This document shows, one piece after another, positions 1 to 64,000 of a DNA stretch of 64,000 bases (position 1 is its first letter; the number at the start of each line of letters is the position of its first letter). Source of the stretch: Aequorivita iocasae (GTDB lineage Bacteria; Bacteroidota; Bacteroidia; Flavobacteriales; Flavobacteriaceae); contig NZ_CP068439.1 in NCBI RefSeq assembly GCF_016757735.1, forward strand, positions 2,816,001 to 2,880,000. Direction: 5' to 3'. The position numbers and the translations under genes were made by a program. A model generated the notes under the pieces. That model was not told the origin of the DNA. It searched no databases and saw nothing but the letters and a program-made list of their open reading frames with translations.

Positions 1-1943
1 TTTAGTTGTGGTACAAATACGTCTACAATTTTGTTATAAACCACAAATTCATAATCTATATATTGATTGGTGGTTACTTCTTGGGGAATATAATTTGTAT
101 AAATGCTGGCGATCCCATTCTGAAATAAATCGGGAATGTCCTTTATTAAAAATTCTCCGGAAATATTTCCATTTAAAATATCGGGTGAGTTTATATCAAT
201 GGTACGAACGGTACCATTAAAAGAAGATGTAATCGTAAAATCATCAAAATAAAAGTAATCACGTTCGTTTTGATAAAAAGTCTGACTGAAGTTAATCGTT
301 CCCACTACATCGTCAATAGTTTTTCCTTCCATATTTACAACTACATTTCCAGTGAAAACCGAAATACTATCGCGCGTTATTAAATTGAGGTTGTTCAATT
401 CTGCATATTCTACTTCGGCCTCAAAATCAAGTTGATTTGTTTTCTTCGATGCATCTATCAACCCTTTGAACTGAAGCTTTAAATTTGGATCATTAATAGA
501 AAGTTCCCCATTAAAAAGTGGATTTTTCAGATTTCCTGAAAGCTGTATGTTTTTATAATCGTACCCTTCAAAAGCAAAGGAAGAAATGGTTCCGGAGACT
601 TCAGTATTCACTGTATTTTTGTTAAAACCACGTCCATCAAAATCCAAATCGGCTGTCATTTTTCCCAAAGAAGTGGTATTCGCAATTTTTCCGAGGTTGA
701 AATTTTTTAAGACAACATTGCCGCTATAATAAGCATTATCAATATTTGTGATATTGCCCATTTTTAAATCTACGTTTGCCTGCCCAATCGCGCTTTGCAA
801 AATACTATTTGTGTTAAGCTCCTCACCGATAATGGAGGTATTCCCGCTTAGGCTGAAGTTTTTTAGTTCCTTTAATTCCACCGGAATTACCTCTCCTAAA
901 ATGCGTGGCATAAATCTTCTCAAATCAAAATAATTTGTAGCTATATAGTGATTGGATGCGGTAATGGCATATTCTTTTTCGGAATCCAAAATATTTTTAA
1001 AGGCATAATCGCCTTGAATATTAGTATCGTCTGTTTTGAGGTTTAAATTAGTTACGGTGAAATCATTCAGCGTTCCTTTAAGTTCAGTATCCAAATAAAT
1101 AATTTGGTCGGGGCCAAATTCGTTGTAAAACCCATTGAGATCGTTCGTTGCAATTTTTGAATCCTTTAGCGTAGCAGTAATTACAACTTCATTAATAAAA
1201 TCTGCCATTCCATTTTTGGAATAATCCAAATCAATTTCACCCACGATGTTTGATTCCGTGGTTTTTAAATTTAGATTTTTCAAAGTAATATTTGTTTCTG
1301 TATATGAAAAATCAGTTTGCATATCTTCAATTGCAAAACCCCGCTCCGCCAACAATGACAGGCTTTCAATATTCACCTTTACCTCAGGTCCATTTATATT
1401 CAGGTTGTTGGCAGTAATATTTACATTATGTAGGTTGAAAATTTCGGATTTTTCAAGATTTTCATCAATAATCTTAACATGGCTGTTGGTTAAGGTCACA
1501 TCATTGCCGAAAAGCGAAAAAGGTGAAGTGCTAGGCTTTCCGGTATCAAACTTTTTGGCGAAAATGGAAAGATTGTCGGTTTCTTCCCCTATATAAGTTT
1601 TTACATACAGTTTTGCTTGATCCAACACTATATCCCCAAAGCCCAGATTACCTTGTATCAAGTTTTGAAAATTGATAATATTCGTCTGTAATTGCTTACT
1701 ATAAATAAGGGTGTCGCTGTGGTGGTCTGCAATAAATACTTCGCGAATATCTACTTCGCCTTTCCAGTTAAGGCCCAAACGCTCTATGTTTATATCGGTC
1801 CCGTAGGTTTCATTTAGATTTGTGGTCACTTTTTTTGCGACCCAGGTTTGTACAGAGGGAATAGAAAAAATAATAACCATAAACACGAGTAGCAATACAA
1901 TGATTACAAAGGTGCGAACTATTATTTTCCGAAGTTTTTTGAT
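1..1943 (-). CDS. TamB-like AsmA-family envelope protein, N-terminal part (cut by left edge)
   Basis: The minus strand is open from about 1943 to the left edge, so only the first ~645 residues are present. The N-terminus is a signal anchor (VRTFVIIVLLLVFMVIIFS), followed by SIPSVQTWVAKKV and GTDINIERLGLNWKGEVDIRE, the usual opening of flavobacterial TamB/DUF490 proteins. Long beta-rich repeats follow. TamB proteins span the periplasm and are linked to outer-membrane assembly and lipid transport. The start is unclear: the frame has a stop just before 1943, and the homology-expected first codon is ATC (1941-1943). The first canonical choices are TTG at 1895 or ATG at 1880, which would cut into the membrane anchor. 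It is divergent from tsaD. A second, complete TamB lies at 42058-47166; only that one has a TamL partner here. Confidence 0.85.
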   Translation of the reverse strand, partial: MKKLRKIIVRTFVIIVLLLVFMVIIFSIPSVQTWVAKKVTTNLNETYGTDINIERLGLNWKGEVDIREVFIADHHSDTLIYSKQLQTNIINFQNLIQGNLGFGDIVLDQAKLYVKTYIGEETDNLSIFAKKFDTGKPSTSPFSLFGNDVTLTNSHVKIIDENLEKSEIFNLHNVNITANNLNINGPEVKVNIESLSLLAERGFAIEDMQTDFSYTETNITLKNLNLKTTESNIVGEIDLDYSKNGMADFINEVVITATLKDSKIATNDLNGFYNEFGPDQIIYLDTELKGTLNDFTVTNLNLKTDDTNIQGDYAFKNILDSEKEYAITASNHYIATNYFDLRRFMPRILGEVIPVELKELKNFSLSGNTSIIGEELNTNSILQSAIGQANVDLKMGNITNIDNAYYSGNVVLKNFNLGKIANTTSLGKMTADLDFDGRGFNKNTVNTEVSGTISSFAFEGYDYKNIQLSGNLKNPLFNGELSINDPNLKLQFKGLIDASKKTNQLDFEAEVEYAELNNLNLITRDSISVFTGNVVVNMEGKTIDDVVGTINFSQTFYQNERDYFYFDDFTITSSFNGTVRTIDINSPDILNGNISGEFLIKDIPDLFQNGIASIYTNYIPQEVTTNQYIDYEFVVYNKIVDVFVPQL

Positions 1944-1952
1944 ACGTTTTTA

Positions 1953-3014
1953 ATGTTTAATTTTACAACCAATAAATATACCCCTTTCACTTTGACACAG
2001 AAAAACTGCTATATCCTTGGTATTGAATCATCGTGTGACGACACTGCTGCAGCCGTAATCCACAACGGCGAAATACTAAGCAATGTTGTAGCCACACAGG
2101 CAATTCATGAACAATATGGAGGCGTAGTTCCCGAACTTGCCTCAAGGGCACATCAACAAAATATTGTTCCCGTGGTTCACCAGGCCTTACGCAAAGCAAA
2201 TATCGATAAAAATCAGTTATCAGCCATCGCTTTTACACGCGGACCGGGATTGATGGGCTCGTTACTTGTAGGCACCTCATTTTCAAAATCTTTGGCGCTC
2301 GGTTTGGACATTCCCTTGATAGATGTAAACCATATGCAAGCACATATTTTGGCACATTTTATCAAGACCCAAGAACAAACTGCTCCCAACTTTCCTTTTT
2401 TGGCAATGACAATAAGCGGTGGCCACACGCAAATTGTTAAGGTGACCGATTATTTTGAAATGGAGATAATTGGCCAAACCATTGATGATGCCGTGGGTGA
2501 AGCTTTTGATAAAAGCGCAAAAATTCTTGGCCTTCCCTATCCCGGCGGACCCCTGGTAGATAAATATGCGCAGGAAGGAAATCCAAAAGCTTTTAAATTT
2601 CCGAAGCCAAAAGTAGGACCCATGGATTTCAGCTTTAGCGGCTTGAAAACTTCAGTACTCTATTTTGTTGAAAAGGAAATGAATCAAAATCCTGATTTTA
2701 TTTCTGAAAACATAGCAGATATATGTGCAAGCATTCAGTTTACGATTGTAGATTATTTAATGGATAAGCTTAAAAATGCTGTGAAGAAAACAGGTATTAA
2801 GGAAGTTGCAATAGGTGGCGGCGTTTCCGCGAACAGCGGAATACGAAACGCTTTGAAGGAAGCCGAAAAAAAATACGGATGGAAAACCCACATCCCGAAA
2901 TTTGAATTTTGTACAGATAATGCAGCAATGATTGCCATTGTGGGCGAGCTGAAATATAAATCACAGGAATTTGCGGAGAACAACGTGGTGGCTTCTGCGA
3001 GGATGAAATTTTAA
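1953..3014 (+). CDS. tsaD: tRNA N6-adenosine threonylcarbamoyltransferase TsaD
   Basis: TsaD transfers the threonylcarbamoyl group to A37 of ANN-decoding tRNAs, together with TsaB and TsaE. Family motifs are in place: GIESSCDDTAAAV (23-35), HMQAH with the two metal-binding histidines (127-131), SGGHT (155-159), GEAFDKSAK (182-190), GGGVSAN (288-294) and CTDNAAMI with the metal-ligand aspartate (about 322). The protein is 353 residues from ATG 1953, some 15 longer at the N-terminus than most homologues, which begin near NCYILGIESS. A TTG at 1992 in the same frame is a possible alternative start. It heads a co-directional run and is followed 10 nt later by rsmE. Confidence 0.97.
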   Translation: MFNFTTNKYTPFTLTQKNCYILGIESSCDDTAAAVIHNGEILSNVVATQAIHEQYGGVVPELASRAHQQNIVPVVHQALRKANIDKNQLSAIAFTRGPGLMGSLLVGTSFSKSLALGLDIPLIDVNHMQAHILAHFIKTQEQTAPNFPFLAMTISGGHTQIVKVTDYFEMEIIGQTIDDAVGEAFDKSAKILGLPYPGGPLVDKYAQEGNPKAFKFPKPKVGPMDFSFSGLKTSVLYFVEKEMNQNPDFISENIADICASIQFTIVDYLMDKLKNAVKKTGIKEVAIGGGVSANSGIRNALKEAEKKYGWKTHIPKFEFCTDNAAMIAIVGELKYKSQEFAENNVVASARMKF

Positions 3015-3024
3015 ACAAAAAGGA

Positions 3025-3738
3025 ATGCAACTTTTTTACAATCAGACTATTTCAGAAAACTCAAAAGAAGTAACTTTTGACAAAGAAGAAAGCCGCCATA
3101 TAGTAAAAGCGCTGCGGATGAAGGAAGGTGATACAATTAAGATCACCAATGGAAAAGGTTCTTTTTTTTCGGCAGAAATTATAGCTGCAAATCCGAAAGC
3201 TTGTGTGGTAAAAATTCTTTCTGAAGAAGTACAGCACCCTCTGCCCTACCAACTACATTTGGCAGTTGCACCCACAAAACTTAACGACCGTTATGAATGG
3301 TTTTTGGAAAAGGCTACTGAAATAGGCATTTCACAAATAACGCCTATAATCTGCGACCACAGCGAACGAAAAAACATAAAGCCGGAACGTTACGAAAAAA
3401 TCCTTCAAAGTGCAATGAAGCAATCACTGAAAGCATATTTACCTTTATTGAACGAGGCCGTTTCGTTTAAGGATTTTATAAATTCAACATCTTCTTCCCA
3501 AGGTTTAAAATGTATTGCCCATTGTGAGGAAAGTGATAAAAAATCGTTGAAATCCGTACTTTATCTAAATAATAAAATTACTATCCTAATAGGCCCCGAA
3601 GGTGATTTTTCTGAGGAAGAAATTAAGATGGCAGAGACAAATGGTTTTATACCCGTTACATTAGGAAAAAGTCGCTTGCGTACCGAAACTGCCGCAATTG
3701 TAGCTTGCCATAGCGTTGCATTCAGCAATGATATATAA
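3025..3738 (+). CDS. rsmE: 16S rRNA (uracil1498-N3)-methyltransferase RsmE
   Basis: This 237-residue SPOUT-class methyltransferase modifies U1498 of 16S rRNA. The C-terminal trefoil-knot motifs are clear: ILIGPEGDFSEEEI and LGKSRLRTETAAI. The N-terminal PUA-like part includes the family motif SRHIVKALRMKEGD near residues 24-37. The length matches the family. It starts 10 nt after tsaD stops, so the two are very probably co-transcribed. Function is inferred from the family. Confidence 0.95.
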   Translation: MQLFYNQTISENSKEVTFDKEESRHIVKALRMKEGDTIKITNGKGSFFSAEIIAANPKACVVKILSEEVQHPLPYQLHLAVAPTKLNDRYEWFLEKATEIGISQITPIICDHSERKNIKPERYEKILQSAMKQSLKAYLPLLNEAVSFKDFINSTSSSQGLKCIAHCEESDKKSLKSVLYLNNKITILIGPEGDFSEEEIKMAETNGFIPVTLGKSRLRTETAAIVACHSVAFSNDI

Positions 3739-3782
3739 TTACCTATTAGGTTTGTGTCTTCTATTTCGTATTTTTGAATGCT

Positions 3783-4427
3783 ATGCGTATAAAATTTTTC
3801 TATTTTTTCTTTTTGGTTTTCCTCGGAAGCATTTCTGCTCAGGAAATTGCCCTATTACAATACGGCGGCGGTGGCGATTGGTATGCAAACCCTACTGCGC
3901 TGCCCAATTTGGTAAAATTTTGCAACCAAAATATTAATACCGCATTAAAGGAAAAACCCCAGACCGTAACTCCCGGAAGTGTAGATATTTTTGATTACCC
4001 CTTTGTGCATATGACGGGGCATGGGAATGTTTATTTCTCTGCGGAAGAAGCAGAAAACCTAAGAAACTATTTAATGAGCGGTGGTTTTCTCTACATTGAC
4101 GATAATTACGGAATGAATACTTACATCCGAAAAGAACTCATTAAAATATTCCCCAACAAAGAATTGAAAGAGCTTCCTGCTAATTATCCTATGTTTAATT
4201 ATGTCTATAATTTCCCACAGGGAATGCCTAAGATTCACGAGCATGATGGAGGGCGGCCACAGGCATTTGGAATTTTTGTTGAAGATAGGTTGGTATTGCT
4301 CTACACTTTTGAAACCGACCTAGGGGACGGTTGGGAAAACCCTGAAGTTCACAATGATCCGCAAGAAGTAAGATTAAAGGCATTGCAGATGGGCGCCAAT
4401 ATAATAAAATATATTTTTGAAAATTAG
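3783..4427 (+). CDS. DUF4159 domain protein with signal peptide
   Basis: From ATG 3783 the product is about 214 residues. It begins with a signal peptide (MRIKFFYFFFLVFLGSISAQ) and then a DUF4159 domain with LLQYGGGGDWYANPTAL, DIFDYPFVHMTGHGNV, GGFLYIDDNYGMN and a C-terminal ETDLGDGWENPEVHND. DUF4159 proteins are secreted or periplasmic and their activity is unknown to me; the fold resembles a glutamine-amidotransferase-like domain. A TTG at 3774 would add three residues but is less likely than ATG. It follows rsmE by about 44 nt in the same direction, so the operon probably continues. Confidence 0.85.
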   Translation: MRIKFFYFFFLVFLGSISAQEIALLQYGGGGDWYANPTALPNLVKFCNQNINTALKEKPQTVTPGSVDIFDYPFVHMTGHGNVYFSAEEAENLRNYLMSGGFLYIDDNYGMNTYIRKELIKIFPNKELKELPANYPMFNYVYNFPQGMPKIHEHDGGRPQAFGIFVEDRLVLLYTFETDLGDGWENPEVHNDPQEVRLKALQMGANIIKYIFEN

Positions 4428-4517
4428 CACTTTTAGTAATCACAGTCAAAATTTCGCCGCCTAATTCCTTAACAAAACTTTGATTTTTTCTAGTTTGGAT
4501 TATAGTATATTTACGAA

Positions 4518-5612
4518 GTGAAAAAAACTGCAAAAGCCATAACCCTCGGTATTTTAAGGGCGCTAGCGGTACTGGTGGGCATTGTAATTTTACTTTGGAT
4601 CCTGTATCAAATTCAGGCACTTATTCTTTATATAGGCTTGGCACTGGTATTATCATTGATTGGCCGACCCGTAGTTCTCTTTTTAAGAAAAAAACTTAAG
4701 TTCGGAAATACCTTAGCGTCGGTAATTACCTTGCTGCTCATTATAGGCTCTATAGGAATGGTGCTCAGTATCTTTGTGCCTATTATTATTGAACAAGGCA
4801 AACATATTTCACAAATAGATTTTGAACAAGTAAAGCGCGATTTAAACGAGCTGAACATTCAAGCCAGCGATTACCTGGGCGTAGATCATTTTCAATTGGT
4901 AGAAGCAATTAAGCGTACTACCTATGTTCAAAATTTAGATGTTGAAATCATTCCAAGCTTTATAGATATTTTCTTCGGAAATATTGCCGGCACTATCATC
5001 GGTATATTTTCTGTTCTTTTCATATCTTTTTTTCTTTTGAAAGATGAAAGTCTTATTGCCCGCTCTGTATTGGTTTTTTCTCAAAGTGGAAATGAACAAA
5101 AATTTAAGCGAATTCTTATTAAAATTAAAGAACTTCTTTCTAGATATTTTATTGGTCTTTTATTGCAGATTTTTATTCTCGCACTCTTTTATTCTGTACT
5201 GCTGCTCTATTTGGATATTCGTGATGCAGTTGCCGTGGCGCTAATTTGTGCATTTCTAAATATCGTCCCTTACTTAGGGCCCATTATTGGTTGGGTGCTG
5301 ATGCTGCTTGTAATTGTTTCAAACAATCTTGGCGCCGATTTTTCAACGGGGCTTTTGCCACTTTTATTTATAGCCACTTGCGGCTATGCCATAGCACAGA
5401 TTTTTGACAATTTTATTTCTCAGCCCGTTATTTTTGGACATAGTGTGCGTTCTCATCCATTAGAAATTTTTATTGTAATCCTTACTGCAGGTTTCGTTTT
5501 TGGCATTCCGGGAATGATACTTGCCGTGCCAACATATACCGCCATAAAAGTAATTGCAAAAGAATTTCTTTCCGAATACAAAATTGTAAAGCGGCTTACC
5601 CGTAACCTTTAG
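4518..5612 (+). CDS. AI-2E family (TqsA/PerM-like) membrane permease
   Basis: The product has 364 residues with several hydrophobic segments: an N-terminal pair at about 8-55, one near 70-92, and a C-terminal group from about 150 to 345 that includes FLNIVPYLGPIIGWVLMLL and the family-typical GHSVRSHPLEIFIVILTAG. This is the AI-2E transporter-like (UPF0118) family; members export small molecules or ions, and the substrate cannot be told from sequence. The start is GTG at 4518. It is followed after only 3 nt by the methyltransferase gene. Confidence 0.92.
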   Translation: MKKTAKAITLGILRALAVLVGIVILLWILYQIQALILYIGLALVLSLIGRPVVLFLRKKLKFGNTLASVITLLLIIGSIGMVLSIFVPIIIEQGKHISQIDFEQVKRDLNELNIQASDYLGVDHFQLVEAIKRTTYVQNLDVEIIPSFIDIFFGNIAGTIIGIFSVLFISFFLLKDESLIARSVLVFSQSGNEQKFKRILIKIKELLSRYFIGLLLQIFILALFYSVLLLYLDIRDAVAVALICAFLNIVPYLGPIIGWVLMLLVIVSNNLGADFSTGLLPLLFIATCGYAIAQIFDNFISQPVIFGHSVRSHPLEIFIVILTAGFVFGIPGMILAVPTYTAIKVIAKEFLSEYKIVKRLTRNL

Positions 5613-5615
5613 GTC

Positions 5616-6785
5616 TTGATTAATAACTCACTTTTAAATAAGGAAGTCCAAAGTTTTATAGAAAATTTTGAAGGCAGTATTCCAAAACTCGCCTTTGCAG
5701 GAAGTCCTTTTGAATCGGTTACCATTCAAGAATTGGTACAACAAATAGAAAGTCGTGGAAGAATTGAGAAAAAACTGCCAACTTGGTATAACACACGGAA
5801 TATTTTATATCCACCAAAAGTGAACTTAGAACAGACTTCTTCAGAAATTACTGCAAAATATAAAGCCTCCTTAATTAACGGAAAGAAGGTTGCGGATATT
5901 ACGGGTGGTTTTGGGGTGGACAGCTTTTTCCTTGCTGAAAAGTGCAACAGTGTCCATCATTTTGAAACAAATGAAGCACTCTCAGAAATTGCACAACATA
6001 ATTTTGAAGTTTTTGGAAAAAAAAATATTCATTGCATTTCAAAAGATGGGTTGCAAGCTGTTTTGAATGAGGAATTTGATACGGTGTATGCTGATCCGTC
6101 GCGACGCCACAACAGTAAGGGTAAGGTTTTTTTCTTGAGTGATTGTGAACCAAACATTCCAGAAAATATAGCTGAAATATTAAAAAAGTGCGATCAATTT
6201 CTATTAAAAACATCACCTATGCTTGATATTTCAGTAGGCTTAAATGAATTACTGAACGTTTTAGAAATTCACATTGTAGCTGTGGACAATGATGTGAAAG
6301 AATTATTATGGTTGCTTGAAAAAGAAGTTGGCCGCCAACCAAAGATTAAAACAATCAATTTCACAAAATCTGGCGCTGAAACATTTGATTTTGATTGGGG
6401 CGACCCATCTACAGCTCGTTACAGTTTACCTCAAAAATATCTTTACGAACCCAATACAGCAATCTTAAAGAGTGGTGCTTTTAACCTGATTTCTGAAAAG
6501 CTGATACTGAACAAACTTCAGAAAAGCACACATTTATATACCAGTGAAAATTTAATTGATTTTCCCGGAAGGCGTTTTTTGATTGAGAAAATTGTGCTCT
6601 ATTCAAAAAAAGAAATGCGCGCCGCAATAAATTTCGAAAAAGCCAACATCGCAACCCGAAACTTTCCCGAAAGTGTCAAAACACTTCGCAAAAAGTGGAA
6701 GATTGCCGAGGGAGGTGATTTTTATTTGTTTTTTGTCACAACTTTGCATAACGAAAAACAAATGTTGGTTTGTTCAAAAGTTTAA
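5616..6785 (+). CDS. THUMP-like class I SAM-dependent methyltransferase
   Basis: This 389-residue protein uses a TTG start at 5616, 3 nt after the permease stops. The SAM-binding motif I is KVADITGGFGVDSFFLAEKC (about residues 91-110). Motif IV is YADPSRR, typical of this Bacteroidetes family (PG_1098-like, with a ferredoxin-like and a THUMP-like C-terminal part). The likely substrate is a structured RNA, inferred from the THUMP-like domain, but no target is established by the sequence. It is the last gene of the rightward run before the tRNA cluster. Confidence 0.85.
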   Translation: MINNSLLNKEVQSFIENFEGSIPKLAFAGSPFESVTIQELVQQIESRGRIEKKLPTWYNTRNILYPPKVNLEQTSSEITAKYKASLINGKKVADITGGFGVDSFFLAEKCNSVHHFETNEALSEIAQHNFEVFGKKNIHCISKDGLQAVLNEEFDTVYADPSRRHNSKGKVFFLSDCEPNIPENIAEILKKCDQFLLKTSPMLDISVGLNELLNVLEIHIVAVDNDVKELLWLLEKEVGRQPKIKTINFTKSGAETFDFDWGDPSTARYSLPQKYLYEPNTAILKSGAFNLISEKLILNKLQKSTHLYTSENLIDFPGRRFLIEKIVLYSKKEMRAAINFEKANIATRNFPESVKTLRKKWKIAEGGDFYLFFVTTLHNEKQMLVCSKV

Positions 6786-6871
6786 GTGGGTTTTTTTTCT
6801 AAAGAAATTTCAGTACCATTCGGTTGATTTCAACCGCATTATAATTTATCTATAAAAAAGGCTATTTTTTG

Positions 6872-6903
6872 TTTGCGTTATTACATTTGAAAACTTACAT
6901 TTG
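6872..6903 (+). promoter_or_regulatory. Promoter of tRNA Ser-Pro-Arg cluster
   Basis: TTTG at 6872-6875, a 20-nt spacer, then TACATTTG at 6896-6903. This fits the Bacteroidetes consensus TTTG (-33) and TAnnTTTG (-7) exactly. It lies 36 nt before tRNA-Ser. Confidence 0.75.
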
Positions 6904-6939
6904 CAACCGCATTTTAGGATGACACGTTCATAAAAAACT

Positions 6940-7023
6940 GGAGAGGTGCCGGAGTGGTAACGGAGCAGATTGCTAATCTGTCGACGGGCAACCGTCGCCA
7001 GGGTTCGAGTCCCTGTCTCTCCG
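6940..7023 (+). tRNA. tRNA-Ser (anticodon GCT)
   Basis: The 7-bp acceptor stem pairs GGAGAGG (6940-6946) with TCTCTCC (7016-7022). The anticodon loop TTGCTAA (6970-6976) carries GCT, which reads AGC and AGT. A long variable arm (CGACGGGCAACCGTCG) and GGTTCGAGTCC T-arm confirm a class II serine tRNA. The 3' CCA is not encoded. Confidence 0.97.
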
Positions 7024-7054
7024 CATTATAGAGTTTAAAAAACTCCACAATACA

Positions 7055-7079
7055 GTGAACAATAACAATTGCTGTTCAC
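7055..7079 (+). other. Spacer hairpin between tRNA-Ser and tRNA-Pro
   Basis: GTGAACA (7055-7061) pairs with TGTTCAC (7073-7079) around an 11-nt loop. It touches the first base of tRNA-Pro and has no T-run, so it is more likely a processing element than a terminator. Confidence 0.4.
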
Positions 7080-7153
7080 GGGGTGTAGCGTAGCCCGGTT
7101 ATCGCGCCTGCTTTGGGAGCAGGAGGCCGCAGGTTCGAATCCTGCCACCCCGA
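7079..7153 (+). tRNA. tRNA-Pro (anticodon TGG)
   Basis: The acceptor stem pairs CGGGGTG (7079-7085) with CACCCCG (7146-7152), with A as discriminator. The anticodon loop TTTGGGA (7112-7118) carries TGG for proline. The T-arm is CAGGTTCGAATCCTG. CCA is not encoded. Confidence 0.97.
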
Positions 7154-7154
7154 C

Positions 7155-7183
7155 AAAAACCGGACACACAGTTCGGTTTTTTT
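7155..7183 (+). terminator. Terminator-like hairpin between tRNA-Pro and tRNA-Arg
   Basis: AAAAACCGGAC pairs with GTTCGGTTTTT (11 bp with one G-U) around ACACA, followed by more T. It has all marks of an intrinsic terminator, yet tRNA-Arg starts 11 nt later with no promoter of its own in between. Confidence 0.55.
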
Positions 7184-7193
7184 GTTTGTTATT

Positions 7194-7267
7194 GGTCGCG
7201 TAGCTCAGCTGGATAGAGCATCTGCCTTCTAAGCAGACGGTCACAGGTTCGAATCCTGTCGCGATCA
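7194..7267 (+). tRNA. tRNA-Arg (anticodon TCT)
   Basis: The acceptor stem pairs GGTCGCG (7194-7200) with CGCGATC (7260-7266), with A as discriminator. The D-arm is GCTCAGCTGGATAGAGC, and the anticodon loop CTTCTAA carries TCT, which reads AGA and AGG. The T-arm is CAGGTTCGAATCCTG. Confidence 0.97.
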
Positions 7268-7272
7268 CATTC

Positions 7273-7296
7273 AATCCCCTTTTTAGGGGATTTTTT
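7273..7296 (+). terminator. Intrinsic terminator of tRNA cluster
   Basis: AATCCCC (7273-7279) pairs with GGGGATT (7286-7292) around TTTTTA, followed by a T-run. It ends the tRNA transcript. The minus-strand HD gene ends 15 nt further on, so it may act in both directions. Confidence 0.85.
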
Positions 7297-7310
7297 GTAT
7301 CATTACAGTA

Positions 7311-9356
7311 TTATTCTGGATATTCCACCCGAAGGTGATAAATATTGTTCAGTTTCTTTTTAAGTACTTTTTTAATGGTCTCAATTTCCTTGAAGGTAAT
7401 GTTTGCATTTAAAAACTGACCTTGCGCCATTTGGTTATTGATTATTTTTTCAACAAATTCATCAATTATTGAAGAAGAAGGTTCTTTCAAGCTTTTACTT
7501 GCGGCTTCCACGCTATCGGCCATCATTAAGATGGCGGTTTCTTTTGAAAAAGGAATAGGTCCAGGATAAATAAAATCTTCTTTGTTGGCTTCGCCCTGCT
7601 GTTCGCGTTCTTTTTTATAAAAATAATATACCAAACTTGTCCCGTGGTGGGTTCTAATAAAATCTATAACCCTATCGGGAAGATTGTTTTTTCGGGCTAT
7701 CTCTATTCCTTTTATAACATGGTCTATTATTATTTGTGCACTTTCCTTCGGATCAAGTTCGTTGTGTGAATTGATGGAATTAACCTGATTTTCAGTAAAC
7801 ATAGTAGGGTTAAGCATTTTTCCAATGTCGTGATAGAGCGCTCCTACTCTTACCAACATGCTATTGGCGCCTATTTCATTTGCAGCGGCTTCAGCCAAAT
7901 TTGCAACATTAAGTGAATGATGAAATGTTCCGGGCGCTTTGTTTGAAAGCTCTTTGAGCAATTTTGAATTGGTATCGCTCAGCTCAAGCAAAGAAACGTC
8001 AGAAACCAATCCAAATATCTTTTCATAAAAGTATATCAACGGATGCGCAAAAAGTGTCGCCAAACCGCAAAGGATAAAATATTGAAAATTTTGCCATTGC
8101 ATGGTTTGGATATTTCCTTCTTGAATTACAAAAAAAGCAAAATAGCCTAGAATATATATTAATGTGATCTGTCCTACCGAAATGAACAAATTTGCTCTTT
8201 TATATAATTCCGAAACGGTTAGAATTGTAACGATTCCCGCTATAAACTGAAGAAACATATATTCAAAACTGTTTGGAACTATAAACCCAAGCAATAGAAT
8301 GGTCAGTACATGAACAAACAGCCCAACACGTGGGTCAAAAAACGCTTTGAGTATAAGCGGCAGAATACAAATGGGAACCACATACACATAATCTGCATGA
8401 ACCTTTACTACTAGTGTAGTAAGAAAAACCATTAAAAGAACATTGAAAAAAATAAATGTGACTTTTGTGTTATTATTATAAATTACAGGCCGGTAATTTT
8501 TTAGAAATAGAAAAAGCATTAAAAATACTAACGAAACCAACATTGAGTAACCAACCAACAACCATAGAAAATTGTTTTTGCTCCAAATTTGGCTATCAAA
8601 CTCAGCTTTTAAAGAGTTCAAAATCTGAAATTTATCACCTTCCACAACCTCGCCTTTGGCTATAATCCTACCGCCTTTCTCAATAATCCCCCTATTTGGG
8701 TTTAACGCTTTTATTTCGGCTTCAATAGCGGCTTCAGTTAACTTGGTATTCAACCTCACATTGGGTTCTAAAACATCGTTCAGGATATTGTACAACAGTA
8801 CTTGCGCATCTTCAGCATTGTTTTTTTCCACCAATTCCCGAACTTTTTTATTTAGGTTGTCTTTTTTAAACAATTGCGAATAATTACGCTCTTCAATCTC
8901 ATTGCCGTTCTTTAAATAGATAAGCCTATCGCCCTGATAATTGTGAATTTCATCCGTGACCCCGTTGTTATACACTTCAGAAATCAGCGATTCACCCAAT
9001 CTTTCAATAGGTTTGTAGCCAGTGCTATATAGGCTGTCAACATATCTTATTTCTAGTTCCTCTTTAAAATTCTTAACAACCGTCGGTTCTATTTCAGAAT
9101 TATATTCAAAATAGGGAATTGCGCTGCCCCGTATTTCTTCCTTTTCCTTTTTTAAGGAATCTTCATCTTTTTTTATAGTGAAACTGAAAGGAGCATACAG
9201 ATTTTCATACTGCCAAGGCTTTCCTTTTTGAAAATTATATTTGAACTGCCCCCCTTTCGGAAGAAAATAGATTACTAAAAGTGTAGAAGCTATAAATAGA
9301 AAAACCTTATAAATAAGTGATTGGTTTTTCGCAAACAAAGAAAAAAGGTTCTTCAT
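7311..9356 (-). CDS. 7TM-HD family phosphohydrolase (PgpH/YqfF-like)
   Basis: The 681-residue protein has an N-terminal membrane helix (about 16-32), a large extracytoplasmic region with coiled or helical segments (about 40-265), a block of seven membrane helices (about 268-445), and a C-terminal cytoplasmic HD domain. HD-domain residues are visible in GTFHHSLNVANLAEAA, YHDIGK, and RTHHGTS. Family members such as Listeria PgpH hydrolyse the second messenger c-di-AMP. That activity is inferred from architecture. The final residues RVEYPE and total length are typical for flavobacterial homologues. It is monocistronic and convergent with the tRNA cluster. Confidence 0.92.
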   Translation of the reverse strand: MKNLFSLFAKNQSLIYKVFLFIASTLLVIYFLPKGGQFKYNFQKGKPWQYENLYAPFSFTIKKDEDSLKKEKEEIRGSAIPYFEYNSEIEPTVVKNFKEELEIRYVDSLYSTGYKPIERLGESLISEVYNNGVTDEIHNYQGDRLIYLKNGNEIEERNYSQLFKKDNLNKKVRELVEKNNAEDAQVLLYNILNDVLEPNVRLNTKLTEAAIEAEIKALNPNRGIIEKGGRIIAKGEVVEGDKFQILNSLKAEFDSQIWSKNNFLWLLVGYSMLVSLVFLMLFLFLKNYRPVIYNNNTKVTFIFFNVLLMVFLTTLVVKVHADYVYVVPICILPLILKAFFDPRVGLFVHVLTILLLGFIVPNSFEYMFLQFIAGIVTILTVSELYKRANLFISVGQITLIYILGYFAFFVIQEGNIQTMQWQNFQYFILCGLATLFAHPLIYFYEKIFGLVSDVSLLELSDTNSKLLKELSNKAPGTFHHSLNVANLAEAAANEIGANSMLVRVGALYHDIGKMLNPTMFTENQVNSINSHNELDPKESAQIIIDHVIKGIEIARKNNLPDRVIDFIRTHHGTSLVYYFYKKEREQQGEANKEDFIYPGPIPFSKETAILMMADSVEAASKSLKEPSSSIIDEFVEKIINNQMAQGQFLNANITFKEIETIKKVLKKKLNNIYHLRVEYPE

Positions 9357-9423
9357 ATTTTGGGTACTTAAAGTAAAGGTATAAATAAGGAACGAGTTAT
9401 CCCAAAACCTATACTTGCAAAGA

Positions 9424-9454
9424 TTGATATTTAAGTTAGAAATCCGTAATTTCG
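9424..9454 (+). promoter_or_regulatory. Promoter of thiolase gene
   Basis: TTG at 9424-9426, 20-nt spacer, then TAATTTCG at 9447-9454, one mismatch from TAnnTTTG. It lies 32 nt before the start codon. Confidence 0.5.
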
Positions 9455-9486
9455 CAGTCCTTATTTCAAATTAAAAAAACATTCGC

Positions 9487-10665
9487 ATGAGCAATAAAGT
9501 AGTTATAGTATCCGCAGCCAGAACTCCCATTGGAAGTTTTATGGGAAGTCTTTCGTCACTTACCGCCACCCAATTGGGGTCCGCGGCTATAAAGGGCGCT
9601 TTAAGCAAAATAAACCTTGACCCCTCTTTGGTTCAGGAAGTTTATATGGGCAATGTGGTTCAGGCGGGTGTGGGTCAAGCACCTGCGCGCCAAGCTGCTT
9701 TGGGTGCTGGAATTCCTGATACCGTACCGGCCACAACGGTTAATAAAGTATGTGCGTCTGGAATGAAAGCCCTAATGCAAGCTGCACAGGCCATAGCACT
9801 TGGTGATGCCGATGTAATAGTTGCCGGAGGAATGGAAAGCATGAGCAATATTCCCCACTATGTACATATGCGCAGTGGAACAAAATTTGGTCCGGCCACA
9901 TTGATAGACGGAATGCAAAAAGACGGTTTGGTAGATGCCTACGATCACAACGCAATGGGTACTTGTGCCGATCTATGTGCTACGGAATATAATTTTTCCC
10001 GAGAAGACCAAGATGCTTTTGCCATAAAATCCTACGAACGCTCCGCAACAGCTTGGGCTGAAGGAAAATTTAAGGATGAAGTTGTGCCAGTTGAAGTGCC
10101 ACAACGCCGCGGAGAGCCAGTAATAGTTTCAGAAGATGAGGAATATAAAAATGTAAAGATGGACAAAATTTCCTCTTTGCGTCCTGCCTTTTCAAAAGAT
10201 GGTACAGTAACTGCCGCAAACGCATCAACCATAAATGATGGTGCTGGCGCCATGGTTTTAATGAGCGAAGCAAAAGCAAAAGAATTGGGCTTAACTCCTT
10301 TGGCTTACATTAAAAGCTACGCCGATGCAGCACAGGAACCAAAATGGTTCACCACAGCACCTGCAAAAGCACTTCCTAAAGCGATCGCTAAAGCAGGAAT
10401 CGATATTAAAGATGTGGATTATTTTGAATTCAACGAAGCATTCGCAGTTGTAGGTCTTGCCAATATGAAAATTTTAGGATTGAACGACAGCAACGTAAAC
10501 GTGAACGGTGGCGCCGTGTCATTGGGGCACCCCCTAGGCTGTAGTGGGATCCGTATTTTAATTACGCTACTAAATGTGTTAAAGCAAAACAACGGCAAAA
10601 TTGGTGCCGCGGCAATCTGCAATGGTGGCGGTGGAGCTTCCGCAATGGTAATTGAAAGAATCTAA
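9487..10665 (+). CDS. Acetyl-CoA C-acetyltransferase (thiolase)
   Basis: This 392-residue thiolase condenses two acetyl-CoA or cleaves acetoacetyl/3-ketoacyl-CoA. The nucleophilic cysteine is in VNKVCASGMKA (Cys 89). The second catalytic set is NEAFA, GHPLGCSG (His near 347) and CNGGGGASA (Cys 378). The length and SAARTPIGSF start match the AtoB/PhaA-type biosynthetic thiolases. No other beta-oxidation gene is next to it, so degradative (FadA) and biosynthetic roles cannot be separated by context. It has its own promoter. Confidence 0.94.
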   Translation: MSNKVVIVSAARTPIGSFMGSLSSLTATQLGSAAIKGALSKINLDPSLVQEVYMGNVVQAGVGQAPARQAALGAGIPDTVPATTVNKVCASGMKALMQAAQAIALGDADVIVAGGMESMSNIPHYVHMRSGTKFGPATLIDGMQKDGLVDAYDHNAMGTCADLCATEYNFSREDQDAFAIKSYERSATAWAEGKFKDEVVPVEVPQRRGEPVIVSEDEEYKNVKMDKISSLRPAFSKDGTVTAANASTINDGAGAMVLMSEAKAKELGLTPLAYIKSYADAAQEPKWFTTAPAKALPKAIAKAGIDIKDVDYFEFNEAFAVVGLANMKILGLNDSNVNVNGGAVSLGHPLGCSGIRILITLLNVLKQNNGKIGAAAICNGGGGASAMVIERI

Positions 10666-10694
10666 AACCCGTAACTATCTTCAATAATTTCTGA

Positions 10695-11444
10695 ATGGAT
10701 TACGGTATCTGTAATTTAAGTATTGTCCCGCTTCGAGCCGAAACTTCCGATATTAGTGAAATGGTAACGCAAGTACTTTACGGCGAACATTTCAAAATAT
10801 TGGAGACGCGCAAAAAGTGGAGCCGTATCCGTCTCGCTTTTGACAATTATGAAGGCTGGATAGACAACAAACAATATTTTAATATAGCTGAAGAAGATTA
10901 TACCGATTTTGAAAAAAAGGAATTGGCATTATCATCGGATTTGGTTGATTTTGTTACTGCTTCCGACAATCAGTTATTCTCGGTTTGTTTGGGGAGCAAT
11001 ATTTCCGCAGCATCTTATTTAAAACATCACTTTGAGGGTAAATCAGTTTCGGCAAAACTTCCGAAGGAACATTTGATTGAAACCGCACTACTCTATTTAA
11101 ACACACCCTATCTGTGGGGCGGCAAAACGCCTTTTGGTATTGATTGCAGTGGTTTTACACAAATGGTCTATAAACTAAATGGCTATAAACTGCTACGCGA
11201 CGCCAGTCAGCAAGCTACCCAAGGGGAAGCATTAAGTTTTATTGAAGAAAGTGAGCCCGGCGATTTGGCTTTTTTTGACAACGAGGAAGGAAAAATTACG
11301 CACGTCGGTATCATTATGAAGGATAATTATATTATCCATGCACATGGAAAAGTACGGGTTGACCGACTGGACCACAGTGGCATTTTTAATTACGAAATGC
11401 GCAATCACACCCACAAACTTCGAGTAATAAAACGAATTGTTTAA
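10695..11444 (+). CDS. SH3 plus NlpC/P60 (C40) cell-wall peptidase, cytosolic type
   Basis: The product has 249 residues and no signal peptide. An SH3b-like region (about 1-65) holds GEHFKILETRKKWSRIRLAFDNYEGW in parts. The C40 domain has the catalytic cysteine in DCSGF (Cys 151), a histidine in THVGI (His 203) and a third polar histidine in IIHAHGK (about 215-217). The absence of an export signal and the architecture match dipeptidyl-peptidase VI/YkfC-like enzymes, which cut gamma-D-Glu-diamino-acid bonds in recycled murein peptides. The VanX-like dipeptidase at 62202 could act on the same pool. It starts 30 nt after the thiolase and may be co-transcribed. Confidence 0.9.
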   Translation: MDYGICNLSIVPLRAETSDISEMVTQVLYGEHFKILETRKKWSRIRLAFDNYEGWIDNKQYFNIAEEDYTDFEKKELALSSDLVDFVTASDNQLFSVCLGSNISAASYLKHHFEGKSVSAKLPKEHLIETALLYLNTPYLWGGKTPFGIDCSGFTQMVYKLNGYKLLRDASQQATQGEALSFIEESEPGDLAFFDNEEGKITHVGIIMKDNYIIHAHGKVRVDRLDHSGIFNYEMRNHTHKLRVIKRIV

Positions 11445-11449
11445 AAAAT

Positions 11450-11476
11450 AAAAACCCCTGAGATTCAGGGGTTTTT
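11450..11476 (+). terminator. Bidirectional intrinsic terminator
   Basis: A perfect 12-bp stem, AAAAACCCCTGA with TCAGGGGTTTTT, around GAT, followed by T-rich sequence on both strands. It sits between the convergent NlpC/P60 and TPR genes. Confidence 0.9.
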
Positions 11477-11501
11477 ATTTTTTAAATATTGGGTTTTGAA
11501 A

Positions 11502-12758
11502 TTACTGTTTTTCTAGTGTTTCAAGCTTAGCTTTCATTTCCTTATACTTTGCGTCTTCCGCTAATTGCCCATAAATATTCATCAAAGTTCTAACAACTTC
11601 GGGATTATTTGGGTTTAATTGCAAGGCTTTTTCCAAGTATGGCATTGTTTCAATATAGATTTCTTTACGCTGTTGCTTCAATTCATCATATTTTTGGTTA
11701 TCTGCCCTAGAATTTCCCAAGCTATTCATTTCTTCAACTAGTTTATCTTCGCCCGAAAGTTTCAAAACTGCAATATTGATAAGGGCTGCTTCATAATTAG
11801 GGTTAAGCTCCAAAGCTTTTTCATAATATTCTACCGCTTTTTCTTTTTTGCCGATTTCGGCACTTCCTACACCTAGGTTGAAATAGATTTCAGGATTATT
11901 AGGGTCTGATGCCACAATCTGGTTCATCAATTCATTATATCTGGCTACATTACCCATTTTATAACTCATGTCGGCATCAGCCCGCATCAAGTATATATCA
12001 TTCGGGTTTTCTGCACGAGCAGCTTTCATAAGTGCAGTGGCTTTTTCATTATTGCCTTGCTCTATATATATAAGAGTCATATTCCTTAAAATCTCTCCCT
12101 TTCTTGATTCAGTTACACGCTTCTCCGGTTTAATGAATTCGCCAGATTTTAAAGCAATGTTTCTAAGGTTCTCGTTGTCAAAAGCTTCAACTTCTCCAGT
12201 TTCCTTGCGGGTAGCTACAAATTCTTCAGTTTCACCTGTGTAACCAGCGTCTAATGCCATTTGATAATATTTAAGGGCATTTTCATAATTCTTCCCATTT
12301 ACGGCATTGCTGGCCGCAAAGTACAAATCTGATGGATCTTTGCTAACCAAGTAGCTGGCATATAATTTTTCGGTTGCCATTTCATATTGACCAGCATTCT
12401 GATCTTTTATCGCTCCATTTATTAATGCAGCTCGTAAATTTTGCAGTGGAACCGCCAATTGAGTTTCCATTTTTGGGTCAAGTTCCAGTGCTTGCCCAAA
12501 AGCCTCAGCAGCACCTTTGAGTTTATTAAAATCTGTTGCACCAGATCCTAATAAGGCTTCTCCTTTTGCAGCATAAAATTGAGCTTTAACATCGTTATCA
12601 GCAGTGCCCAGCATTGGCTCGGCCTCATTTAAGTACGTTAATGCCTCATTATATTCGTTAGACTTTATAGCTTTTTCAGCTTTTTTTATTTCTTTTTTTT
12701 GTCCAAATGAAATAGCAGATACAAATGCAAGTCCTGTTATTAAAATTCGTGTTTTCAT
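11502..12758 (-). CDS. Secreted tetratricopeptide-repeat protein
   Basis: The 418-residue protein starts with a signal peptide (MKTRILITGLAFVSAISFGQ). Multiple TPR units follow, for example in EIYFNLGVGSAEIGKKEKAVEYYEKALELNPNYEAAL and in the AEAFGQALELDPKM and PYLEKALQLNPNNPEVV segments (each stretch read in part). TPRs mediate protein contacts, and no catalytic domain is visible. It starts 10 nt after gyrA ends, so it is probably translated from the gyrA transcript. A periplasmic scaffolding role is only an inference. Confidence 0.88.
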   Translation of the reverse strand: MKTRILITGLAFVSAISFGQKKEIKKAEKAIKSNEYNEALTYLNEAEPMLGTADNDVKAQFYAAKGEALLGSGATDFNKLKGAAEAFGQALELDPKMETQLAVPLQNLRAALINGAIKDQNAGQYEMATEKLYASYLVSKDPSDLYFAASNAVNGKNYENALKYYQMALDAGYTGETEEFVATRKETGEVEAFDNENLRNIALKSGEFIKPEKRVTESRKGEILRNMTLIYIEQGNNEKATALMKAARAENPNDIYLMRADADMSYKMGNVARYNELMNQIVASDPNNPEIYFNLGVGSAEIGKKEKAVEYYEKALELNPNYEAALINIAVLKLSGEDKLVEEMNSLGNSRADNQKYDELKQQRKEIYIETMPYLEKALQLNPNNPEVVRTLMNIYGQLAEDAKYKEMKAKLETLEKQ

Positions 12759-12768
12759 GGTTTAAAAT

Positions 12769-15291
12769 TTATTCGTTATTTTCGGTTTGAGTTTCGTTAT
12801 TATCAAGAGTAGTGCCATCATTGGTTTCGCCTATAATTTCCACATCATCTTCGTCATCTTTCATTGCTTTTGCTACTGCTGCAATAGCATCATCTTCCCG
12901 TACTTTTATTAATCGAACGCCTTGTGTGGCACGGCCCATAACACGAAGATTAGCGACTGCCATTCGGATGGCAATCCCAGACTTATTGATGATCATTAAG
13001 TCATCATCATCGGTTACATTCTTGATTGCCACTAATTTACCGGTTTTTTCTGTAATATTAATGGTTTTCACTCCCTTTCCGCCACGATTAGTAATGCGGT
13101 AATCTTCGATAGATGATCTTTTTCCATAACCGTTTTCTGAAACGACCAAGATTTCAGAATCATCATCATCTACAGCAATCATCCCTACCACTTCATCGTT
13201 TTCATTTCCGAGTGTAATACCGCGCACCCCTGAGGCATTCCTGCCCATGGGCCTGGTTTTTTCCTCTTCAAAACGAATAGCTTTTCCAGATTTTACTGCC
13301 AACATTACTTGACTGTTGCCTGTGGTTAATTTTGCTTCAAGCAATTCATCGTCTTCGCGAATTGTGATTGCATTGATACCGTTCGTTCTAGGCCTTGAGT
13401 ATTGTTCCAAAGGTGTTTTTTTAACTTGACCCTTCTTGGTGGCCATAATTACATAATGACTATTTATGTAATTTTCATCTTTTAAATCTTGAGTACAGAT
13501 AAATGCTTTTACTTTATCATCTGGCTCAATATTTATAAGGTTTTGAATAGCCCTTCCTTTCGAAGTTCGCGTTCCTTCGGGGATTTCAAAAACGCGCATC
13601 CAAAAACATTTTCCTTTCTGGGTGAAAAACAACATATATTGGTGATTGGTTCCCACAAAAAGGTGTTCTAGGAAATCTTCATTACGGGTTGCCGAAGCTT
13701 TTTGTCCAACGCCTCCTCTATTCTGTGTTTTATATTCTGAAAGTGATGTACGCTTAATATAGCCTGCGTGTGATATAGTAAGAACTACCTGCTCATCTGC
13801 AATTAGATCTGTAATGCTTACGTCGCCTCCGGCATATTCGATGGTCGAACGGCGTTCATCACCATATTTTGCACGAATTTCTTCCAGTTCTTCTTTGATT
13901 ATTTGCATTCTTCGTTCTTTGCTTGCAAGAATGTCCTTATAATCTTGAATTGTTTTCATCAATTCATCATACTCGCTGCGAAGTTTGTCCTGCTCTAGAC
14001 CTGTCAATTGGCGCAAGCGCATTTCAACAATGGCCTTAGCTTGGATTTCCGTGAGTTTGAAGGCCTCCATTAATCGTTCCCTTGCCTCATCAGCATTGGA
14101 AGAGGCGCGAATCAATCTAATTACTTCATCAATATTGTCTGAAGCGATTATTAAACCTTCCAATATATGTGCGCGTTCTTCCGCTTTGCGAAGTAAATAT
14201 TCGGTACGGCGAACCACAACTTCATGACGGTGTTCCACAAAGTAATGGATCAACTCCTTCAAGTTCAGCATTTGTGGTCTTCCTTTTACCAGTGCAATAT
14301 TGTTCACGCTGAAGCTGGACTGTAATGCCGTATATTTAAATAGAGTGTTCAGAACGATGTTTGGAATGGCATCACGTTTCAAAATGTAAACGATGCGCAT
14401 TCCCTTTCTATCACTTTCATCGCGGATATTTGAGATACCCTCAATTTTTTTATCATTTACAAGATCGGCAGTTTTTTTTATCATATCTGCCTTGTTTACC
14501 TGATATGGAATTTCAGAAACAATAATACACTCCCGTCCGTTTATCTCTTCAAAACTCGCCTTGGCACGCATCACGACCCGCCCGCGACCTGTGTGGAAAG
14601 CTTCGCGAACTCCTTCATAACCGTAAATAATTCCTCCAGTTGGGAAATCGGGAGCTTTTATATGCTGCATCAGCTCATCAATTTCAATATCGTTGTTTTC
14701 AATATATGCAATGGTCCCGTTTACAACCTCTGTGAGGTTATGGGGCGGCATATTGGTTGCCATACCTACTGCAATACCGGAAGCTCCATTAATCAAAAGA
14801 CCAGGAACACGTGTTGGGAGTACTGTGGGTTCTTTTAGTGTATCGTCAAAATTTAGTTGGTGGTCAACGGTTTCCTTGTCAATATCTGCAAGCATATCTT
14901 CAGAAATTTTCTGCATTCTTGCTTCCGTATAACGCATTGCAGCTGGGCTATCTCCATCAACGGAACCAAAGTTTCCTTGTCCGTCCACCAGTAAATAGCG
15001 CAAACTCCACTCTTGAGCCATACGCACCATGGCGTCATAAACCGAAGTATCACCGTGCGGATGGTACTTACCGAGGACCTCACCCACAATTCTCGCAGAT
15101 TTTTTATGTGCGCCCGTTGCCCGAATGCCAAGTTCATGCATTCCGAACAAAACCCTTCTATGTACAGGTTTCATTCCATCGCGAACATCTGGCAGCGCAC
15201 GTGACACTATGACCGACATCGAATAATCGATGTAGGCAGATTTCATTTCATCTTCAATGTTTATAGGGATTAATTTTTCACCTTCAGCCAT
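12769..15291 (-). CDS. gyrA: DNA gyrase subunit A
   Basis: GyrA is the DNA-cleaving subunit of gyrase, which introduces negative supercoils. The 840-residue product contains [33 protein letters not shown] and the catalytic tyrosine in [10 protein letters not shown]. The C-terminal beta-pinwheel carries the GyrA-box-like [11 protein letters not shown] and repeated blade motifs. The position equivalent to E. coli Ser83 is Thr, which is normal in flavobacteria, and the Asp87 equivalent is kept, so there is no sign of quinolone-resistance change. The C-terminal ~45 residues are an acidic, disordered tail. The TPR gene follows. Confidence 0.98.
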
Positions 15292-15549
15292 AAAAAAATA
15301 GGTTTATTTATCAATGTTAATCTAATGGAGCAAGATACACTTTTTCGTAGGCTTAACAGGGCTTTTTGCCATCTGTTATTCACGAATTTATTAACAAATT
15401 AGGGGGTTAAAATCGTTAATAAGTATCATTGAATATTCTTTGAATTCCATTATAAATTTTGTCCTTTTACTAAAATGATACCAAAGAGGAATAGTTTTTG
15501 TCCTATTTTGGTTAATTTAGTACTTATAAAGAAGAGAGGATTTAAAAAT

Positions 15550-18102
15550 ATGGATGATAATTTTTCCCCAAGAGTAAAAGATGTAATTGCTTACAGCAAA
15601 GAAGAGGCACTGCGCTTAGGCCACGATTTTATTGGTACTGAGCATTTAATGTTAGGGCTTTTAAGAGATGGCAGCGGCAAGGCCGTAACCATACTTAATG
15701 CACTTGCAATAGACTTAAACCACTTACGAAGAAAGGTTGAAATCTTAAGTCCTGCCAATCCAGGTGCTACTACAAACACAAACGACAAAAAGAATCTTCA
15801 CCTTACACGCCAAGCGGAAAGAGCATTGAAGACTACATTTTTGGAGGCAAAACTTTTTCAAAGCAATTCCATAAATACCGCCCATCTATTGCTGTGCATT
15901 CTTCGGAATGAAAACGACCCCACTACAAAGCTTTTAAACAAGATGAAAGTAGATTATGATGTGGTGAAAGATCAATTTAAACTTATGATTACAAACGACG
16001 ATGATTATATAGACACCCCAAGTGCCGAATCATTTCCAAATGATGACGACACTTCCGCGGAAGATGCGGGAAAAGAAAATTTATTTTCCAGTACTGCGTC
16101 AAAAACGAACAAAAAATCCAAGACTCCTGTGTTGGATAATTTTGGGAGAGACCTTACTGCGCTAGCGGAAGAGGGAAAGTTAGACCCTGTGGTAGGCCGT
16201 GAAAGTGAAATTCAACGAGTTTCTCAAATTTTAAGCAGAAGAAAAAAGAACAATCCCTTACTCATTGGTGAACCTGGCGTGGGTAAATCTGCCATTGCCG
16301 AAGGGTTGGCGCTTCGCATTATACAAAGAAAAGTTTCACGGATTCTTTACGATAAAAGAGTTGTGACCTTAGATTTGGCAAGCCTTGTAGCCGGAACAAA
16401 ATATCGCGGCCAATTTGAGGAGCGCATGAAAGCCGTAATGAACGAGCTTGAAAAGAATGACGATATCATCCTTTTTATTGATGAAATCCATACTATTGTG
16501 GGTGCCGGTGGCGCTACAGGTTCTTTGGATGCATCAAATATGTTTAAACCAGCGTTGGCCCGTGGAGAAATACAATGTATCGGTGCTACAACGCTCGATG
16601 AATACCGTCAATATATTGAAAAAGATGGCGCACTGGAGAGACGTTTCCAAAAAGTATTGGTAGAGCCCACAACGGTTGAAGAAACCATTGAAATTCTTAC
16701 CAATATTAAAGATAAATACGAAGCGCACCACAATGTGCTTTATACTGACGAAGCTATCAAAGCCTGCGTAAACCTTACGAATAGGTATATGACCGAGCGT
16801 TTCCTTCCAGACAAAGCCATTGATGCTTTGGACGAGGCTGGCTCTCGCGTTCACATAACAAATATTCACGTTCCCGAAAAAATTCTGGAAATTGAAAAAC
16901 AATTGGAAGAAGTTCGTGAACTTAAAAATACGGTTGTAAAAAAACAGAAATACGAAGAAGCTGCAAAACTTCGCGACGACGAGAAAAATCTTGAAAAGGA
17001 GCTCGCCGTTCAACAAGAACAATGGGAAGCAGATTCTAAACTTCACAAGGAAACAGTTTCCGAAGAAAACGTTGCAGAAGTTGTTTCCATGATGACGGGC
17101 GTTCCCGTAAACAGAATTGCACAAACCGAAAGCACCAAGCTTGCAGCGCTCCCCGACCGAATTAAAGGAAAAGTCATTGGGCAGGACGAAGCGGTAGCAA
17201 AAGTTGTAAAAGCCATCCAGCGAAACCGTGCAGGATTAAAAGACCCAAACAAACCAATAGGTTCCTTTATTTTCTTGGGCCAAACTGGAGTTGGAAAAAC
17301 ACAGCTTGCCAAAGTGTTAGCACGTGAGCTATTTGATTCTGACAATGCTTTAGTGCGCATAGATATGAGTGAGTATATGGAGAAGTTTGCCATTTCACGT
17401 TTGGTGGGGGCACCTCCCGGCTATGTGGGTTATGAGGAAGGCGGCCAACTTACTGAAAAAATAAGAAGAAAGCCGTATGCCGTTGTACTTCTTGATGAAA
17501 TAGAAAAAGCACACCCAGATGTTTTCAACATGTTGCTTCAGGTATTAGATGATGGTTATTTAACCGATAGCCTCGGTAGAAAGATTGATTTCAGAAACAC
17601 AATTATAATCATGACTTCCAACATTGGTGCCCGTCAGATTAAAGATTTTGGTCAAGGTGTCGGTTTTGGAACTTCGGCGAAGAAAAACCAGGAAGAATCA
17701 CACACTAAGAGTGTTATTGAGAATGCCTTAAAGAAAACCTTTGCTCCAGAATTTTTAAACAGAATTGATGATGTTATGGTATTTAACGCCTTAGAGCGGG
17801 AAGATATTCATAAAATTATTGATATTGAGCTTGATAAGCTTTATGCACGTATAGCAGATTTGGGCTACTACCTCAAATTAACTGAAAAAGCAAAAGATTT
17901 TATTGCTGATAAAGGTTTTGATAAGCAATACGGCGCACGCCCGTTGAATAGAGCCATTCAAAAGTATATTGAAGATGCACTGGCGGAAGAAATCATCAAA
18001 AGTAGTTTACAAGAAGGTGATACTATTACAATGGATCTTGATGAAAAAGCAAACGAGCTTACCATAAAAATAAAAAAACAAAAGAAAGCTACGGAATCTT
18101 AG
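15550..18102 (+). CDS. clpC: ClpC-type Clp protease ATP-binding subunit
   Basis: From ATG 15550 the product is 850 residues and begins MDDNFSPRVKDVIAYSKEEA, as in flavobacterial ClpC. An in-frame ATG at 15475 would add 25 residues with no family match. Domains in order: double Clp N repeat (about 1-150), AAA-1 with Walker A GEPGVGKS and DEIHTIVGAGG, a UVR/middle domain with EAAKLRDDEKNLEKEL, AAA-2 with GQTGVGKT and LLDEIEKAHPDVF, and a VGF loop of the type used to dock ClpP. It unfolds proteins for ClpP degradation. The AT-rich leader before 15550 has a near -7 match around 15460. Confidence 0.97.
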   Translation: MDDNFSPRVKDVIAYSKEEALRLGHDFIGTEHLMLGLLRDGSGKAVTILNALAIDLNHLRRKVEILSPANPGATTNTNDKKNLHLTRQAERALKTTFLEAKLFQSNSINTAHLLLCILRNENDPTTKLLNKMKVDYDVVKDQFKLMITNDDDYIDTPSAESFPNDDDTSAEDAGKENLFSSTASKTNKKSKTPVLDNFGRDLTALAEEGKLDPVVGRESEIQRVSQILSRRKKNNPLLIGEPGVGKSAIAEGLALRIIQRKVSRILYDKRVVTLDLASLVAGTKYRGQFEERMKAVMNELEKNDDIILFIDEIHTIVGAGGATGSLDASNMFKPALARGEIQCIGATTLDEYRQYIEKDGALERRFQKVLVEPTTVEETIEILTNIKDKYEAHHNVLYTDEAIKACVNLTNRYMTERFLPDKAIDALDEAGSRVHITNIHVPEKILEIEKQLEEVRELKNTVVKKQKYEEAAKLRDDEKNLEKELAVQQEQWEADSKLHKETVSEENVAEVVSMMTGVPVNRIAQTESTKLAALPDRIKGKVIGQDEAVAKVVKAIQRNRAGLKDPNKPIGSFIFLGQTGVGKTQLAKVLARELFDSDNALVRIDMSEYMEKFAISRLVGAPPGYVGYEEGGQLTEKIRRKPYAVVLLDEIEKAHPDVFNMLLQVLDDGYLTDSLGRKIDFRNTIIIMTSNIGARQIKDFGQGVGFGTSAKKNQEESHTKSVIENALKKTFAPEFLNRIDDVMVFNALEREDIHKIIDIELDKLYARIADLGYYLKLTEKAKDFIADKGFDKQYGARPLNRAIQKYIEDALAEEIIKSSLQEGDTITMDLDEKANELTIKIKKQKKATES

Positions 18103-18150
18103 GTTTTTTTTGACTGTCCGAAACCACAATTTTTTCTTAATCAAAGGCCG

Positions 18151-18190
18151 TAACTCCTTAAAAAGATGTATTTTAAGGAGTTATATTTTT
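18151..18190 (+). terminator. Terminator hairpin after clpC
   Basis: A perfect 13-bp stem, TAACTCCTTAAAA (18151-18163) with TTTTAAGGAGTTA (18171-18183), around a 7-nt loop, followed by TATTTTTTA. It ends 48 nt after clpC and shows that an ATG at 18166 in the loop is not a sensible start for the next gene. Confidence 0.7.
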
Positions 18191-18195
18191 TATTT

Positions 18196-18570
18196 ATGAT
18201 TAAAAGATTATTTTATGAGTTTGGGGAAATTAATGTTTTCAAAAATTTCGTTATTGCAATAATGAAAGAAGGCATTACTGTAAAACCTGAATATAATAGC
18301 TACCTTGAGGAAATAGCAAATACCTATTTTGCAAATAAACCTTTTGGGTACATTACCTATAGAAAAAACAGTTATGCCGTGGATCCGATGGTATATTTAA
18401 AAACGTCGGAGATTAAAAATCTTGTAGCTTTTGCAGTAGTTGCAAAAGACGGCCAAAAGATAAGCAATACTGAGATTGAAAGAATATTTTTTAAAAAGCC
18501 CTTTAAGGATTTTACTAATCTTGACGATGCCAAGGATTGGGTAAATGAACTAATTAAAGGCTATGAATAA
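18196..18570 (+). CDS. Conserved hypothetical, about 124 residues
   Basis: I do not recognise a named family with certainty. The chosen start is ATG 18196 (MIKRLFYEFGEINVF), because the upstream ATG at 18166 lies in the clpC terminator loop. The sequence has a pattern known from small flavobacterial proteins resembling the SpoIIAA/STAS fold: a first strand with NVFKNFVIAIMKEGI, a middle GYITYRKNSYAVDPMVYL and a C-terminal LDDAKDWVNELIKGYE helix. No membrane segment or signal is visible. It has no co-directional neighbour and ends near the T9SS gene, with which it converges. Confidence 0.7.
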   Translation: MIKRLFYEFGEINVFKNFVIAIMKEGITVKPEYNSYLEEIANTYFANKPFGYITYRKNSYAVDPMVYLKTSEIKNLVAFAVVAKDGQKISNTEIERIFFKKPFKDFTNLDDAKDWVNELIKGYE

Positions 18571-18584
18571 TATAAGCTGTTTCG

Positions 18585-19469
18585 CTATTTTATTATTTTA
18601 AATGTGCGCGCGTTATTTCCATAACCTTTTACATTTACAATATAAACACCTGTTTTGTAGCTTGCCAAATCTATGTTTAAAGTTTGTTTCCTATTATTTT
18701 GGAATGTTTTGAGTTTTCTTCCCTGCACATCGAATAGAGTTACTTCCGAAACATTTTTAGCATTGTTTAAAACACAAATATCTGTATTTGCTAATTTTGA
18801 AAGAACCACTTTTTCCAAATCCTTATTTTTTATACCTAATTGGACTGGAATGCAATCATCAATAGAATCTAGATTTACGTAAAAAGGTACTGTATTTTTA
18901 AAGTAACAGCTTAAATGGCCAACGTCGTTAATATCCGGATATCCACCGGGAGCGTTTATCATTGAGAGTGACCCAACTCCCTCAACCCATACAGCATTCT
19001 GGGTGCTTGAGGTATTTCCCGGCGTAGGAGAAAAATAATAGTGCCTGTAATTGTTTCCATCCTCCAACGGCCTTGCTACAATTGAATCCAACACAAATGG
19101 GCCTCCGTTTCTCGGAAATGGAGTTATGGGATTATTCATATTAAAAATAGCACCTTCAGCTAATGAGAAATCGTAGAGTAAATACTCATCACTTTGACCC
19201 GATGAAACAATATTCAAATAAACTTTTTTATTGGCCACATCTTCACGGAGCAAAAATGTTCGGGAAATATAATGATAACCATCTAAGATTTTATAATTCT
19301 TGCCATCTACAATTGTATCGCCGTCGGTAAAATAGACATCTGTTAAACAACCCGAAAAACAAGTTGTAAAATGCCATTCATTAACATTGTCTAACAAAGG
19401 CTTATAATTTTGGGAAATAATAGAACCCATACAGAAAAGTAAAATTATAAAGCAATATTTTTTTTTCAT
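18585..19469 (-). CDS. T9SS-secreted protein with type A sorting domain
   Basis: From ATG 19469 the product is 294 residues and starts with a signal peptide (MKKKYCFIILLFCMGSIISQ). The last ~75 residues form a Por secretion system C-terminal sorting domain: VTLFDVQGRKLKTF, LDIASYKTGVYIVNVKG-like sequence (here LNIDLASYKTGVYIVNV) and a terminal RTFKIIK. Such domains send proteins through T9SS to the cell surface. The middle part has no motif I know. The longer frame to 19514 overlaps hutH and is unlikely. It lies 22 nt after hutH and may share its transcript. Confidence 0.88.
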   Translation of the reverse strand: MKKKYCFIILLFCMGSIISQNYKPLLDNVNEWHFTTCFSGCLTDVYFTDGDTIVDGKNYKILDGYHYISRTFLLREDVANKKVYLNIVSSGQSDEYLLYDFSLAEGAIFNMNNPITPFPRNGGPFVLDSIVARPLEDGNNYRHYYFSPTPGNTSSTQNAVWVEGVGSLSMINAPGGYPDINDVGHLSCYFKNTVPFYVNLDSIDDCIPVQLGIKNKDLEKVVLSKLANTDICVLNNAKNVSEVTLFDVQGRKLKTFQNNRKQTLNIDLASYKTGVYIVNVKGYGNNARTFKIIK

Positions 19470-19491
19470 GATTTCGTTCTTTAAATTTATT

Positions 19492-21003
19492 TTATCCGAA
19501 AAGGATATCCACATCTACATCCAGAGATTGTAAAAAAGCTATGCTAGCGTGTATATCATCAGCTAATAATCTATCGTTTTCAACAAATGGGACAATAGAG
19601 CGGTACGGCTTTAAAAACGAAGTTATAAAAGGAGAAGATTGTTTTGGCTCTCTAAATTTTAAAGCCTGCGAAGCATTCATTAGCTCTATTGCCAGAATGG
19701 TTTCCACATTTTCAATTACTCGTAAACACTTGGTGGCTCCATTGGCCCCCATGCTCACATGGTCCTCCTGCCCGTTTGATGAAACAATAGAATCAACAGA
19801 AGCGGGTGTGGCCAATTGCTTGTTCTGGCTCACAATACTGGCCGCAGTGTATTGCGGTATCATAAAACCGCTATTAAGCCCTGGATTGTCAACCAAAAAT
19901 GCAGGTAGTTCCCGTAACCCAGAAACCAATTGATAGATTCTTCTTTCCGAAATATTACCAAGCTCTGCCATTGCAATGGCTAAATAGTCCAAAGCCAGGG
20001 CCAAGGGTTGGCCGTGAAAATTACCTCCAGAAATAATAACATCTTCGTTTACAAAAATATTGGGATTATCAGTTACCGAATTGATTTCGGTCTTAAATGT
20101 TTTGTGTACAAAATGTATGGTGTCTTTTGTCGCGCCGTGAACTTGTGGAATGCAACGGAAGGAATAGGGATCCTGCACACTTTTCTTTTCAGAAAGACCT
20201 AATTCGCTTCCTTCCAAAAATTCCAAAATCTGCTCGGCAGTTTTTACTTGTCCCCTATGTGGGCGTACCAAATGCACCAAGGCATTGTAGGGGCTCATAT
20301 TACAGTCAAAAGCATCAATGGAAACGGCGCCAATTAAATCTGCCAAGTAAGATAGTTTATAACACTTCAAAAGGCAATAAACACCATAGGCACTCATAAA
20401 TTGCGTGCCATTGAGCAATGCAAGACCTTCTTTTGCTTGAAGTGTAATGGGTTGCCAGTTAAATTTTCTCAAAACTTTTTCAGAAGAAAGGCGTTCTCCA
20501 CCATAATACACCTCCCCTTTGCCAAGAAGCGGTAAGGATAGATGTGCAAGTGGCGCCAAATCGCCCGAGGCACCCAAACTTCCTTGTGAATAGATTACGG
20601 GCAAAACATCATTATTATAAAAATCAATCAACCGCTCCACTGTTTCAATCTGTACGCCACTATAGCCATAACTAAGTGATTGTATTTTTAGCAAAAGCAT
20701 CAATTTTACGATAGGCTTTGGAACAAACTCTCCCGTGCCACAAGCGTGGGACATGACAAGGTTTTCCTGAAGTTTTGAAAGGTTCTCTGAAGATATTTTT
20801 ACATTGCATAAAGAACCGAAACCAGTGTTTATACCATATACGGGCGTTTCATTATCTTTCATTTTATTGAAAAGATACTCTCTGGACTTCTTAATGTTTA
20901 GTTGTGCTTCTTCTGAAAGCTCAAGGACTTTATTGTTTTCAGTAATATCCTTAATAGCCGATAAATCAAGTATTTCAGAACTTATATAATGTGTTTCTTG
21001 CAT
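19492..21003 (-). CDS. hutH: Histidine ammonia-lyase
   Basis: The 503-residue enzyme deaminates L-histidine to urocanate, the first step of histidine breakdown. The MIO cofactor forms from Ala-Ser-Gly at 145-147 in GSLGASGDLAPLAH. YGINTGFG (57-64) supplies the catalytic tyrosine. The selectivity segment reads MSHACGTGE with Ser-His at 85-86, as in histidine rather than tyrosine or phenylalanine lyases. No hutU, hutI or hutG lies within the window, so the pathway is not clustered here. A good promoter precedes it. Confidence 0.92.
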   Translation of the reverse strand: MQETHYISSEILDLSAIKDITENNKVLELSEEAQLNIKKSREYLFNKMKDNETPVYGINTGFGSLCNVKISSENLSKLQENLVMSHACGTGEFVPKPIVKLMLLLKIQSLSYGYSGVQIETVERLIDFYNNDVLPVIYSQGSLGASGDLAPLAHLSLPLLGKGEVYYGGERLSSEKVLRKFNWQPITLQAKEGLALLNGTQFMSAYGVYCLLKCYKLSYLADLIGAVSIDAFDCNMSPYNALVHLVRPHRGQVKTAEQILEFLEGSELGLSEKKSVQDPYSFRCIPQVHGATKDTIHFVHKTFKTEINSVTDNPNIFVNEDVIISGGNFHGQPLALALDYLAIAMAELGNISERRIYQLVSGLRELPAFLVDNPGLNSGFMIPQYTAASIVSQNKQLATPASVDSIVSSNGQEDHVSMGANGATKCLRVIENVETILAIELMNASQALKFREPKQSSPFITSFLKPYRSIVPFVENDRLLADDIHASIAFLQSLDVDVDILFG

Positions 21004-21022
21004 TGGGTAGGTATTCTTTTCG

Positions 21023-21056
21023 CAAAAATACTGTTTTTAAATTTCTATGGTTTCAA
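21023..21056 (-). promoter_or_regulatory. Promoter of hutH
   Basis: On the minus strand, TTG (21056-21054), 23-nt spacer, TATTTTTG (21030-21023), an exact TAnnTTTG. The predicted leader is only about 13 nt. Confidence 0.6.
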
Positions 21057-21157
21057 AAGCCGGTGGAAAACTTTCTTTGAACAGGTTTATTCTACAATTT
21101 TATTTAATTAATAATTTATTCAAAAAAATTACAACCCTATTTATATAGCCAGCTTTA

Positions 21158-22702
21158 TTATTTTTTCTGTGAAACTGAGGTATCTTGCTCTTCACTTGCG
21201 AACAAATCTACGTACGCTTCAGAAATATTATCTATAACATCACCAGCCATCACTGCTTCATATCCCAGTTGTCCCGCAGCAATATCACCCGCACGACCGT
21301 GAAGATATACCCCAAATACGGAAGCGAGCAAAGCATCATAACCCTGTGAAAGCAAGCCCGTAATCACACCACTCAATGCATCGCCACTGCCAGCGGTTCC
21401 CATTCCGGGGTTGCCAGTGGTATTTATATATAGCTTATCTCCATAAACAGTGATTGTATAAGCGCCTTTTATTATTACTACAACTTCATATTTTTCTGAA
21501 AATTTCTTTGTTTTTTCAAGTTTCTCATAATCATTTTTCCATTCGCCAATTAGTCGTTTTAATTCCCCAGGATGTGGTGTTAATATTGAATTCTTCGGAA
21601 GAAGTTTTAACATAGCTTTATTTTCCGAAAGAATATTCAATGCATCAGCGTCAATAACAAAAGGAATATCCTTATTCTGCAATATTTTTTTAAAAGCAGC
21701 TACAGTTGCATCATTTTTCCCGATGCCCATGCCTATTCCAATTGCTGAAGGTTCAAAATCAAAAGAAATATTACTTAAATAATCCTCTTCTTTATCGGTA
21801 ATTACCATGGCCTCGGGAATCGTGGTCTGAATAATAGCATAACCACATTTAGGTACAAATGCAGTTACCATACCAGCACCAATTCTAAAGGCTGAAGTAG
21901 TTGAGAGCACCGCCGCTCCCATCTTTCCGTAGCTTCCCGAAACTATTAGGGTGTGGCCATAGGTGCCTTTGTGGTCAAATTTTTCTCGGGGTTTGTAAAA
22001 ACGCTGTGCTTCCAATTTTGAAATCAGTTGGCCTATGGGTTCGGTTGTTTGTAGAAATTCAATATCCAAGCCTATTTCCAAAACATCAAAATTTGAAACA
22101 AAAGAAGCCGTTTCCGGTAAAAAAAAGGAAAGCTTTGGTGTTTGGAAAGTCAAGGTATGGTTGGCTTTCAATACAGCTTCGGTATCTTCCAAGGGCAAAT
22201 TGGAATATAACCCACTGGGTATATCAATAGCAAGTTTAAAAGCCTTGCTTTCATTCAAATACTGGATTAATTTCTTCACCCATCCACCGGGGCAACGATT
22301 TAAACCGATTCCAAAAATGGCGTCCACAATAATATCTTCTGGATTTATTTCAGGAAAATCACTTTCGCCCTTCATCAATAGGGGCCATTTTTTTGTTACG
22401 TTTTTTATTTTGTCATAATTGATCAAAAAGTTTTTGGAACGCTTGTCGCTGCAGTTTACTACATATACAATTACATTGTAGCCGTGTTCAATAAGCATCC
22501 GCCCTACTACCAGTCCATCTCCACCATTATTGCCAATACCGCAGAATATGCGAATGGGCACGGGCGTTCCATTTAACCGTTGGTGCAACCAATTAAAAAT
22601 CTGCGTACCGGCGCGCTCCATCAACGCTTCTGAAGTAATCTGTTGTTTTTCAATCGTGATTTTATCTGCTTCGTATAGCTGTTCTGCTGAAAATATTTTC
22701 AT
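21158..22702 (-). CDS. nnr: Bifunctional NAD(P)H-hydrate epimerase and ADP-dependent dehydratase
   Basis: This 514-residue fusion repairs hydrated NAD(P)H. The N-terminal YjeF_N epimerase domain (about 1-215) holds GNNGGDGLVVGRML and DAIFGIGLNR. The C-terminal ribokinase-like dehydratase domain (about 225-500) holds GSYGKMGAAVLST, LTPHPGELKRLIG and NPGMGTAGSGDALSGVITG. Length and order match NnrE-NnrD fusions. The last ~12 residues are a polar tail. The gene has its own -7 box and stands alone between hutH and a divergent small gene. Confidence 0.96.
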   Translation of the reverse strand: MKIFSAEQLYEADKITIEKQQITSEALMERAGTQIFNWLHQRLNGTPVPIRIFCGIGNNGGDGLVVGRMLIEHGYNVIVYVVNCSDKRSKNFLINYDKIKNVTKKWPLLMKGESDFPEINPEDIIVDAIFGIGLNRCPGGWVKKLIQYLNESKAFKLAIDIPSGLYSNLPLEDTEAVLKANHTLTFQTPKLSFFLPETASFVSNFDVLEIGLDIEFLQTTEPIGQLISKLEAQRFYKPREKFDHKGTYGHTLIVSGSYGKMGAAVLSTTSAFRIGAGMVTAFVPKCGYAIIQTTIPEAMVITDKEEDYLSNISFDFEPSAIGIGMGIGKNDATVAAFKKILQNKDIPFVIDADALNILSENKAMLKLLPKNSILTPHPGELKRLIGEWKNDYEKLEKTKKFSEKYEVVVIIKGAYTITVYGDKLYINTTGNPGMGTAGSGDALSGVITGLLSQGYDALLASVFGVYLHGRAGDIAAGQLGYEAVMAGDVIDNISEAYVDLFASEEQDTSVSQKK

Positions 22703-22734
22703 TCGTATAATCGTTTTGTTGATTCAGGAAATTT

Positions 22735-22771
22735 TTAACCGCCACTTTTATTGCGGTCAATTCCAAAGATA
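22735..22771 (-). promoter_or_regulatory. nnr promoter -7 box and 5'-end hairpin
   Basis: TATCTTTG on the minus strand (22771-22764) is an exact TAnnTTTG. The predicted RNA starts near 22758 and begins directly with a hairpin: TTGACCGC (22760-22753) against GCGGTTAA (22742-22735), 8 bp with one G-U. No clear -33 TTG is seen. Confidence 0.55.
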
Positions 22772-22865
22772 ACATTCCTTCGCATTGTTGAAAAGAACGT
22801 TTATAACTAATTGCACTTCCTTCCAAAAAGCCTTTGATTATTTCTAATTTTAGAAAAAACCATAT

Positions 22866-23270
22866 ATGGAAACACGAGATAGTTTACTGCTCCGTATGCG
22901 CCCCGAAATTTCCTCTGCTAAAATCAACGCTAACATGTCTGCCGACGAATTTTTTCAAAACAAGACGCTGCGTCCTGTGGCAAAGCTTCAAAATGAACTT
23001 TTATTGGCAGTTTTCAGGAATTATGCGGCAAAGCATAAAAACGTTTTTTACGATCTTACTATCGAAAAGAGACTGGACTATATAGAAAACGCCATCCATA
23101 AGGATATGAAATTCCGAAATTCATTGAAAGGTATTATCATTGGTCAATTTACACTTGAAGAATTTGAGATTTATATTAAAAATTCCTCAGCACTGAACAA
23201 ACGGATGATGGATATAGTAAAGGAACGCTTGAAAAGCAACATACAGCTTTTGGAATACGATTTTGCATGA
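22866..23270 (+). CDS. Conserved flavobacterial protein of unknown function (often labelled glyoxalase)
   Basis: The product has 134 residues, is soluble and mainly helical, and starts METRDSLLLRMRPEISSAKINANMS. Homologues I recall in flavobacteria are often labelled 'glyoxalase', but the sequence shows none of the paired beta-alpha-beta metal sites of that superfamily, so I do not repeat that function. Family-like blocks are FFQNKTLRPVAKLQNELL, KRLDYIENAIHKD and FRNSLKGIIIGQFT. It is divergent from nnr and converges with DUF2461. Confidence 0.8.
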   Translation: METRDSLLLRMRPEISSAKINANMSADEFFQNKTLRPVAKLQNELLLAVFRNYAAKHKNVFYDLTIEKRLDYIENAIHKDMKFRNSLKGIIIGQFTLEEFEIYIKNSSALNKRMMDIVKERLKSNIQLLEYDFA

Positions 23271-23332
23271 TTTAATAAGAATTGGCAAAAACAGACCAGC
23301 GAATAGTTGGATTGTTTTGGCCAGTCTTAATT

Positions 23333-24010
23333 CTATAACAACGATTCCCCGTTTAAATCCGTCGTCAGCACATCGCTCATATAATTGAAGAATGGGCGGA
23401 GCAATTGGTAATGGTTAATTAAATTGTCTTTAAAATCTACTGCAAATACTTCTTCGTCGGAAAAGCTATGGGTTACGAAAAAGCTTTTCAGCCTAATTAA
23501 ATCAATGTTTTTATCGTCTTTATCAAAACCTTTGGGCGCTGTCTTAACGGCATATTCCTGATTGAAATCTCCGAAGGCATTTTTAAAATCCTTCGTTGCC
23601 AAAACCTCCCGTATTTCAGTACTGTCCATTTCAAACTCTTTTCGGATCCGCAACAAATCTGCTGGATTGGGATCAAAAAAACCCCCGGCCATAAAACTGT
23701 TGCCGGGTTCCAACCGCAAATAATAACCTCCGCGTCGTTGTGCCCCTGCCCTACTGAAACTAACACTTCGGTGCACATTATAGGGTGTTTTGTCATTACT
23801 GAAACGGATGTCGCGATTTATGCGGAATATTTTTGTCTTGGCAATTTCATCGGTGGTATTTAGGCCTCTTTCCACAGCTGCATAAAATTCTTTTAATGCT
23901 TTCTCGTTGGCCAGATATTCCTTTTTATGTTCCTGCATCCATTCCCGGTTGTTGTTCTTCTTCAGTTGTAACAGGAAATCGAAAGCGGTTTTGGAAATGG
24001 TTGGGATCAT
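23333..24010 (-). CDS. DUF2461 family protein
   Basis: The 225-residue product begins MIPTISKTAFDFLLQLKKNNNREWM and carries the DUF2461 hallmarks FRINRDIRFSNDKTPYN, GGYYLRLEPGNSFMAGGFFDP and AKTKIFRINRD. The family (about 210-230 residues) is widespread and its biochemical role is unknown. A near -7 box on the minus strand (GAAAGATA at about 24028-24035 read in plus) lies just upstream. The gene stands alone. Confidence 0.93.
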   Translation of the reverse strand: MIPTISKTAFDFLLQLKKNNNREWMQEHKKEYLANEKALKEFYAAVERGLNTTDEIAKTKIFRINRDIRFSNDKTPYNVHRSVSFSRAGAQRRGGYYLRLEPGNSFMAGGFFDPNPADLLRIRKEFEMDSTEIREVLATKDFKNAFGDFNQEYAVKTAPKGFDKDDKNIDLIRLKSFFVTHSFSDEEVFAVDFKDNLINHYQLLRPFFNYMSDVLTTDLNGESLL

Positions 24011-24146
24011 GTTTTTTGTTTTTGTTTTGGAAAGATAGGGAATATTTGGGTTTGTGGTTTGTTTTGTGTAAAACGTTCAAATCCCCATAACCACTTCACA
24101 AAAAATTTTCCTACATTTATACGAACAACCTTAAAACCAATTTATT

Positions 24147-24581
24147 ATGAATGCAACTACAAAACCAAACACGGCCTTTTGGATCATTGCCGTGCTCGCG
24201 CTTTTATGGAACTTAATAGGTGTTTATTTTTGGCTTTATGAATATTTCCTGATGACAGAGGAAATAAGAGCCACTCTTCCGCCTGAGCAAGTGGAGATTA
24301 TGGCAAGTGCTCCCTCATGGAGTATGTATGTTTACGGCTTAGCTGTTTTTAGTGGATTATTGGCCAGCGTATTGTTATTGATGCGCAAAAATATGGCAGT
24401 AGGTGTATTTTTACTTTCCCTAATTGCAGTACTTATACTTCAACTGTACTGGATGTTTGGTATGGACATAATAGATAAGATGGGCCCACAATCGTTGATT
24501 ATGCCACTTATCGTTATAGCTCTAGCAATTTTTGAATATTTTTATAGCAAAGGTGCGGCGCGTAATGGATGGCTTACCTAA
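24147..24581 (+). CDS. Small four-helix membrane protein
   Basis: The 144-residue protein has four hydrophobic segments: about 11-31, 56-81, 86-105 and 117-134, and a conserved-looking WNLIGVYFWLYEYFL start. Similar flavobacterial proteins are sometimes called 'sugar transporter' without evidence. I see no transporter signature, so it is best called a membrane protein of unknown function. A near -7 box (TACATTTA, about 24112-24119) lies upstream. Confidence 0.8.
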   Translation: MNATTKPNTAFWIIAVLALLWNLIGVYFWLYEYFLMTEEIRATLPPEQVEIMASAPSWSMYVYGLAVFSGLLASVLLLMRKNMAVGVFLLSLIAVLILQLYWMFGMDIIDKMGPQSLIMPLIVIALAIFEYFYSKGAARNGWLT

Positions 24582-24777
24582 GTTTAAAATAAAAGCAAAA
24601 TATAAAAAAGCTGTAGACTGGCTGATAACCTTATAAGCGAATAAAGTCCAACAATGAATGCTTGGATGATAATTTTTTGAAACGTAGTAAGGGTTTGCTA
24701 TATACTCAAATTTTGTAAAAGTGACGATGTATGGATTGTAACATTCATGAAAATAAGGCCGTTTTTTCTTCTATTGA

Positions 24778-25092
24778 TCACAATAAATAGTATACTATTC
24801 CAAAAATAACAAGTGTGATCAAAATGCTTAGGCAGACAGTTAGTATACGTACCCTTGTTTCTGAACGAACTATATCCTCAACTTTCTTTTTTAGATCTGC
24901 CCTTTGTATTTTTGTTAGTTGTGGTTGGTGATTTTCAGGCTTGTTCTTTATAAGTTTGCTATGCTCCTCTCCATAAATAGTTTTAATTCTTTCAAAGGGA
25001 GGCCTTGCCTTTCTAGTAATAACGGAAAATTTATTCCCCGCTCCTATATAAGCAGAGGCTGCCATTGGTTTATTTCGTCTTTCTCTAGTCAT
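24778..25092 (-). CDS. Small tail-anchored membrane protein, unknown function
   Basis: The 104-residue product has a basic N-terminal half (MTRERRNKPMAASAYIGAGNK), a helical middle (QRADLKKKVEDIVRSETR) and one hydrophobic segment at the C-terminus (VCLSILITLVIFGIVYYLL, about 85-104). It has no signal peptide and no known domain. The layout suggests a protein held in the inner membrane by its tail. The reading frame is supported by the clean hydrophobic end and the amphipathic middle. It lies in a gene-poor stretch. Confidence 0.6.
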   Translation of the reverse strand: MTRERRNKPMAASAYIGAGNKFSVITRKARPPFERIKTIYGEEHSKLIKNKPENHQPQLTKIQRADLKKKVEDIVRSETRVRILTVCLSILITLVIFGIVYYLL

Positions 25093-25415
25093 TTTTCAAG
25101 TATGCTAACCAATTTTTTTGTCAATCTGTAAACAGGGAAAATAATGTTAAATTACTACATATAGTGAATTTTGATAAAATATTTTTTAGTTCAGTTTTTT
25201 ATTATGCAATGTTTTTTTAAGTTTTCTCTTCATAAATTTTCCCGTTTATACCACATTAATATTCCCGTAACGAGAAGACTTACAGCGAGAAGGCTAACAA
25301 TAAAAGCTGAGATATTATCGGCTATGCCAACTTATGGGTGCTTGAATTATTTTTTATTTGAAAACTAGATTTGTTTTCAAATTTGATGAATAATAAGATT
25401 TATACCATAACTTTT
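25093..25415. other. Gene-poor 320-bp stretch
   Basis: No convincing complete gene. It holds a plus-strand frame of 65 codons that looks random, a start-less minus-strand frame (25331-25230) reading like a membrane helix, and a perfect 9-bp inverted repeat, ATTTGAAAA (25356-25364) with TTTTCAAAT (25374-25382), between the response regulator and the fragment. Confidence 0.6.
25230..25331 (-). pseudogene. Possible remnant of a membrane protein
   Basis: The minus strand is open for 33 codons without a canonical start at its front. It reads ADNISAFIVSLLAVSLLVTG followed by ILMWYKREN and a stop, which resembles the last helix and basic tail of a membrane protein. It might be the C-terminal scrap of a decayed gene. 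Chance cannot be excluded because the stretch is short. Confidence 0.25.
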
Positions 25416-26084
25416 TTAAACCAATCCGTGTTGTGAAGCAAATTTGTAAAGCGCAATGGTATTTCCCTCTATATTAAGCTTCTTAAAAATGTTACGGCGG
25501 TGAGTTTGTACTGTAAAACTGGAAAGAAACAATTTATCAGCTATCTCTTGTGAACTGTATCCTTTACAAACCATTTGTATTACCTCTACTTCACGTTTGG
25601 TAAGATTATACTTCTTCAAAAAATCATCTAAATAGCTAAAATCATTTACGTATTCTTCTGTCTTTTCACTAAAATTAGGCATCACCGTCTTGCCGTCCAG
25701 CACTTCCAAAATGGTGTCCGCAAGCTTATCCAAATTGTCCGACTTCAATATATATCCTTTGGCGCCAGCAGCATGGCATTGCTCTGCCAATTGTTTGGAA
25801 AAATAGGAAGTCAACACCAGTATTTGGAGCTTGAGATGCATCGCTTTGATTTTTTCCAATACCTGCAGGCCATCCTTGCCGGGCATATTCAAATCCAGCA
25901 ATAGCACATCTGCATCGGGTAAGGATGTGGATTGCATTAGGGTATGGCCGTTATTATAGGTATTAACGATGGTAAACCGAGGGTATTTTTCCAGTATCTC
26001 GGTAATTCCTTTTAATATTAATGGATGGTCGTCGGCTATAATTACTTTTATATGCTTTTCTGAAAAGTTGGGGACTTCTTGCAT
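25416..26084 (-). CDS. LuxR-type response regulator
   Basis: The 222-residue protein has a receiver domain (about 12-130) with the acidic pair DDH, phospho-acceptor Asp 64 in LLLDLNMPGKDG, and LTS and the K of GYILKSDN. The C-terminal LuxR/NarL helix-turn-helix (about 155-220) contains LTKREVEVIQMVCKGYSSQEIA. It lies 40 nt downstream of the kinase gene, so the pair forms a two-component system that controls unknown targets. Confidence 0.95.
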   Translation of the reverse strand: MQEVPNFSEKHIKVIIADDHPLILKGITEILEKYPRFTIVNTYNNGHTLMQSTSLPDADVLLLDLNMPGKDGLQVLEKIKAMHLKLQILVLTSYFSKQLAEQCHAAGAKGYILKSDNLDKLADTILEVLDGKTVMPNFSEKTEEYVNDFSYLDDFLKKYNLTKREVEVIQMVCKGYSSQEIADKLFLSSFTVQTHRRNIFKKLNIEGNTIALYKFASQHGLV

Positions 26085-26124
26085 TAGGTCTTTCTTTATA
26101 ATTAAAGCTCTTAGGGTTTACACA

Positions 26125-28380
26125 CTATTTTGTCTTCTTTGTTATTTCAATGGGCAGTTCAGCCAAGATAAAGGTGCCATTGTTTGAATTGCCGTTAATT
26201 TCGATGGTTCCATTTAGGTATGCCACATTGTTTTTTAGCATTTTTAAGCCTATGCCATCTTTTCGTAAGTTGCTGTCTATTCCCTTGCCGTTATCTTCAA
26301 TATAAACGGTTACGGAATCTTCCAATTCTACCAATTGTAAAAGTACGTGGGTTGCTTGGGCGTGCTTTATTATGTTGTTCATAGCCTCCTGTACTATACG
26401 ATATACGGTAAGGCAATATTCCTCGCTCCAGCTGCTTGTGTCATCCAGTCCCTCAATTATCTCTTCAACTGTAAGCTTTTGGGATGTGTTTACGGCGTTA
26501 ACAATATCGTGAATAGCGGCTTTTAAACCATATTTTTCCAAAGCTACCGGCATTAGGGTGTGGCTGATGTTTCTTACGCTTTCGCTTATATCTCCCAACA
26601 ATTTTTGGGTAGTTTCCAGCTTTTCCTGTGCTTTGCTTTCTCTTTTAAAAACATCAGCTTGTATTTGTTTTAAGTTTAAAATGGCAATGGACAAAATAGA
26701 ACCCGCTTCATCGTGCAGTTTGTGGGCTATCTTTTTACGCTCTTGCTGTTCTGCGTTTTTTAAAGATTTTGCAAGATATAAGCGGTGTTCCTGTTCTATA
26801 TTTATTAGCTGTGCTTGATGACGCTCTTTCAGTTGTTTACGGCGAAGCCAAAGAGAAAGCGAGGTTAGAAATAAAATGAGCATTACACTTCCGCCAATCA
26901 ATAGCAATCGCTGCCTTTCCAGTTCCTGTTTTTGTTTTTGAAGCGACATTTCCATATCGCGTTTTTCCATCTCATACGCGGTCTCGGTCTTTAGGGCATT
27001 TATCTTTTCATTTTCAGTGAAAATTGATTTTTCAAGTTCAAGCTCCTGGGTTTGATAATATAGTGCCCTTTCAAAATTTTCCTTTTCGGTATAAAGTGTT
27101 TTTAAATAGCCATAAAGTTCTTTTAAATTTCTGTTCTCACGTGCTTTTCCCTTATAAAATGGTTCCGCGGCCAAAAGATATTCTTCGGCTTTTTTCCAAT
27201 TTTTTTGTTCCATTGCTGATTTCCCCAAAACAGAAAGAGAACTCGCCGCCGCCAGCTCTGCCCCTATTTGTTTACGCAATTTGTAGGCCTTTTCCAGCCG
27301 TTTATCTGCTTCGGTATAATTCTTAGAAATTACCAAGAAATTACCATAATTATGGTTGGCAAAAGCAATACCTCCAATGTCTGATGCTTTTTCAAAATAC
27401 TCAATACCCTGTCGATAAAGGGTGTCCATAGCTTCCAACTGTCCCTTCTCACTGTAAACGGTCGCCAAGTTAACATAATTTAAGCCCAGGGACTTATAAT
27501 TGGCTGCATCTTTAGCAAGAGCGATGCTTTTTTTGTAATAAGTAATGGCCTTATCAAACTCGCCACCATTTCGGAAAGCAATCCCAAGATTGTTGTAGAC
27601 GCGCAACAGGCCGGTGGTATCCTTCTTTTTTTCACAAAGCCTTATTACCCTAAAATGGGCTTTCACTGCCTCATCAAATTTGGAAAGCCGCGAGAGGGTA
27701 TTTGCATAATTGGAATATATAAGCGAAACCTGTTTATCGTTCTTGCTGCCTTTGGAAAGTGCTATAGCTTTTTCTATTAGCGACAATCCTTCCAAATAAT
27801 TTCCTTTAGCGCTTACAATAATGTTATAGCGGTTATATAATTCCGCAAGTCGGTCTTTGTCCAGCGGCTTAAAAGTTTCTTCTATCGCAATGGCTTCCTT
27901 AATAAGTGTTTCAGCTTTGTTAAGGTCGCCAAGGTTTATAAACTCCCTGCCCAAGTTACCAATGGCCACAGCCCTGCCTTTTTTATACTGAATGTTTTTG
28001 GCCAATTGCATGGCAAGAGAGTCGTAACGTGCAGCCTCATGTGGTTCTCCATAAATAAAATGAAGGTTTCCAAAAGCTATATAGCTATCGGTTTCGCCTT
28101 GATCATCACCCTTTTCACTAAAAAAATTAAGTGCCTGTTCAAGATCATCAAAGCCTTTCTGACGTTCGTTCTTACTGAACAAAACCCCACGCTTTAGCAG
28201 TAACCCTGCCTTTTGGGATGGATTTGCTTCATCATTGATGAGTTGTGAAAGGCTGTCAATTTCTGATTGGGCGATGCTAGTGGCAAATAGCAATAATGCA
28301 GTTGGAAAAAGAAGTGATTTTAAAAGGTTGGCGAAAGGAGTTAAATTTAAAAAGGCAGAATTGGTTTTGGTTAATATCAC
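26125..28380 (-). CDS. TPR-containing sensor histidine kinase (HisKA_3 type)
   Basis: The 751-residue protein starts with a hydrophobic segment (about 18-38). A long TPR region follows (about 60-440), with units such as YNNLGIAFRNGGEFDKAITYYKK. Next come a coiled coil (about 445-490), a membrane helix (LLLIGGSVMLILFLTSLSLWL, about 491-511), and the dimerisation/phospho-acceptor helix with His in KKIAHKLHDEAGS. The HATPase domain has DNGKGID and GIGLKMLKNNVAYLNG. This layout is common in flavobacterial NarL-type systems. The TPR region probably senses through protein contacts in the periplasm; the signal is unknown. Confidence 0.94.
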   Translation of the reverse strand: MILTKTNSAFLNLTPFANLLKSLLFPTALLLFATSIAQSEIDSLSQLINDEANPSQKAGLLLKRGVLFSKNERQKGFDDLEQALNFFSEKGDDQGETDSYIAFGNLHFIYGEPHEAARYDSLAMQLAKNIQYKKGRAVAIGNLGREFINLGDLNKAETLIKEAIAIEETFKPLDKDRLAELYNRYNIIVSAKGNYLEGLSLIEKAIALSKGSKNDKQVSLIYSNYANTLSRLSKFDEAVKAHFRVIRLCEKKKDTTGLLRVYNNLGIAFRNGGEFDKAITYYKKSIALAKDAANYKSLGLNYVNLATVYSEKGQLEAMDTLYRQGIEYFEKASDIGGIAFANHNYGNFLVISKNYTEADKRLEKAYKLRKQIGAELAAASSLSVLGKSAMEQKNWKKAEEYLLAAEPFYKGKARENRNLKELYGYLKTLYTEKENFERALYYQTQELELEKSIFTENEKINALKTETAYEMEKRDMEMSLQKQKQELERQRLLLIGGSVMLILFLTSLSLWLRRKQLKERHQAQLINIEQEHRLYLAKSLKNAEQQERKKIAHKLHDEAGSILSIAILNLKQIQADVFKRESKAQEKLETTQKLLGDISESVRNISHTLMPVALEKYGLKAAIHDIVNAVNTSQKLTVEEIIEGLDDTSSWSEEYCLTVYRIVQEAMNNIIKHAQATHVLLQLVELEDSVTVYIEDNGKGIDSNLRKDGIGLKMLKNNVAYLNGTIEINGNSNNGTFILAELPIEITKKTK

Positions 28381-28702
28381 AATTAGTTGAAGGTTTTTAA
28401 ATAAATTATTGAGGAATCATAACTATTTTAAGAACATAAATATATACAATTCACTTAACCCCCAAAAGCTTGAAAGCGAATGAAAATCACACTATTTATC
28501 TATCAAAACCTATGTGCTTCTTTTTTAAGATGATAGGTTTCAGAAAATAGTTAATTGAATACATCATTCTGTATTTATTTCATTTCATTAAAAACCCGTA
28601 AAGACATCCACACCTATATGAGTTATGATTAAATTGATATAAGCTAAGGAAGCTGAAACTTAAAAACTAACTTCACTCAACTAACATTTAAACAACAAAA
28701 CT
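28381..28702. other. 320-bp intergenic region
   Basis: A divergent spacer between the kinase and the small membrane protein at 28703. It holds an 8-bp inverted repeat, AAACCTAT (28506-28513) with ATAGGTTT (28533-28540), and no exact TAnnTTTG for either gene. I see no RNA gene or further coding frame in it. Confidence 0.5.
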
Positions 28703-28858
28703 ATGGGTAACGTTTTATGGATTATTGTAGTCCTGCTAGTAATTGGCTGGATATTTGGCTTTTTAGTATTTCCTGCCATAGGTGGAATTATTCACATTTT
28801 GCTTGTTATTGCGGTTATAATGATAATTTATCAACTGCTTACGGGAAGGAAAGTGTAA
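28703..28858 (+). CDS. Lmo0937-family small membrane protein
   Basis: This 51-residue protein is almost wholly hydrophobic: two helices (about 4-24 and 28-45), with an FPAIGGIIHILLVIAVI core and a short basic end LTGRKV. The sequence pattern GNxLWII ... GGIIHILLVIA is that of the lmo0937 family, small membrane proteins linked in some bacteria to stress or stationary phase. It was found by reading the sequence directly. A long upstream region suggests regulated expression. Confidence 0.88.
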   Translation: MGNVLWIIVVLLVIGWIFGFLVFPAIGGIIHILLVIAVIMIIYQLLTGRKV

Positions 28859-28978
28859 TATTTAACAATCAAATTTAAAGAACGCTTTTTGATATTTTAT
28901 TCAGAAACGCTCTTTAATATTATATTTCAAAATGCTGCACCCCATGCTCCCAACTTTTTCAAAGTTGCTTCAAAACAA

Positions 28979-29929
28979 TTAAAACTTACCGTTCTTTTTT
29001 ACTTTACCAGAAAATCTTGGTACCGTAACCGTTGTCTTGGTAGTATTAATGAAGTACACTCCCGTTAAAAGCACGGCGGCGGCGATGATGGATTGGGTGG
29101 TGATTTCTTCGTTTAAAATATACCACCCCAAGATTAGGGCGATAATAGGATTTACATAGGTGGAGGTAGCAACTTTATCTGGTGATACCGTTTTTAGCAG
29201 ATAATTGAAGGAAGTGAAGGCCACGATGCTCCCAAAAATAATCAGCAATATCATACTCCATTGCACGTGGGCTCCCCATTCCTTTGGCGCAATCCATTCT
29301 TCCCCAAAGAGAAAACTAGCAACGGCAAGGGTAATTCCGGCAGTAAACATTTGATAACCGGTATTTACAAAGAAATTTTTAGGAAGGTCAGCTTTACCAA
29401 CAAAAAGACTTCCATAGGCCCAACTAAGCATACAGGCAAATATCATTACCATTCCCAATACCGTTCCCTCTTGGGCAATGAGTTGTTTTTGTGCAACGAG
29501 CAGAAAAATACCTAAAATTCCTAAGGCCACTCCTACTAACGACATCGGTTTTATGCGTTTGCCCTGCAAAAGCCACATCAACAATAAGACCACTAAAGGT
29601 TGCGCAGAAATCTCCAAGGCCGCAAAGCCGCTATCTACATACTTTAAGGCCCAAACAATAATACCATTGCCAAACGATAAAAAAAGTACGCCTACTATAA
29701 AGGTATTTTGGATTTGTTTTCGGGTAATGGCAAGGCTTTTCCCCAATAATTTGGCTATGATAAATATGAGAAGTCCCGCCGATGTAAAACGAATTGATGC
29801 CAAAAAGAATGGTGGTAGTTCTGCTACGGCAACCTTATTGAGCATATATGTAGAACCCCAAATAACGTAGATGGAGAAAAAGGCTACAACGACTAAAAGA
29901 GTGCTTGGTGCTTTCAGAGTGGTTGAAAT
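28979..29929 (-). CDS. EamA/DMT-family transporter, probable ATT start
   Basis: The product is a ten-helix drug/metabolite transporter with two EamA repeats. The first ATG (29845) would begin at MLNKVAVAELPP, inside repeat one and after the conserved YVIWGSTY motif. The frame stays open upstream to a stop, and gives (Met)STTLKAPSTLLVVVAFFS then IYVIWGSTY if translation begins at ATT (29929-29927). CTG at 29917 is the only other near-cognate choice. The full form is about 316 residues, the usual family length. The substrate is unknown. It is monocistronic between the lmo0937 gene and a helicase. Confidence 0.88.
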   Translation of the reverse strand: MSTTLKAPSTLLVVVAFFSIYVIWGSTYMLNKVAVAELPPFFLASIRFTSAGLLIFIIAKLLGKSLAITRKQIQNTFIVGVLFLSFGNGIIVWALKYVDSGFAALEISAQPLVVLLLMWLLQGKRIKPMSLVGVALGILGIFLLVAQKQLIAQEGTVLGMVMIFACMLSWAYGSLFVGKADLPKNFFVNTGYQMFTAGITLAVASFLFGEEWIAPKEWGAHVQWSMILLIIFGSIVAFTSFNYLLKTVSPDKVATSTYVNPIIALILGWYILNEEITTQSIIAAAVLLTGVYFINTTKTTVTVPRFSGKVKKNGKF

Positions 29930-29982
29930 GGTTTATTTGTTAAATTTTTAGATACTTTGATTAATAAATGGTTGCATAAAAT

Positions 29983-31329
29983 CTACTTCCTTTTATTGCG
30001 TTTGTTGTAATTTTTATCGCCTCTTGTTTTGGGTTTTTTGTATTTCTGTTTTATGATTCGCTTATAGGAACCGCCTTGGTTTTCCTTTCGGTTTTTTTCT
30101 TTCTTTTCATGAAAAGCGGGCCCTACTTCTTCTAAATTATTAGGGTTGTTGATTTCTACTATCTGTGGTTTTTCCTCATAAGTTAACTGTTTTGAAATTT
30201 CAACCTCTTTTGGAAAATCAAGTTCCTCTATTTGTAAATCCATCAACTTTTCAATAGCAGCTTTGGCATCCTCTTCCTTTTCGGTATAAAGCAAAAGGGA
30301 AGTTCCCTCCTGCTCTGCCCGCCCCGTCCGGCCAATGCGGTGCATATAGTTTTCGGGGAAATTGGGAACGTCAAAATTGATAACGTGGCTAATTTGATCT
30401 AAATCCAGCCCACGTGCCATAACATCAGTAGTTACAAGGATACGCGTTTTTTCGGCATTGAAATTTTCTATGGAACGTATTCGATAATTCTGTGTTTTAT
30501 TGCTGTGGATTACCGCTACTTCACTTCCGAAGAATTCATCTAAAATCTCAAAAAGAAGATCGGCGCTTTTCTTATTTGGAACAAAAACCAGCACTTTTGT
30601 AAAATCACTTTCATTCTGAAGCAAATATTTTAGCAGATTGGCTTTTGTGTAAAAATTCTCTACCCTGTAAGCGTATTGCGAAATGTTTTCCAAAGGTGTT
30701 CCGCTAACTGCTACCGAAACCGTAGTAGGCGCAATAAAGAAGTCGTGAATAAAAACATTTACTTCATCGGTCATCGTTGCCGAAAACATAATGTTTTGAG
30801 GCTTGTTGGGAAGCAGTTCCAAAATATTGGTAAGCTGAAAACGGAAGCCCAGATCGAGCATCACATCTACTTCATCAATTACTACTTTTTTTACGGCTTT
30901 TAATTGAAGGGCACGGCTCACGACCAAATCGTAAAGCCTTCCCGGTGTAGCTACAATAATATCAGCTCCTTCGGCTACAGCCTCTTTTTGTCGGTTAATG
31001 TTGGTTCCACCAAAAACACCAATCACTCGAATAGAAGAATATTTTCCAAATTTTTCTATTTCTTCAACTACCTGCAAAACCAATTCGCGAGTAGGAACCA
31101 TTACCAATACCCGTGGATTTATTTCTTTTGAAAACTTTAAGTCCTGAAGTATGGGCAGCATATAGGCAAAGGTTTTACCCGTTCCCGTCTGCGCAATCCC
31201 AACCATATCGGTCCCAGACATTATTACCGAAAACGACTGTGCCTGTATAGGGGTGGGTTTTTCAAAACCAAGATCTGCAATGGCATACTGCAGTTGTTTG
31301 GAAATGTTAAGCTCATTGAATGATTCCAT
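29983..31329 (-). CDS. DEAD-box RNA helicase (RhlE-like), DEVD variant
   Basis: The 448-residue helicase has the Q motif PTPIQAQ, motif I AQTGTGKT, Ia PTRELVLQ, Ib TPGRLYD, motif III SAT, and motif VI HRIGRTGR. Motif II reads DEVD rather than DEAD. The change keeps the two acidic residues and is, as far as I recall, normal in one flavobacterial subfamily. A basic C-terminal tail rich in Lys, Arg and Asn (about 405-448) suits RNA binding. It probably acts in ribosome assembly or RNA decay. A -7 box lies 17 nt upstream of the start. Confidence 0.94.
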   Translation of the reverse strand: MESFNELNISKQLQYAIADLGFEKPTPIQAQSFSVIMSGTDMVGIAQTGTGKTFAYMLPILQDLKFSKEINPRVLVMVPTRELVLQVVEEIEKFGKYSSIRVIGVFGGTNINRQKEAVAEGADIIVATPGRLYDLVVSRALQLKAVKKVVIDEVDVMLDLGFRFQLTNILELLPNKPQNIMFSATMTDEVNVFIHDFFIAPTTVSVAVSGTPLENISQYAYRVENFYTKANLLKYLLQNESDFTKVLVFVPNKKSADLLFEILDEFFGSEVAVIHSNKTQNYRIRSIENFNAEKTRILVTTDVMARGLDLDQISHVINFDVPNFPENYMHRIGRTGRAEQEGTSLLLYTEKEEDAKAAIEKLMDLQIEELDFPKEVEISKQLTYEEKPQIVEINNPNNLEEVGPAFHEKKEKNRKENQGGSYKRIIKQKYKKPKTRGDKNYNKRNKRK

Positions 31330-31345
31330 GGCGGACTGTTTGGTG

Positions 31346-31353
31346 CAAATATA
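31346..31353 (-). promoter_or_regulatory. -7 box of DEAD-box helicase gene
   Basis: TATATTTG on the minus strand is an exact TAnnTTTG, 17 nt before the start codon. No clear -33 TTG is visible. Confidence 0.45.
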
Positions 31354-31450
31354 ATGCTTTGTAAATTGGGGGTTCGTTAAATGGGAATTTGTTGATTAAG
31401 AACTTGAATATTCATAAAAAACTGCAAATTTTACCCTGGAATCCGCAAAC

Positions 31451-33004
31451 TTAATCTTCTGGTGGATGCCCGTGAATCTCCTCAAATACTGTATCAAAAT
31501 TATCACGTAGATAAGTGCGCAGTTTTAGGCGGTAATCATCTTTTAACCAACTTATAAAGTTATGTGTACTCTTGCTAATACACTGAGAGTACTTCTCAAT
31601 ACGGTGGTCGATATCGTCACCCAACATTTTTGCAAGTCCGAGGGCATCGTAAACGTCTTCGCTGTTTTCGATGCAAATATAGGCGTGCTGTGCAATGGAG
31701 CGTTCCAGCACAACTTTACTCGATTCACCTTTAAAAGTAGCTTCTTGATAGGTTTCCTTAATATCAAAATAAACCTCTTTACTATTTGCAAATTCTGCAC
31801 GAAGCTCATCGGGCATTTCGTACCTAAAATGGCTTTCCAGTTCCTCATCGCTCAGCAAACGGTCCATGTAATAATCGGGAGAGCGGAAGATTGCCTGCCA
31901 ATCCAGAGGCGCTTCCCAAGGTCCAAAACGCTGGTAGTTGTTACCCAGATCGATCACGGAAAACTTCGACTTGTTGTTCAAAATACGTGAACCCCGGCCA
32001 ATCATTTGGAAATATAACGTCAATGAACGGGTCGCCCTATTTAGAATAATGGTATCAATAGTAGGCTCATCAAAACCTGTAGTCAAAATACTCACTGAAG
32101 TCAATATAGCATCTGGCGTTTCATGAAACCATTTTAAAATTTGCTTTCGTTGCTTTTTGGTAGCGGTATTATCCAAGTGCATAATGGGCAAACCTTCCGC
32201 TTTTAAATGGTAATACACCTGAATGGAAGTATTGATCCCGTTGTTAAAAATTAAGGTCTTTTTTCCTTTTGAATGGTTTAAATAAGCCTGATATAGCTGA
32301 TCCAGCATACCCACTGCAGAGTATAAGTCATCCGAAGATTTAACGGTATAATCACCATTGGAGCCAATTTCAAGGGAAGTGAGCCCCATATTGTATTGAA
32401 AAACTTCAACTTCGGCCAAAAACTCGTTCTCAATTAAAGATTGAATGCTTTCGCCAACAATGAGTTCGTCATAATTATCCTTCATTGGTAGATTGCGATT
32501 GGAACTCAAAGGAGTTGCCGTAACACCAAGTATAAACGATTTTTCAAAAAATTTAAAAAGCTTCGTAAACGAATTGTAATGCGCTTCATCAATAATTACC
32601 AGACCAATATCTGATATGTCAAGTTTGTTATCATTCAAACGGTTGTTTAGGGTTTCCACCATTGCAACAAAGCAGCTGTACTTTTCTTGATCATCCAAGT
32701 TTGCGGTGCTGTTAACCACTTTGTTTACGACGCCAAAGCTGGTGAGCATTTCCGAAGTCTGCTTGCAAAGTTCCACACGGTGGGTCATCACAAGTACTTT
32801 TTTGTTGTGGTTTTTTAAATATTGACGGACAATTTCCGAAAAGATAACCGTTTTTCCGCCACCTGTGGGTAATTGGTAAAGCAAATGATAATCATCTGGC
32901 GCGGTCTCAAACTTTTCAAATATCTTGTCTATAGCTCCCTTTTGGTAGCTATATAGCTCTTTGTCTGTTTTTTTTTCTTGAATCGCGTCTTTGGTCTCAG
33001 TCAT
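31451..33004 (-). CDS. SF2 DEAD/DEAH-box helicase (type III restriction Res-like)
   Basis: From ATG 33004 (MTETKDAIQEKK) the protein has 517 residues. An ATG at 33031 overlaps the -7 promoter box, so the longer start is unlikely. Motifs: YSYQKGAIDKIF, Walker A LPTGGGKT, IIDEAH (DEAH box), TATPLSS, FDEPTIDTIILNRAT and QMIGRGSR. This is a ResIII-type SF2 helicase with a C-terminal extension of about 120 residues of unknown function. No methyltransferase or nuclease lies next to it, so it is not part of a restriction system here. Confidence 0.92.
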   Translation of the reverse strand: MTETKDAIQEKKTDKELYSYQKGAIDKIFEKFETAPDDYHLLYQLPTGGGKTVIFSEIVRQYLKNHNKKVLVMTHRVELCKQTSEMLTSFGVVNKVVNSTANLDDQEKYSCFVAMVETLNNRLNDNKLDISDIGLVIIDEAHYNSFTKLFKFFEKSFILGVTATPLSSNRNLPMKDNYDELIVGESIQSLIENEFLAEVEVFQYNMGLTSLEIGSNGDYTVKSSDDLYSAVGMLDQLYQAYLNHSKGKKTLIFNNGINTSIQVYYHLKAEGLPIMHLDNTATKKQRKQILKWFHETPDAILTSVSILTTGFDEPTIDTIILNRATRSLTLYFQMIGRGSRILNNKSKFSVIDLGNNYQRFGPWEAPLDWQAIFRSPDYYMDRLLSDEELESHFRYEMPDELRAEFANSKEVYFDIKETYQEATFKGESSKVVLERSIAQHAYICIENSEDVYDALGLAKMLGDDIDHRIEKYSQCISKSTHNFISWLKDDYRLKLRTYLRDNFDTVFEEIHGHPPED

Positions 33005-33028
33005 AAAAATCCTCATTTTGCAGGATTG

Positions 33029-33036
33029 CAAAATTA
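33029..33036 (-). promoter_or_regulatory. -7 box of SF2 helicase gene
   Basis: TAATTTTG on the minus strand is an exact TAnnTTTG. It overlaps the upstream ATG at 33031 and so favours the start at 33004, about 20 nt after the expected transcription start. Confidence 0.45.
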
Positions 33037-33099
33037 CATCCTTTTATAGGTTTTAAAAGAAGAAATGCCAGATTTATTACGAACGAATTTTCTGATGTT

Positions 33100-33321
33100 C
33101 TATTCCGACTTTGTCTTTAAGTAAAGTTGCTCCACTTTTTCGCGCGCCCAAGGCGTTTTCCGAAGAAACTTTGGGCTCGATTTAATAGACGGATTGCTAT
33201 TAAAGGAATTCATCTTTATCTTTTCACCCAAAACCTCCCAACCATAATATTCCACAAGGTATTCAAGAATATCCGCCAGTTTAATTCCGTGCAAGGGGTT
33301 ATTGGGTTGTTGGTTATCCAT
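33100..33321 (-). CDS. VF530-family (DUF2132) DNA-binding protein
   Basis: The 73-residue protein matches the VF530 family by [22 protein letters not shown] and [21 protein letters not shown] (in parts). VF530 from Vibrio fischeri was annotated as DNA-binding from its structure. The family is short, about 70 residues, so it is complete. It lies 10 nt downstream of the SDR fusion and is probably co-transcribed with it. Confidence 0.93.
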
Positions 33322-33331
33322 AGTCTATTTT

Positions 33332-34930
33332 TTACCAATCAATCGGCCTGTAATCTTTTAAAAACTTTCCGCTCCAGTGTTTTCCAGTGTTTATACCATC
33401 AATCAAGGGATCCATAACACGGGCGGCACCATCAACAATATCAAGCGGTGGCTGAAAATCGTGCAGTTCGATTTTTCGCTGTGCAAGTTCTACCGGATCT
33501 TCATCTGTCACCCAGCCAGTATCTACGGCATTAATGTAAATACCTTCCTTGGCAAGACTGCCCGCAGCGGTATGGGTAAGCATATTGAGCGCCGCCTTTG
33601 CCATATTGGTGTGCGGGTGGCGGTCTTCCTTAAAAAACCGATGGAATTTTCCTTCCATTGCCGAAACGTTTATAATGTGCTTTTTACCTGTGTTTTCCTT
33701 CTTCATAATCTCTCCCAAACGGTTGCAAAGCACAAAAGGTGCTATTGAGTTTACCAATTGAACCTCAATCATTTCAGTAGTTTCAATTTCACCAAGCCTT
33801 AAACGCCAACTATTTGTTTTTCTTAAGTCAACTTGTTGCAGATCGGCATCCAATTTGCCTTCGGGAAAAACTTCTTTTGCACTCAAGGATTTGTCAAAAC
33901 TATACGGAATCTGCGAAAGTTTTGCCGATGCGCGAATACCGATACCCGGTTCTGCACCATGCCAAGTTACGGGTAAATTTTTATTTGAATTTTTCACCAT
34001 CTCTGTACTGATGGTTTTTAATTCGTACAAACAATTGATGTGATCTTTGAGCAAATCTTTCACAAATTGCGGATGTTCCTCAAAAGGCATCTCTTCCCGA
34101 CCCATTAAATGTTGGTAGAAACCTGCTGGCCTGCGTACGGTTTGTGCGGCATTATTAATAAGTATGTCTAGATTTTCATATTTCTGCTCAATATAATTAC
34201 AGAAAATTTCTACGCTTGGAATATGCCGAAGGTCCAAACCGTGAATCTTCAAACGGTCTGCCCATTGGTGGAAATCTTCTTCCTGTGCAAAACGATAGGC
34301 AGAATCCGCCGGAAATCGTGTTGTGGCTATAACGGTAGCTCCTGCTCTAAGAAGCATTAACGAAATATGGTAACCTATTTTTAAGCGGGAACCGGTGACT
34401 ACCGCTACTTGTCCAGTTAAATCGGCTGTTTGGAAACGTTTTGCGTAATTGAAATCGCCACACTCTGTACACATAGTATCGTAAAAGTGATGTAGTTTGG
34501 AATAGAGGGTTTTACAGACATAGCAATTTCGCGGGGTTTCAAGCTCAAGTTCTTTTTTGGAAATCAAATCTGCTGCCCGCAAGAGTTTTGGGGCAACAAA
34601 AACAACATTTTCGCGAGCACTTCGTATTCCAGTTTCTTTTCGGGCGGTTCGGTCTTTATTGGCTTGCTTGCGTTTTTCAGCTTTTTTGGCATCTTTCTTT
34701 CTTCGTGAAAACTCATCGCGATTGGGCCGTGAAAGTTGACCGGATGCTTTTATTAGAGCGGTGCGCTGTTCTTTTGGGATCTCAAAAATTTGGTCCGTAT
34801 TGCTGTTTAAATATTCAAGAACAGCAATACATTTTGCTATATCTTTAGTATTTATTTCTTGCTTAATTGAATTTCCGCCATCGGAGTTGTTCAAATAATC
34901 CATTTCTTCCTTTAAGAAAGTCTCTGGCAT
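33332..34930 (-). CDS. Short-chain dehydrogenase fused to N-terminal cysteine-cluster domain
   Basis: From ATG 34930 the product is 532 residues. The upstream ATG at 34948 lies inside the -7 box and is rejected. The N-terminal ~100 residues are charged (Lys/Arg/Ala-rich). A likely zinc knuckle follows, with CYVC and CTEC about 16 residues apart (near 136-158). The rest is an SDR domain with [14 protein letters not shown] for cofactor binding, [19 protein letters not shown] for the catalytic serine region, and a later [12 protein letters not shown] where YxxxK would normally stand: the Tyr appears replaced by Thr/Asn. The substrate is unknown. Confidence 0.82.
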
Positions 34931-34945
34931 ATATAAATTTTTCGC

Positions 34946-34973
34946 CAAATATACTCACAGTTTGATTGTGCAA
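34946..34973 (-). promoter_or_regulatory. Promoter of SDR-VF530 operon
   Basis: Minus strand TTG (34973-34971), 17-nt spacer, TATATTTG (34953-34946), an exact TAnnTTTG. The start codon at 34930 then follows a leader of about 10 nt. Confidence 0.6.
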
Positions 34974-35008
34974 AACAATTTATTTCAAATAGTGATTACA
35001 AAATGCCA

Positions 35009-37108
35009 TTAGTTTACCAAATCGTTTTGAACATTGGCGGGAACCGGTTTATAGGATGAAAACGAAGATTTAAAAGTTGCCCTGCCCTGCGTCAATGATC
35101 GCAAATCGGTTGAAAAACCATATAGCTCGGCTTCGGGAGTCAGGCTTTTCAAAATTTGATAATTGTTGTTACTCTCTACACCCAGTATCATGGAGCGTCG
35201 TGCTTGTAAATCGGTCATGACACTTCCAACCATGTCTTCGGGTACTTTTACTGTGAGTTCCATTACGGGTTCCAAAAGCTTGGGATTGGCATTTAGAAAA
35301 GCTTCCTTGAAAGCATGTGCGCCTGCAATTTTAAAGGAAATGTCATTGGAGTCCACAGAGTGCATTTTTCCGTCATAAACCATTACGCGTACATCACGAA
35401 TGTACGAACCCGTTAACGGCCCTTCTTCCATTACTTCCAAAACTCCCTTCATTATTGAGGGCAAATACCGTAGGTCTATAACTCCGCCCACAATGCAGTT
35501 ATAAAAAACCAATTTTCCGCCCCAAGACAGATCCATTTCTTCTTTACCGCGAATGATAAACCCTTGCGGCTCCTCCATATTCTCATTCCAAGGCTCAATT
35601 TTTAAGTGAACTTCCGCAAACTGCCCCGAACCGCCCGACTGCTTTTTGTGCCTGTAATTTGACGTTGAAGAACGTTGAATGGTTTCACGGAATGCTATTT
35701 TAGGTTTTTCAAAACGTGCCTCTACACCATAGATATTTTTAAGCGTCCAATCTATGGTGGCAAGATGAAGGTCGCCTTGGCAGGAAAGAATAAGTTGTTT
35801 TGACTCTGCAGAAAAAGATATCTTGACCGTGGGATCTTGGCTGTGTATTTTTTTTAAAGACTCGCTCAGTTTTTCCTCGTCTTTTGTATTCACGGCAAAG
35901 ACCGCTTTTTTTATTCTTGATGGTGGAAATTTTATGGGCTTGATGCTGAGCACATGATTTGGGGCCGCCAAAGTATCATTGGTCTCTGTGAATTTAAGTT
36001 TTAGGGTTGCGCCAATATCCCCAACGGTAAGTTTGTTTACGGGCTGTCTTTCTTTTCCATCCATGATGAACAGTTGGTTTATTGTCTCTGTTTCGTTATT
36101 TCTGGAATTGGATAGCTTATCATTCAAGCGCACTTCACCGCTCATCACTTTAAAGAAGGTAATTTGTCCCAGATTTGGTTGATAGACAGTTTTAAAGACG
36201 AAAAGGGCCGTGGGGCTTTCCTTTGTTGCCTTTACGGCTTTTCCATCTACGCTTTGTTCGGGCTTTAAATCTGCCGCTGCGGGCGCTACATTGTCAATAA
36301 AGCCCATCAATCTTCCTGAGCCCATATCATTCAAAGCTGAAACACAAAATACTGGGAACAGTTCGTGGTTTATCATTCCGGCTTTTATGCCTTGGCGCAT
36401 TTCATCTTCATTCAAAGTGCCTTTTTCCAAAAAAAGCTCCAGTAAAGTTTCATCATTTTCTGCAGCTTTTTCTATTAATTCATTATTTAATTCCTTGGCC
36501 CATTCCTTTTGGCCATCAGGAATTTCCAGTTTCGCGGGCTTTCCTCCCTCGGGCCCAAACTTGTACATTTTCATCTTAAGTACATCCACAATGCACTGTG
36601 CGCCATCTACAACTAAAGGATACTGAATTTGCAAGGCATTATTGCCCACCAAGTTTTTTATGCTCTTAAAACTTTCGTCAAACTTCGAATTGATATGATC
36701 TATCTGGTTAATCACAAATAAAGTTGGTTTGTGGAATTTATCTATATAATTCCAAATAATTTCAGTTCCCACTTCCACACCTTGCTGTGCATTTAAAACG
36801 GTAACAATAGTATCTGCAACACGGATAGAGGAAATAATTTCACCAATGAAATCATCCAAACCGGGAGTGTCTATAATGTTTATTTTGTAATTGCGCCATT
36901 CAGTGTGCAGTGGGGTGGCAAAGACGGAGTTGCCCCGCTCGTGCTCAATGTCATGATAATCAGACACTGTATTTTTATTTTCAACTGTGCCACGGCGGTT
37001 AATAAGGCCTGCTTCAAAAAGCATGGTTTCTGCAAGTGTAGTTTTACCGCTGTTGTGGGCGCCTACGAATACTACATTTTTAATGTGTTTGTCGTCATAT
37101 ATTTTCAT
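35009..37108 (-). CDS. Elongation factor G-like GTPase (EF-G paralogue)
   Basis: The 699-residue protein follows the EF-G layout of G domain, domain II, III, IV and V. Its nucleotide motifs are divergent: G1 GAHNSGKT (canonical GHIDAGKT), G3 DTPGLDDF (canonical DTPGHVDF, so the catalytic His is Leu) and G4 NQID (canonical NKMD). EF-G paralogues of this type in Bacteroidetes are thought to act in a side role of translation or to lack normal GTP hydrolysis. The loss of the G3 histidine suggests slow or no GTPase activity. The main fusA is not in the window. Confidence 0.92.
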   Translation of the reverse strand: MKIYDDKHIKNVVFVGAHNSGKTTLAETMLFEAGLINRRGTVENKNTVSDYHDIEHERGNSVFATPLHTEWRNYKINIIDTPGLDDFIGEIISSIRVADTIVTVLNAQQGVEVGTEIIWNYIDKFHKPTLFVINQIDHINSKFDESFKSIKNLVGNNALQIQYPLVVDGAQCIVDVLKMKMYKFGPEGGKPAKLEIPDGQKEWAKELNNELIEKAAENDETLLELFLEKGTLNEDEMRQGIKAGMINHELFPVFCVSALNDMGSGRLMGFIDNVAPAAADLKPEQSVDGKAVKATKESPTALFVFKTVYQPNLGQITFFKVMSGEVRLNDKLSNSRNNETETINQLFIMDGKERQPVNKLTVGDIGATLKLKFTETNDTLAAPNHVLSIKPIKFPPSRIKKAVFAVNTKDEEKLSESLKKIHSQDPTVKISFSAESKQLILSCQGDLHLATIDWTLKNIYGVEARFEKPKIAFRETIQRSSTSNYRHKKQSGGSGQFAEVHLKIEPWNENMEEPQGFIIRGKEEMDLSWGGKLVFYNCIVGGVIDLRYLPSIMKGVLEVMEEGPLTGSYIRDVRVMVYDGKMHSVDSNDISFKIAGAHAFKEAFLNANPKLLEPVMELTVKVPEDMVGSVMTDLQARRSMILGVESNNNYQILKSLTPEAELYGFSTDLRSLTQGRATFKSSFSSYKPVPANVQNDLVN

Positions 37109-37467
37109 CTGTGTAAATATTATTGGTTAGTTTGTTTTCAGATGTGATGCGCCAAACACTTGTGAACAGGTTTGGACTTACTTATCTCTTAATAATCATA
37201 GAGTTATTGTAGTTTTTTTTTTGATTCTTAAATTTAAGAAATTAATTCTAAAAATCTTTCAGATTTGTATTTTTCATTTATGAGATTTAAAACCTATTTT
37301 AAGAAATCTTTGGTCACTCGTTTTTAAAAAAATCTTTTTGCCCATAAAATATTGTGAAGGCTTTAAAAAAATAATTGCCTTAGTATTAAATATTTATTAA
37401 AGTCAAGCTGTAATTATGATTGAGTCTCTTAAAGCCGTATCTTCACATAAATTAATAAAAAAACAAC
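37109..37467. other. 360-bp intergenic region with palindrome
   Basis: A divergent spacer between the EF-G paralogue and the YtxH gene. The core holds a perfect 16-bp palindrome TTCTTAAATTTAAGAA (37225-37240). Related half-sites, TTTTAAGAAATCTTT near 37299, recur downstream. I see no coding frame. A near -7 box TATCTTCA lies about 30 nt before the YtxH start. Confidence 0.5.
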
Positions 37468-37722
37468 ATGAACAATAAAGGAAAAGGATTATTAGCACTG
37501 CTTGGAGTAGCAGCCGGCGCTTTTGCATTTTGGAAATACAAAACTATGTCGCCCGAAGAGAAACAAAGATTGAAAGACAAAGCCAATGAAACTGGCAGAA
37601 AAATAAAAGAGAAAGCTGGCGAAGTGGAAGAAACAATTTCAGAAAAATACGAACAGCTTACTAATTCTGCAAGAAAAGAGGCAAATGATCTTAAAAGAAA
37701 AGCAAATGATTTGACAAATTAA
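37468..37722 (+). CDS. YtxH-domain small protein
   Basis: The 84-residue protein begins with a short hydrophobic segment (GLLALLGVAAGAFAFWKYKTM, about 6-26), followed by a long charged amphipathic helix with EKQRLKDKANETGRKIKEK and SARKEANDLKRKANDL. This is the YtxH layout, seen in small general-stress proteins. The exact role is unknown. A strong bidirectional terminator follows it. The long upstream region suggests regulation. Confidence 0.88.
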   Translation: MNNKGKGLLALLGVAAGAFAFWKYKTMSPEEKQRLKDKANETGRKIKEKAGEVEETISEKYEQLTNSARKEANDLKRKANDLTN

Positions 37723-37745
37723 GAGGCATTACTAATTAGTCTAAT

Positions 37746-37776
37746 AAAAAAATCCCGCAAATTGCGGGATTTTTTT
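37746..37776 (+). terminator. Bidirectional intrinsic terminator
   Basis: AAAAAAATCCCGC pairs with GCGGGATTTTTTT around AAATT. The A and T runs on both sides let it end both the YtxH transcript and the convergent cold-shock transcript. Confidence 0.9.
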
Positions 37777-37792
37777 ATTCGATTGAATTATA

Positions 37793-38239
37793 TCACTTTT
37801 TTGTGACTTTTACGGCATTCATTCCACGCTGCCCTTTTTCAAGTTCAAAAGAGACGCTGTCATTTTCCGATATTTCATCTATAATTCCGCTTACGTGCGT
37901 AAAGTATTTTTCATTGTTTTCGTCATCAATGATAAACCCGAAGCCTTTGGAAGAATCATAAAATGATACTTTTCCCTGTCTAACGGGATCAAAAGCCTCC
38001 CGCTCACCTTCTTCTTTAGGTGGAATGCCCAGTACAATATCTTCCGCGTCAATTTCTGGTTTGAGGGATGGATCTGGCGGAGTATCGGTCAGGTTTCCGT
38101 TGTGATCAACATAAACAAAGTCAATTCCCGGAGTTTTATCAGCTTTTCGGGCTTCTTTTTTCTTTTGTTTTTCTTCTCGTTTTTTCAGCTTTGCTTTTTC
38201 TTTTTCTTTCTTACTGTATGTTTGTTGCGATTTCGCCAT
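37793..38239 (-). CDS. Cold-shock domain protein with charged N-terminal extension
   Basis: The 148-residue product has a highly charged Lys/Glu-rich N-terminus (about 1-35), a linker, and a C-terminal cold-shock domain (about 85-148) with GKVSFYDSSKGFGFI (RNP1-like), YFTHVSG (RNP2-like, with F-T-H) and NDSVSFELEKGQRGMNAVKV. It binds single-stranded RNA or DNA. The classical CspA is about 70 residues, so this is a two-part variant common in flavobacteria. Its leader carries a terminator-like hairpin right before the start codon. Confidence 0.93.
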   Translation of the reverse strand: MAKSQQTYSKKEKEKAKLKKREEKQKKKEARKADKTPGIDFVYVDHNGNLTDTPPDPSLKPEIDAEDIVLGIPPKEEGEREAFDPVRQGKVSFYDSSKGFGFIIDDENNEKYFTHVSGIIDEISENDSVSFELEKGQRGMNAVKVTKK

Positions 38240-38261
38240 TTTTCATTTTTTTTTATAAAAA

Positions 38262-38288
38262 AAGCCATCCACGATTAGCAGATGACTT
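38262..38288 (-). terminator. Terminator-like hairpin in cold-shock gene leader (possible attenuator)
   Basis: On the minus strand AAGTCATC (38288-38281) pairs with GATGGCTT (38269-38262), 8 bp with one G-U, directly followed by a T-run. It lies 23 nt before the cold-shock start codon and downstream of the gene's own -7 box, so it is inside the leader. It could also end msrA transcripts. Confidence 0.55.
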
Positions 38289-38361
38289 TATAAGTATTTA
38301 TATGTTAGTGTTTTTTTTATTTGTTTACCTAATTGGATTTAAATTATTCATCCGATTTTTT

Positions 38362-38369
38362 CAAAGATA
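38362..38369 (-). promoter_or_regulatory. -7 box of cold-shock gene
   Basis: TATCTTTG on the minus strand is an exact TAnnTTTG. It predicts a leader of about 115 nt, long for this genome, as is usual for cold-shock genes. A TTG 24 nt further upstream is slightly beyond the usual spacing. Confidence 0.5.
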
Positions 38370-38444
38370 CAGAAAATTAAATTGTTAAAATCACAAAAAG
38401 GGTTAAAGTATTAACAGGTAAAAAATCTACTGTTTTAACGAAAA

Positions 38445-38984
38445 TTATTTCAACTTTTCCGAATACATTTTTCTAAGCTTTGCAAGTTTCGGTGAAATGA
38501 CTGCCGTACAGTATCCCTGTGATTGGTTTTTAGCATAATAATCTTGGTGGTAATCTTCCGCTGGATGGAATTTTCCCAACGGACTCAACTCTGTAACAAT
38601 AGAATTTTCATAATGGGACGCCATTTCCTTTAAAACTATTTCAGCTACCTCTTTTTGCTTTTCATTGTGATAGAAAATTACCGATCGATACTGCGTACCC
38701 CTATCTGCACCTTGTCTATTCAAAGTTGTGGGATCGTGGCTGGTCATGAAAATAATGAGCAATTCTTCAAAAGTAATTACCGATGAATCAAAAGTTAGCT
38801 GAATTACTTCGGCATGGCCCGTAAGACCGCTGCATATTTCTCGATAGGTAGGTATTCCCGGCACGTTTCCGCCAGAATAGCCCGAAACTACTTTCTCTAC
38901 TCCTTTTATTTGATTGAAAATTGCTTCGGTGCACCAAAAGCATCCGCCGCCAACCGTCATTTGGTGTAAATTTTTGTCTGCCAT
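38445..38984 (-). CDS. msrA: Peptide-methionine (S)-S-oxide reductase MsrA
   Basis: MsrA reduces methionine-S-sulfoxide in oxidised proteins. The 179-residue product has the active-site GGGCFWCTEA near its N-terminus, GYSGG, ICSGLTGHAEVIQL, HDPTTLNRQGADRGTQYRS and the HPAEDYHQDYY signature (each cited in part). It has no signal peptide, so it acts in the cytoplasm. It is monocistronic or read into the cold-shock gene. A -7 box is placed 22 nt upstream. Confidence 0.96.
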   Translation of the reverse strand: MADKNLHQMTVGGGCFWCTEAIFNQIKGVEKVVSGYSGGNVPGIPTYREICSGLTGHAEVIQLTFDSSVITFEELLIIFMTSHDPTTLNRQGADRGTQYRSVIFYHNEKQKEVAEIVLKEMASHYENSIVTELSPLGKFHPAEDYHQDYYAKNQSQGYCTAVISPKLAKLRKMYSEKLK

Positions 38985-39005
38985 GCTGTAATTTTATTAC
39001 TTTTC

Positions 39006-39013
39006 CAAAGATA
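39006..39013 (-). promoter_or_regulatory. -7 box of msrA
   Basis: TATCTTTG on the minus strand is an exact TAnnTTTG, 22 nt before the msrA start codon. No convincing -33 element. Confidence 0.45.
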
Positions 39014-39135
39014 ATTAATGCGGTATGCCATGTGCCTAAAGTATTGTTAAACCTGCTAGACTATTTTGAGGAAATTTATTCTTACGTTTTATAATGAAAT
39101 TTATATCTTAGAAAAAAATTATAAAACAACCTTCC

Positions 39136-39744
39136 ATGATTAAAAAATTATTATTTGTACTGCTTATTCTAAGCTGCTCATCACTTTTGTCACAAGAAAG
39201 ACCTATTGAAATTGTGGAAGGCACAAAGGGAAACCGCTTGTTTCTCTATGCCTTGAACAAAAACGAAAAAGATCTGGATATTATAATTACAGTTGAAGGA
39301 ACTAATTTTCGCCAAAGTAAAAGTGTACCACGCCCCGTCCGGGTTCCAGCTGCATCAAAGGTTTTGCTTACCAATCTAATGGTTGAAAGAGGTAAAAAAG
39401 CAAATTATACATATAAGTTGGATGTAAGTGATAGCCTTTCACGCCGCGCTTTGCGCAGGGAATTTGAGGCCATAAAAATTGATCCGAAAAAGAAAGTAAT
39501 CGTTTATATTCCTGAAACTTGTACCAGTTGCGATTCCTTGGTTGCCAAGCTTGATAAAAGCCCTTATTTATATACCTCATACAGCTTTTCAGAAAAGCCT
39601 GAACTGAAAAAACAGTTGGCTCCAGCCTTTGCAAATTCAACCGTAAAAATTGATTCTGTCGTTTCACCCATTGTAAGTTTGGGGGGCGTACTGCACGTGA
39701 AAATTGAGGATTACGAGCAATTATTGGAAGAGTTAAACAAATAA
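39136..39744 (+). CDS. Secreted protein with CxxC thioredoxin-like end
   Basis: The 202-residue product has a signal peptide (MIKKLLFVLLILSCSSLLSQ). The first half resembles a small beta domain (LFLYALNKNEKDLDIIITVEG). The second half starts KKVIVYIPETCTSCDSLVAKL with a CTSC motif near 130-133 and a glutaredoxin/thioredoxin-like pattern. A periplasmic redox role is plausible but unproven. It is convergent with tamL with only 2 nt between the stop codons. Confidence 0.72.
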   Translation: MIKKLLFVLLILSCSSLLSQERPIEIVEGTKGNRLFLYALNKNEKDLDIIITVEGTNFRQSKSVPRPVRVPAASKVLLTNLMVERGKKANYTYKLDVSDSLSRRALRREFEAIKIDPKKKVIVYIPETCTSCDSLVAKLDKSPYLYTSYSFSEKPELKKQLAPAFANSTVKIDSVVSPIVSLGGVLHVKIEDYEQLLEELNK

Positions 39745-39746
39745 TT

Positions 39747-42011
39747 TTAGAAAGGATATCCAATTCCAAAATTAAAGACCGTTTCATTTACATCAAAATT
39801 GAAACCTTCTTCGGTGGAGGGATCGTGGAATGGCGCAGCAAAATCAAAGCGAATTACAAAACCCTGCACGTCAACCCGAAGTCCTACTCCAGCCCCCATT
39901 CCCAGTTCATTTATAAAATTGGATGTGAATTTATCTGCACCATGGTAAACTGGGTTTGCTTTGGAATTCCAGATATTTCCGGCATCGGCAAAGACAGCAC
40001 CTTTTAAATATGAAATTATAGGAAACCTGTACTCAATATTGGCTTCTAGCCTAATATTTCCGGTTTGGTCAAAATAGTTATTCTCTGGATTCTCCGCATC
40101 GTTATAAGTTCCTGGCCCTAATGAGCGTATTCTGAAGGCCCTAACACTATACGGCCCTCCTGAATAATATTGTTTAACATAAGGGATAATATCACTATTA
40201 CCATACGCATATCCATAGCCGCCAAAGAGTCGGGTTGCGATAACTTGTTCTTTTCCAAAGTTGAAATGATATCTGAAATCTGCATCAAACTTGGCAAATT
40301 GCGCATACTCCAATCCCAAAAATTCCTTCTTCCCCATTTCGTTTTCCTTTCCGAATAGGCTGATGCTATTTCCGGCCACATCAACCGTAGCGTTCAGAAA
40401 AAATTGGTTCTTTTTGGCGGTATCTACCATGCCATTATAAGTAAAAGAATAGTTTAGCCCAGAAATAAATTGCTGGTCGAAGCTTCTTTTCAGAAAAGGA
40501 TTTTCATCCAAAATTTCCTCAAATTCAGGACTTGTATTCGAAGGTTTTGTATAATTGATGGAAATGGGAATAATCTCATGGGTAACGTATTTGTTTGCCT
40601 GCCATATATACCCAAACTGAGCCGTGCCCGAAAGTAGAGTGTATAATTTTGTTCTGCTGAGATAATCTACCCCCACACTGGTTTTTGTCTTCGGAATAGC
40701 ATATTCAAAGAAATCTGTATCAATTTTAATGGGGAAAATAACCCTTGGAAAAATAAGCTCAGATTTCAATCCAAGATTGATACTCGTGTTTCCACTATTG
40801 CTTCCACTGCCAAGTTGTACCTCATATCCAAAACTTGCCGTGGTATTTAAAGTTTCACCCCCATTGAATAGATTTCTATTGCTGTAAGTTACGGCCAATC
40901 CTGGGCCGGCAAAGCTGTTGGATTTTGTAACGGCCTGTAATTCTGCACGGATTGCGCGTTTGTTTAAAGGTGAAAGAAAAATATTCGCTTCCAAAATTCC
41001 CAAACTATCGGTTAGTGAAGAGTCTTTCTCTTTGTACTGAATGTTTACAAATTTATAAGCTCCAATCGTGGCGAGCCGCCTAGAGGTATTTCGGGAGTCT
41101 TCGGGACTGTAAAACTGTCCTTCCTCTAAAGTAATGAAAGGATCTAAATATTTGGGATTAAAAAAATCTGCGCTGTTTATAAAGTTTTTTTCGTTAAATC
41201 GGGTAACCTCAGTAGTTGTTGTGTCTTGGCTGTTGTAGTTTGCGTAAACGTTTATTTTTGAAATTTTATACGGAACAATTGCTTTATTGGGCACTTCCTT
41301 TTTCAATCGAAGATACAAATCGAACTTTTTTCTATCATACTGATTGGTATCTGCTTCAAAAATTAGAAAATTAGCATTAAAGTTATAGTAACCATTGTGT
41401 TTTAAATCGTTATCTATTCGCTCCCGTTCCAATTTCATGTTGGAAAGATCGAAGCGCATTCCTTTGCTTAATTTTGTCTTGCCCACACTCTGTTTTATTT
41501 CGGAATAAATTGGCCGGGGCAATGAATCCAATTGATAACTGGCAATGGTATATGGAGTTGGGGCCTTCACTGTGTAATTTATGGAAGCCTCCATTTCTTT
41601 TTCCTCAAATTCAGAACTTATTTGGCTATAAAAGAACCCTCTATTCTCCATTCTATTCCGTAGTATTTCCTCTACCTCAAAAGGTTTAACGTCACTTTGG
41701 TACACGGGCTCTTCGCCTATTCTCTTATAAAAAAAACGATTTATAAATCCTGGATTTTGCTGTTGCATTTTATAGTAGAAATGAAGACCGGGACGCATTC
41801 CCAGAAATTTACTGTTAGGTTCGGGACGCAATGCTTCTTCTAAAACGGTCTCAAGATTTTCTTTGTTATCTATTACCGAATCAGATTTAATTTCCACTGA
41901 AGCACCTGTATACAATCGCTCATCTTCCGGAATAAACTTTTTCACAGCACAAGACTGCAATAGTAGAAATACCGTTAAAAAAATAACTGTTATTTTATGA
42001 TTTTCCGTCAC
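39747..42011 (-). CDS. tamL: TamL, lipoprotein TamA/BamA-type outer-membrane protein
   Basis: The 754-residue protein has a lipoprotein signal peptide ending in the lipobox LLLQSCAVKKF (Cys near 21), which is the feature separating Bacteroidetes TamL from TamA. POTRA-like repeats fill about 30-360, and the C-terminal Omp85 barrel runs from about 380 to the end with GGPYSVRAFRIRSLGPGTY (the VRG(Y/F)-like lid-loop region) and a final aromatic residue (GIGYPF). It partners with TamB in a periplasm-spanning machine. It follows tamB by 46 nt, so the two form an operon. Confidence 0.93.
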   Translation of the reverse strand: MTENHKITVIFLTVFLLLQSCAVKKFIPEDERLYTGASVEIKSDSVIDNKENLETVLEEALRPEPNSKFLGMRPGLHFYYKMQQQNPGFINRFFYKRIGEEPVYQSDVKPFEVEEILRNRMENRGFFYSQISSEFEEKEMEASINYTVKAPTPYTIASYQLDSLPRPIYSEIKQSVGKTKLSKGMRFDLSNMKLERERIDNDLKHNGYYNFNANFLIFEADTNQYDRKKFDLYLRLKKEVPNKAIVPYKISKINVYANYNSQDTTTTEVTRFNEKNFINSADFFNPKYLDPFITLEEGQFYSPEDSRNTSRRLATIGAYKFVNIQYKEKDSSLTDSLGILEANIFLSPLNKRAIRAELQAVTKSNSFAGPGLAVTYSNRNLFNGGETLNTTASFGYEVQLGSGSNSGNTSINLGLKSELIFPRVIFPIKIDTDFFEYAIPKTKTSVGVDYLSRTKLYTLLSGTAQFGYIWQANKYVTHEIIPISINYTKPSNTSPEFEEILDENPFLKRSFDQQFISGLNYSFTYNGMVDTAKKNQFFLNATVDVAGNSISLFGKENEMGKKEFLGLEYAQFAKFDADFRYHFNFGKEQVIATRLFGGYGYAYGNSDIIPYVKQYYSGGPYSVRAFRIRSLGPGTYNDAENPENNYFDQTGNIRLEANIEYRFPIISYLKGAVFADAGNIWNSKANPVYHGADKFTSNFINELGMGAGVGLRVDVQGFVIRFDFAAPFHDPSTEEGFNFDVNETVFNFGIGYPF

Positions 42012-42057
42012 AGGAAGTGTTTGTTTTTAATTAGTTATACTTTCAAAAAGACATTTA

Positions 42058-45000
42058 TTATTTGTTTTCCACACGAGTTGATTCTTCAGGGTTTTGGGAA
42101 CTGTCTTTATCTTTTTGTTTATTTTCTGCTGCTTCTTTCTTTTTTTGTTCTTCAGCTTCCTTTCTTCTAGCCTTTTCCTTTTTGGTTTCCCCTCGAAGCA
42201 GTGCTTGCCAGAATTCATCAAATTTGTTGAATTCTTGAGTGAAGATCAATGCTATTCCGCTCACTATTGTCTGCCCGTCCACAATATTTTCAAATTCATT
42301 CTTTCTGAAACCTTTTAATCTGTAACGTCCGTTTTCGGTCAGCAAATATTCCAAGGTTACATTACCAATCAGCGGTGCTGGCTCATTGGTGGAGCCGCTG
42401 CCTTGAATATCCACTGCACTGCCCACACGCACTATTAATCTGTCGTTGAAAAGCTTCTTTTGTGCGGCTATGTCCAATTGTGTTCTTTGCTCAGCAATTT
42501 CTCCTTGGTAATCGGTATAACTATCCAAACCGAAATCCAGTTCCACGCCGGTACTGCCCAATAATTTATCTGAAAATACATTTAATTGGTCTGAAATGGC
42601 ATCGTTTAAATTATCTCGGGCAACGGTTGCAAAACCGCCGCTACTGCCGTCACTACCTGGCTCTGGATAAAACCTGCCAAGTACCAAAAGGGAAAATACC
42701 TGCCTATTAAGTTCGTCCTGCTGTGTGTTTAATTGTTGCAGTCTGCCATAAACCTGCCCCCCTATTGCACCTTGCTCATCTTCAAGCATATTAATGTCAA
42801 AACCTATAACGGGTTGTGTAAGTTGACCTTCAATATTTAAATAAACGTTGAATGGCAAAACTTGTTTGAATTTATTTTTAACACTGGGATCTGCTCCTGA
42901 GGTTACTGGCGCCATTAAAGGTGAGGCGGAAGCTTTTACTGTATATATTGCTTTAACATCAAGCTTTGCGTCAAAAGGATCTCCGGACCAGGTTACCCTG
43001 CTTTCTGGTGAAAGCTCAAATCTTCGATTTACCAAACTGTATAAATTCATCTCATAATGTCCACCTTCAATGTCATACACACCGCTTAAAGTCATCCTTC
43101 CGTTCGGATTCATATTGAAATCGAATTCACCATCACCGAAAACCTCAAAATTATCACCAGTCTCTTTATCAATGATGATGGTGATCTTTGCTGCTTTGCC
43201 AATTCTTAAAAGTGCATTTACATCTATGCCACTAACGGTAGCAGTTTTTTCTAAATTTTTGGTTAAAATAGCATCTGGATTTTCGCGATTAACAAAAATA
43301 ACTACGCCATCTCTTTCCTCTATGGCAACTGCAGAAGAGGGTAAAACATAGGTAACGTCGGTTTCATCATTTACTGAAATCTGTGCATTCAGTTTGGGAA
43401 TTTGAAGATCTCCCGTTAATGTCGCGTCAGCATCAAAAGAGGCTTTTCCATATATGAAATCATTATCATCTTTGGTTGCATTAAGTACTTGGAAATTTTC
43501 TGCATTCAATTTTACATCAAACGTTGGGTTCAAAAGTTTTTCAGTACCCACATTTCCGCTCATAACCAGCTCATTGCCATTTTCGTCAAGAACCGTAAAA
43601 TTGTCCATTGCCAGACCATCATTGTTTATACGAAGAATTTCATTGGGAAAGGTAAATGGCGCATTCAGCTTTGTAATGGTAAAATCGGCATTTTTAAAAT
43701 TAAGGCTTCCATTATATTCAGGGGAAAGGGTTGTTCCTGCAACTTCAAATTTACCCGAAAAACTACTATCGGTATTTTTTACCTCTCCCATGGTAAATCC
43801 TTCCAGAGCACTCATTTTGAATTCATTTATATCCAAATCCAAATTTAATTTTGCATCGGTTTGTGTTGCAACATAATCTCCGGTAAGGTCTAGATCTACT
43901 TCACCTTCCTTGAGCGCTAAATCAAAATCGTAACTATTTCCCCCTTTTGATTTAGCGTCTACTGTCAAAATTCCCAGATCTACGTCCAGAAGATTTAATT
44001 TCTCAACTGAAATATCTGCCAACATTCCTGCATTTCCAAAGGGTTCAACAATGGCAAGATTTCCGTTCAAGCTTCCTTTTGCAAGCTCTTCAGCGGGATT
44101 TAAATAATTTAGAATTTCACTTAATTTGAAATTTTCAAAAGTAATGGCAGCGTGCTGTTTCGCAACTCCCGGCAGGTTGTTGGATAATTCAACAACAGAA
44201 TTATTTTGACTAAACCGAAAATTATTAAACTCCAAAGTATTATTGGTGTAGATAACTTCATTATCTGTGGGCGTTTGCCAGAGATTTTTATCCAAAATTA
44301 TATCATCTGGTAATACATGAAAACGAAGCCTATCCGAAGTTCCAGTAATTTGCGACTGTATATTTATCAAAGTACTATCGTTATAAACTGAATTAAACGT
44401 GAGGTTAAGTTCTCCATTTTGTTGACTGCCTGTAACTTTTGTCTTGGGAATATCCAATGGGCCGCCTTTGAGACTCTTAAAACCTAAATCGAAAACAAAT
44501 TTATCGGTATCGGTATCCATTCTGAAAGCTAGACTGTCCAATTCGTTTCCTCCATAATTTATATGTGGGGCAGTAATATCTGCCTTTAATTTTCGGGCAG
44601 CTTCATCAAAGGCCACGTCAATTTTAATGGTATCCAAGTCTTTAACGTTTACCAGGAAAACTTCATTTAAAACCGGCGCTTCTACTATCTTTCCCTTTAT
44701 ATCAAGTTTTACGGGACTGTGTAGGGTATCAGCAAATTTTACCTGCTTAGAAAAATAGCTGGAAATATGCCGTTGAACCGAACGGCTAAAAGTTTCGGGG
44801 TCTGTATTGCTTTCCAGACTTAATTCTATCATTTTGTTATCGAGCCAAATGGAAGTAGTGTCACTGCGCACATGAGCCGTAGCCAAAATTTCACCCACCA
44901 AATAACTTCTGTTGTCGTACACCACTACCCCATCACCCACCGTTGAAATTACATCAAAACCATCTTCATTTCCTTCAAAATCGGCATCCAGTTTAAAAGC

Positions 45001-47166
45001 CGTTCTTACATCGCGAGTCATCAAACCAAGCGCCTGTAGATTAGCACCAATAACGTTTAAATGTGCACTTGCCTTTGGAGAGACCGGATCCAGTACAACA
45101 TCTGCCTTTAAATCTAAATTCAGATTTTCATCTTTGTAATTTGATATTATTTCCCCTTCTCCATTTTTAATTTTCCCATTTAACTTTAAGTCTGTTATTG
45201 CATAATTATTGAAACTAAAATTACTAACAGTGGCACCCAAAGTGGCATCCAAAGTATTTAGTGTACTACCCGAACCCTCTGTTTTTAAATTGAGGCTTAT
45301 TGCTCCCAACTGATCATTTTGAAGTAATTCGTTAAGCTGGTATTCCTCAATTTGCACATCTGCATCAAAAACAATTTGCCCATCATTTTTGAAATGTCCA
45401 TCAATAATTACAATTCCTTGAGAAGTTTTTAATTGTGCTTTTGCATATATATCCTCTAGATTTCCCTCTGCGCTTCCACTCAGCGAAATATTCTGCGGAA
45501 GATTTACCCCAAGCTCTTTTTCATTAATAAATTTAATAAGATCGGCACGCTTGGTTAGGGCGGAAAATCTAGGAATATCAAATTTCAGATTGTCGGGTTT
45601 CGTCATATTTTGAATAAAACCGTTGGCAGAAATTCTGGTACTATTTCCCCAGCGGAGATTCATATTTGGAATCTGCATTGAAGAAAGATAACCCGAGGCT
45701 ACAACCTCTCCCGAAAGATACTTTTTGCTGAGTGTAGCTAAATATTCATTCTTTTTAAGATCGGGTTGAAATTTGAAGATATCTTTTAAGTTTATCTGAA
45801 ATGATGGAATGTTCAACGCCATTTTAGATTGCTCCGGCGCTTCCATTAAAGCTTGAAGTGAAGGATAATCAAAGTGCAAGTTTCCCTTCACTTTATTGTC
45901 GTTCAGGGCAAGATTTAAATTATTTATTTCAATAAAGTTGTCTGTTGCCTCAAATTGCAGTGAAAGCTCTTTTAGGTAATAACCTGAGCCTTCTTCAAAA
46001 GCAAGTTCCTCCAGCTGCATTCCAGCTTTTTTCTCTTTAAGGAAAACCTCTTTTGCCTGCAGATTCAGGTTTTTCAATTCTATAGCATTTGGATTGAAAG
46101 CATCCTGTTTTACTTGATTGTTGCCAACAAAATAACTGATGTTGTTACCTTCAAAATCAATTGCTGCGATATCGACTTTGAAATCTGGCCATTCAAATTC
46201 TTGAGTGTTTTCCGAAACATCGTCCGCTTCCGCTTCTGCATTTTTAGCAATGCCGTTTGTATCTGTACGTACGGTAATTATCGAATTTTTTAAATTGAAA
46301 GCTCCAATCGCGATAGCGTTATGGGGCAAATCGGCTTTTTCCAATTCAAGATACATGGTAGAGATTTCCAGATTTGCGGCTATTCTATCGCCATACGATT
46401 GATAATCTATAAATACATTCTTAAGCTTCAATTCATCAATGGCTAAATACGGCAAAGGAGGATCTTCACCGGTGGAAGGTATTGGGGACTGAATGTAATT
46501 TATCCGGGTATTGGAAAGCGATCCTTCCGAAGCACGAAAATCCATCTTTTCAAAATCGTTTTTTTCTATTTGCAACGCTAGTGCACCAACCTTAAACTTG
46601 CTGTCTATTCCAAGTACTGCATCGGTAAAAGTTACGTCAAAATCTGTCAGAAGAATTTCCGCTAAAACAATATCCATTGCCGCCGATGTGGTATCACTGG
46701 CCACTGTGGTGGTATCGGCGGGAGCAAATGCATCAATAAGAAACTGGAAGTTATATCCACTCACGGAATCTTTTCTAACAATATGGGCGCGCACCCCATC
46801 CCAATCCAGATAATTCACTCCAATACCATTCCCACGGATAATGGGCAGCAAGGGCACATCTGCTTCCAATGATTTTGAATAAATTAAAGTGTCCCCTTTT
46901 TTGTCTTCAAGATAAAGCCCCTCCAGTACAATATTTCCGCCAAAAGTGATGAAGAGTCTGTCAATTTCAACGTTTGTATTTGTTTTGCCAGAAACATATT
47001 CAACGGCTTCCTGAACAATTATGTTTTGTCCCCACGGACTTCGAATAAAAAGGATAAGAAGTATAAAAAGGATAATTAAAACTGCAAAAATTCTACCGAG
47101 GATTCTTAAAAACCGGTAATCTATCTTTGATTTTTTCTTTTTTTTCTTTTTCTCTTCCAAATGCAA
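42058..47166 (-). CDS. tamB: Translocation/assembly module protein TamB
   Basis: At 1702 residues this is the largest gene in the window. After a lysine-rich N-terminus (EKKKKKKKSKIDYRFL) comes a membrane anchor (IFAVLIILFILLILFI, about 31-46), then IRSPWGQNIIVQEAVEYVSG, a TamB hallmark. The rest is a long repetitive beta-rich body expected to form a lipid-carrying groove. The DUF490/TamB C-terminal domain (about 1200-1640) includes MTLSGVYDIEGGHYEMNLY and the end region RYRLKGFRKNEFEN. A charged Lys/Glu tail closes it. It sits before tamL. A -7 box lies just upstream. Confidence 0.95.
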   Translation of the reverse strand: MHLEEKKKKKKKSKIDYRFLRILGRIFAVLIILFILLILFIRSPWGQNIIVQEAVEYVSGKTNTNVEIDRLFITFGGNIVLEGLYLEDKKGDTLIYSKSLEADVPLLPIIRGNGIGVNYLDWDGVRAHIVRKDSVSGYNFQFLIDAFAPADTTTVASDTTSAAMDIVLAEILLTDFDVTFTDAVLGIDSKFKVGALALQIEKNDFEKMDFRASEGSLSNTRINYIQSPIPSTGEDPPLPYLAIDELKLKNVFIDYQSYGDRIAANLEISTMYLELEKADLPHNAIAIGAFNLKNSIITVRTDTNGIAKNAEAEADDVSENTQEFEWPDFKVDIAAIDFEGNNISYFVGNNQVKQDAFNPNAIELKNLNLQAKEVFLKEKKAGMQLEELAFEEGSGYYLKELSLQFEATDNFIEINNLNLALNDNKVKGNLHFDYPSLQALMEAPEQSKMALNIPSFQINLKDIFKFQPDLKKNEYLATLSKKYLSGEVVASGYLSSMQIPNMNLRWGNSTRISANGFIQNMTKPDNLKFDIPRFSALTKRADLIKFINEKELGVNLPQNISLSGSAEGNLEDIYAKAQLKTSQGIVIIDGHFKNDGQIVFDADVQIEEYQLNELLQNDQLGAISLNLKTEGSGSTLNTLDATLGATVSNFSFNNYAITDLKLNGKIKNGEGEIISNYKDENLNLDLKADVVLDPVSPKASAHLNVIGANLQALGLMTRDVRTAFKLDADFEGNEDGFDVISTVGDGVVVYDNRSYLVGEILATAHVRSDTTSIWLDNKMIELSLESNTDPETFSRSVQRHISSYFSKQVKFADTLHSPVKLDIKGKIVEAPVLNEVFLVNVKDLDTIKIDVAFDEAARKLKADITAPHINYGGNELDSLAFRMDTDTDKFVFDLGFKSLKGGPLDIPKTKVTGSQQNGELNLTFNSVYNDSTLINIQSQITGTSDRLRFHVLPDDIILDKNLWQTPTDNEVIYTNNTLEFNNFRFSQNNSVVELSNNLPGVAKQHAAITFENFKLSEILNYLNPAEELAKGSLNGNLAIVEPFGNAGMLADISVEKLNLLDVDLGILTVDAKSKGGNSYDFDLALKEGEVDLDLTGDYVATQTDAKLNLDLDINEFKMSALEGFTMGEVKNTDSSFSGKFEVAGTTLSPEYNGSLNFKNADFTITKLNAPFTFPNEILRINNDGLAMDNFTVLDENGNELVMSGNVGTEKLLNPTFDVKLNAENFQVLNATKDDNDFIYGKASFDADATLTGDLQIPKLNAQISVNDETDVTYVLPSSAVAIEERDGVVIFVNRENPDAILTKNLEKTATVSGIDVNALLRIGKAAKITIIIDKETGDNFEVFGDGEFDFNMNPNGRMTLSGVYDIEGGHYEMNLYSLVNRRFELSPESRVTWSGDPFDAKLDVKAIYTVKASASPLMAPVTSGADPSVKNKFKQVLPFNVYLNIEGQLTQPVIGFDINMLEDEQGAIGGQVYGRLQQLNTQQDELNRQVFSLLVLGRFYPEPGSDGSSGGFATVARDNLNDAISDQLNVFSDKLLGSTGVELDFGLDSYTDYQGEIAEQRTQLDIAAQKKLFNDRLIVRVGSAVDIQGSGSTNEPAPLIGNVTLEYLLTENGRYRLKGFRKNEFENIVDGQTIVSGIALIFTQEFNKFDEFWQALLRGETKKEKARRKEAEEQKKKEAAENKQKDKDSSQNPEESTRVENK

Positions 47167-47180
47167 TTATTGGTGGTATT

Positions 47181-47188
47181 CAAAAATA
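47181..47188 (-). promoter_or_regulatory. -7 box of tamB-tamL operon
   Basis: TATTTTTG on the minus strand is an exact TAnnTTTG, 15 nt before the tamB start codon. Confidence 0.4.
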
Positions 47189-47300
47189 TAAAAAATACCC
47201 GCCAATACTACGTCCGTTCCCCTATAGAATCAGCGTTTCTATATAAAATTTTGTTAAATCTCAAGAAAGCTGGACTGAAAAATCACTCCATCGTTAATTT

Positions 47301-47317
47301 CTTATCATACATCAATG
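47301..47317 (+). promoter_or_regulatory. Shared 17-nt motif, copy 1 (yceI upstream)
   Basis: CTTATCATACATCAATG, matching 16 of 17 bases of the copy at 48009-48025. The core TTA[AT]C-N4-ATCAA resembles an imperfect Crp/Fnr-type site. It ends 20 nt before the yceI -7 box, where a -33 element would be. Confidence 0.5.
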
Positions 47318-47337
47318 TGGAAATATATAATGCCAAA

Positions 47338-47345
47338 TACCTTTG
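47338..47345 (+). promoter_or_regulatory. -7 box of yceI-family gene
   Basis: TACCTTTG is an exact TAnnTTTG, 37 nt before the start codon. There is no TTG at the -33 position; the shared 17-nt motif occupies it instead. Confidence 0.5.
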
Positions 47346-47381
47346 TTGTATAAAATAATTAATAACCAAAAGATATTAGCT

Positions 47382-47906
47382 ATGAGTGATAACAAAAAAA
47401 CAACTTGGAAGATTGACACCGCACATTCAGAAATCAATTTTAAGGTAAAGCATATGATGATTTCGACCGTGACCGGAAGTTTTGAAAAATTTGACGGAAA
47501 AATTGAAACGAGTGAAGATGATTTCAAAGATGCCCACTTTACCTTTTATGCTGAAATTGATTCAATAAACACAAATAATAAGGATAGGGATACACATTTA
47601 AAAAGTGATGATTTTTTCGGAGCGGAAAATAATCCAGAACTTACATTTAAATCCAAATCTTTTGATGGAGAGAAAATAGTGGGGACAATTACGATAAAAG
47701 GCGTTTCACAAGAAATAACGATGGATGCCAATTACAATGGAACTGCGGTGGATCCTTACGGCCAGACCAAAGCCGGCTTTGAATTTGAAGGCAGCCTAAA
47801 CCGAAAAGACTTTGGGTTAACCTGGAGCGCCGTGACCGAAGCGGGAAATGTAGTAGTTAGCGATAAAGTAAAATTGATTGCTTCGCTACAATATATAAAA
47901 CAATAA
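47382..47906 (+). CDS. YceI-family lipid-binding protein
   Basis: The 174-residue product starts MSDNKKTTWKIDTAHSEINF at ATG 47382. A TTG at 47343 would extend it but falls in the promoter. The YceI pattern is clear: TAHSEINFKVKHMMISTVTGSF, DFFGAENNPELTFKSKSF and GFEFEGSLNRKDFGLTW (cited in parts). Family members form a lipocalin-like barrel that binds isoprenoids. This one has no signal peptide, so it is cytoplasmic. It has its own promoter and terminator, and shares an upstream motif with the first pirin gene. Confidence 0.95.
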   Translation: MSDNKKTTWKIDTAHSEINFKVKHMMISTVTGSFEKFDGKIETSEDDFKDAHFTFYAEIDSINTNNKDRDTHLKSDDFFGAENNPELTFKSKSFDGEKIVGTITIKGVSQEITMDANYNGTAVDPYGQTKAGFEFEGSLNRKDFGLTWSAVTEAGNVVVSDKVKLIASLQYIKQ

Positions 47907-47933
47907 ATTTTTAAAAATTACTTTTTCCTTTTT

Positions 47934-47974
47934 AATCGGGAGTTTTGTTTCCTATAAATAAAGCTCCCGATTTT
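47934..47974 (+). terminator. Terminator after yceI gene
   Basis: AATCGGGAG (47934-47942) pairs with CTCCCGATT (47964-47972), extended by T/A pairs into the loop and followed by TT. It is 28 nt after the stop codon. Confidence 0.6.
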
Positions 47975-48008
47975 ACATGATAGTTTATGGATTTTATCCC
48001 AACCAACT

Positions 48009-48025
48009 CTTAACATACATCAATG
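48009..48025 (+). promoter_or_regulatory. Shared 17-nt motif, copy 2 (first pirin upstream)
   Basis: CTTAACATACATCAATG, 56 nt before the pirin start. It differs from copy 1 in one base. TTAAC-ATAC-ATCAA is a partial Fnr-like palindrome (ATCAA matches the Fnr half-site fully). Confidence 0.5.
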
Positions 48026-48080
48026 GAATACAGTTATTTGCGATGTAATTTTACAGTAAAACATAAAAATATATACACAA

Positions 48081-48956
48081 ATGAAAACACGAAAATTAGA
48101 ACGCGTATTAACTCCACCTCCCCCACATATGGTTGGCGATGGGTTTAGGGTTCACCAATATATTCCTGGAGGTCTGGGGGCAGGTTTTGAAAGAATGGAT
48201 CCGTTTATAATGATGGATTACAACAGCAAGTTTTATTTTTCACCTACTGATAAACCTCGTGGTGTAGATGTGCACCCACATCGCGGATTTGAAACCGTAA
48301 CCATTGCCTACAAAGGAAGTGTTGCGCACCACGATAGCGCTGGAAATAGCGGGGTAATAGCAGAAGGAGATGTACAATGGATGACGGCTGCCTCGGGGAT
48401 ACTACACAAAGAATATCACGAAAAGAATTTCAGCAAAGCTGGCGGTGATTTTCAAATGGTGCAGTTATGGATAAACCTTCCTGCTAAGTACAAAATGACC
48501 GCTCCAAAATACCAAGGACTCACAAATGCAGAAATGAAAAAGGTACAACTTCCCAATAATGCAGGAATTGTAGAAGTAATAGCCGGAGAATTTAATGGTG
48601 AAAAAGGGCCAGCCTTTACTTTTACACCCGTGCATATGCTAAATGCAAAGTTGAACAAAAACGGAAATGCAACCTTTAGCTTTCCCGAAACCTTTAACAC
48701 TGTAATTTTAGTGGTGGAAGGGAATATAAAAGTGAACAATTCAGAAGAAATAAAGACTGACGGCTTGGGCCTTTTTAAAAATGAGGGTGATACTTTTACC
48801 ATTGAAGCTCTGGATAATGCAGTAGTCTTAGTGCTTAGCGGCCAACCAATAAACGAGCCAATAGCCGCACAAGGCCCATTTGTAATGAATACCCGCGCAG
48901 AGCTTATTCAAGCAATCAGTGATTTCAATATGGGAAAATTTGGATATTTGGAATAA
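48081..48956 (+). CDS. Pirin-family protein 1
   Basis: The 291-residue bicupin has the pirin metal ligands: two His in DVHPHRGFETV and His/Glu in ILHKEYHEK. GDVQWMTAASGI is the family signature. Some pirins oxidise flavonols (quercetinase); others affect transcription or redox state. It has a leader with the shared 17-nt motif. A second, more distant pirin follows after 88 nt, so a shared transcript is possible. Confidence 0.95.
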   Translation: MKTRKLERVLTPPPPHMVGDGFRVHQYIPGGLGAGFERMDPFIMMDYNSKFYFSPTDKPRGVDVHPHRGFETVTIAYKGSVAHHDSAGNSGVIAEGDVQWMTAASGILHKEYHEKNFSKAGGDFQMVQLWINLPAKYKMTAPKYQGLTNAEMKKVQLPNNAGIVEVIAGEFNGEKGPAFTFTPVHMLNAKLNKNGNATFSFPETFNTVILVVEGNIKVNNSEEIKTDGLGLFKNEGDTFTIEALDNAVVLVLSGQPINEPIAAQGPFVMNTRAELIQAISDFNMGKFGYLE

Positions 48957-49044
48957 TAAATTTGAGTAACTTTAAAGGACGCAAATTATTTGGTTGAACG
49001 CATTTTAGACCTATTCTTTAGCATCCTTTTCTAATTTTATAACT

Positions 49045-49914
49045 ATGTCTAACCTAAATACAATAATTCCGGAACGCACCGCCAATATTGGTAATTTTAT
49101 GGTGGGTCGCTTACTCCCATTCCGCGAAAAACGAATGGTTGGTCCTTTTGCATTTATAGATCATATGGGGCCAGTGGAGATGGATGAAAATGAAAATCTG
49201 GATGTCCCCCCCCATCCTCATATTGGGCTCTCCACGCTTACCTACCTTTTTGAAGGAAGTATTATGCACCGCGATAGTTTAGGTTCCGCTGTTGAAATTA
49301 CTCCCGGTGCCGTAAATTGGATGACCGCCGGTAAAGGCGTAGTACACTCCGAAAGAACTCCTGAAAATCTTCGCAAAAGCAAAAAAAGATTACACGGTTT
49401 GCAGATATGGGTAGCGCTACCAAAGCATTTGGAAGCTATGGAACCTACATTACACCACACAAATAAACAGGATATTCCGCATTTGGAAATGGACGGAGTT
49501 TCAATTAAAGTGATTGCTGGAGAGGTTTTAGGTAAAAAATCACCTGTCCCGGTTCATAGTAAATTGTATTTTATTGAAGTGAAAAGCGGTAAAAAACGTA
49601 AAGTGCGTCTTGGCGATTATCTTTTTGGGGAAAGCGGCCTTTACATTTTGGAAGGAAATATTTTTAGTGAAGGAAACTGTTACGATCCCAAACAAATTCT
49701 TGTAGCCAATGACAGTAAGCTATGCGAGTTTGAAATTGGCGAGAACACTACAGTTTACATTTTTGGTGGCGAACCTTTTCCCGAAGAACGTCACATTCAC
49801 TGGAATTTTGTTGCAACAGATAAATCTATTATAGAAAAAGCACGCGAAGACTGGAAGGCACAACTATTTCCAAAAGTATCCGGTGAGACTGAATTTGTGC
49901 CGCTACCTGATTAA
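49045..49914 (+). CDS. Pirin-family protein 2
   Basis: The 289-residue protein has the same bicupin plan: VPPHPHIGLSTLTYLFEG supplies two His, HRDSLG a middle conserved part, and VVHSERT the His/Glu pair, so the metal site is intact. GAVNWMTAGKGVVHSER is the signature (in parts). Sequence identity to pirin 1 is limited outside the motifs, so this is an old paralogue pair. Its end overlaps the convergent Crp/Fnr-type gene by 4 nt. Confidence 0.95.
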   Translation: MSNLNTIIPERTANIGNFMVGRLLPFREKRMVGPFAFIDHMGPVEMDENENLDVPPHPHIGLSTLTYLFEGSIMHRDSLGSAVEITPGAVNWMTAGKGVVHSERTPENLRKSKKRLHGLQIWVALPKHLEAMEPTLHHTNKQDIPHLEMDGVSIKVIAGEVLGKKSPVPVHSKLYFIEVKSGKKRKVRLGDYLFGESGLYILEGNIFSEGNCYDPKQILVANDSKLCEFEIGENTTVYIFGGEPFPEERHIHWNFVATDKSIIEKAREDWKAQLFPKVSGETEFVPLPD

Positions 49915-50528
49915 TTTGGTTTAAAATTTTTGTGTGCCAGCTCTTTCCGAACGCGGCTCAAACTTTCAGGGGTGATTCCCAAATAAGAAGCTATCATCCA
50001 CTGTGGCACTCGCAACAATAAATCGGGATACATTTCAATAAAACTTAAATAGCGAACTTCTGCCGTTGCACCCAGTAACAAATTGATTCTTTTTTGCATA
50101 TGCCGAATGTGGTTGTGCAATAATTTATCATTGAACCTTCTGAATACCTGGCTGGTTTCATTTGCCTTACAAATAAAATCCTCTCCTATTAAAACAACTT
50201 CTGTATCTTCTATGGCTTCAATATAACTTTCCGAGGCATCGTTAAAATACACACTGCTTCTATCTACAATAAACCAATTTTCAGGAGCAAATTGAATTAC
50301 GTGCTCCTTCCCAGATTCATCAAGCATATAGGAGCGCACCAAACCTTTTTCAACAAAAAAGGAGTGTTTGCAAACCGCACCTTTCTTTAGTAGCAACTCC
50401 CCTTTTTGAAATGTTTGCCTTTTCAATTCTGAAGATAAACGCACCACTTCCTCATTCGTCATCCCCGAAATTTTTAATAAATAATTATTGAAGGGCGTCA
50501 GTGCTGTATTGTTTTTTTCATTCGTCAT
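49911..50528 (-). CDS. Crp/Fnr-family transcriptional regulator
   Basis: The 205-residue protein has an N-terminal cyclic-nucleotide-binding-like beta barrel (about 25-125) with KGELLLKKGAVCKHSFFVEKG (in parts) and a C-terminal winged helix ending QWMIASYLGITPESLSRVRKELA. No cysteine cluster of the Fnr iron-sulfur type is seen, so the ligand is unknown. It converges on and overlaps the second pirin gene by 4 nt. The nearby motif copies at 47301 and 48009 could be its sites. Confidence 0.92.
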   Translation of the reverse strand: MTNEKNNTALTPFNNYLLKISGMTNEEVVRLSSELKRQTFQKGELLLKKGAVCKHSFFVEKGLVRSYMLDESGKEHVIQFAPENWFIVDRSSVYFNDASESYIEAIEDTEVVLIGEDFICKANETSQVFRRFNDKLLHNHIRHMQKRINLLLGATAEVRYLSFIEMYPDLLLRVPQWMIASYLGITPESLSRVRKELAHKNFKPN

Positions 50529-50630
50529 GGGAAGGGTTTCTAAACATTTTAAAATTACGGTTTTTTGCTGAATATACTCTTGGCACTTTTTTTGTTTTCT
50601 GAAGAAGTGAACACTTAAACCATTTCAATT

Positions 50631-51182
50631 ATGAGAAATTCCACATCACCTTCCGTAAATGCCGGTAGTATGGCCGACATTGCCTTTTTACTTTTAATTT
50701 TCTTCTTGGTAACATCAATGATTCCAAACGATAAAGGGATTGCGAGCAATCTTCCGCTAGCATGCCCACCTGGTGCCGAGTGTAATGTGCCAATCAAGAA
50801 AAATAACCTTTTCACAATAAATGTAAATGAGAAGGGAGAGATAATGGCCAATGGAGAATTGACAATTGTGGAAGGTTTAAAGGAGAAATTAAAAACCTTT
50901 ATAGATAATAATGGCGATACCTCTTGTGATCATTGCAAAGGTGAAAAACTTGCCGAAGCATCTGACAATCCTAAAAAAGCTTCTATTTCCTTATCAATCC
51001 ATCGCGACGTCCCTTACCAAAGTTTTATTTCAATTCAGGATGAAATCGCCAAGGCTTATTTTGAATTGAGAGAATCCTATGTGACTGAAATTTTAAAAAA
51101 GGATATAGATAAAATCAGCGATGAAGAATTAAAAAAAGTACAGGAAGCTTACCCTTTCCGGATTATCGAGCTTTCCCAGTAA
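50631..51182 (+). CDS. ExbD-like protein, orphan, with cysteine-rich insertions
   Basis: The 183-residue product has the ExbD signal anchor with the key aspartate: GSMADIAFLLLIFFLVTSMI (Asp in MAD). ExbD works with ExbB and TonB to transmit proton motive force. No exbB or tonB is nearby, so it is an orphan here. It is longer than typical ExbD (about 140) because of a C-terminal half with CPPGAEC (about 45-51) and CDHC (about 104-107), which could be periplasmic disulfides. FRIIELSQ ends it. It may act with an ExbB elsewhere. Confidence 0.88.
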   Translation: MRNSTSPSVNAGSMADIAFLLLIFFLVTSMIPNDKGIASNLPLACPPGAECNVPIKKNNLFTINVNEKGEIMANGELTIVEGLKEKLKTFIDNNGDTSCDHCKGEKLAEASDNPKKASISLSIHRDVPYQSFISIQDEIAKAYFELRESYVTEILKKDIDKISDEELKKVQEAYPFRIIELSQ

Positions 51183-51255
51183 TAGTATTTATATGAATTG
51201 CTTTTCATTTCAGTAATTTTTTTTATTTTAAATTTATATTAAAAGATGCATCAAA

Positions 51256-51432
51256 ATGAAATGGACCTTCGAAAACTTTAAACCCAAATTACAAAATCTG
51301 GCGCCGGAAGTTCGTGAGAAAGCAATAGAGATAGCTCAAGAATTGATGCAAAAAGGGGGTATTTCAGAAGAAAAAGCAATTTCCAAAGCCATTATAGAAG
51401 CAGAAGAATGGTTTTATGATTTAGGAGGTTAA
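51256..51432 (+). CDS. Small conserved helical protein (58 residues)
   Basis: MKWTFENFKPKLQNL starts a 58-residue frame read directly from the sequence. It is predicted all helical, with GISEEKAISKAIIEAEEWF and a C-terminal YDLGG. It resembles small flavobacterial proteins of the same length that I recall without a named function. A Shine-Dalgarno-like site is not evident. It is 73 nt downstream of exbD and has the same direction. Confidence 0.7.
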   Translation: MKWTFENFKPKLQNLAPEVREKAIEIAQELMQKGGISEEKAISKAIIEAEEWFYDLGG

Positions 51433-51474
51433 ATTATATTAAAACTATTTCCAATTTGCAATATTAAAAATTTA

Positions 51475-52743
51475 TTATTGCTGTTTTTCATGTTCTTCCA
51501 AATCCTTCCTCAAATCAAGTTTTCTCAGTTTTGGAAAGAAAAATCCAGTACCTAGTACAGTCAATATTGTCATTCCACCGCCAAAAACCACTGCGGTAAC
51601 GGTTCCCATCAATTTGGCGGTAAGTCCGCTTTCAAAAGCACCCAATTCATTGGAAGAACCTACAAACATAGAATTTACGGAAGCCACTCGCCCACGCATG
51701 GCATCGGGAGTGCGCAATTGAAGGATGGTTTGTCTTATAATCATTGAGATTCCATCAGTCACGCCACTTAAGAAAAGTGCAATTACCGAAACCCAAAACC
51801 ACGTGGAAAGCCCAAATACAATTATACAGATACCGAAACCGAATATTGCTGCAAGCAATTTCATGCCCGCATTTTTATTTAGGGGAAAATGTGCTGATGT
51901 AAACATAATAAGCAATGCGCCCACAGCGGGAGCAGCACGCAAAATACCAAAACCTTCCGGACCCACTTTTAAAATATCCTGAGCATAAATGGGGAGTAGC
52001 GCGACGGCACCACCAAACAAAACCGCAAACATGTCTAAAGTTAAGGCACCTAATATCACTCGTGTGTTTCTAACAAATTTAATCCCCTCTTTCAAGCTTT
52101 TCATAATAGGCTCACCAATGTTTGGGTTTAAAATCGGTTTCTTCGGAATTTGAAGTAACAGCAATAAAGCCATCAATGAAAATGCAAAAACAAAGCACAT
52201 AGACCAATGCACACCAATCCAATGTATAAAAAATCCTCCGGCAGCGGGACCTACAACTGCGCCCATCTGCCAAACGGAACTACTCCAAGTAGCGGCATTG
52301 GGATATATTTTTTTAGGAACTAATAACGAAAAAAGTGAAAATATAGTAGGCCCAAGAAAGGCACGAACAATACCACCGATAAAAACCAATGCGTACACTA
52401 AATAAAGAACCACATTAGTTGAAAGATCGGAAACAATTCGAGGCCATGTCAATAAAAATAAACCAAGACTTACCACAGAAAAACCAAAAATACATTTTAT
52501 AAGCAACCCTCGTTTTTCACTTTGGTCCACCACATGCCCCGCAAAAAGCGCCATGGAAACAGCGGGAATCACTTCCATTAAACCAATAATACCTAGGGAA
52601 AGCGGATTTTTGGTCAAACTGTATACCTCCCATTCAATAACTACAAACTGCATGGTCCAAGCAAACACCATTGCGAAGCGAACCAAAAGAAAAATATTAA
52701 ATTCCCGAAATCGTAGAGCGGCGTAGGGATCAGTTTTCTTCAT
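51475..52743 (-). CDS. MFS transporter
   Basis: The 422-residue protein has twelve predicted helices and the MFS enterobactin-exporter-like pattern, with GIIGLMEVIPAVSMALFAGHVVDQ in the first half and GVTDGISMIIRQTILQLRTPDAMRGRVASVNSMF in the second (cited in parts). The loop motif DQSEKRG resembles the MFS A motif. The substrate is unknown. It ends in a Glu/Lys/Gln tail. Confidence 0.92.
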   Translation of the reverse strand: MKKTDPYAALRFREFNIFLLVRFAMVFAWTMQFVVIEWEVYSLTKNPLSLGIIGLMEVIPAVSMALFAGHVVDQSEKRGLLIKCIFGFSVVSLGLFLLTWPRIVSDLSTNVVLYLVYALVFIGGIVRAFLGPTIFSLFSLLVPKKIYPNAATWSSSVWQMGAVVGPAAGGFFIHWIGVHWSMCFVFAFSLMALLLLLQIPKKPILNPNIGEPIMKSLKEGIKFVRNTRVILGALTLDMFAVLFGGAVALLPIYAQDILKVGPEGFGILRAAPAVGALLIMFTSAHFPLNKNAGMKLLAAIFGFGICIIVFGLSTWFWVSVIALFLSGVTDGISMIIRQTILQLRTPDAMRGRVASVNSMFVGSSNELGAFESGLTAKLMGTVTAVVFGGGMTILTVLGTGFFFPKLRKLDLRKDLEEHEKQQ

Positions 52744-52811
52744 TTAAAAGAAATGAATTTTATAAGAATGAAATGCTTTCACGAAGCAACTACTCCGCTA
52801 TTTCAAAAGTA

Positions 52812-53432
52812 CTACACCAAACTGAATATGGCAATGGCATACAGATAAAAGCGCACAAAACGAAGCAAGCCAAACAAAAGATAGTTTCTGAATTTATAAT
52901 GAATCATCCCGGCGGCCATACTGGTCATGGAAAAAGGAATGGGTAATAAAGCACCAACCACAATTAAAAAACCACCCCATTTACGAATGTGTTTTAAATG
53001 TTTTTTCATCTTTCCCTCCATGTAATCATAAACACGAGGAATGGTAAAAACCCATTTTCCAATAAAGTATGAAATGATACCACCAATATATGACAGTGCT
53101 GCCAATAAGGTTAAATACAGCAAAGGCTGTGGCATTTTATCGCTCCACGCTATAAAAATCTCTGGCGGAACAAGGCCTAAAAGTGATTCCGAAGCAAGGA
53201 ATACAAGCAGAATATTTATGGGTGCATAGGTTTCTGTAATATAGGTAAACAGATTACTGAAATCTATTACATAAAGGTCTACAACAATTAATGCTGCTAC
53301 CACTAAGAGAATCGGTACTATTGCTTTTTTAAGGCTTTGCCCTACAAAAGAATAAAAGCCAGTGTATTTATAATAAAGATGGGTACGCCTTAATTTATTT
53401 GTTTCAGTTTTTTTTACGGTGTTCATTTTCAA
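52812..53432 (-). CDS. VTT/DedA-like membrane protein (YqaA-type)
   Basis: The 206-residue protein has a basic N-terminus, a membrane helix at about 37-55, and a VTT-type domain with LVPPEIFIAWS, ALSYIGGIISYFIGKW and VGALLPIPFSMTSMAAGMIHY. The VTT/DedA superfamily includes phospholipid scramblases and flippases. This one is YqaA-like. A clear promoter and a hairpin at the RNA 5' end lie upstream. Confidence 0.85.
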   Translation of the reverse strand: MKMNTVKKTETNKLRRTHLYYKYTGFYSFVGQSLKKAIVPILLVVAALIVVDLYVIDFSNLFTYITETYAPINILLVFLASESLLGLVPPEIFIAWSDKMPQPLLYLTLLAALSYIGGIISYFIGKWVFTIPRVYDYMEGKMKKHLKHIRKWGGFLIVVGALLPIPFSMTSMAAGMIHYKFRNYLLFGLLRFVRFYLYAIAIFSLV

Positions 53433-53463
53433 TTTGGGATAATGCTTTGGAATTTTAATCTAA

Positions 53464-53527
53464 TAAGCATCAATAAAAATTATGCTTACTAAGGTGCAAA
53501 TATATATTTAAAGCCCCTACCCTGCAA
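53464..53527 (-). promoter_or_regulatory. Promoter and leader hairpin of VTT gene
   Basis: Minus strand TTG (53527-53525), 20-nt spacer, TATATTTG (53504-53497). The expected RNA starts near 53490, directly at the inverted repeat TAAGCAT (53488-53482) / ATGCTTA (53470-53464) with an 11-nt loop, so the mRNA would begin with a hairpin. Confidence 0.6.
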
Positions 53528-53702
53528 GCATTTGGCAATTGTTTGGCGGTTAATGGAATGTTAAACATCGCGCATTCATTTCCCCAAAAAAATTCGCCTT
53601 AAAAGTTAATATTTCGTTAAATCATTACTTTGCATTACATAGTACTGTAACAATACTTTAATAACTGCGTCTTTTAGATATAACCCAATAAAAACTTTTA
53701 TT

Positions 53703-53789
53703 ATGAGAACTTTAGACAGCAATCAGTTAACAGCAAAGATGAAAACTTCAAGAGCCTATTCTTGGAATTTAAGAAGAAGATTTCACTAA
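53703..53789 (+). CDS. Micropeptide A, 28 residues
   Basis: An open frame of 28 codons, too short for ordinary gene finders. It starts MRTLDSN and ends with AYSWNLRRRFH. It is strongly basic (five Arg, two Lys), has no Cys, no signal peptide and no membrane segment. It is a paralogue of micropeptide B: 14 of 28 residues are identical, and the first seven residues are identical despite three synonymous codon differences. A near -7 box (TTACTTTG, about 53626-53633) lies upstream. Confidence 0.7.
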   Translation: MRTLDSNQLTAKMKTSRAYSWNLRRRFH

Positions 53790-53817
53790 AAATTCAAACA
53801 ATTAAAAATTTATAATC

Positions 53818-53904
53818 ATGAGAACATTAGACAGTAACGAAAAACAACACAGACCTTTAACTTCCAAATCACATCTTTGGAATTCGAAAAGACGTTTTAA
53901 ATAA
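53818..53904 (+). CDS. Micropeptide B, 28 residues, paralogue of A
   Basis: MRTLDSN at the start and HLWNSKRRFK at the end, 28 residues, basic (three Arg, four Lys, two His). Compared with peptide A: identical MRTLDSN, Thr-Ser at 15-16, Trp-Asn at 21-22, and Arg-Arg-Phe at 25-27. Codons for identical residues differ (ACT/ACA, AGC/AGT, AAT/AAC, AGA/CGT), so the protein rather than the DNA is kept. It starts 28 nt after peptide A ends. Confidence 0.7.
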   Translation: MRTLDSNEKQHRPLTSKSHLWNSKRRFK

Positions 53905-53937
53905 CGTATTTCAAAAAAACCAATAAGACAATTAACT

Positions 53938-54072
53938 ATGAAAACCTTACGAAACATTCAAAAGAGGATTAAATGCGGATCACAAAAGCAGCATACGTTG
54001 AACTATCTAAACGTCAATAAGCATTTGTTTGAAGATCCTACAATCAGAAAGACATGCAGATATATTTATTGA
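53938..54072 (+). CDS. Micropeptide C, 44 residues
   Basis: MKTLRNIQKRIKCG starts a 44-codon frame, 33 nt after peptide B. It shares the M-[RK]-T-L start and strong basic charge with A and B, and has two Cys. The similarity beyond that is weak, so it may be a diverged member or an unrelated small gene. A terminator follows 25 nt after its stop. Confidence 0.5.
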   Translation: MKTLRNIQKRIKCGSQKQHTLNYLNVNKHLFEDPTIRKTCRYIY

Positions 54073-54096
54073 GACATATAAAATCAAAAACTGACT

Positions 54097-54131
54097 AAAG
54101 CTGGATTAAAGAAATTTGATTCAGCTTTTTT
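54097..54131 (+). terminator. Terminator after micropeptide operon
   Basis: AAAGCTG (54097-54103) pairs with CAGCTTT (54122-54128), with inner AAA/TTT pairs, followed by a T-run. It overlaps the end of the convergent DUF1456 gene. Confidence 0.65.
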
Positions 54132-54405
54132 CTTTTCCCCTATTCAAGCTGGGTTTTGGTTTAGAAGGTTTTTTCTTTTTGGGCATTGGGCCTCTTAAGT
54201 GAATTACCAACCCATTTAAAAAATTCCGAAGAAACTGATCGCCACATTCCATATATTTAGGATGGTTCTCATTTCTGAAAATGGCGCCCAATTCACTTTT
54301 GGTTACAGCAAAATCAACCAACGAGCATATTTTTACAATATCCTCATCTCGCAGTTTGTGGGCTACGCGTAGTTTTTTCATTATATTGTTGTTTGAAAGT
54401 GCCAT
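54121..54405 (-). CDS. DUF1456-type protein, single repeat
   Basis: The 94-residue protein has NNNIMKKLRVAHKLRDEDIVKI, FRNENHPKYMECGDQFLRNFLNGLVIHLRG and a basic C-terminus. This is the DUF1456 (YehS) pattern. E. coli YehS has two copies of the repeat (about 150 residues), while this protein has one and a lysine-rich tail. The function is unknown. A -7 box is placed upstream. Confidence 0.82.
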   Translation of the reverse strand: MALSNNNIMKKLRVAHKLRDEDIVKICSLVDFAVTKSELGAIFRNENHPKYMECGDQFLRNFLNGLVIHLRGPMPKKKKPSKPKPSLNRGKEKS

Positions 54406-54438
54406 GGTTCTTTAGGTTGAATTATATTGCGAAGTTAC

Positions 54439-54446
54439 CAAACTTA
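54439..54446 (-). promoter_or_regulatory. -7 box of DUF1456 gene
   Basis: TAAGTTTG on the minus strand is an exact TAnnTTTG, 34 nt before the start codon. Confidence 0.4.
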
Positions 54447-54540
54447 AATGGCAAACCTTAAATAGCTGTTATATTTTATTTAATATGTGTTAAATGGACT
54501 GCAGGTTTTCTTCATTTAAAATATCTTTAAAATAAAAAAT

Positions 54541-54840
54541 ATGAAAACTTCTGAGAAAAATACAAGTAAGCCCAAAGATGAAAAGCTTCCGTACAATCCA
54601 AATGTAACGGAACACGATAAGGATATACTGTCACAAAAAAACATCCATGGGGACGGTGGCGATGACCAGCAGCTAAAAGATCGAAAGGAAAAAGTAGATT
54701 TTGCTGGAAATGATCTAGACGTGCCAGGCCGCGAGCAAGCTAAAAAAAATAAAGGCAATGGCCTTCGCGATGAAGAGAACAAGCTATTCAGTCAAGGTAG
54801 TGACGATAATGAAAGTTTAGAGCAGGATAAACCGCTATAA
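54541..54840 (+). CDS. Small acidic hydrophilic protein, conserved in flavobacteria
   Basis: The 99-residue product is highly polar and without hydrophobic core, so it is probably disordered. It has blocks I recall from flavobacterial homologues: YNPNVTEHDKDILSQKNIHGD, DDQQLKDRKEKVDF, NDLDVPGRE and NGLRDEENKLFSQGSDDNESLE (cited in parts). No function is known. A near -7 box (TATCTTTA) lies about 15 nt before the start. Confidence 0.78.
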   Translation: MKTSEKNTSKPKDEKLPYNPNVTEHDKDILSQKNIHGDGGDDQQLKDRKEKVDFAGNDLDVPGREQAKKNKGNGLRDEENKLFSQGSDDNESLEQDKPL

Positions 54841-54858
54841 CACCCTCTTTAAACTTGA

Positions 54859-55314
54859 TTACTTTCCGGTCGGTACCATGTAAACTGGGATTTTTGTATG
54901 CTCCAAAACACTGGATGCTACGGTACCGAGGAATATTTTTTCCAATGTTCCATGGCTATGGGTTCCCATAACGATTACATCTACCCTCCATTCTTCGGCA
55001 TACTCCAAAATTCTTTTTGCAGTATCACCTTCGGCTAGGTGTGTTGTAATATTTTCTTTGCCTATATGTGTTGCTGTTTTATCAAGATAATCCTGTGCCA
55101 CTTTCACGAATTCTTCCTGAATTCTGAAATCAACCGGAAACGCATAGCCTTCATAGCCCATAAAAGGTTCATATTGCATTCCGTAATAGCGTACATCGGC
55201 AAGCACGTGTAAGAGGCAGATTTCAGCATTCATTAATTGTGCAAGTTCTTTTCCTTTATTTACAACTTTTTCAGAATTGGGATTATAGTCCAATGTTATA
55301 AGTACTCTCTTCAT
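54859..55314 (-). CDS. Universal stress protein (UspA family)
   Basis: The 151-residue single-domain Usp has RVLITLDYNPNSEKVV, ILEYAEEWRVDVIVMGTHSHG and the nucleotide-binding G-[2x]-G-[9x]-G-[ST]-like end GTVASSVLEHTKIPVYMV. The usual GxxGxxxxxxxxxG(S/T/N) reads GTHSHGTLEKIFLGTVAS, so ATP binding is plausible. It is monocistronic. Confidence 0.93.
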   Translation of the reverse strand: MKRVLITLDYNPNSEKVVNKGKELAQLMNAEICLLHVLADVRYYGMQYEPFMGYEGYAFPVDFRIQEEFVKVAQDYLDKTATHIGKENITTHLAEGDTAKRILEYAEEWRVDVIVMGTHSHGTLEKIFLGTVASSVLEHTKIPVYMVPTGK

Positions 55315-55452
55315 AACTTTAAATATTTAGTATAAAGTTAAAGCACATTCGTTAAAATCCTTAAGTTTTGAAGAAATATTTATAGATTAAATTTTTATGA
55401 AAACCCCTTCATTGTATAACTGGCATTGTGAAGCCTAAAAATTTGATAAAGA

Positions 55453-56106
55453 TTATTGTTTTACAACAATTGCTGTAGCTTTATTGCCGGTTAAAAGATT
55501 CCACTCATAAGAAGCTAGCAGATTACCAATTTCATCGTATATATTCAATTGCGCAGTATTGGGCCCAGAGGAACCTTGGTTGAGTGCTTCAAAATCTATT
55601 TTGTTAAACCCGTCCTGCAGTGGCAGATCAAAACCACGAAAACTGCCTTCAAGTCTTGCCTGTGGTATGGCGATTTCGCCATTAACATAAATACGGATCA
55701 TATCACCATCCACAAATTCGTGGTCACGGTACATAAAAGTAGCTTTTTTGGCAGTGGTTTTAAAATCGCCCAAATATTGGTCTTTCCCATATTCAGGCTT
55801 TTCCTCTTTATCTTTTGTGAAATATTTTGGAGCTTTATTGGTTCCAGAATATTCCAATAAACCATCACCGTTTTGCATATCAATCTGTTTTTCTTTTTCC
55901 TTACCTATTTCAGAATTGTCAGGTGTGTTCGGGTTTTTGGTATTAGAAAGTGACGGCGCTTTGACGGCAGGAATCTCAAAACCTGTTGAGCTGTTCAGAT
56001 TTGAATCGGTAGCATCAAAACGCACAGAATTATTGGGCAAATCTATTTGGGAGAATGTTACCCAACTGAACAGCACAAAACTGAAGAAAACTATTTGTTT
56101 TATCAT
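55453..56106 (-). CDS. Secreted protein of unknown function
   Basis: The 217-residue protein has a signal peptide (MIKQIVFFSFVLFSWVTFSQ), a low-complexity Asn/Pro/Lys-rich linker (about 25-100) and a C-terminal beta domain with IRIYVNGEIAIPQARLEGSF, FNKIDFEALNQGSSGPNTAQLNIYDE. I recall similar flavobacterial proteins without an assigned role. No sorting domain or lipobox is present, so it is probably periplasmic. A -7 box lies 38 nt upstream. Confidence 0.78.
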   Translation of the reverse strand: MIKQIVFFSFVLFSWVTFSQIDLPNNSVRFDATDSNLNSSTGFEIPAVKAPSLSNTKNPNTPDNSEIGKEKEKQIDMQNGDGLLEYSGTNKAPKYFTKDKEEKPEYGKDQYLGDFKTTAKKATFMYRDHEFVDGDMIRIYVNGEIAIPQARLEGSFRGFDLPLQDGFNKIDFEALNQGSSGPNTAQLNIYDEIGNLLASYEWNLLTGNKATAIVVKQ

Positions 56107-56143
56107 ACTTATAAAGCTTTCTTGATATTAACAACAATTGCAC

Positions 56144-56151
56144 CAAAAATA
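56144..56151 (-). promoter_or_regulatory. -7 box of secreted-protein gene
   Basis: TATTTTTG on the minus strand is an exact TAnnTTTG, 38 nt before the start codon at 56106. Confidence 0.4.
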
Positions 56152-56189
56152 GTATTCCAATTAAAATATATAATATTAAAACTGAAAAT

Positions 56190-56396
56190 TTATTTTTTTC
56201 GATTTTTTCGTTTTCCTCGCCATACGAAAAACAACAACACTACGCATAACGGAAGCACGATATAAATAATAATATCTGCCGGATTTGACAAATCTATCGG
56301 TTTTTCACTTGGCTTGGGAACTTCGGTGGGTTTTTGCGCATACAGTATGGCACAAAAAAAATAGAAGGTGGAAAAAAGAATTTTTTTTAATCTCAT
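56190..56396 (-). CDS. Small membrane protein with signal peptide
   Basis: The 68-residue protein has an N-terminal signal peptide (about 1-20), a Pro-rich linker (PTEVPKPSEKPIDLSNPADI), one membrane helix (IIYIVLPLCVVLLFFVW, about 43-59) and a basic tail (RGKRKNRKK). Topology would place the short linker in the periplasm and the tail in the cytoplasm. No function is known. Confidence 0.72.
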   Translation of the reverse strand: MRLKKILFSTFYFFCAILYAQKPTEVPKPSEKPIDLSNPADIIIYIVLPLCVVLLFFVWRGKRKNRKK

Positions 56397-56522
56397 AGAA
56401 ATTTTCGTTTAAAGTATGCAAAAAAAATTATATAGTAAAATTTTAACAACTTCTGTTAACTATTTGGAAATTACCATAAAATGTATTACTATGCCGTGTT
56501 ATTATTAAAAACAAGAGAATAT

Positions 56523-57389
56523 ATGAGACAACTTAAGATCACGAAGCAAGTTACCAATCGCGAAACCAAATCTTTAAACAGCTATTTACAGGATGTAAGC
56601 AAGATAGATTTAATAACAGCCGAAGAGGAGGTTGAATTGGCACAACGCATTCGTGAAGGAGATCAAGCTGCGCTAAATAAGCTGAGCAGAGCAAACTTAA
56701 GATTTGTGATTTCCGTGGCAAAACAATATCAAAATCAGGGATTGAGTCTTCCCGACCTTATAAATGAAGGTAATGTAGGTTTGGTAAAAGCTGCCAAAAG
56801 GTTTGATGAAACCCGCGGTTTCAAATTTATATCTTACGCCGTTTGGTGGATCCGTCAAGCCATTTTGCAAGCTATCGCAGAGCAATCTCGTGTTGTACGC
56901 TTACCGTTAAACAAAATTGGTGACATAAATAAAATTAAAAAGGCTTCCATACACTTAGAGCAAAAATTTCAGCGTATTCCCACTGCAGCTGAAATAGCCA
57001 AAGAACTTGATTTCAGTGAATCAAAAGTGAAAAGTTCACTTAAAAATTCCACGCGAAGTCTCTCAATGGACGCACCTTTCCAGGAAGGTGAAAACGATAA
57101 TAACTTATACGATGTGCTTAGCTCTGGCGAAAGTCCAAACCCAGATAAAAGTTTACTGCACGAGTCGCTTCGCATTGAGATAAACCGCGCTCTTGATACT
57201 TTAGCACCACGAGAGGCTGATGTTGTAAAACTTAATTTTGGTTTGTGTGGGCAGCCGCCAATGACCCTACAGGAAATCGGTGATACTTTTGATTTGAGCC
57301 GAGAACGGGTAAGACAAATACGCGAAAAAGCAATCAGAAGACTTCGCCAAACCTCAAAAAGCCATATCTTGAAAAAGTATTTGGGCTAA
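56523..57389 (+). CDS. rpoD: Primary sigma factor RpoD
   Basis: From ATG 56523 the product has 288 residues and begins [22 protein letters not shown]. It has region 1.2, region 2 with [30 protein letters not shown] and [15 protein letters not shown], region 3 and region 4 with [27 protein letters not shown] (cited in parts). Bacteroidetes primary sigma factors are short because they lack a large non-conserved region, which fits. It recognises the TAnnTTTG elements mapped in this window. An upstream ATG at 56481 is not supported by the family. Confidence 0.97.
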
Positions 57390-57390
57390 A

Positions 57391-57411
57391 CCAATATGTT
57401 AAAAATATTGG
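57391..57411 (+). other. Hairpin after rpoD
   Basis: CCAATAT (57391-57397) pairs with ATATTGG (57405-57411). There is no T-run right after it, so it is a weak terminator at best. Confidence 0.3.
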
Positions 57412-57490
57412 CGGCTTCAATATTTTAAGAAATTCTTAGTAACGGGTTTTATTTCTGCGGTTATCTTTATAAGGCTAACCATCAAAACAA

Positions 57491-59308
57491 ATGACCACAG
57501 AAATAATACTCGTTTTTTCTATTCTTTTTGTCACCATTATTCTTTTCGCTTTCGAAATTTTTACGGTTGACAAAATTGCGATGCTAATCATTGCTTCCCT
57601 AGCCCTCACAGGGTTAGTGAATCCAGAAGAAGCAATTTCCGGATTTTCAAATACAGCAACAATTACTGTTCTTTCGCTAATGATAATTGCCTTGGCGCTG
57701 GAGGACAACGGGGTTATCGCTTCGCTGGCTCGACTTCTTAAAAACCTTCACATTTTACCGCTTTTCTTATTGCTTCCGGTATTAATGTTTATAACGGGTG
57801 GTATTTCAGCATTTATTAATACTACTGCAGTAGTAATTGTTTTTATCAAAATTATTTCAGAATTATCAAAACGCTTTAACCTCTCACAGGGCAAGCTGCT
57901 CCTGCCTATTTCGTTTGCGGGTATTTTAGGGGGAAGCTGTACCTTGATGGGAACATCCACAAACCTTATCGTAAACTCTGTTGCGAAAGACTTGGGCGCT
58001 GAACGGTTCAGTTTTTTTGAATTTACCTTTTTTGGCAGTTTTTTTTTAGTTGTTGGCATTATCGTAATAACAATTGCTTCAAAATGGCTTCCGAAGGATT
58101 CCAAAGAAGATTTACAGGACGCATATGATTTGGACAATTATGTAACAACGGTGGTAATTAATGAAGATTCTGACCTCATCGATAAAAAAATTGAGGATAC
58201 CTTTCTATATACCAACCCAGAAATATCAATTTTAAAATTGAACCGAGGCAAGCAAACCACCAACGCTCCCGGACGGTATATTACCTTAAAGGCAAAAGAC
58301 AAGTTGGTTTTGATGTGCGATTTGGAAAATCTTGCAAAGCTTAACGAAGCAAAGGATTTAAGCGTCCACAAAACAAAGGAAAATTTTCAAAAAAAGGAAG
58401 AAGAGGTCGATGCAGACAGCTCCAAAAAACAGGAAGATATAGGATTGGTAGAGCTTTTGATTCTTCCGGGTTCTATTTTAATAGGAAAAACCTTAAAGCA
58501 ACTTCGCAAGCAAACTTTGCAAAATGCACTGCCCATTGCAATAAAAAAACGCAGAAACATCCGAAATACTAAAGAAAGGTTGGTCCGTAAAAACATTGAA
58601 CAGATTACCCTTAAGCCTGGGGACAGATTATTGGTAGAAATTCCAAAAGATGAAATAAACCAACTGAATGAAATGGAAAACGTGGCCATACTACGTGAGC
58701 ACGAAACCAAGCCTTCGGTAGATAGAAAAAAAAGGAGTATCTCATTTGCCATTCTGATATTGGTAGTTGGATTGGCAGCAAGTGGGGTTTTGAGCATTTT
58801 AATAAGCGCCATAACTGGCGTGGGGCTTTTGCTCTTAACACGTTGCTTAGATTTAAATGATGTATACCATCGAATAAATTGGCAGGTCATATTTTTACTT
58901 GCAGGGATGATCCCTTTAGGGATTGCAATGAACAATACCGGTGCTGATAAATGGATTTCAGACCACTTGCTTGATATTTTGAGCGGACAATCAAATATTA
59001 TAATAATTGGGCTTATCTTTTTAATAACGATGCTCATGAGCAGTGTGGTAAGCAATAATGCCACGGCAATTATAATGACGCCTATTGCAATAGCCGTTGC
59101 CGTGGGGCTGGATTTAGCGATGAAACCTTTTATTTTGGCAGTACTTTTTGGCGCCAATTTTAGCTTTTTTACCCCAATGGGCTACCAAACAAATACCTTA
59201 ATCTATGGGATGGGCTTTTATAAGTTCAAACATTTCTTTATAATTGGTGGCATTCTTTCCATAATCCTATGGATTTTGGGTACATTTATGCTTTCAACAT
59301 TATTTTAA
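57491..59308 (+). CDS. SLC13-family anion permease with TrkA-C domains
   Basis: The 605-residue protein has a block of helices, GGSCTLMGTSTNLIVNSVA (an SLC13 signature), two RCK/TrkA-C domains in the middle (about 210-300 and 315-400), and a second helix block with LSSVVSNNATAIIMTPIAIA-like SNNATA and FFTPMGYQTNTLIYGMG. The family takes up sulfate, dicarboxylates or similar anions with sodium. The RCK domains suggest control by a nucleotide. A near -7 box TATCTTTA lies upstream. It is followed by an MscS-type channel 11 nt on. Confidence 0.93.
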   Translation: MTTEIILVFSILFVTIILFAFEIFTVDKIAMLIIASLALTGLVNPEEAISGFSNTATITVLSLMIIALALEDNGVIASLARLLKNLHILPLFLLLPVLMFITGGISAFINTTAVVIVFIKIISELSKRFNLSQGKLLLPISFAGILGGSCTLMGTSTNLIVNSVAKDLGAERFSFFEFTFFGSFFLVVGIIVITIASKWLPKDSKEDLQDAYDLDNYVTTVVINEDSDLIDKKIEDTFLYTNPEISILKLNRGKQTTNAPGRYITLKAKDKLVLMCDLENLAKLNEAKDLSVHKTKENFQKKEEEVDADSSKKQEDIGLVELLILPGSILIGKTLKQLRKQTLQNALPIAIKKRRNIRNTKERLVRKNIEQITLKPGDRLLVEIPKDEINQLNEMENVAILREHETKPSVDRKKRSISFAILILVVGLAASGVLSILISAITGVGLLLLTRCLDLNDVYHRINWQVIFLLAGMIPLGIAMNNTGADKWISDHLLDILSGQSNIIIIGLIFLITMLMSSVVSNNATAIIMTPIAIAVAVGLDLAMKPFILAVLFGANFSFFTPMGYQTNTLIYGMGFYKFKHFFIIGGILSIILWILGTFMLSTLF

Positions 59309-59319
59309 AAAAATGCAAG

Positions 59320-60213
59320 ATGGCCAAAGAAAATTTTTCAATTAACAATTCTATTTCAAATTTGTGGGACAAACTGGATGGCTGGCTAGATGCAATTATC
59401 CTAAAGCTTCCCAATTTTGTGGTTGCCATTTTGGTAATGGTGATTTTTTACTTTATAGCCAAAGGCCTCCGAAGGCTATCCAATAGATTGCTTTTTCGTA
59501 AAATTTCCGAAGAATCCATAAAACAGATGCTTTCACGCATTGTATATGCTGTAGTACTGCTCATAGGATTTTTTATTGCGCTCGGCGTTATGCAACTTGA
59601 CAAAGTTCTTACATCCGTACTCGCAGGTGCCGGAGTAGTGGGCTTGGCAATTGGTTTGGCCTTACAAGGTACCTTGAGCAATACCTTCTCTGGGCTAATG
59701 CTTTCTTTCTTGCCCAAGGTTCGCATTGGCGATTTTATTGAGACCCAAGGCAAAAATGGTTATGTAGATGAAATAAACCTTCGCAACATAACGATACGGC
59801 AAACAGACAATGAATACGTCATAATACCCAATTCCGTTTTTATAGAAAATCCTTTTACCAATTATTCCTTATCAAACCGGTCACGAATAGATGTAAGTTG
59901 TGGTGTGGGCTATGAAAGCGATTTACAAAAAGTTGAAGATTTGGTGGTAAAAATAATGTCAGAAAATTTTGAACAAAAGCACAATGAAGGAGTTGAATTC
60001 TTTTTTACTGAATTTGGTGACAGTTCCATCAACTTTGTCACCCGCTTTTGGATATCCAGCACAAAACCAAAGCCAAAACTTGAGGCCCGGCACAAAGCAA
60101 TTAAACTTATCAAGAAAAACTTTGACGAGGCTGGCATAAACATCCCGTTCCCTATCCGCACTTTGGATTTTGGAAAAAACAGGTTGCAAATTGCACCCAA
60201 TAAGGATGAGTAA
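59320..60213 (+). CDS. MscS-type mechanosensitive channel 1
   Basis: From ATG 59320 the product is 297 residues. An ATG-like start upstream (59269) overlaps the permease and is rejected. After a short N-terminus come three helices (about 30-50, 78-96 and 103-130), the last with AGAGVVGLAIGLALQGTLSNTFSGLML, the MscS TM3 pore sequence. The vestibule domain begins KVRIGDFIE. It is probably co-transcribed with the permease, 11 nt after it. It protects cells from osmotic down-shock. Confidence 0.95.
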   Translation: MAKENFSINNSISNLWDKLDGWLDAIILKLPNFVVAILVMVIFYFIAKGLRRLSNRLLFRKISEESIKQMLSRIVYAVVLLIGFFIALGVMQLDKVLTSVLAGAGVVGLAIGLALQGTLSNTFSGLMLSFLPKVRIGDFIETQGKNGYVDEINLRNITIRQTDNEYVIIPNSVFIENPFTNYSLSNRSRIDVSCGVGYESDLQKVEDLVVKIMSENFEQKHNEGVEFFFTEFGDSSINFVTRFWISSTKPKPKLEARHKAIKLIKKNFDEAGINIPFPIRTLDFGKNRLQIAPNKDE

Positions 60214-60246
60214 AAAATTTATAAAGTTTAAATTAAGATATTGCAT

Positions 60247-60384
60247 ATGAAAAAATTGCTTAGAATATTGTTGGCAGGTTGGGGCGCCAAAAAGATTGGC
60301 GGCGGCAAATGTGGCTGCATTGGCACAATTGTAGTTTTCCTAATCCTTTATTGGTTGTTGGGTTTCGTATTTGATGTTTTTTGA
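60247..60384 (+). CDS. Small Gly/Cys membrane protein (45 residues)
   Basis: A 45-codon frame read directly from the sequence: MKKLLRILLAGWGAKKIGGG, then CGCIGT, then one helix (IVVFLILYWLLGFVFDVF). The K-I-G-G-G-K-C-G-C motif before the helix is unusual. Flavobacteria carry comparable small proteins, but I know of no function. It follows the channel by 33 nt in the same direction, so it may end that operon. Confidence 0.6.
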   Translation: MKKLLRILLAGWGAKKIGGGKCGCIGTIVVFLILYWLLGFVFDVF

Positions 60385-60444
60385 GAAACTACTTTTAACA
60401 AAACAATAGCATCCATTAACTAATTTTTTTGAGAGGTACGCGGT

Positions 60445-60452
60445 TATATTTG
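60445..60452 (+). promoter_or_regulatory. -7 box of ompA-family gene
   Basis: TATATTTG is an exact TAnnTTTG, 28 nt before the start codon. The upstream TTTTTTTGAG is too close for a normal -33 box. Confidence 0.45.
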
Positions 60453-60480
60453 CACTACAAACCTTTAAAAACTTAGTATT

Positions 60481-61323
60481 ATGAAAAAAGCTATTGCACT
60501 AACCATGCTGGCGACAGCTATTTTTGCTACCTCATGTGTATCAAAAAAGAAGTATGTAGAATTGGAGAACCAGTACAACGATACCCGTTCTACCCTAGCC
60601 AAAACCCAGCTTGAAAAAGAAGAAATTGAAGCCAAATACGCAAAGATTGAAGAACGCGTTGCTAGTTACAATTCAAAAATCCAATCATTGACTGACAGTA
60701 ACAACAGCCGTCTTCAGCAAATTGAAGGTGTTGTGGTTTCAGAAAATGATAAGGAAAACATGCGAAAAGCCCTTGCCAAGGTAGATCCCCAAGAATTGGC
60801 ACAGGCAAAAACCCTAAAAGATTCAATGAATCTTATCGTTTCCCACAATCTTAAAAAGAACCTAGATAACAGTTTAGCGGGTGAAGGTGAAGAAGACGAT
60901 ATCAAAATCGATATTGATGAAACGGTAGTAATGATTACTATTTCTGATAAGTTGTTGTTCAATTCAGGAAGTGCACGCGTTAACAAAAAAGCAAATCCAC
61001 TTTTGGAGCGTCTTGCGAATGTAATCAACAGCGAGCCAGCACTTGAGGTTATGGTTGAAGGACACACAGATAGCCAGACCGTGAAGCCAGGCGCTTATAT
61101 TAAAGATAACTGGGAATTGAGCGTAGACCGTTCCACTGCCGTGATTCGCATATTGCAGGATGAATATGGTGTTGCTCCAGAAAAATTGATTGCTGCTGGA
61201 CGTAGTAGTTTTCACCCTCTAACCGAAAATGAAACCAAGGAAGGCCGTGCTACTAACAGAAGAACCCGTATTGTAATTCTCCCAAACCTTGATAAATTCT
61301 TGGCGCTTCTTTCTGCCAACTAA
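60481..61323 (+). CDS. OmpA-family peptidoglycan-binding lipoprotein
   Basis: The 280-residue protein has a lipoprotein signal (LATAIFATSCVSKKKYVE, Cys near 19). A coiled coil follows (about 22-80: LENQYNDTRSTLAKTQLEKEEIEAKY and on). The OmpA C-terminal domain (about 150-270) has LFNSGSARVNKKANPLLERL, MVEGHTDSQTV and SVDRSTAVIRILQ, AGRSSFHP and NRRTRIVI, the peptidoglycan-binding motifs. It anchors the outer membrane to the wall. Own promoter and terminator. Confidence 0.95.
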   Translation: MKKAIALTMLATAIFATSCVSKKKYVELENQYNDTRSTLAKTQLEKEEIEAKYAKIEERVASYNSKIQSLTDSNNSRLQQIEGVVVSENDKENMRKALAKVDPQELAQAKTLKDSMNLIVSHNLKKNLDNSLAGEGEEDDIKIDIDETVVMITISDKLLFNSGSARVNKKANPLLERLANVINSEPALEVMVEGHTDSQTVKPGAYIKDNWELSVDRSTAVIRILQDEYGVAPEKLIAAGRSSFHPLTENETKEGRATNRRTRIVILPNLDKFLALLSAN

Positions 61324-61344
61324 ATACTTAGACAGTATATATTT

Positions 61345-61381
61345 AAAAAGGCGGTTCATCGCATGGATGAACCGCCTTTTT
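61345..61381 (+). terminator. Bidirectional intrinsic terminator
   Basis: A perfect 16-bp stem, AAAAAGGCGGTTCATC with GATGAACCGCCTTTTT, around a 5-nt loop. It sits between the convergent OmpA and SDR genes. Confidence 0.92.
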
Positions 61382-61408
61382 AAATATTTATTCTATATAA
61401 ACTACTCG

Positions 61409-62131
61409 TTATGATGGAGGCATTGTAGGCCTAACTTCAATCTTGCTTGGCAAGGTGCGCGGATTCATTTTTAGTAAATCTACTACAAGCTTGCCTATAT
61501 CTTCAATTTGTATCTTCCAAGAATCCTTAGCATCTGGGTTATTTCCATTGAAATGCGTAGAAACCGAACCGGGCATAATGGTACTCACCTTTACCCCGTG
61601 ATCACGAAGATCCAGCATTGCTGCTTGTGTAAAACCTGTCAATCCAAATTTGCTTGCGTTATAAGCGCTTCCTCCTTTAAAAAAGTTAGTACCCGCCAAA
61701 CTAGATATACTTATAAAATAACCTTTGTTGTTTTTTAATTGTTCAACGCTTGCTTTCAAGGTGTAAAAGGGTCCTGAAAGATTTGTATCAATTGTCTCCT
61801 TCCATTCTTCAATGGAAATATCTTCCACAGAGCCAAAATGTCCAAGTCCTGCATTTGCAATAACAATATCAATACCGCCAAATTTGGCCACGCCGTCACG
61901 AACAGCTTTTTGTTGACTCTCGTAGTTTCGAACATCAGCTTCAAGTCCGATGGCCTGTGCCCTATCATTTCCGTTGGAGTTTAATTTTTTTGCGGCTTCT
62001 TCTGCAGTTTTCTTTGTTCTTCCTGTTATGGCTACATTGATGCCTTCCTTAAGCAATGCTTCTGCAATTCCGTAACCTATTCCTTTTGTACCGCCAGTAA
62101 TGAGTGCGGTTTTTTTTTCTAAATCATTCAT
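61409..62131 (-). CDS. SDR-family oxidoreductase
   Basis: The 240-residue classical SDR has the cofactor-binding GGTKGIGYG, NAG in ANAGLGHFG, catalytic Ser in SISSLAG, and YNASK (Tyr-x-x-x-Lys). This is the 3-ketoacyl-ACP-reductase-like type, but the substrate is unknown. It ends with a VRPTMPPS tail. It is divergent from the VanX-like gene. Confidence 0.94.
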   Translation of the reverse strand: MNDLEKKTALITGGTKGIGYGIAEALLKEGINVAITGRTKKTAEEAAKKLNSNGNDRAQAIGLEADVRNYESQQKAVRDGVAKFGGIDIVIANAGLGHFGSVEDISIEEWKETIDTNLSGPFYTLKASVEQLKNNKGYFISISSLAGTNFFKGGSAYNASKFGLTGFTQAAMLDLRDHGVKVSTIMPGSVSTHFNGNNPDAKDSWKIQIEDIGKLVVDLLKMNPRTLPSKIEVRPTMPPS

Positions 62132-62147
62132 TGTTTTTCGTTTTCCC

Positions 62148-62155
62148 CAAAGTTA
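62148..62155 (-). promoter_or_regulatory. -7 box of SDR gene
   Basis: TAACTTTG on the minus strand is an exact TAnnTTTG, 17 nt before the start codon at 62131. Confidence 0.4.
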
Positions 62156-62189
62156 CCAATTGTGAAATGGAATGTTATTAAATTCTGCT

Positions 62190-62197
62190 TAAATTTG
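62190..62197 (+). promoter_or_regulatory. -7 box of VanX-like gene (possible leaderless mRNA)
   Basis: TAAATTTG is an exact TAnnTTTG, ending only 4 nt before the ATG at 62202. Transcription would begin at or beside the start codon. No -33 TTG is seen at normal spacing. Confidence 0.4.
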
Positions 62198-62201
62198 AAA
62201 G

Positions 62202-62816
62202 ATGAAGTTTTTGCCTAATGTATTATTTATCTTTCTGTTCTTTGGTTTTTCTTCCAATGGGAAACTCCAGAAACCTTTGGTTAACCTCAAAGACTTTTCA
62301 ACTGAATTTGTTTACGAAATACGCTATGCTACCCCCCATAATTTTATAGGCGAAGCACTTTACGACTGTGCCGAATGTTTGCTTCGCCCCGAAGTAGTAG
62401 AAGCCTTATTACAAGCCAACCAATATTTTTGTGAAAAGGGTTACCGCATAAAAATCTACGATTGCTACCGCCCCTTGGACGTACAGAAAAAGATGTGGGC
62501 AAAAGTGCCGCGACCAACCTATGTGGGCAATCCTTATGGCAATGGCTCCATCCACAACCGGGGTGCAGCAGTAGATATTACCCTGGAAACTCTGGAAGGT
62601 TGCTATGTTGAAATGGGCAGCGATTACGATTACTTCGGAAAGGAAGCGCACATTGACAATTACAATTTTTCAAAAGAAATACTCGCCAACCGAAAGTTGC
62701 TCTTTGAAGGGATGCGAAAATTTGGTTTCAGCACCATCAGAACGGAATGGTGGCATTTCAGTTACAAAAAAAATTGGAGCTACACAACGTTGAACCTTCC
62801 CCTACCCTGCGAATAA
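62202..62816 (+). CDS. VanX-like D-alanyl-D-alanine dipeptidase (M15)
   Basis: The 204-residue enzyme has a hydrophobic N-terminal signal (PNVLFIFLFFGFSSNG) and the M15D metal-site motifs SIHNRGAAVDIT (SxHxxGxAxD) and EWWHF (catalytic Glu and zinc His). YRPLDVQKKMW is a further conserved block. Members hydrolyse D-Ala-D-Ala; outside resistance clusters they are cell-wall recycling enzymes. No vanHA-type genes are near, so this is not glycopeptide resistance. It is likely periplasmic. Confidence 0.93.
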   Translation: MKFLPNVLFIFLFFGFSSNGKLQKPLVNLKDFSTEFVYEIRYATPHNFIGEALYDCAECLLRPEVVEALLQANQYFCEKGYRIKIYDCYRPLDVQKKMWAKVPRPTYVGNPYGNGSIHNRGAAVDITLETLEGCYVEMGSDYDYFGKEAHIDNYNFSKEILANRKLLFEGMRKFGFSTIRTEWWHFSYKKNWSYTTLNLPLPCE

Positions 62817-62822
62817 AATTTA

Positions 62823-63743
62823 TTATTTATGGGGAAGATTTTTTTCTGCATTTCCACTTATTTTAAAGGGGATTTCAGGTGTATTCTTATATAATTTTAA
62901 CTCGATCACATCAGATGGTAAATTGAAATCGGCATTGGCCAATGCCTCCTTTACCTGTTTTATTATTATACCTCGCAATACACGTGACGCTCTTCTATAG
63001 TCGACAGTGTCTACCCAAAAGAATACCTTTAGGTTTACGGTACTTGCGGCAAGTTCATCTTCAATCACAAAATTTTCATGGGTTTCATCACGAATTATTT
63101 CTTTGTTATTATCCAAGACCTCCTGAATTACTCTCTTGGCAGCTTCAATATTATCTTCATAACCAATTCCAACCGTAAAATCCACACGGAAAAAACCATC
63201 GGCTGTGTAATTTTCAACAGGTTTGGTAAGCACATCGCTATTGGGAATATATATATCGCGGCCATCAAATGTTTTTATATGGGAATACCGAAAGCTTAAG
63301 GCCCTCACCTTTCCGAATATATTGTCTATTTTGATAGTATCATTAATATTAAATGGCCTATTAAATGCAAGAATCACCCCCGCCAAAAAATTTTTGCCAA
63401 TATCCTGAAAGGCAAATCCCAAAATAATGGCGCCCCCGCCCACGGCCGTTAATACTCCAGTGGCTATGCCATCAAGGCCTGCTACGCGCAAGGCAATCAT
63501 AATGGCAATTATAATTAAAATGATTTTAACCGCTTGGGCCAAAAACTTTGCCATTAGCGGATCTTCAGATTTTTGCTGGAATCGTCTTTTATAGAAATTG
63601 GTTAACAATTGGGCAAGTAACACGCCCAATATAATCACCAAAATTGCCAAGGCAATCCGCGGAAGAATCTTTAAGAATTCTTCATAATAGTTCTGTAATG
63701 AATTTTGGATTGTTTCGCTTGGCGATTGTAAAAGTGGCAGCAT
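62823..63743 (-). CDS. MscS-type mechanosensitive channel 2
   Basis: The 306-residue protein has three N-terminal helices (about 28-48, 68-90, 95-120). The pore helix contains AVGGGAIILGFAFQDIGKNFLAGV, the MscS TM3 with the Gly/Ala spacing, and the vestibule starts RPFNINDTIKI. It is a distant relative of channel 1 at 59320. Its stop lies 6 nt from the convergent VanX-like gene. Confidence 0.95.
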   Translation of the reverse strand: MLPLLQSPSETIQNSLQNYYEEFLKILPRIALAILVIILGVLLAQLLTNFYKRRFQQKSEDPLMAKFLAQAVKIILIIIAIMIALRVAGLDGIATGVLTAVGGGAIILGFAFQDIGKNFLAGVILAFNRPFNINDTIKIDNIFGKVRALSFRYSHIKTFDGRDIYIPNSDVLTKPVENYTADGFFRVDFTVGIGYEDNIEAAKRVIQEVLDNNKEIIRDETHENFVIEDELAASTVNLKVFFWVDTVDYRRASRVLRGIIIKQVKEALANADFNLPSDVIELKLYKNTPEIPFKISGNAEKNLPHK

Positions 63744-63831
63744 CTATTTTTCTTTTAAAGATAAACATTCTTGATAAATGAAGACATCAAATAAATTATT
63801 CTTAAAATTTAGTAGGGCATTGCGCAAGATG

Positions 63832-63839
63832 TATCTTTG
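63832..63839 (+). promoter_or_regulatory. -7 box of DUF3817 gene
   Basis: TATCTTTG is an exact TAnnTTTG. It overlaps the in-frame ATG at 63829, so translation must start further on, at GTG 63856. Confidence 0.45.
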
Positions 63840-63855
63840 CAAGAAAATAAAAGTT

Positions 63856-64000
63856 GTGGATCTTTCAGTAAAATCATTTAAATTAATAAGCACATTAGAG
63901 GCTATCTCTTTTTTGGTTCTTTTGGGAATTGCAATGCCCCTAAAATACATTTGGCATATGCCTCAAATGGTTCAAGTAGTAGGCATGGCGCACGGAGTGC
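63856..64000 (+). CDS. DUF3817 membrane protein, cut by right edge
   Basis: From GTG 63856 the first 48 residues are visible. The frame reads (Met)DLSVKSFKLISTLEAISF, then a helix LVLLGIAMPLKYIWHMPQMV, then VGMAHGV at the edge. This is the DUF3817 pattern, small proteins of about 90-100 residues with three helices, function unknown. An in-frame ATG at 63829 lies inside the -7 box and is rejected. Confidence 0.85.
   Translation, partial: MDLSVKSFKLISTLEAISFLVLLGIAMPLKYIWHMPQMVQVVGMAHGV

Follow-up and report, generated by a model that had tools for sequence, protein, structure and literature searches.

The window analysed in this work, a stretch of 64,000 nucleotides from Aequorivita iocasae, contains on its forward strand a small operon in which three tiny ORFs (28, 28 and 44 codons, encoding the peptides A, B and C) lie in a row, with gaps of 28 and 33 nt, between a promoter region and an intrinsic-terminator-like hairpin (Table 1). 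These coordinates are as claimed in the initial annotation of the locus, which had also proposed a near -7 promoter box upstream (found as TACTTTGC at 53626-53633), an intrinsic terminator downstream (the 14-pair hairpin with its T-run at 54097-54128) and the absence of any larger gene from the transcript. The operon does stand alone: no larger gene lies ahead of the terminator on the same strand, the + strand genes after C are all beyond it, which leaves no structural gene downstream on the transcript, and the neighbours of A-B-C, one encoding a VTT-domain (DedA-like) protein and the other a DUF1456 protein, are on the opposite strand. The paralogy of A and B also holds, with exactly 14 of the 28 residues common to both and with the silent codon differences at these shared residues present as first listed. 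What the earlier description lacked was a second, putatively ECF-type promoter (53646-53672) and the family-wide occurrence of the unit.

Table 1. Features of the micro-protein operon and of its promoter region (positions in the window).
Feature	Position	Strand	Basis or remark
GTTAA-N6-GTTAA, a repeat ahead of both promoters (copies at 53605-53609 and 53616-53620)	53605-53620	+	177-site profile
P1 -7/-10 box TACTTTGC, TAnnTTGY (SM5, sigma-A-like) type	53626-53633	+	177-site profile and SM5 consensus
Invariant 16-mer ACATAGTACTGTAACA (first base R in the family as a whole)	53637-53652	+	102/299 genomes
P2 -35 element TGTAACA, predicted ECF-sigma type	53646-53652	+	Core common to the GFO_1088/PG0214-family sigma gene
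P2 -10 element CGTCT, at a fixed N15 from TGTAACA	53668-53672	+	Kept at 98% across the 177 sites
Probable region of the P2 start, ATATAA (GTATAA in the family consensus)	53678-53683	+	177-site profile; putative start
28-aa peptide A (MRTLDSNQLTAKMKTSRAYSWNLRRRFH), with a net charge of +6	53703-53789	+	dN/dS 0.20
28-aa peptide B (MRTLDSNEKQHRPLTSKSHLWNSKRRFK), a paralogue of A, with a net charge of +6	53818-53904	+	dN/dS 0.23
Peptide C, 44 aa, akin to the last ORF (43-45 aa) of arrays outside the genus	53938-54072	+	dN/dS 0.10; predicted helix 4-26
Intrinsic-terminator-like hairpin, 14 pairs and T-run, reaching into the convergent DUF1456 gene at its 3' end	54097-54128	+	Hairpin search

The hairpin has a folding energy of -15.1 kcal/mol, and the search for terminator-like hairpins found one where 0.6 were expected. 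Since the DUF1456 gene (54121-54405, - strand) has its 3' end within it, this terminator may serve both the operon and the DUF1456 transcripts. Further downstream, at 54541-54840 (+), there is a 99-aa highly charged ORF, kept in the genus (7 loci), for which no Pfam or NCBIfam matches were found.

Conservation and distribution of the arrays

The operon is kept in 25 of the 27 congeners (the remaining two Aequorivita genomes are without it), with the gene order around it also kept, so that both the homologues and the synteny anticipated in the initial annotation exist. The proposal that selection acts on the peptides themselves is likewise upheld: the pooled pairwise NG86 dN/dS values (0.10-0.23, over 22-26 genomes) were obtained from genome pairs, which are non-independent, and not fitted on a tree, and the alignments of all three ORFs contain silent differences in large excess (pS of 0.45-0.55 versus pN of 0.10-0.18). 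Additionally, the conserved residues of A, B and C are encoded by several synonymous codons among the congeners.

Outside the genus, the 16-mer of the promoter region (RCATAGTACTGTAACA) is found in 102 of 299 Flavobacteriaceae genomes, and a search for the bipartite element (the 16-mer followed by N15-CGTCTNTNNNGTATAA, with up to three mismatches) extends this to 117 of the 299 genomes and to 94 of 236 genera; the reversed controls gave no site in either case. Among 395 Bacteroidota genomes drawn, six contain the bipartite element, all of them from Flavobacteriaceae, and it was not found in the drawn genomes of genus g146 (possibly Flavobacterium). At 172 of 177 distinct sites the 16-mer is followed by one to five tandem small ORFs ending with the Trp/Arg motif described below, compared with 4 sites in the antisense control and 5 in the shuffled control (a stricter motif gives 0 and 0). 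The exceptions are one site where the micro-peptide is present with a longer tail (L214), one array of 29-aa KRRIA peptides, and three sites that precede secreted acidic-repeat proteins. The latter proteins (L116, which is the same as L095, and L137) are 187-188 aa long and secreted, with acidic repeats of the form IELIEIEEEVxLGFDTSKYLPxNFN; one genome has two copies, and no Pfam match was found. Some arrays (L115, L147) are made of identical peptide copies. An extra type of micro-ORF, of ~28-43 aa and with the motif GFGW[NSH], is present in arrays of the 37-aa kind (L096, L118, L135, L138, L140, L142), usually as the first ORF after the 16-mer, and to our knowledge it belongs to no described family.

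The translation signals of the arrays agree with the codon evidence. The context around the start codons, A(-3)/A(-12,-13), is that of flavobacterial genes with efficient translation, with A at -3 in 96% and at -12 in 96% of the first ORFs, versus 37-38% at other ATGs; the later 28/37-aa ORFs have a similar context and the 44-aa ORFs a weaker one (82% and 68%). In F. johnsoniae, ribosome profiling and reporters revealed that A at the -3 and -12 positions raises translation (PMC6847099). The gaps between consecutive ORFs fall in all three frames, which means that the arrays are not one split protein. Coding by the micro-ORFs is thus well supported, we regard it as practically certain that the conserved micro-protein family is real, and the best explanation for the operon is that it represents the Aequorivita copy of a micro-protein system found across Flavobacteriaceae.

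In 180 loci, the recurrent neighbours are a divergent secreted protein (90 loci) and exbD (71 loci), which indicates that the array locus is old and mostly vertically inherited; searches for arrays on plasmids and on phages gave no match in either case. We considered exbD as an operon partner and rejected it: although it follows the array in these 71 of the 180 loci, the gap between the last peptide and exbD (e.g. in L081, L088, L094 and L120) contains a conserved TTATGGTATTGTTTTTGTGA, which, read by eye, looks like a sigma54-like -24/-12 promoter.

The peptides and their known look-alikes

The array peptides are 22-45 aa long, with length classes of 28, 35-39 and 43-45 aa plus minimal forms of 22-24 aa, and have in common a C-terminal core, [ST][KR]xxxW[NSA]xx[KR][RN][YF], a net charge of ~ +6 on average and one Trp each. 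Judging from their sequences, they have no hydrophobic helix and no signal, and the core is polar. In the 209 peptides of 28 aa, W21, R25 and R26 are invariant, partly by construction, given that the Trp/Arg motif was required for their selection, and the same is seen in the Aequorivita alignment, which involved no motif selection. Peptide C differs in having no Trp in nearly all Aequorivita, and it can be aligned, nearly gap-free, with the last ORF (43-45 aa) of the arrays in other genera. The predicted models of the 37-aa and 44-aa peptides consist of helices only, with low confidence for the 37-aa model.

The initial claim that the peptides match no known family agrees with our profile and sequence searches: A and B have no match over the cut-off in Pfam, NCBIfam, PHROGs or the PDB sequences, and the 44-aa peptides have only chance-level matches. 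The claim that they are undescribed is true of the open-licence PMC papers, the annotation of these genomes not being visible to us. The peptides and their tandem arrangement fit no described family that we found; the promoter class is already known.

Two known kinds of operon have a similar layout. The phenol-soluble modulin (PSM) alpha operon of Staphylococcus aureus encodes, in tandem ORFs on one transcript, similar peptides of ~20-30 aa with no signal peptides, PSMs being amphipathic, exported and controlled by AgrA; the arrays described here are alike in their tandem signal-less peptides and differ in being polar and strongly basic, in their putative ECF-type promoter and in having no dedicated exporter nearby. 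Leaderless bacteriocin operons also consist of tandem ORFs for similar basic peptides (~30-45 aa) that have no leader, and this resemblance, together with the reminiscence of the streptide motif in KxxxW and with the ABC-transporter genes located behind the same promoter class (see below), would suit peptides destined for export or processing, whether as signals or in bacteriocin-like or modified form, perhaps leaving the cell via ABC exporters of the same regulon. We consider this quite improbable, because genes for an exporter, for immunity or for modification do not recur beside the arrays, which are strongly conserved and vertically inherited at a conserved locus, with no plasmid match. 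The adjacent immunity or transport genes and the sporadic or plasmid spread that mark bacteriocins were not found, and by eye no radical-SAM maturase was recognised among the recurrent neighbours. Moreover, the Lys that is invariant in streptide-type KxxxW is replaced here by Arg or Asn in some members (position 17 of the 209 peptides is K in 180, R in 22, N in 3, L in 3 and V in 1).

The composite promoter and the ECF sigma factor

The 177-site profile contains, in this order, the GTTAA repeats, TACTTTGY, the 16-mer and, at a fixed distance, CGTCT. The GTTAA repeat is a possible activator site or part of an upstream promoter element. The P1 box TACTTTGY fits the SM5 motif of Flavobacterium psychrophilum, TAnnTTGY (PMC9723704), and P1 transcripts would start near 53638. 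In the aligned loci the stretch downstream of the -7 box is without any variation, even across other genera. Positions 1-15 of the 16-mer are all but invariant in the 177 sites, a figure that is partly due to selection, as the sites were collected with the 16-mer motif and the variants came from the bipartite search. The conservation of the 16-mer exceeds the needs of an ECF -35 element, and a further factor may bind there. The idea of a PadR-type operator was discarded, since the genome has no second exact copy of the 16-mer and its look-alikes differ. Elsewhere in this genome, TTTG...CAAAGTACTTT palindromes similar to the 16-mer, and not matching it, lie on either side of an operon that includes a small winged-helix-like regulator (G000:C1:1973750 and 1974709; L074 and L075).

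The P1 transcript is predicted to begin with an invariant block, as would be expected of a regulatory RNA or leader in which the ORFs are of little importance, the leader being one of the roles suggested initially. Such a role seems extremely improbable in view of the dN/dS values and start contexts of the ORFs, of a leader folding no better than that of shuffled sequences (mean z of +0.22) and of an Rfam search with no match near the threshold (two hits only, far below it and on the other strand). A leader function is also disfavoured by the lack of a larger gene before the terminator in Aequorivita and, elsewhere, by the conserved sigma54-like sequence in the exbD gap.

The assignment of TGTAACA-N15-CGTCT as an ECF-sigma-type promoter is a well-supported prediction. 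Of the six GTAAC-N16-CGTCT sites in the genome, five are intergenic, compared with 1 of 21 at other spacings (Fisher, ~4e-4), while the counts alone show no excess at N16 (6 sites, as many as at N20 and fewer than in the reversed control), so it was gene context alone that separated the spacings. The genome has ten TGTAAC-N16-CGTC sites, every one of them outside long ORFs and ahead of genes. One of the ten is upstream of an ECF sigma gene (G000:C1:3190409-3190912, - strand). Behind this sigma gene come two genes named by resemblance, one anti-sigma-like and one DUF4252-like, and other sites of this class stand ahead of genes for ABC transporters and for secreted or membrane proteins. The sigma factor matches NCBIfam NF058625 (the GFO_1088/PG0214 family) with 226.7 bits, against a cut-off of 130, and has orthologues in 132 of 149 family genomes. 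The same core, with the exact spacing, is found upstream of the sigma gene in 29 of the 30 genomes inspected (0.03 expected from shuffles), which points to that sigma for P2. The ECF-type assignment is also supported by genome G032, in which three further arrays keep P2 with another sequence in place of P1 (see below). Based on this shared sequence, the operon is very probably controlled by an ECF sigma of the GFO_1088/PG0214 (SigCH) family. This control is not one-to-one, given that the sigma also occurs in genomes without the operon and is far more widespread than it.

Feedback regulation, with the peptides binding the ECF sigma, its anti-sigma or the RNA polymerase and so tuning the regulon, would agree with a promoter core common to the operon and to the autoregulated sigma gene, but the large dose and many copies would be unusual in a regulator and the sigma is much the more widespread of the two, making this explanation improbable.

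The SigCH regulon is known from Porphyromonas gingivalis (PGN_0319; NF058625), and P2 has the core, TGTAACA-N15-CGTC, that lies upstream of sigma genes of this family in the 29 of 30 genomes noted above; the gene order sigma, anti-sigma-like and DUF4252-like is also common to Aequorivita and P. gingivalis (PG_0214-0216). In P. gingivalis, SigCH has been linked to hemin use and described as regulating hemin-use genes, and one mutant exposed to peroxide had its sigma operon raised ~8-10-fold (PMC10101095, PMC5607195). The SM6 motif of F. psychrophilum, with a CGT box at -10, was assigned to ECF sigmas, and its set, which includes an ECF/anti-sigma pair, is induced at low nutrients (PMC9723704). 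No micro-ORF array was reported with SM5 or SM6 in that study (PMC9723704), nor was a tiny-peptide array described for the SigCH regulon in the open-licence PMC literature that we found.

Proposed action of the peptides

The mechanism that we propose starts from what the sequences show: a composite promoter (P1, SM5/sigma-A-like, and P2, ECF-type) at the head of a short transcript for one to five tandemly amplified cationic micro-proteins, each with its own start of translation. P2 would be read by the autoregulated GFO_1088/PG0214 (SigCH) ECF sigma, as the shared promoter sequence suggests, so that release of this sigma from its anti-sigma, under envelope, redox or nutrient stress, would lead to transcription of the array and to peptides in quantity. 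Efficient start sites and tandem, sometimes identical copies (as in L115 and L147) would provide a large dose of cationic peptide, the near-identical copies serving to supply it. The peptides would then stay in the cytoplasm and, in what is the weakest step, may act stoichiometrically, via the Trp/Arg core, on a common anionic partner. With the specific target left aside, this reading as a whole (an ECF-controlled, dosage-amplified micro-protein system) appears likely from sequence comparison.

As for the partner, a Trp among Arg and Lys residues in a soluble, signal-less peptide fits best with binding to the ribosome or other RNA, and next with the membrane; the ribosome or RNA is accordingly put forward as a tentative candidate for the target. 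The membrane alternative keeps the ECF control and would have the cationic Trp peptides shield the envelope by attaching to anionic lipids or to a partner in the inner membrane. It draws on that control, on the kinds of gene found at other sites of this promoter class (ABC transporters, secreted or membrane proteins), and on the charge (~ +6) and single Trp of the peptides. We regard it as unlikely for peptides with no hydrophobic helix, no signal and a polar core. Returning to the cytoplasmic target, it is conceivable, with some hesitation, that the arrays represent a new kind of stress effector, in which KxxxW..RRY-core arrays would saturate one conserved target (e.g. the ribosome), the dose being reached via tandem amplification behind a composite housekeeping/ECF promoter that remained near-unchanged as the peptides diversified.

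The family would place conserved proteins, so small that gene callers can overlook them, behind one of the best-conserved promoters of Flavobacteriaceae, which are major marine and soil bacteria. The system would also offer a handle on the little-studied GFO_1088/PG0214 ECF sigma (through its promoter core and candidate regulon), and W21, R25 and R26 constitute a short list of residues for finding the target of the peptides. A natural promoter swap is provided by the extra arrays of one genome (G032; L064, L065 and L066), where the TACTTTG-CATAGTAC block, including P1, is replaced and the GTTAA repeats and P2 are kept.
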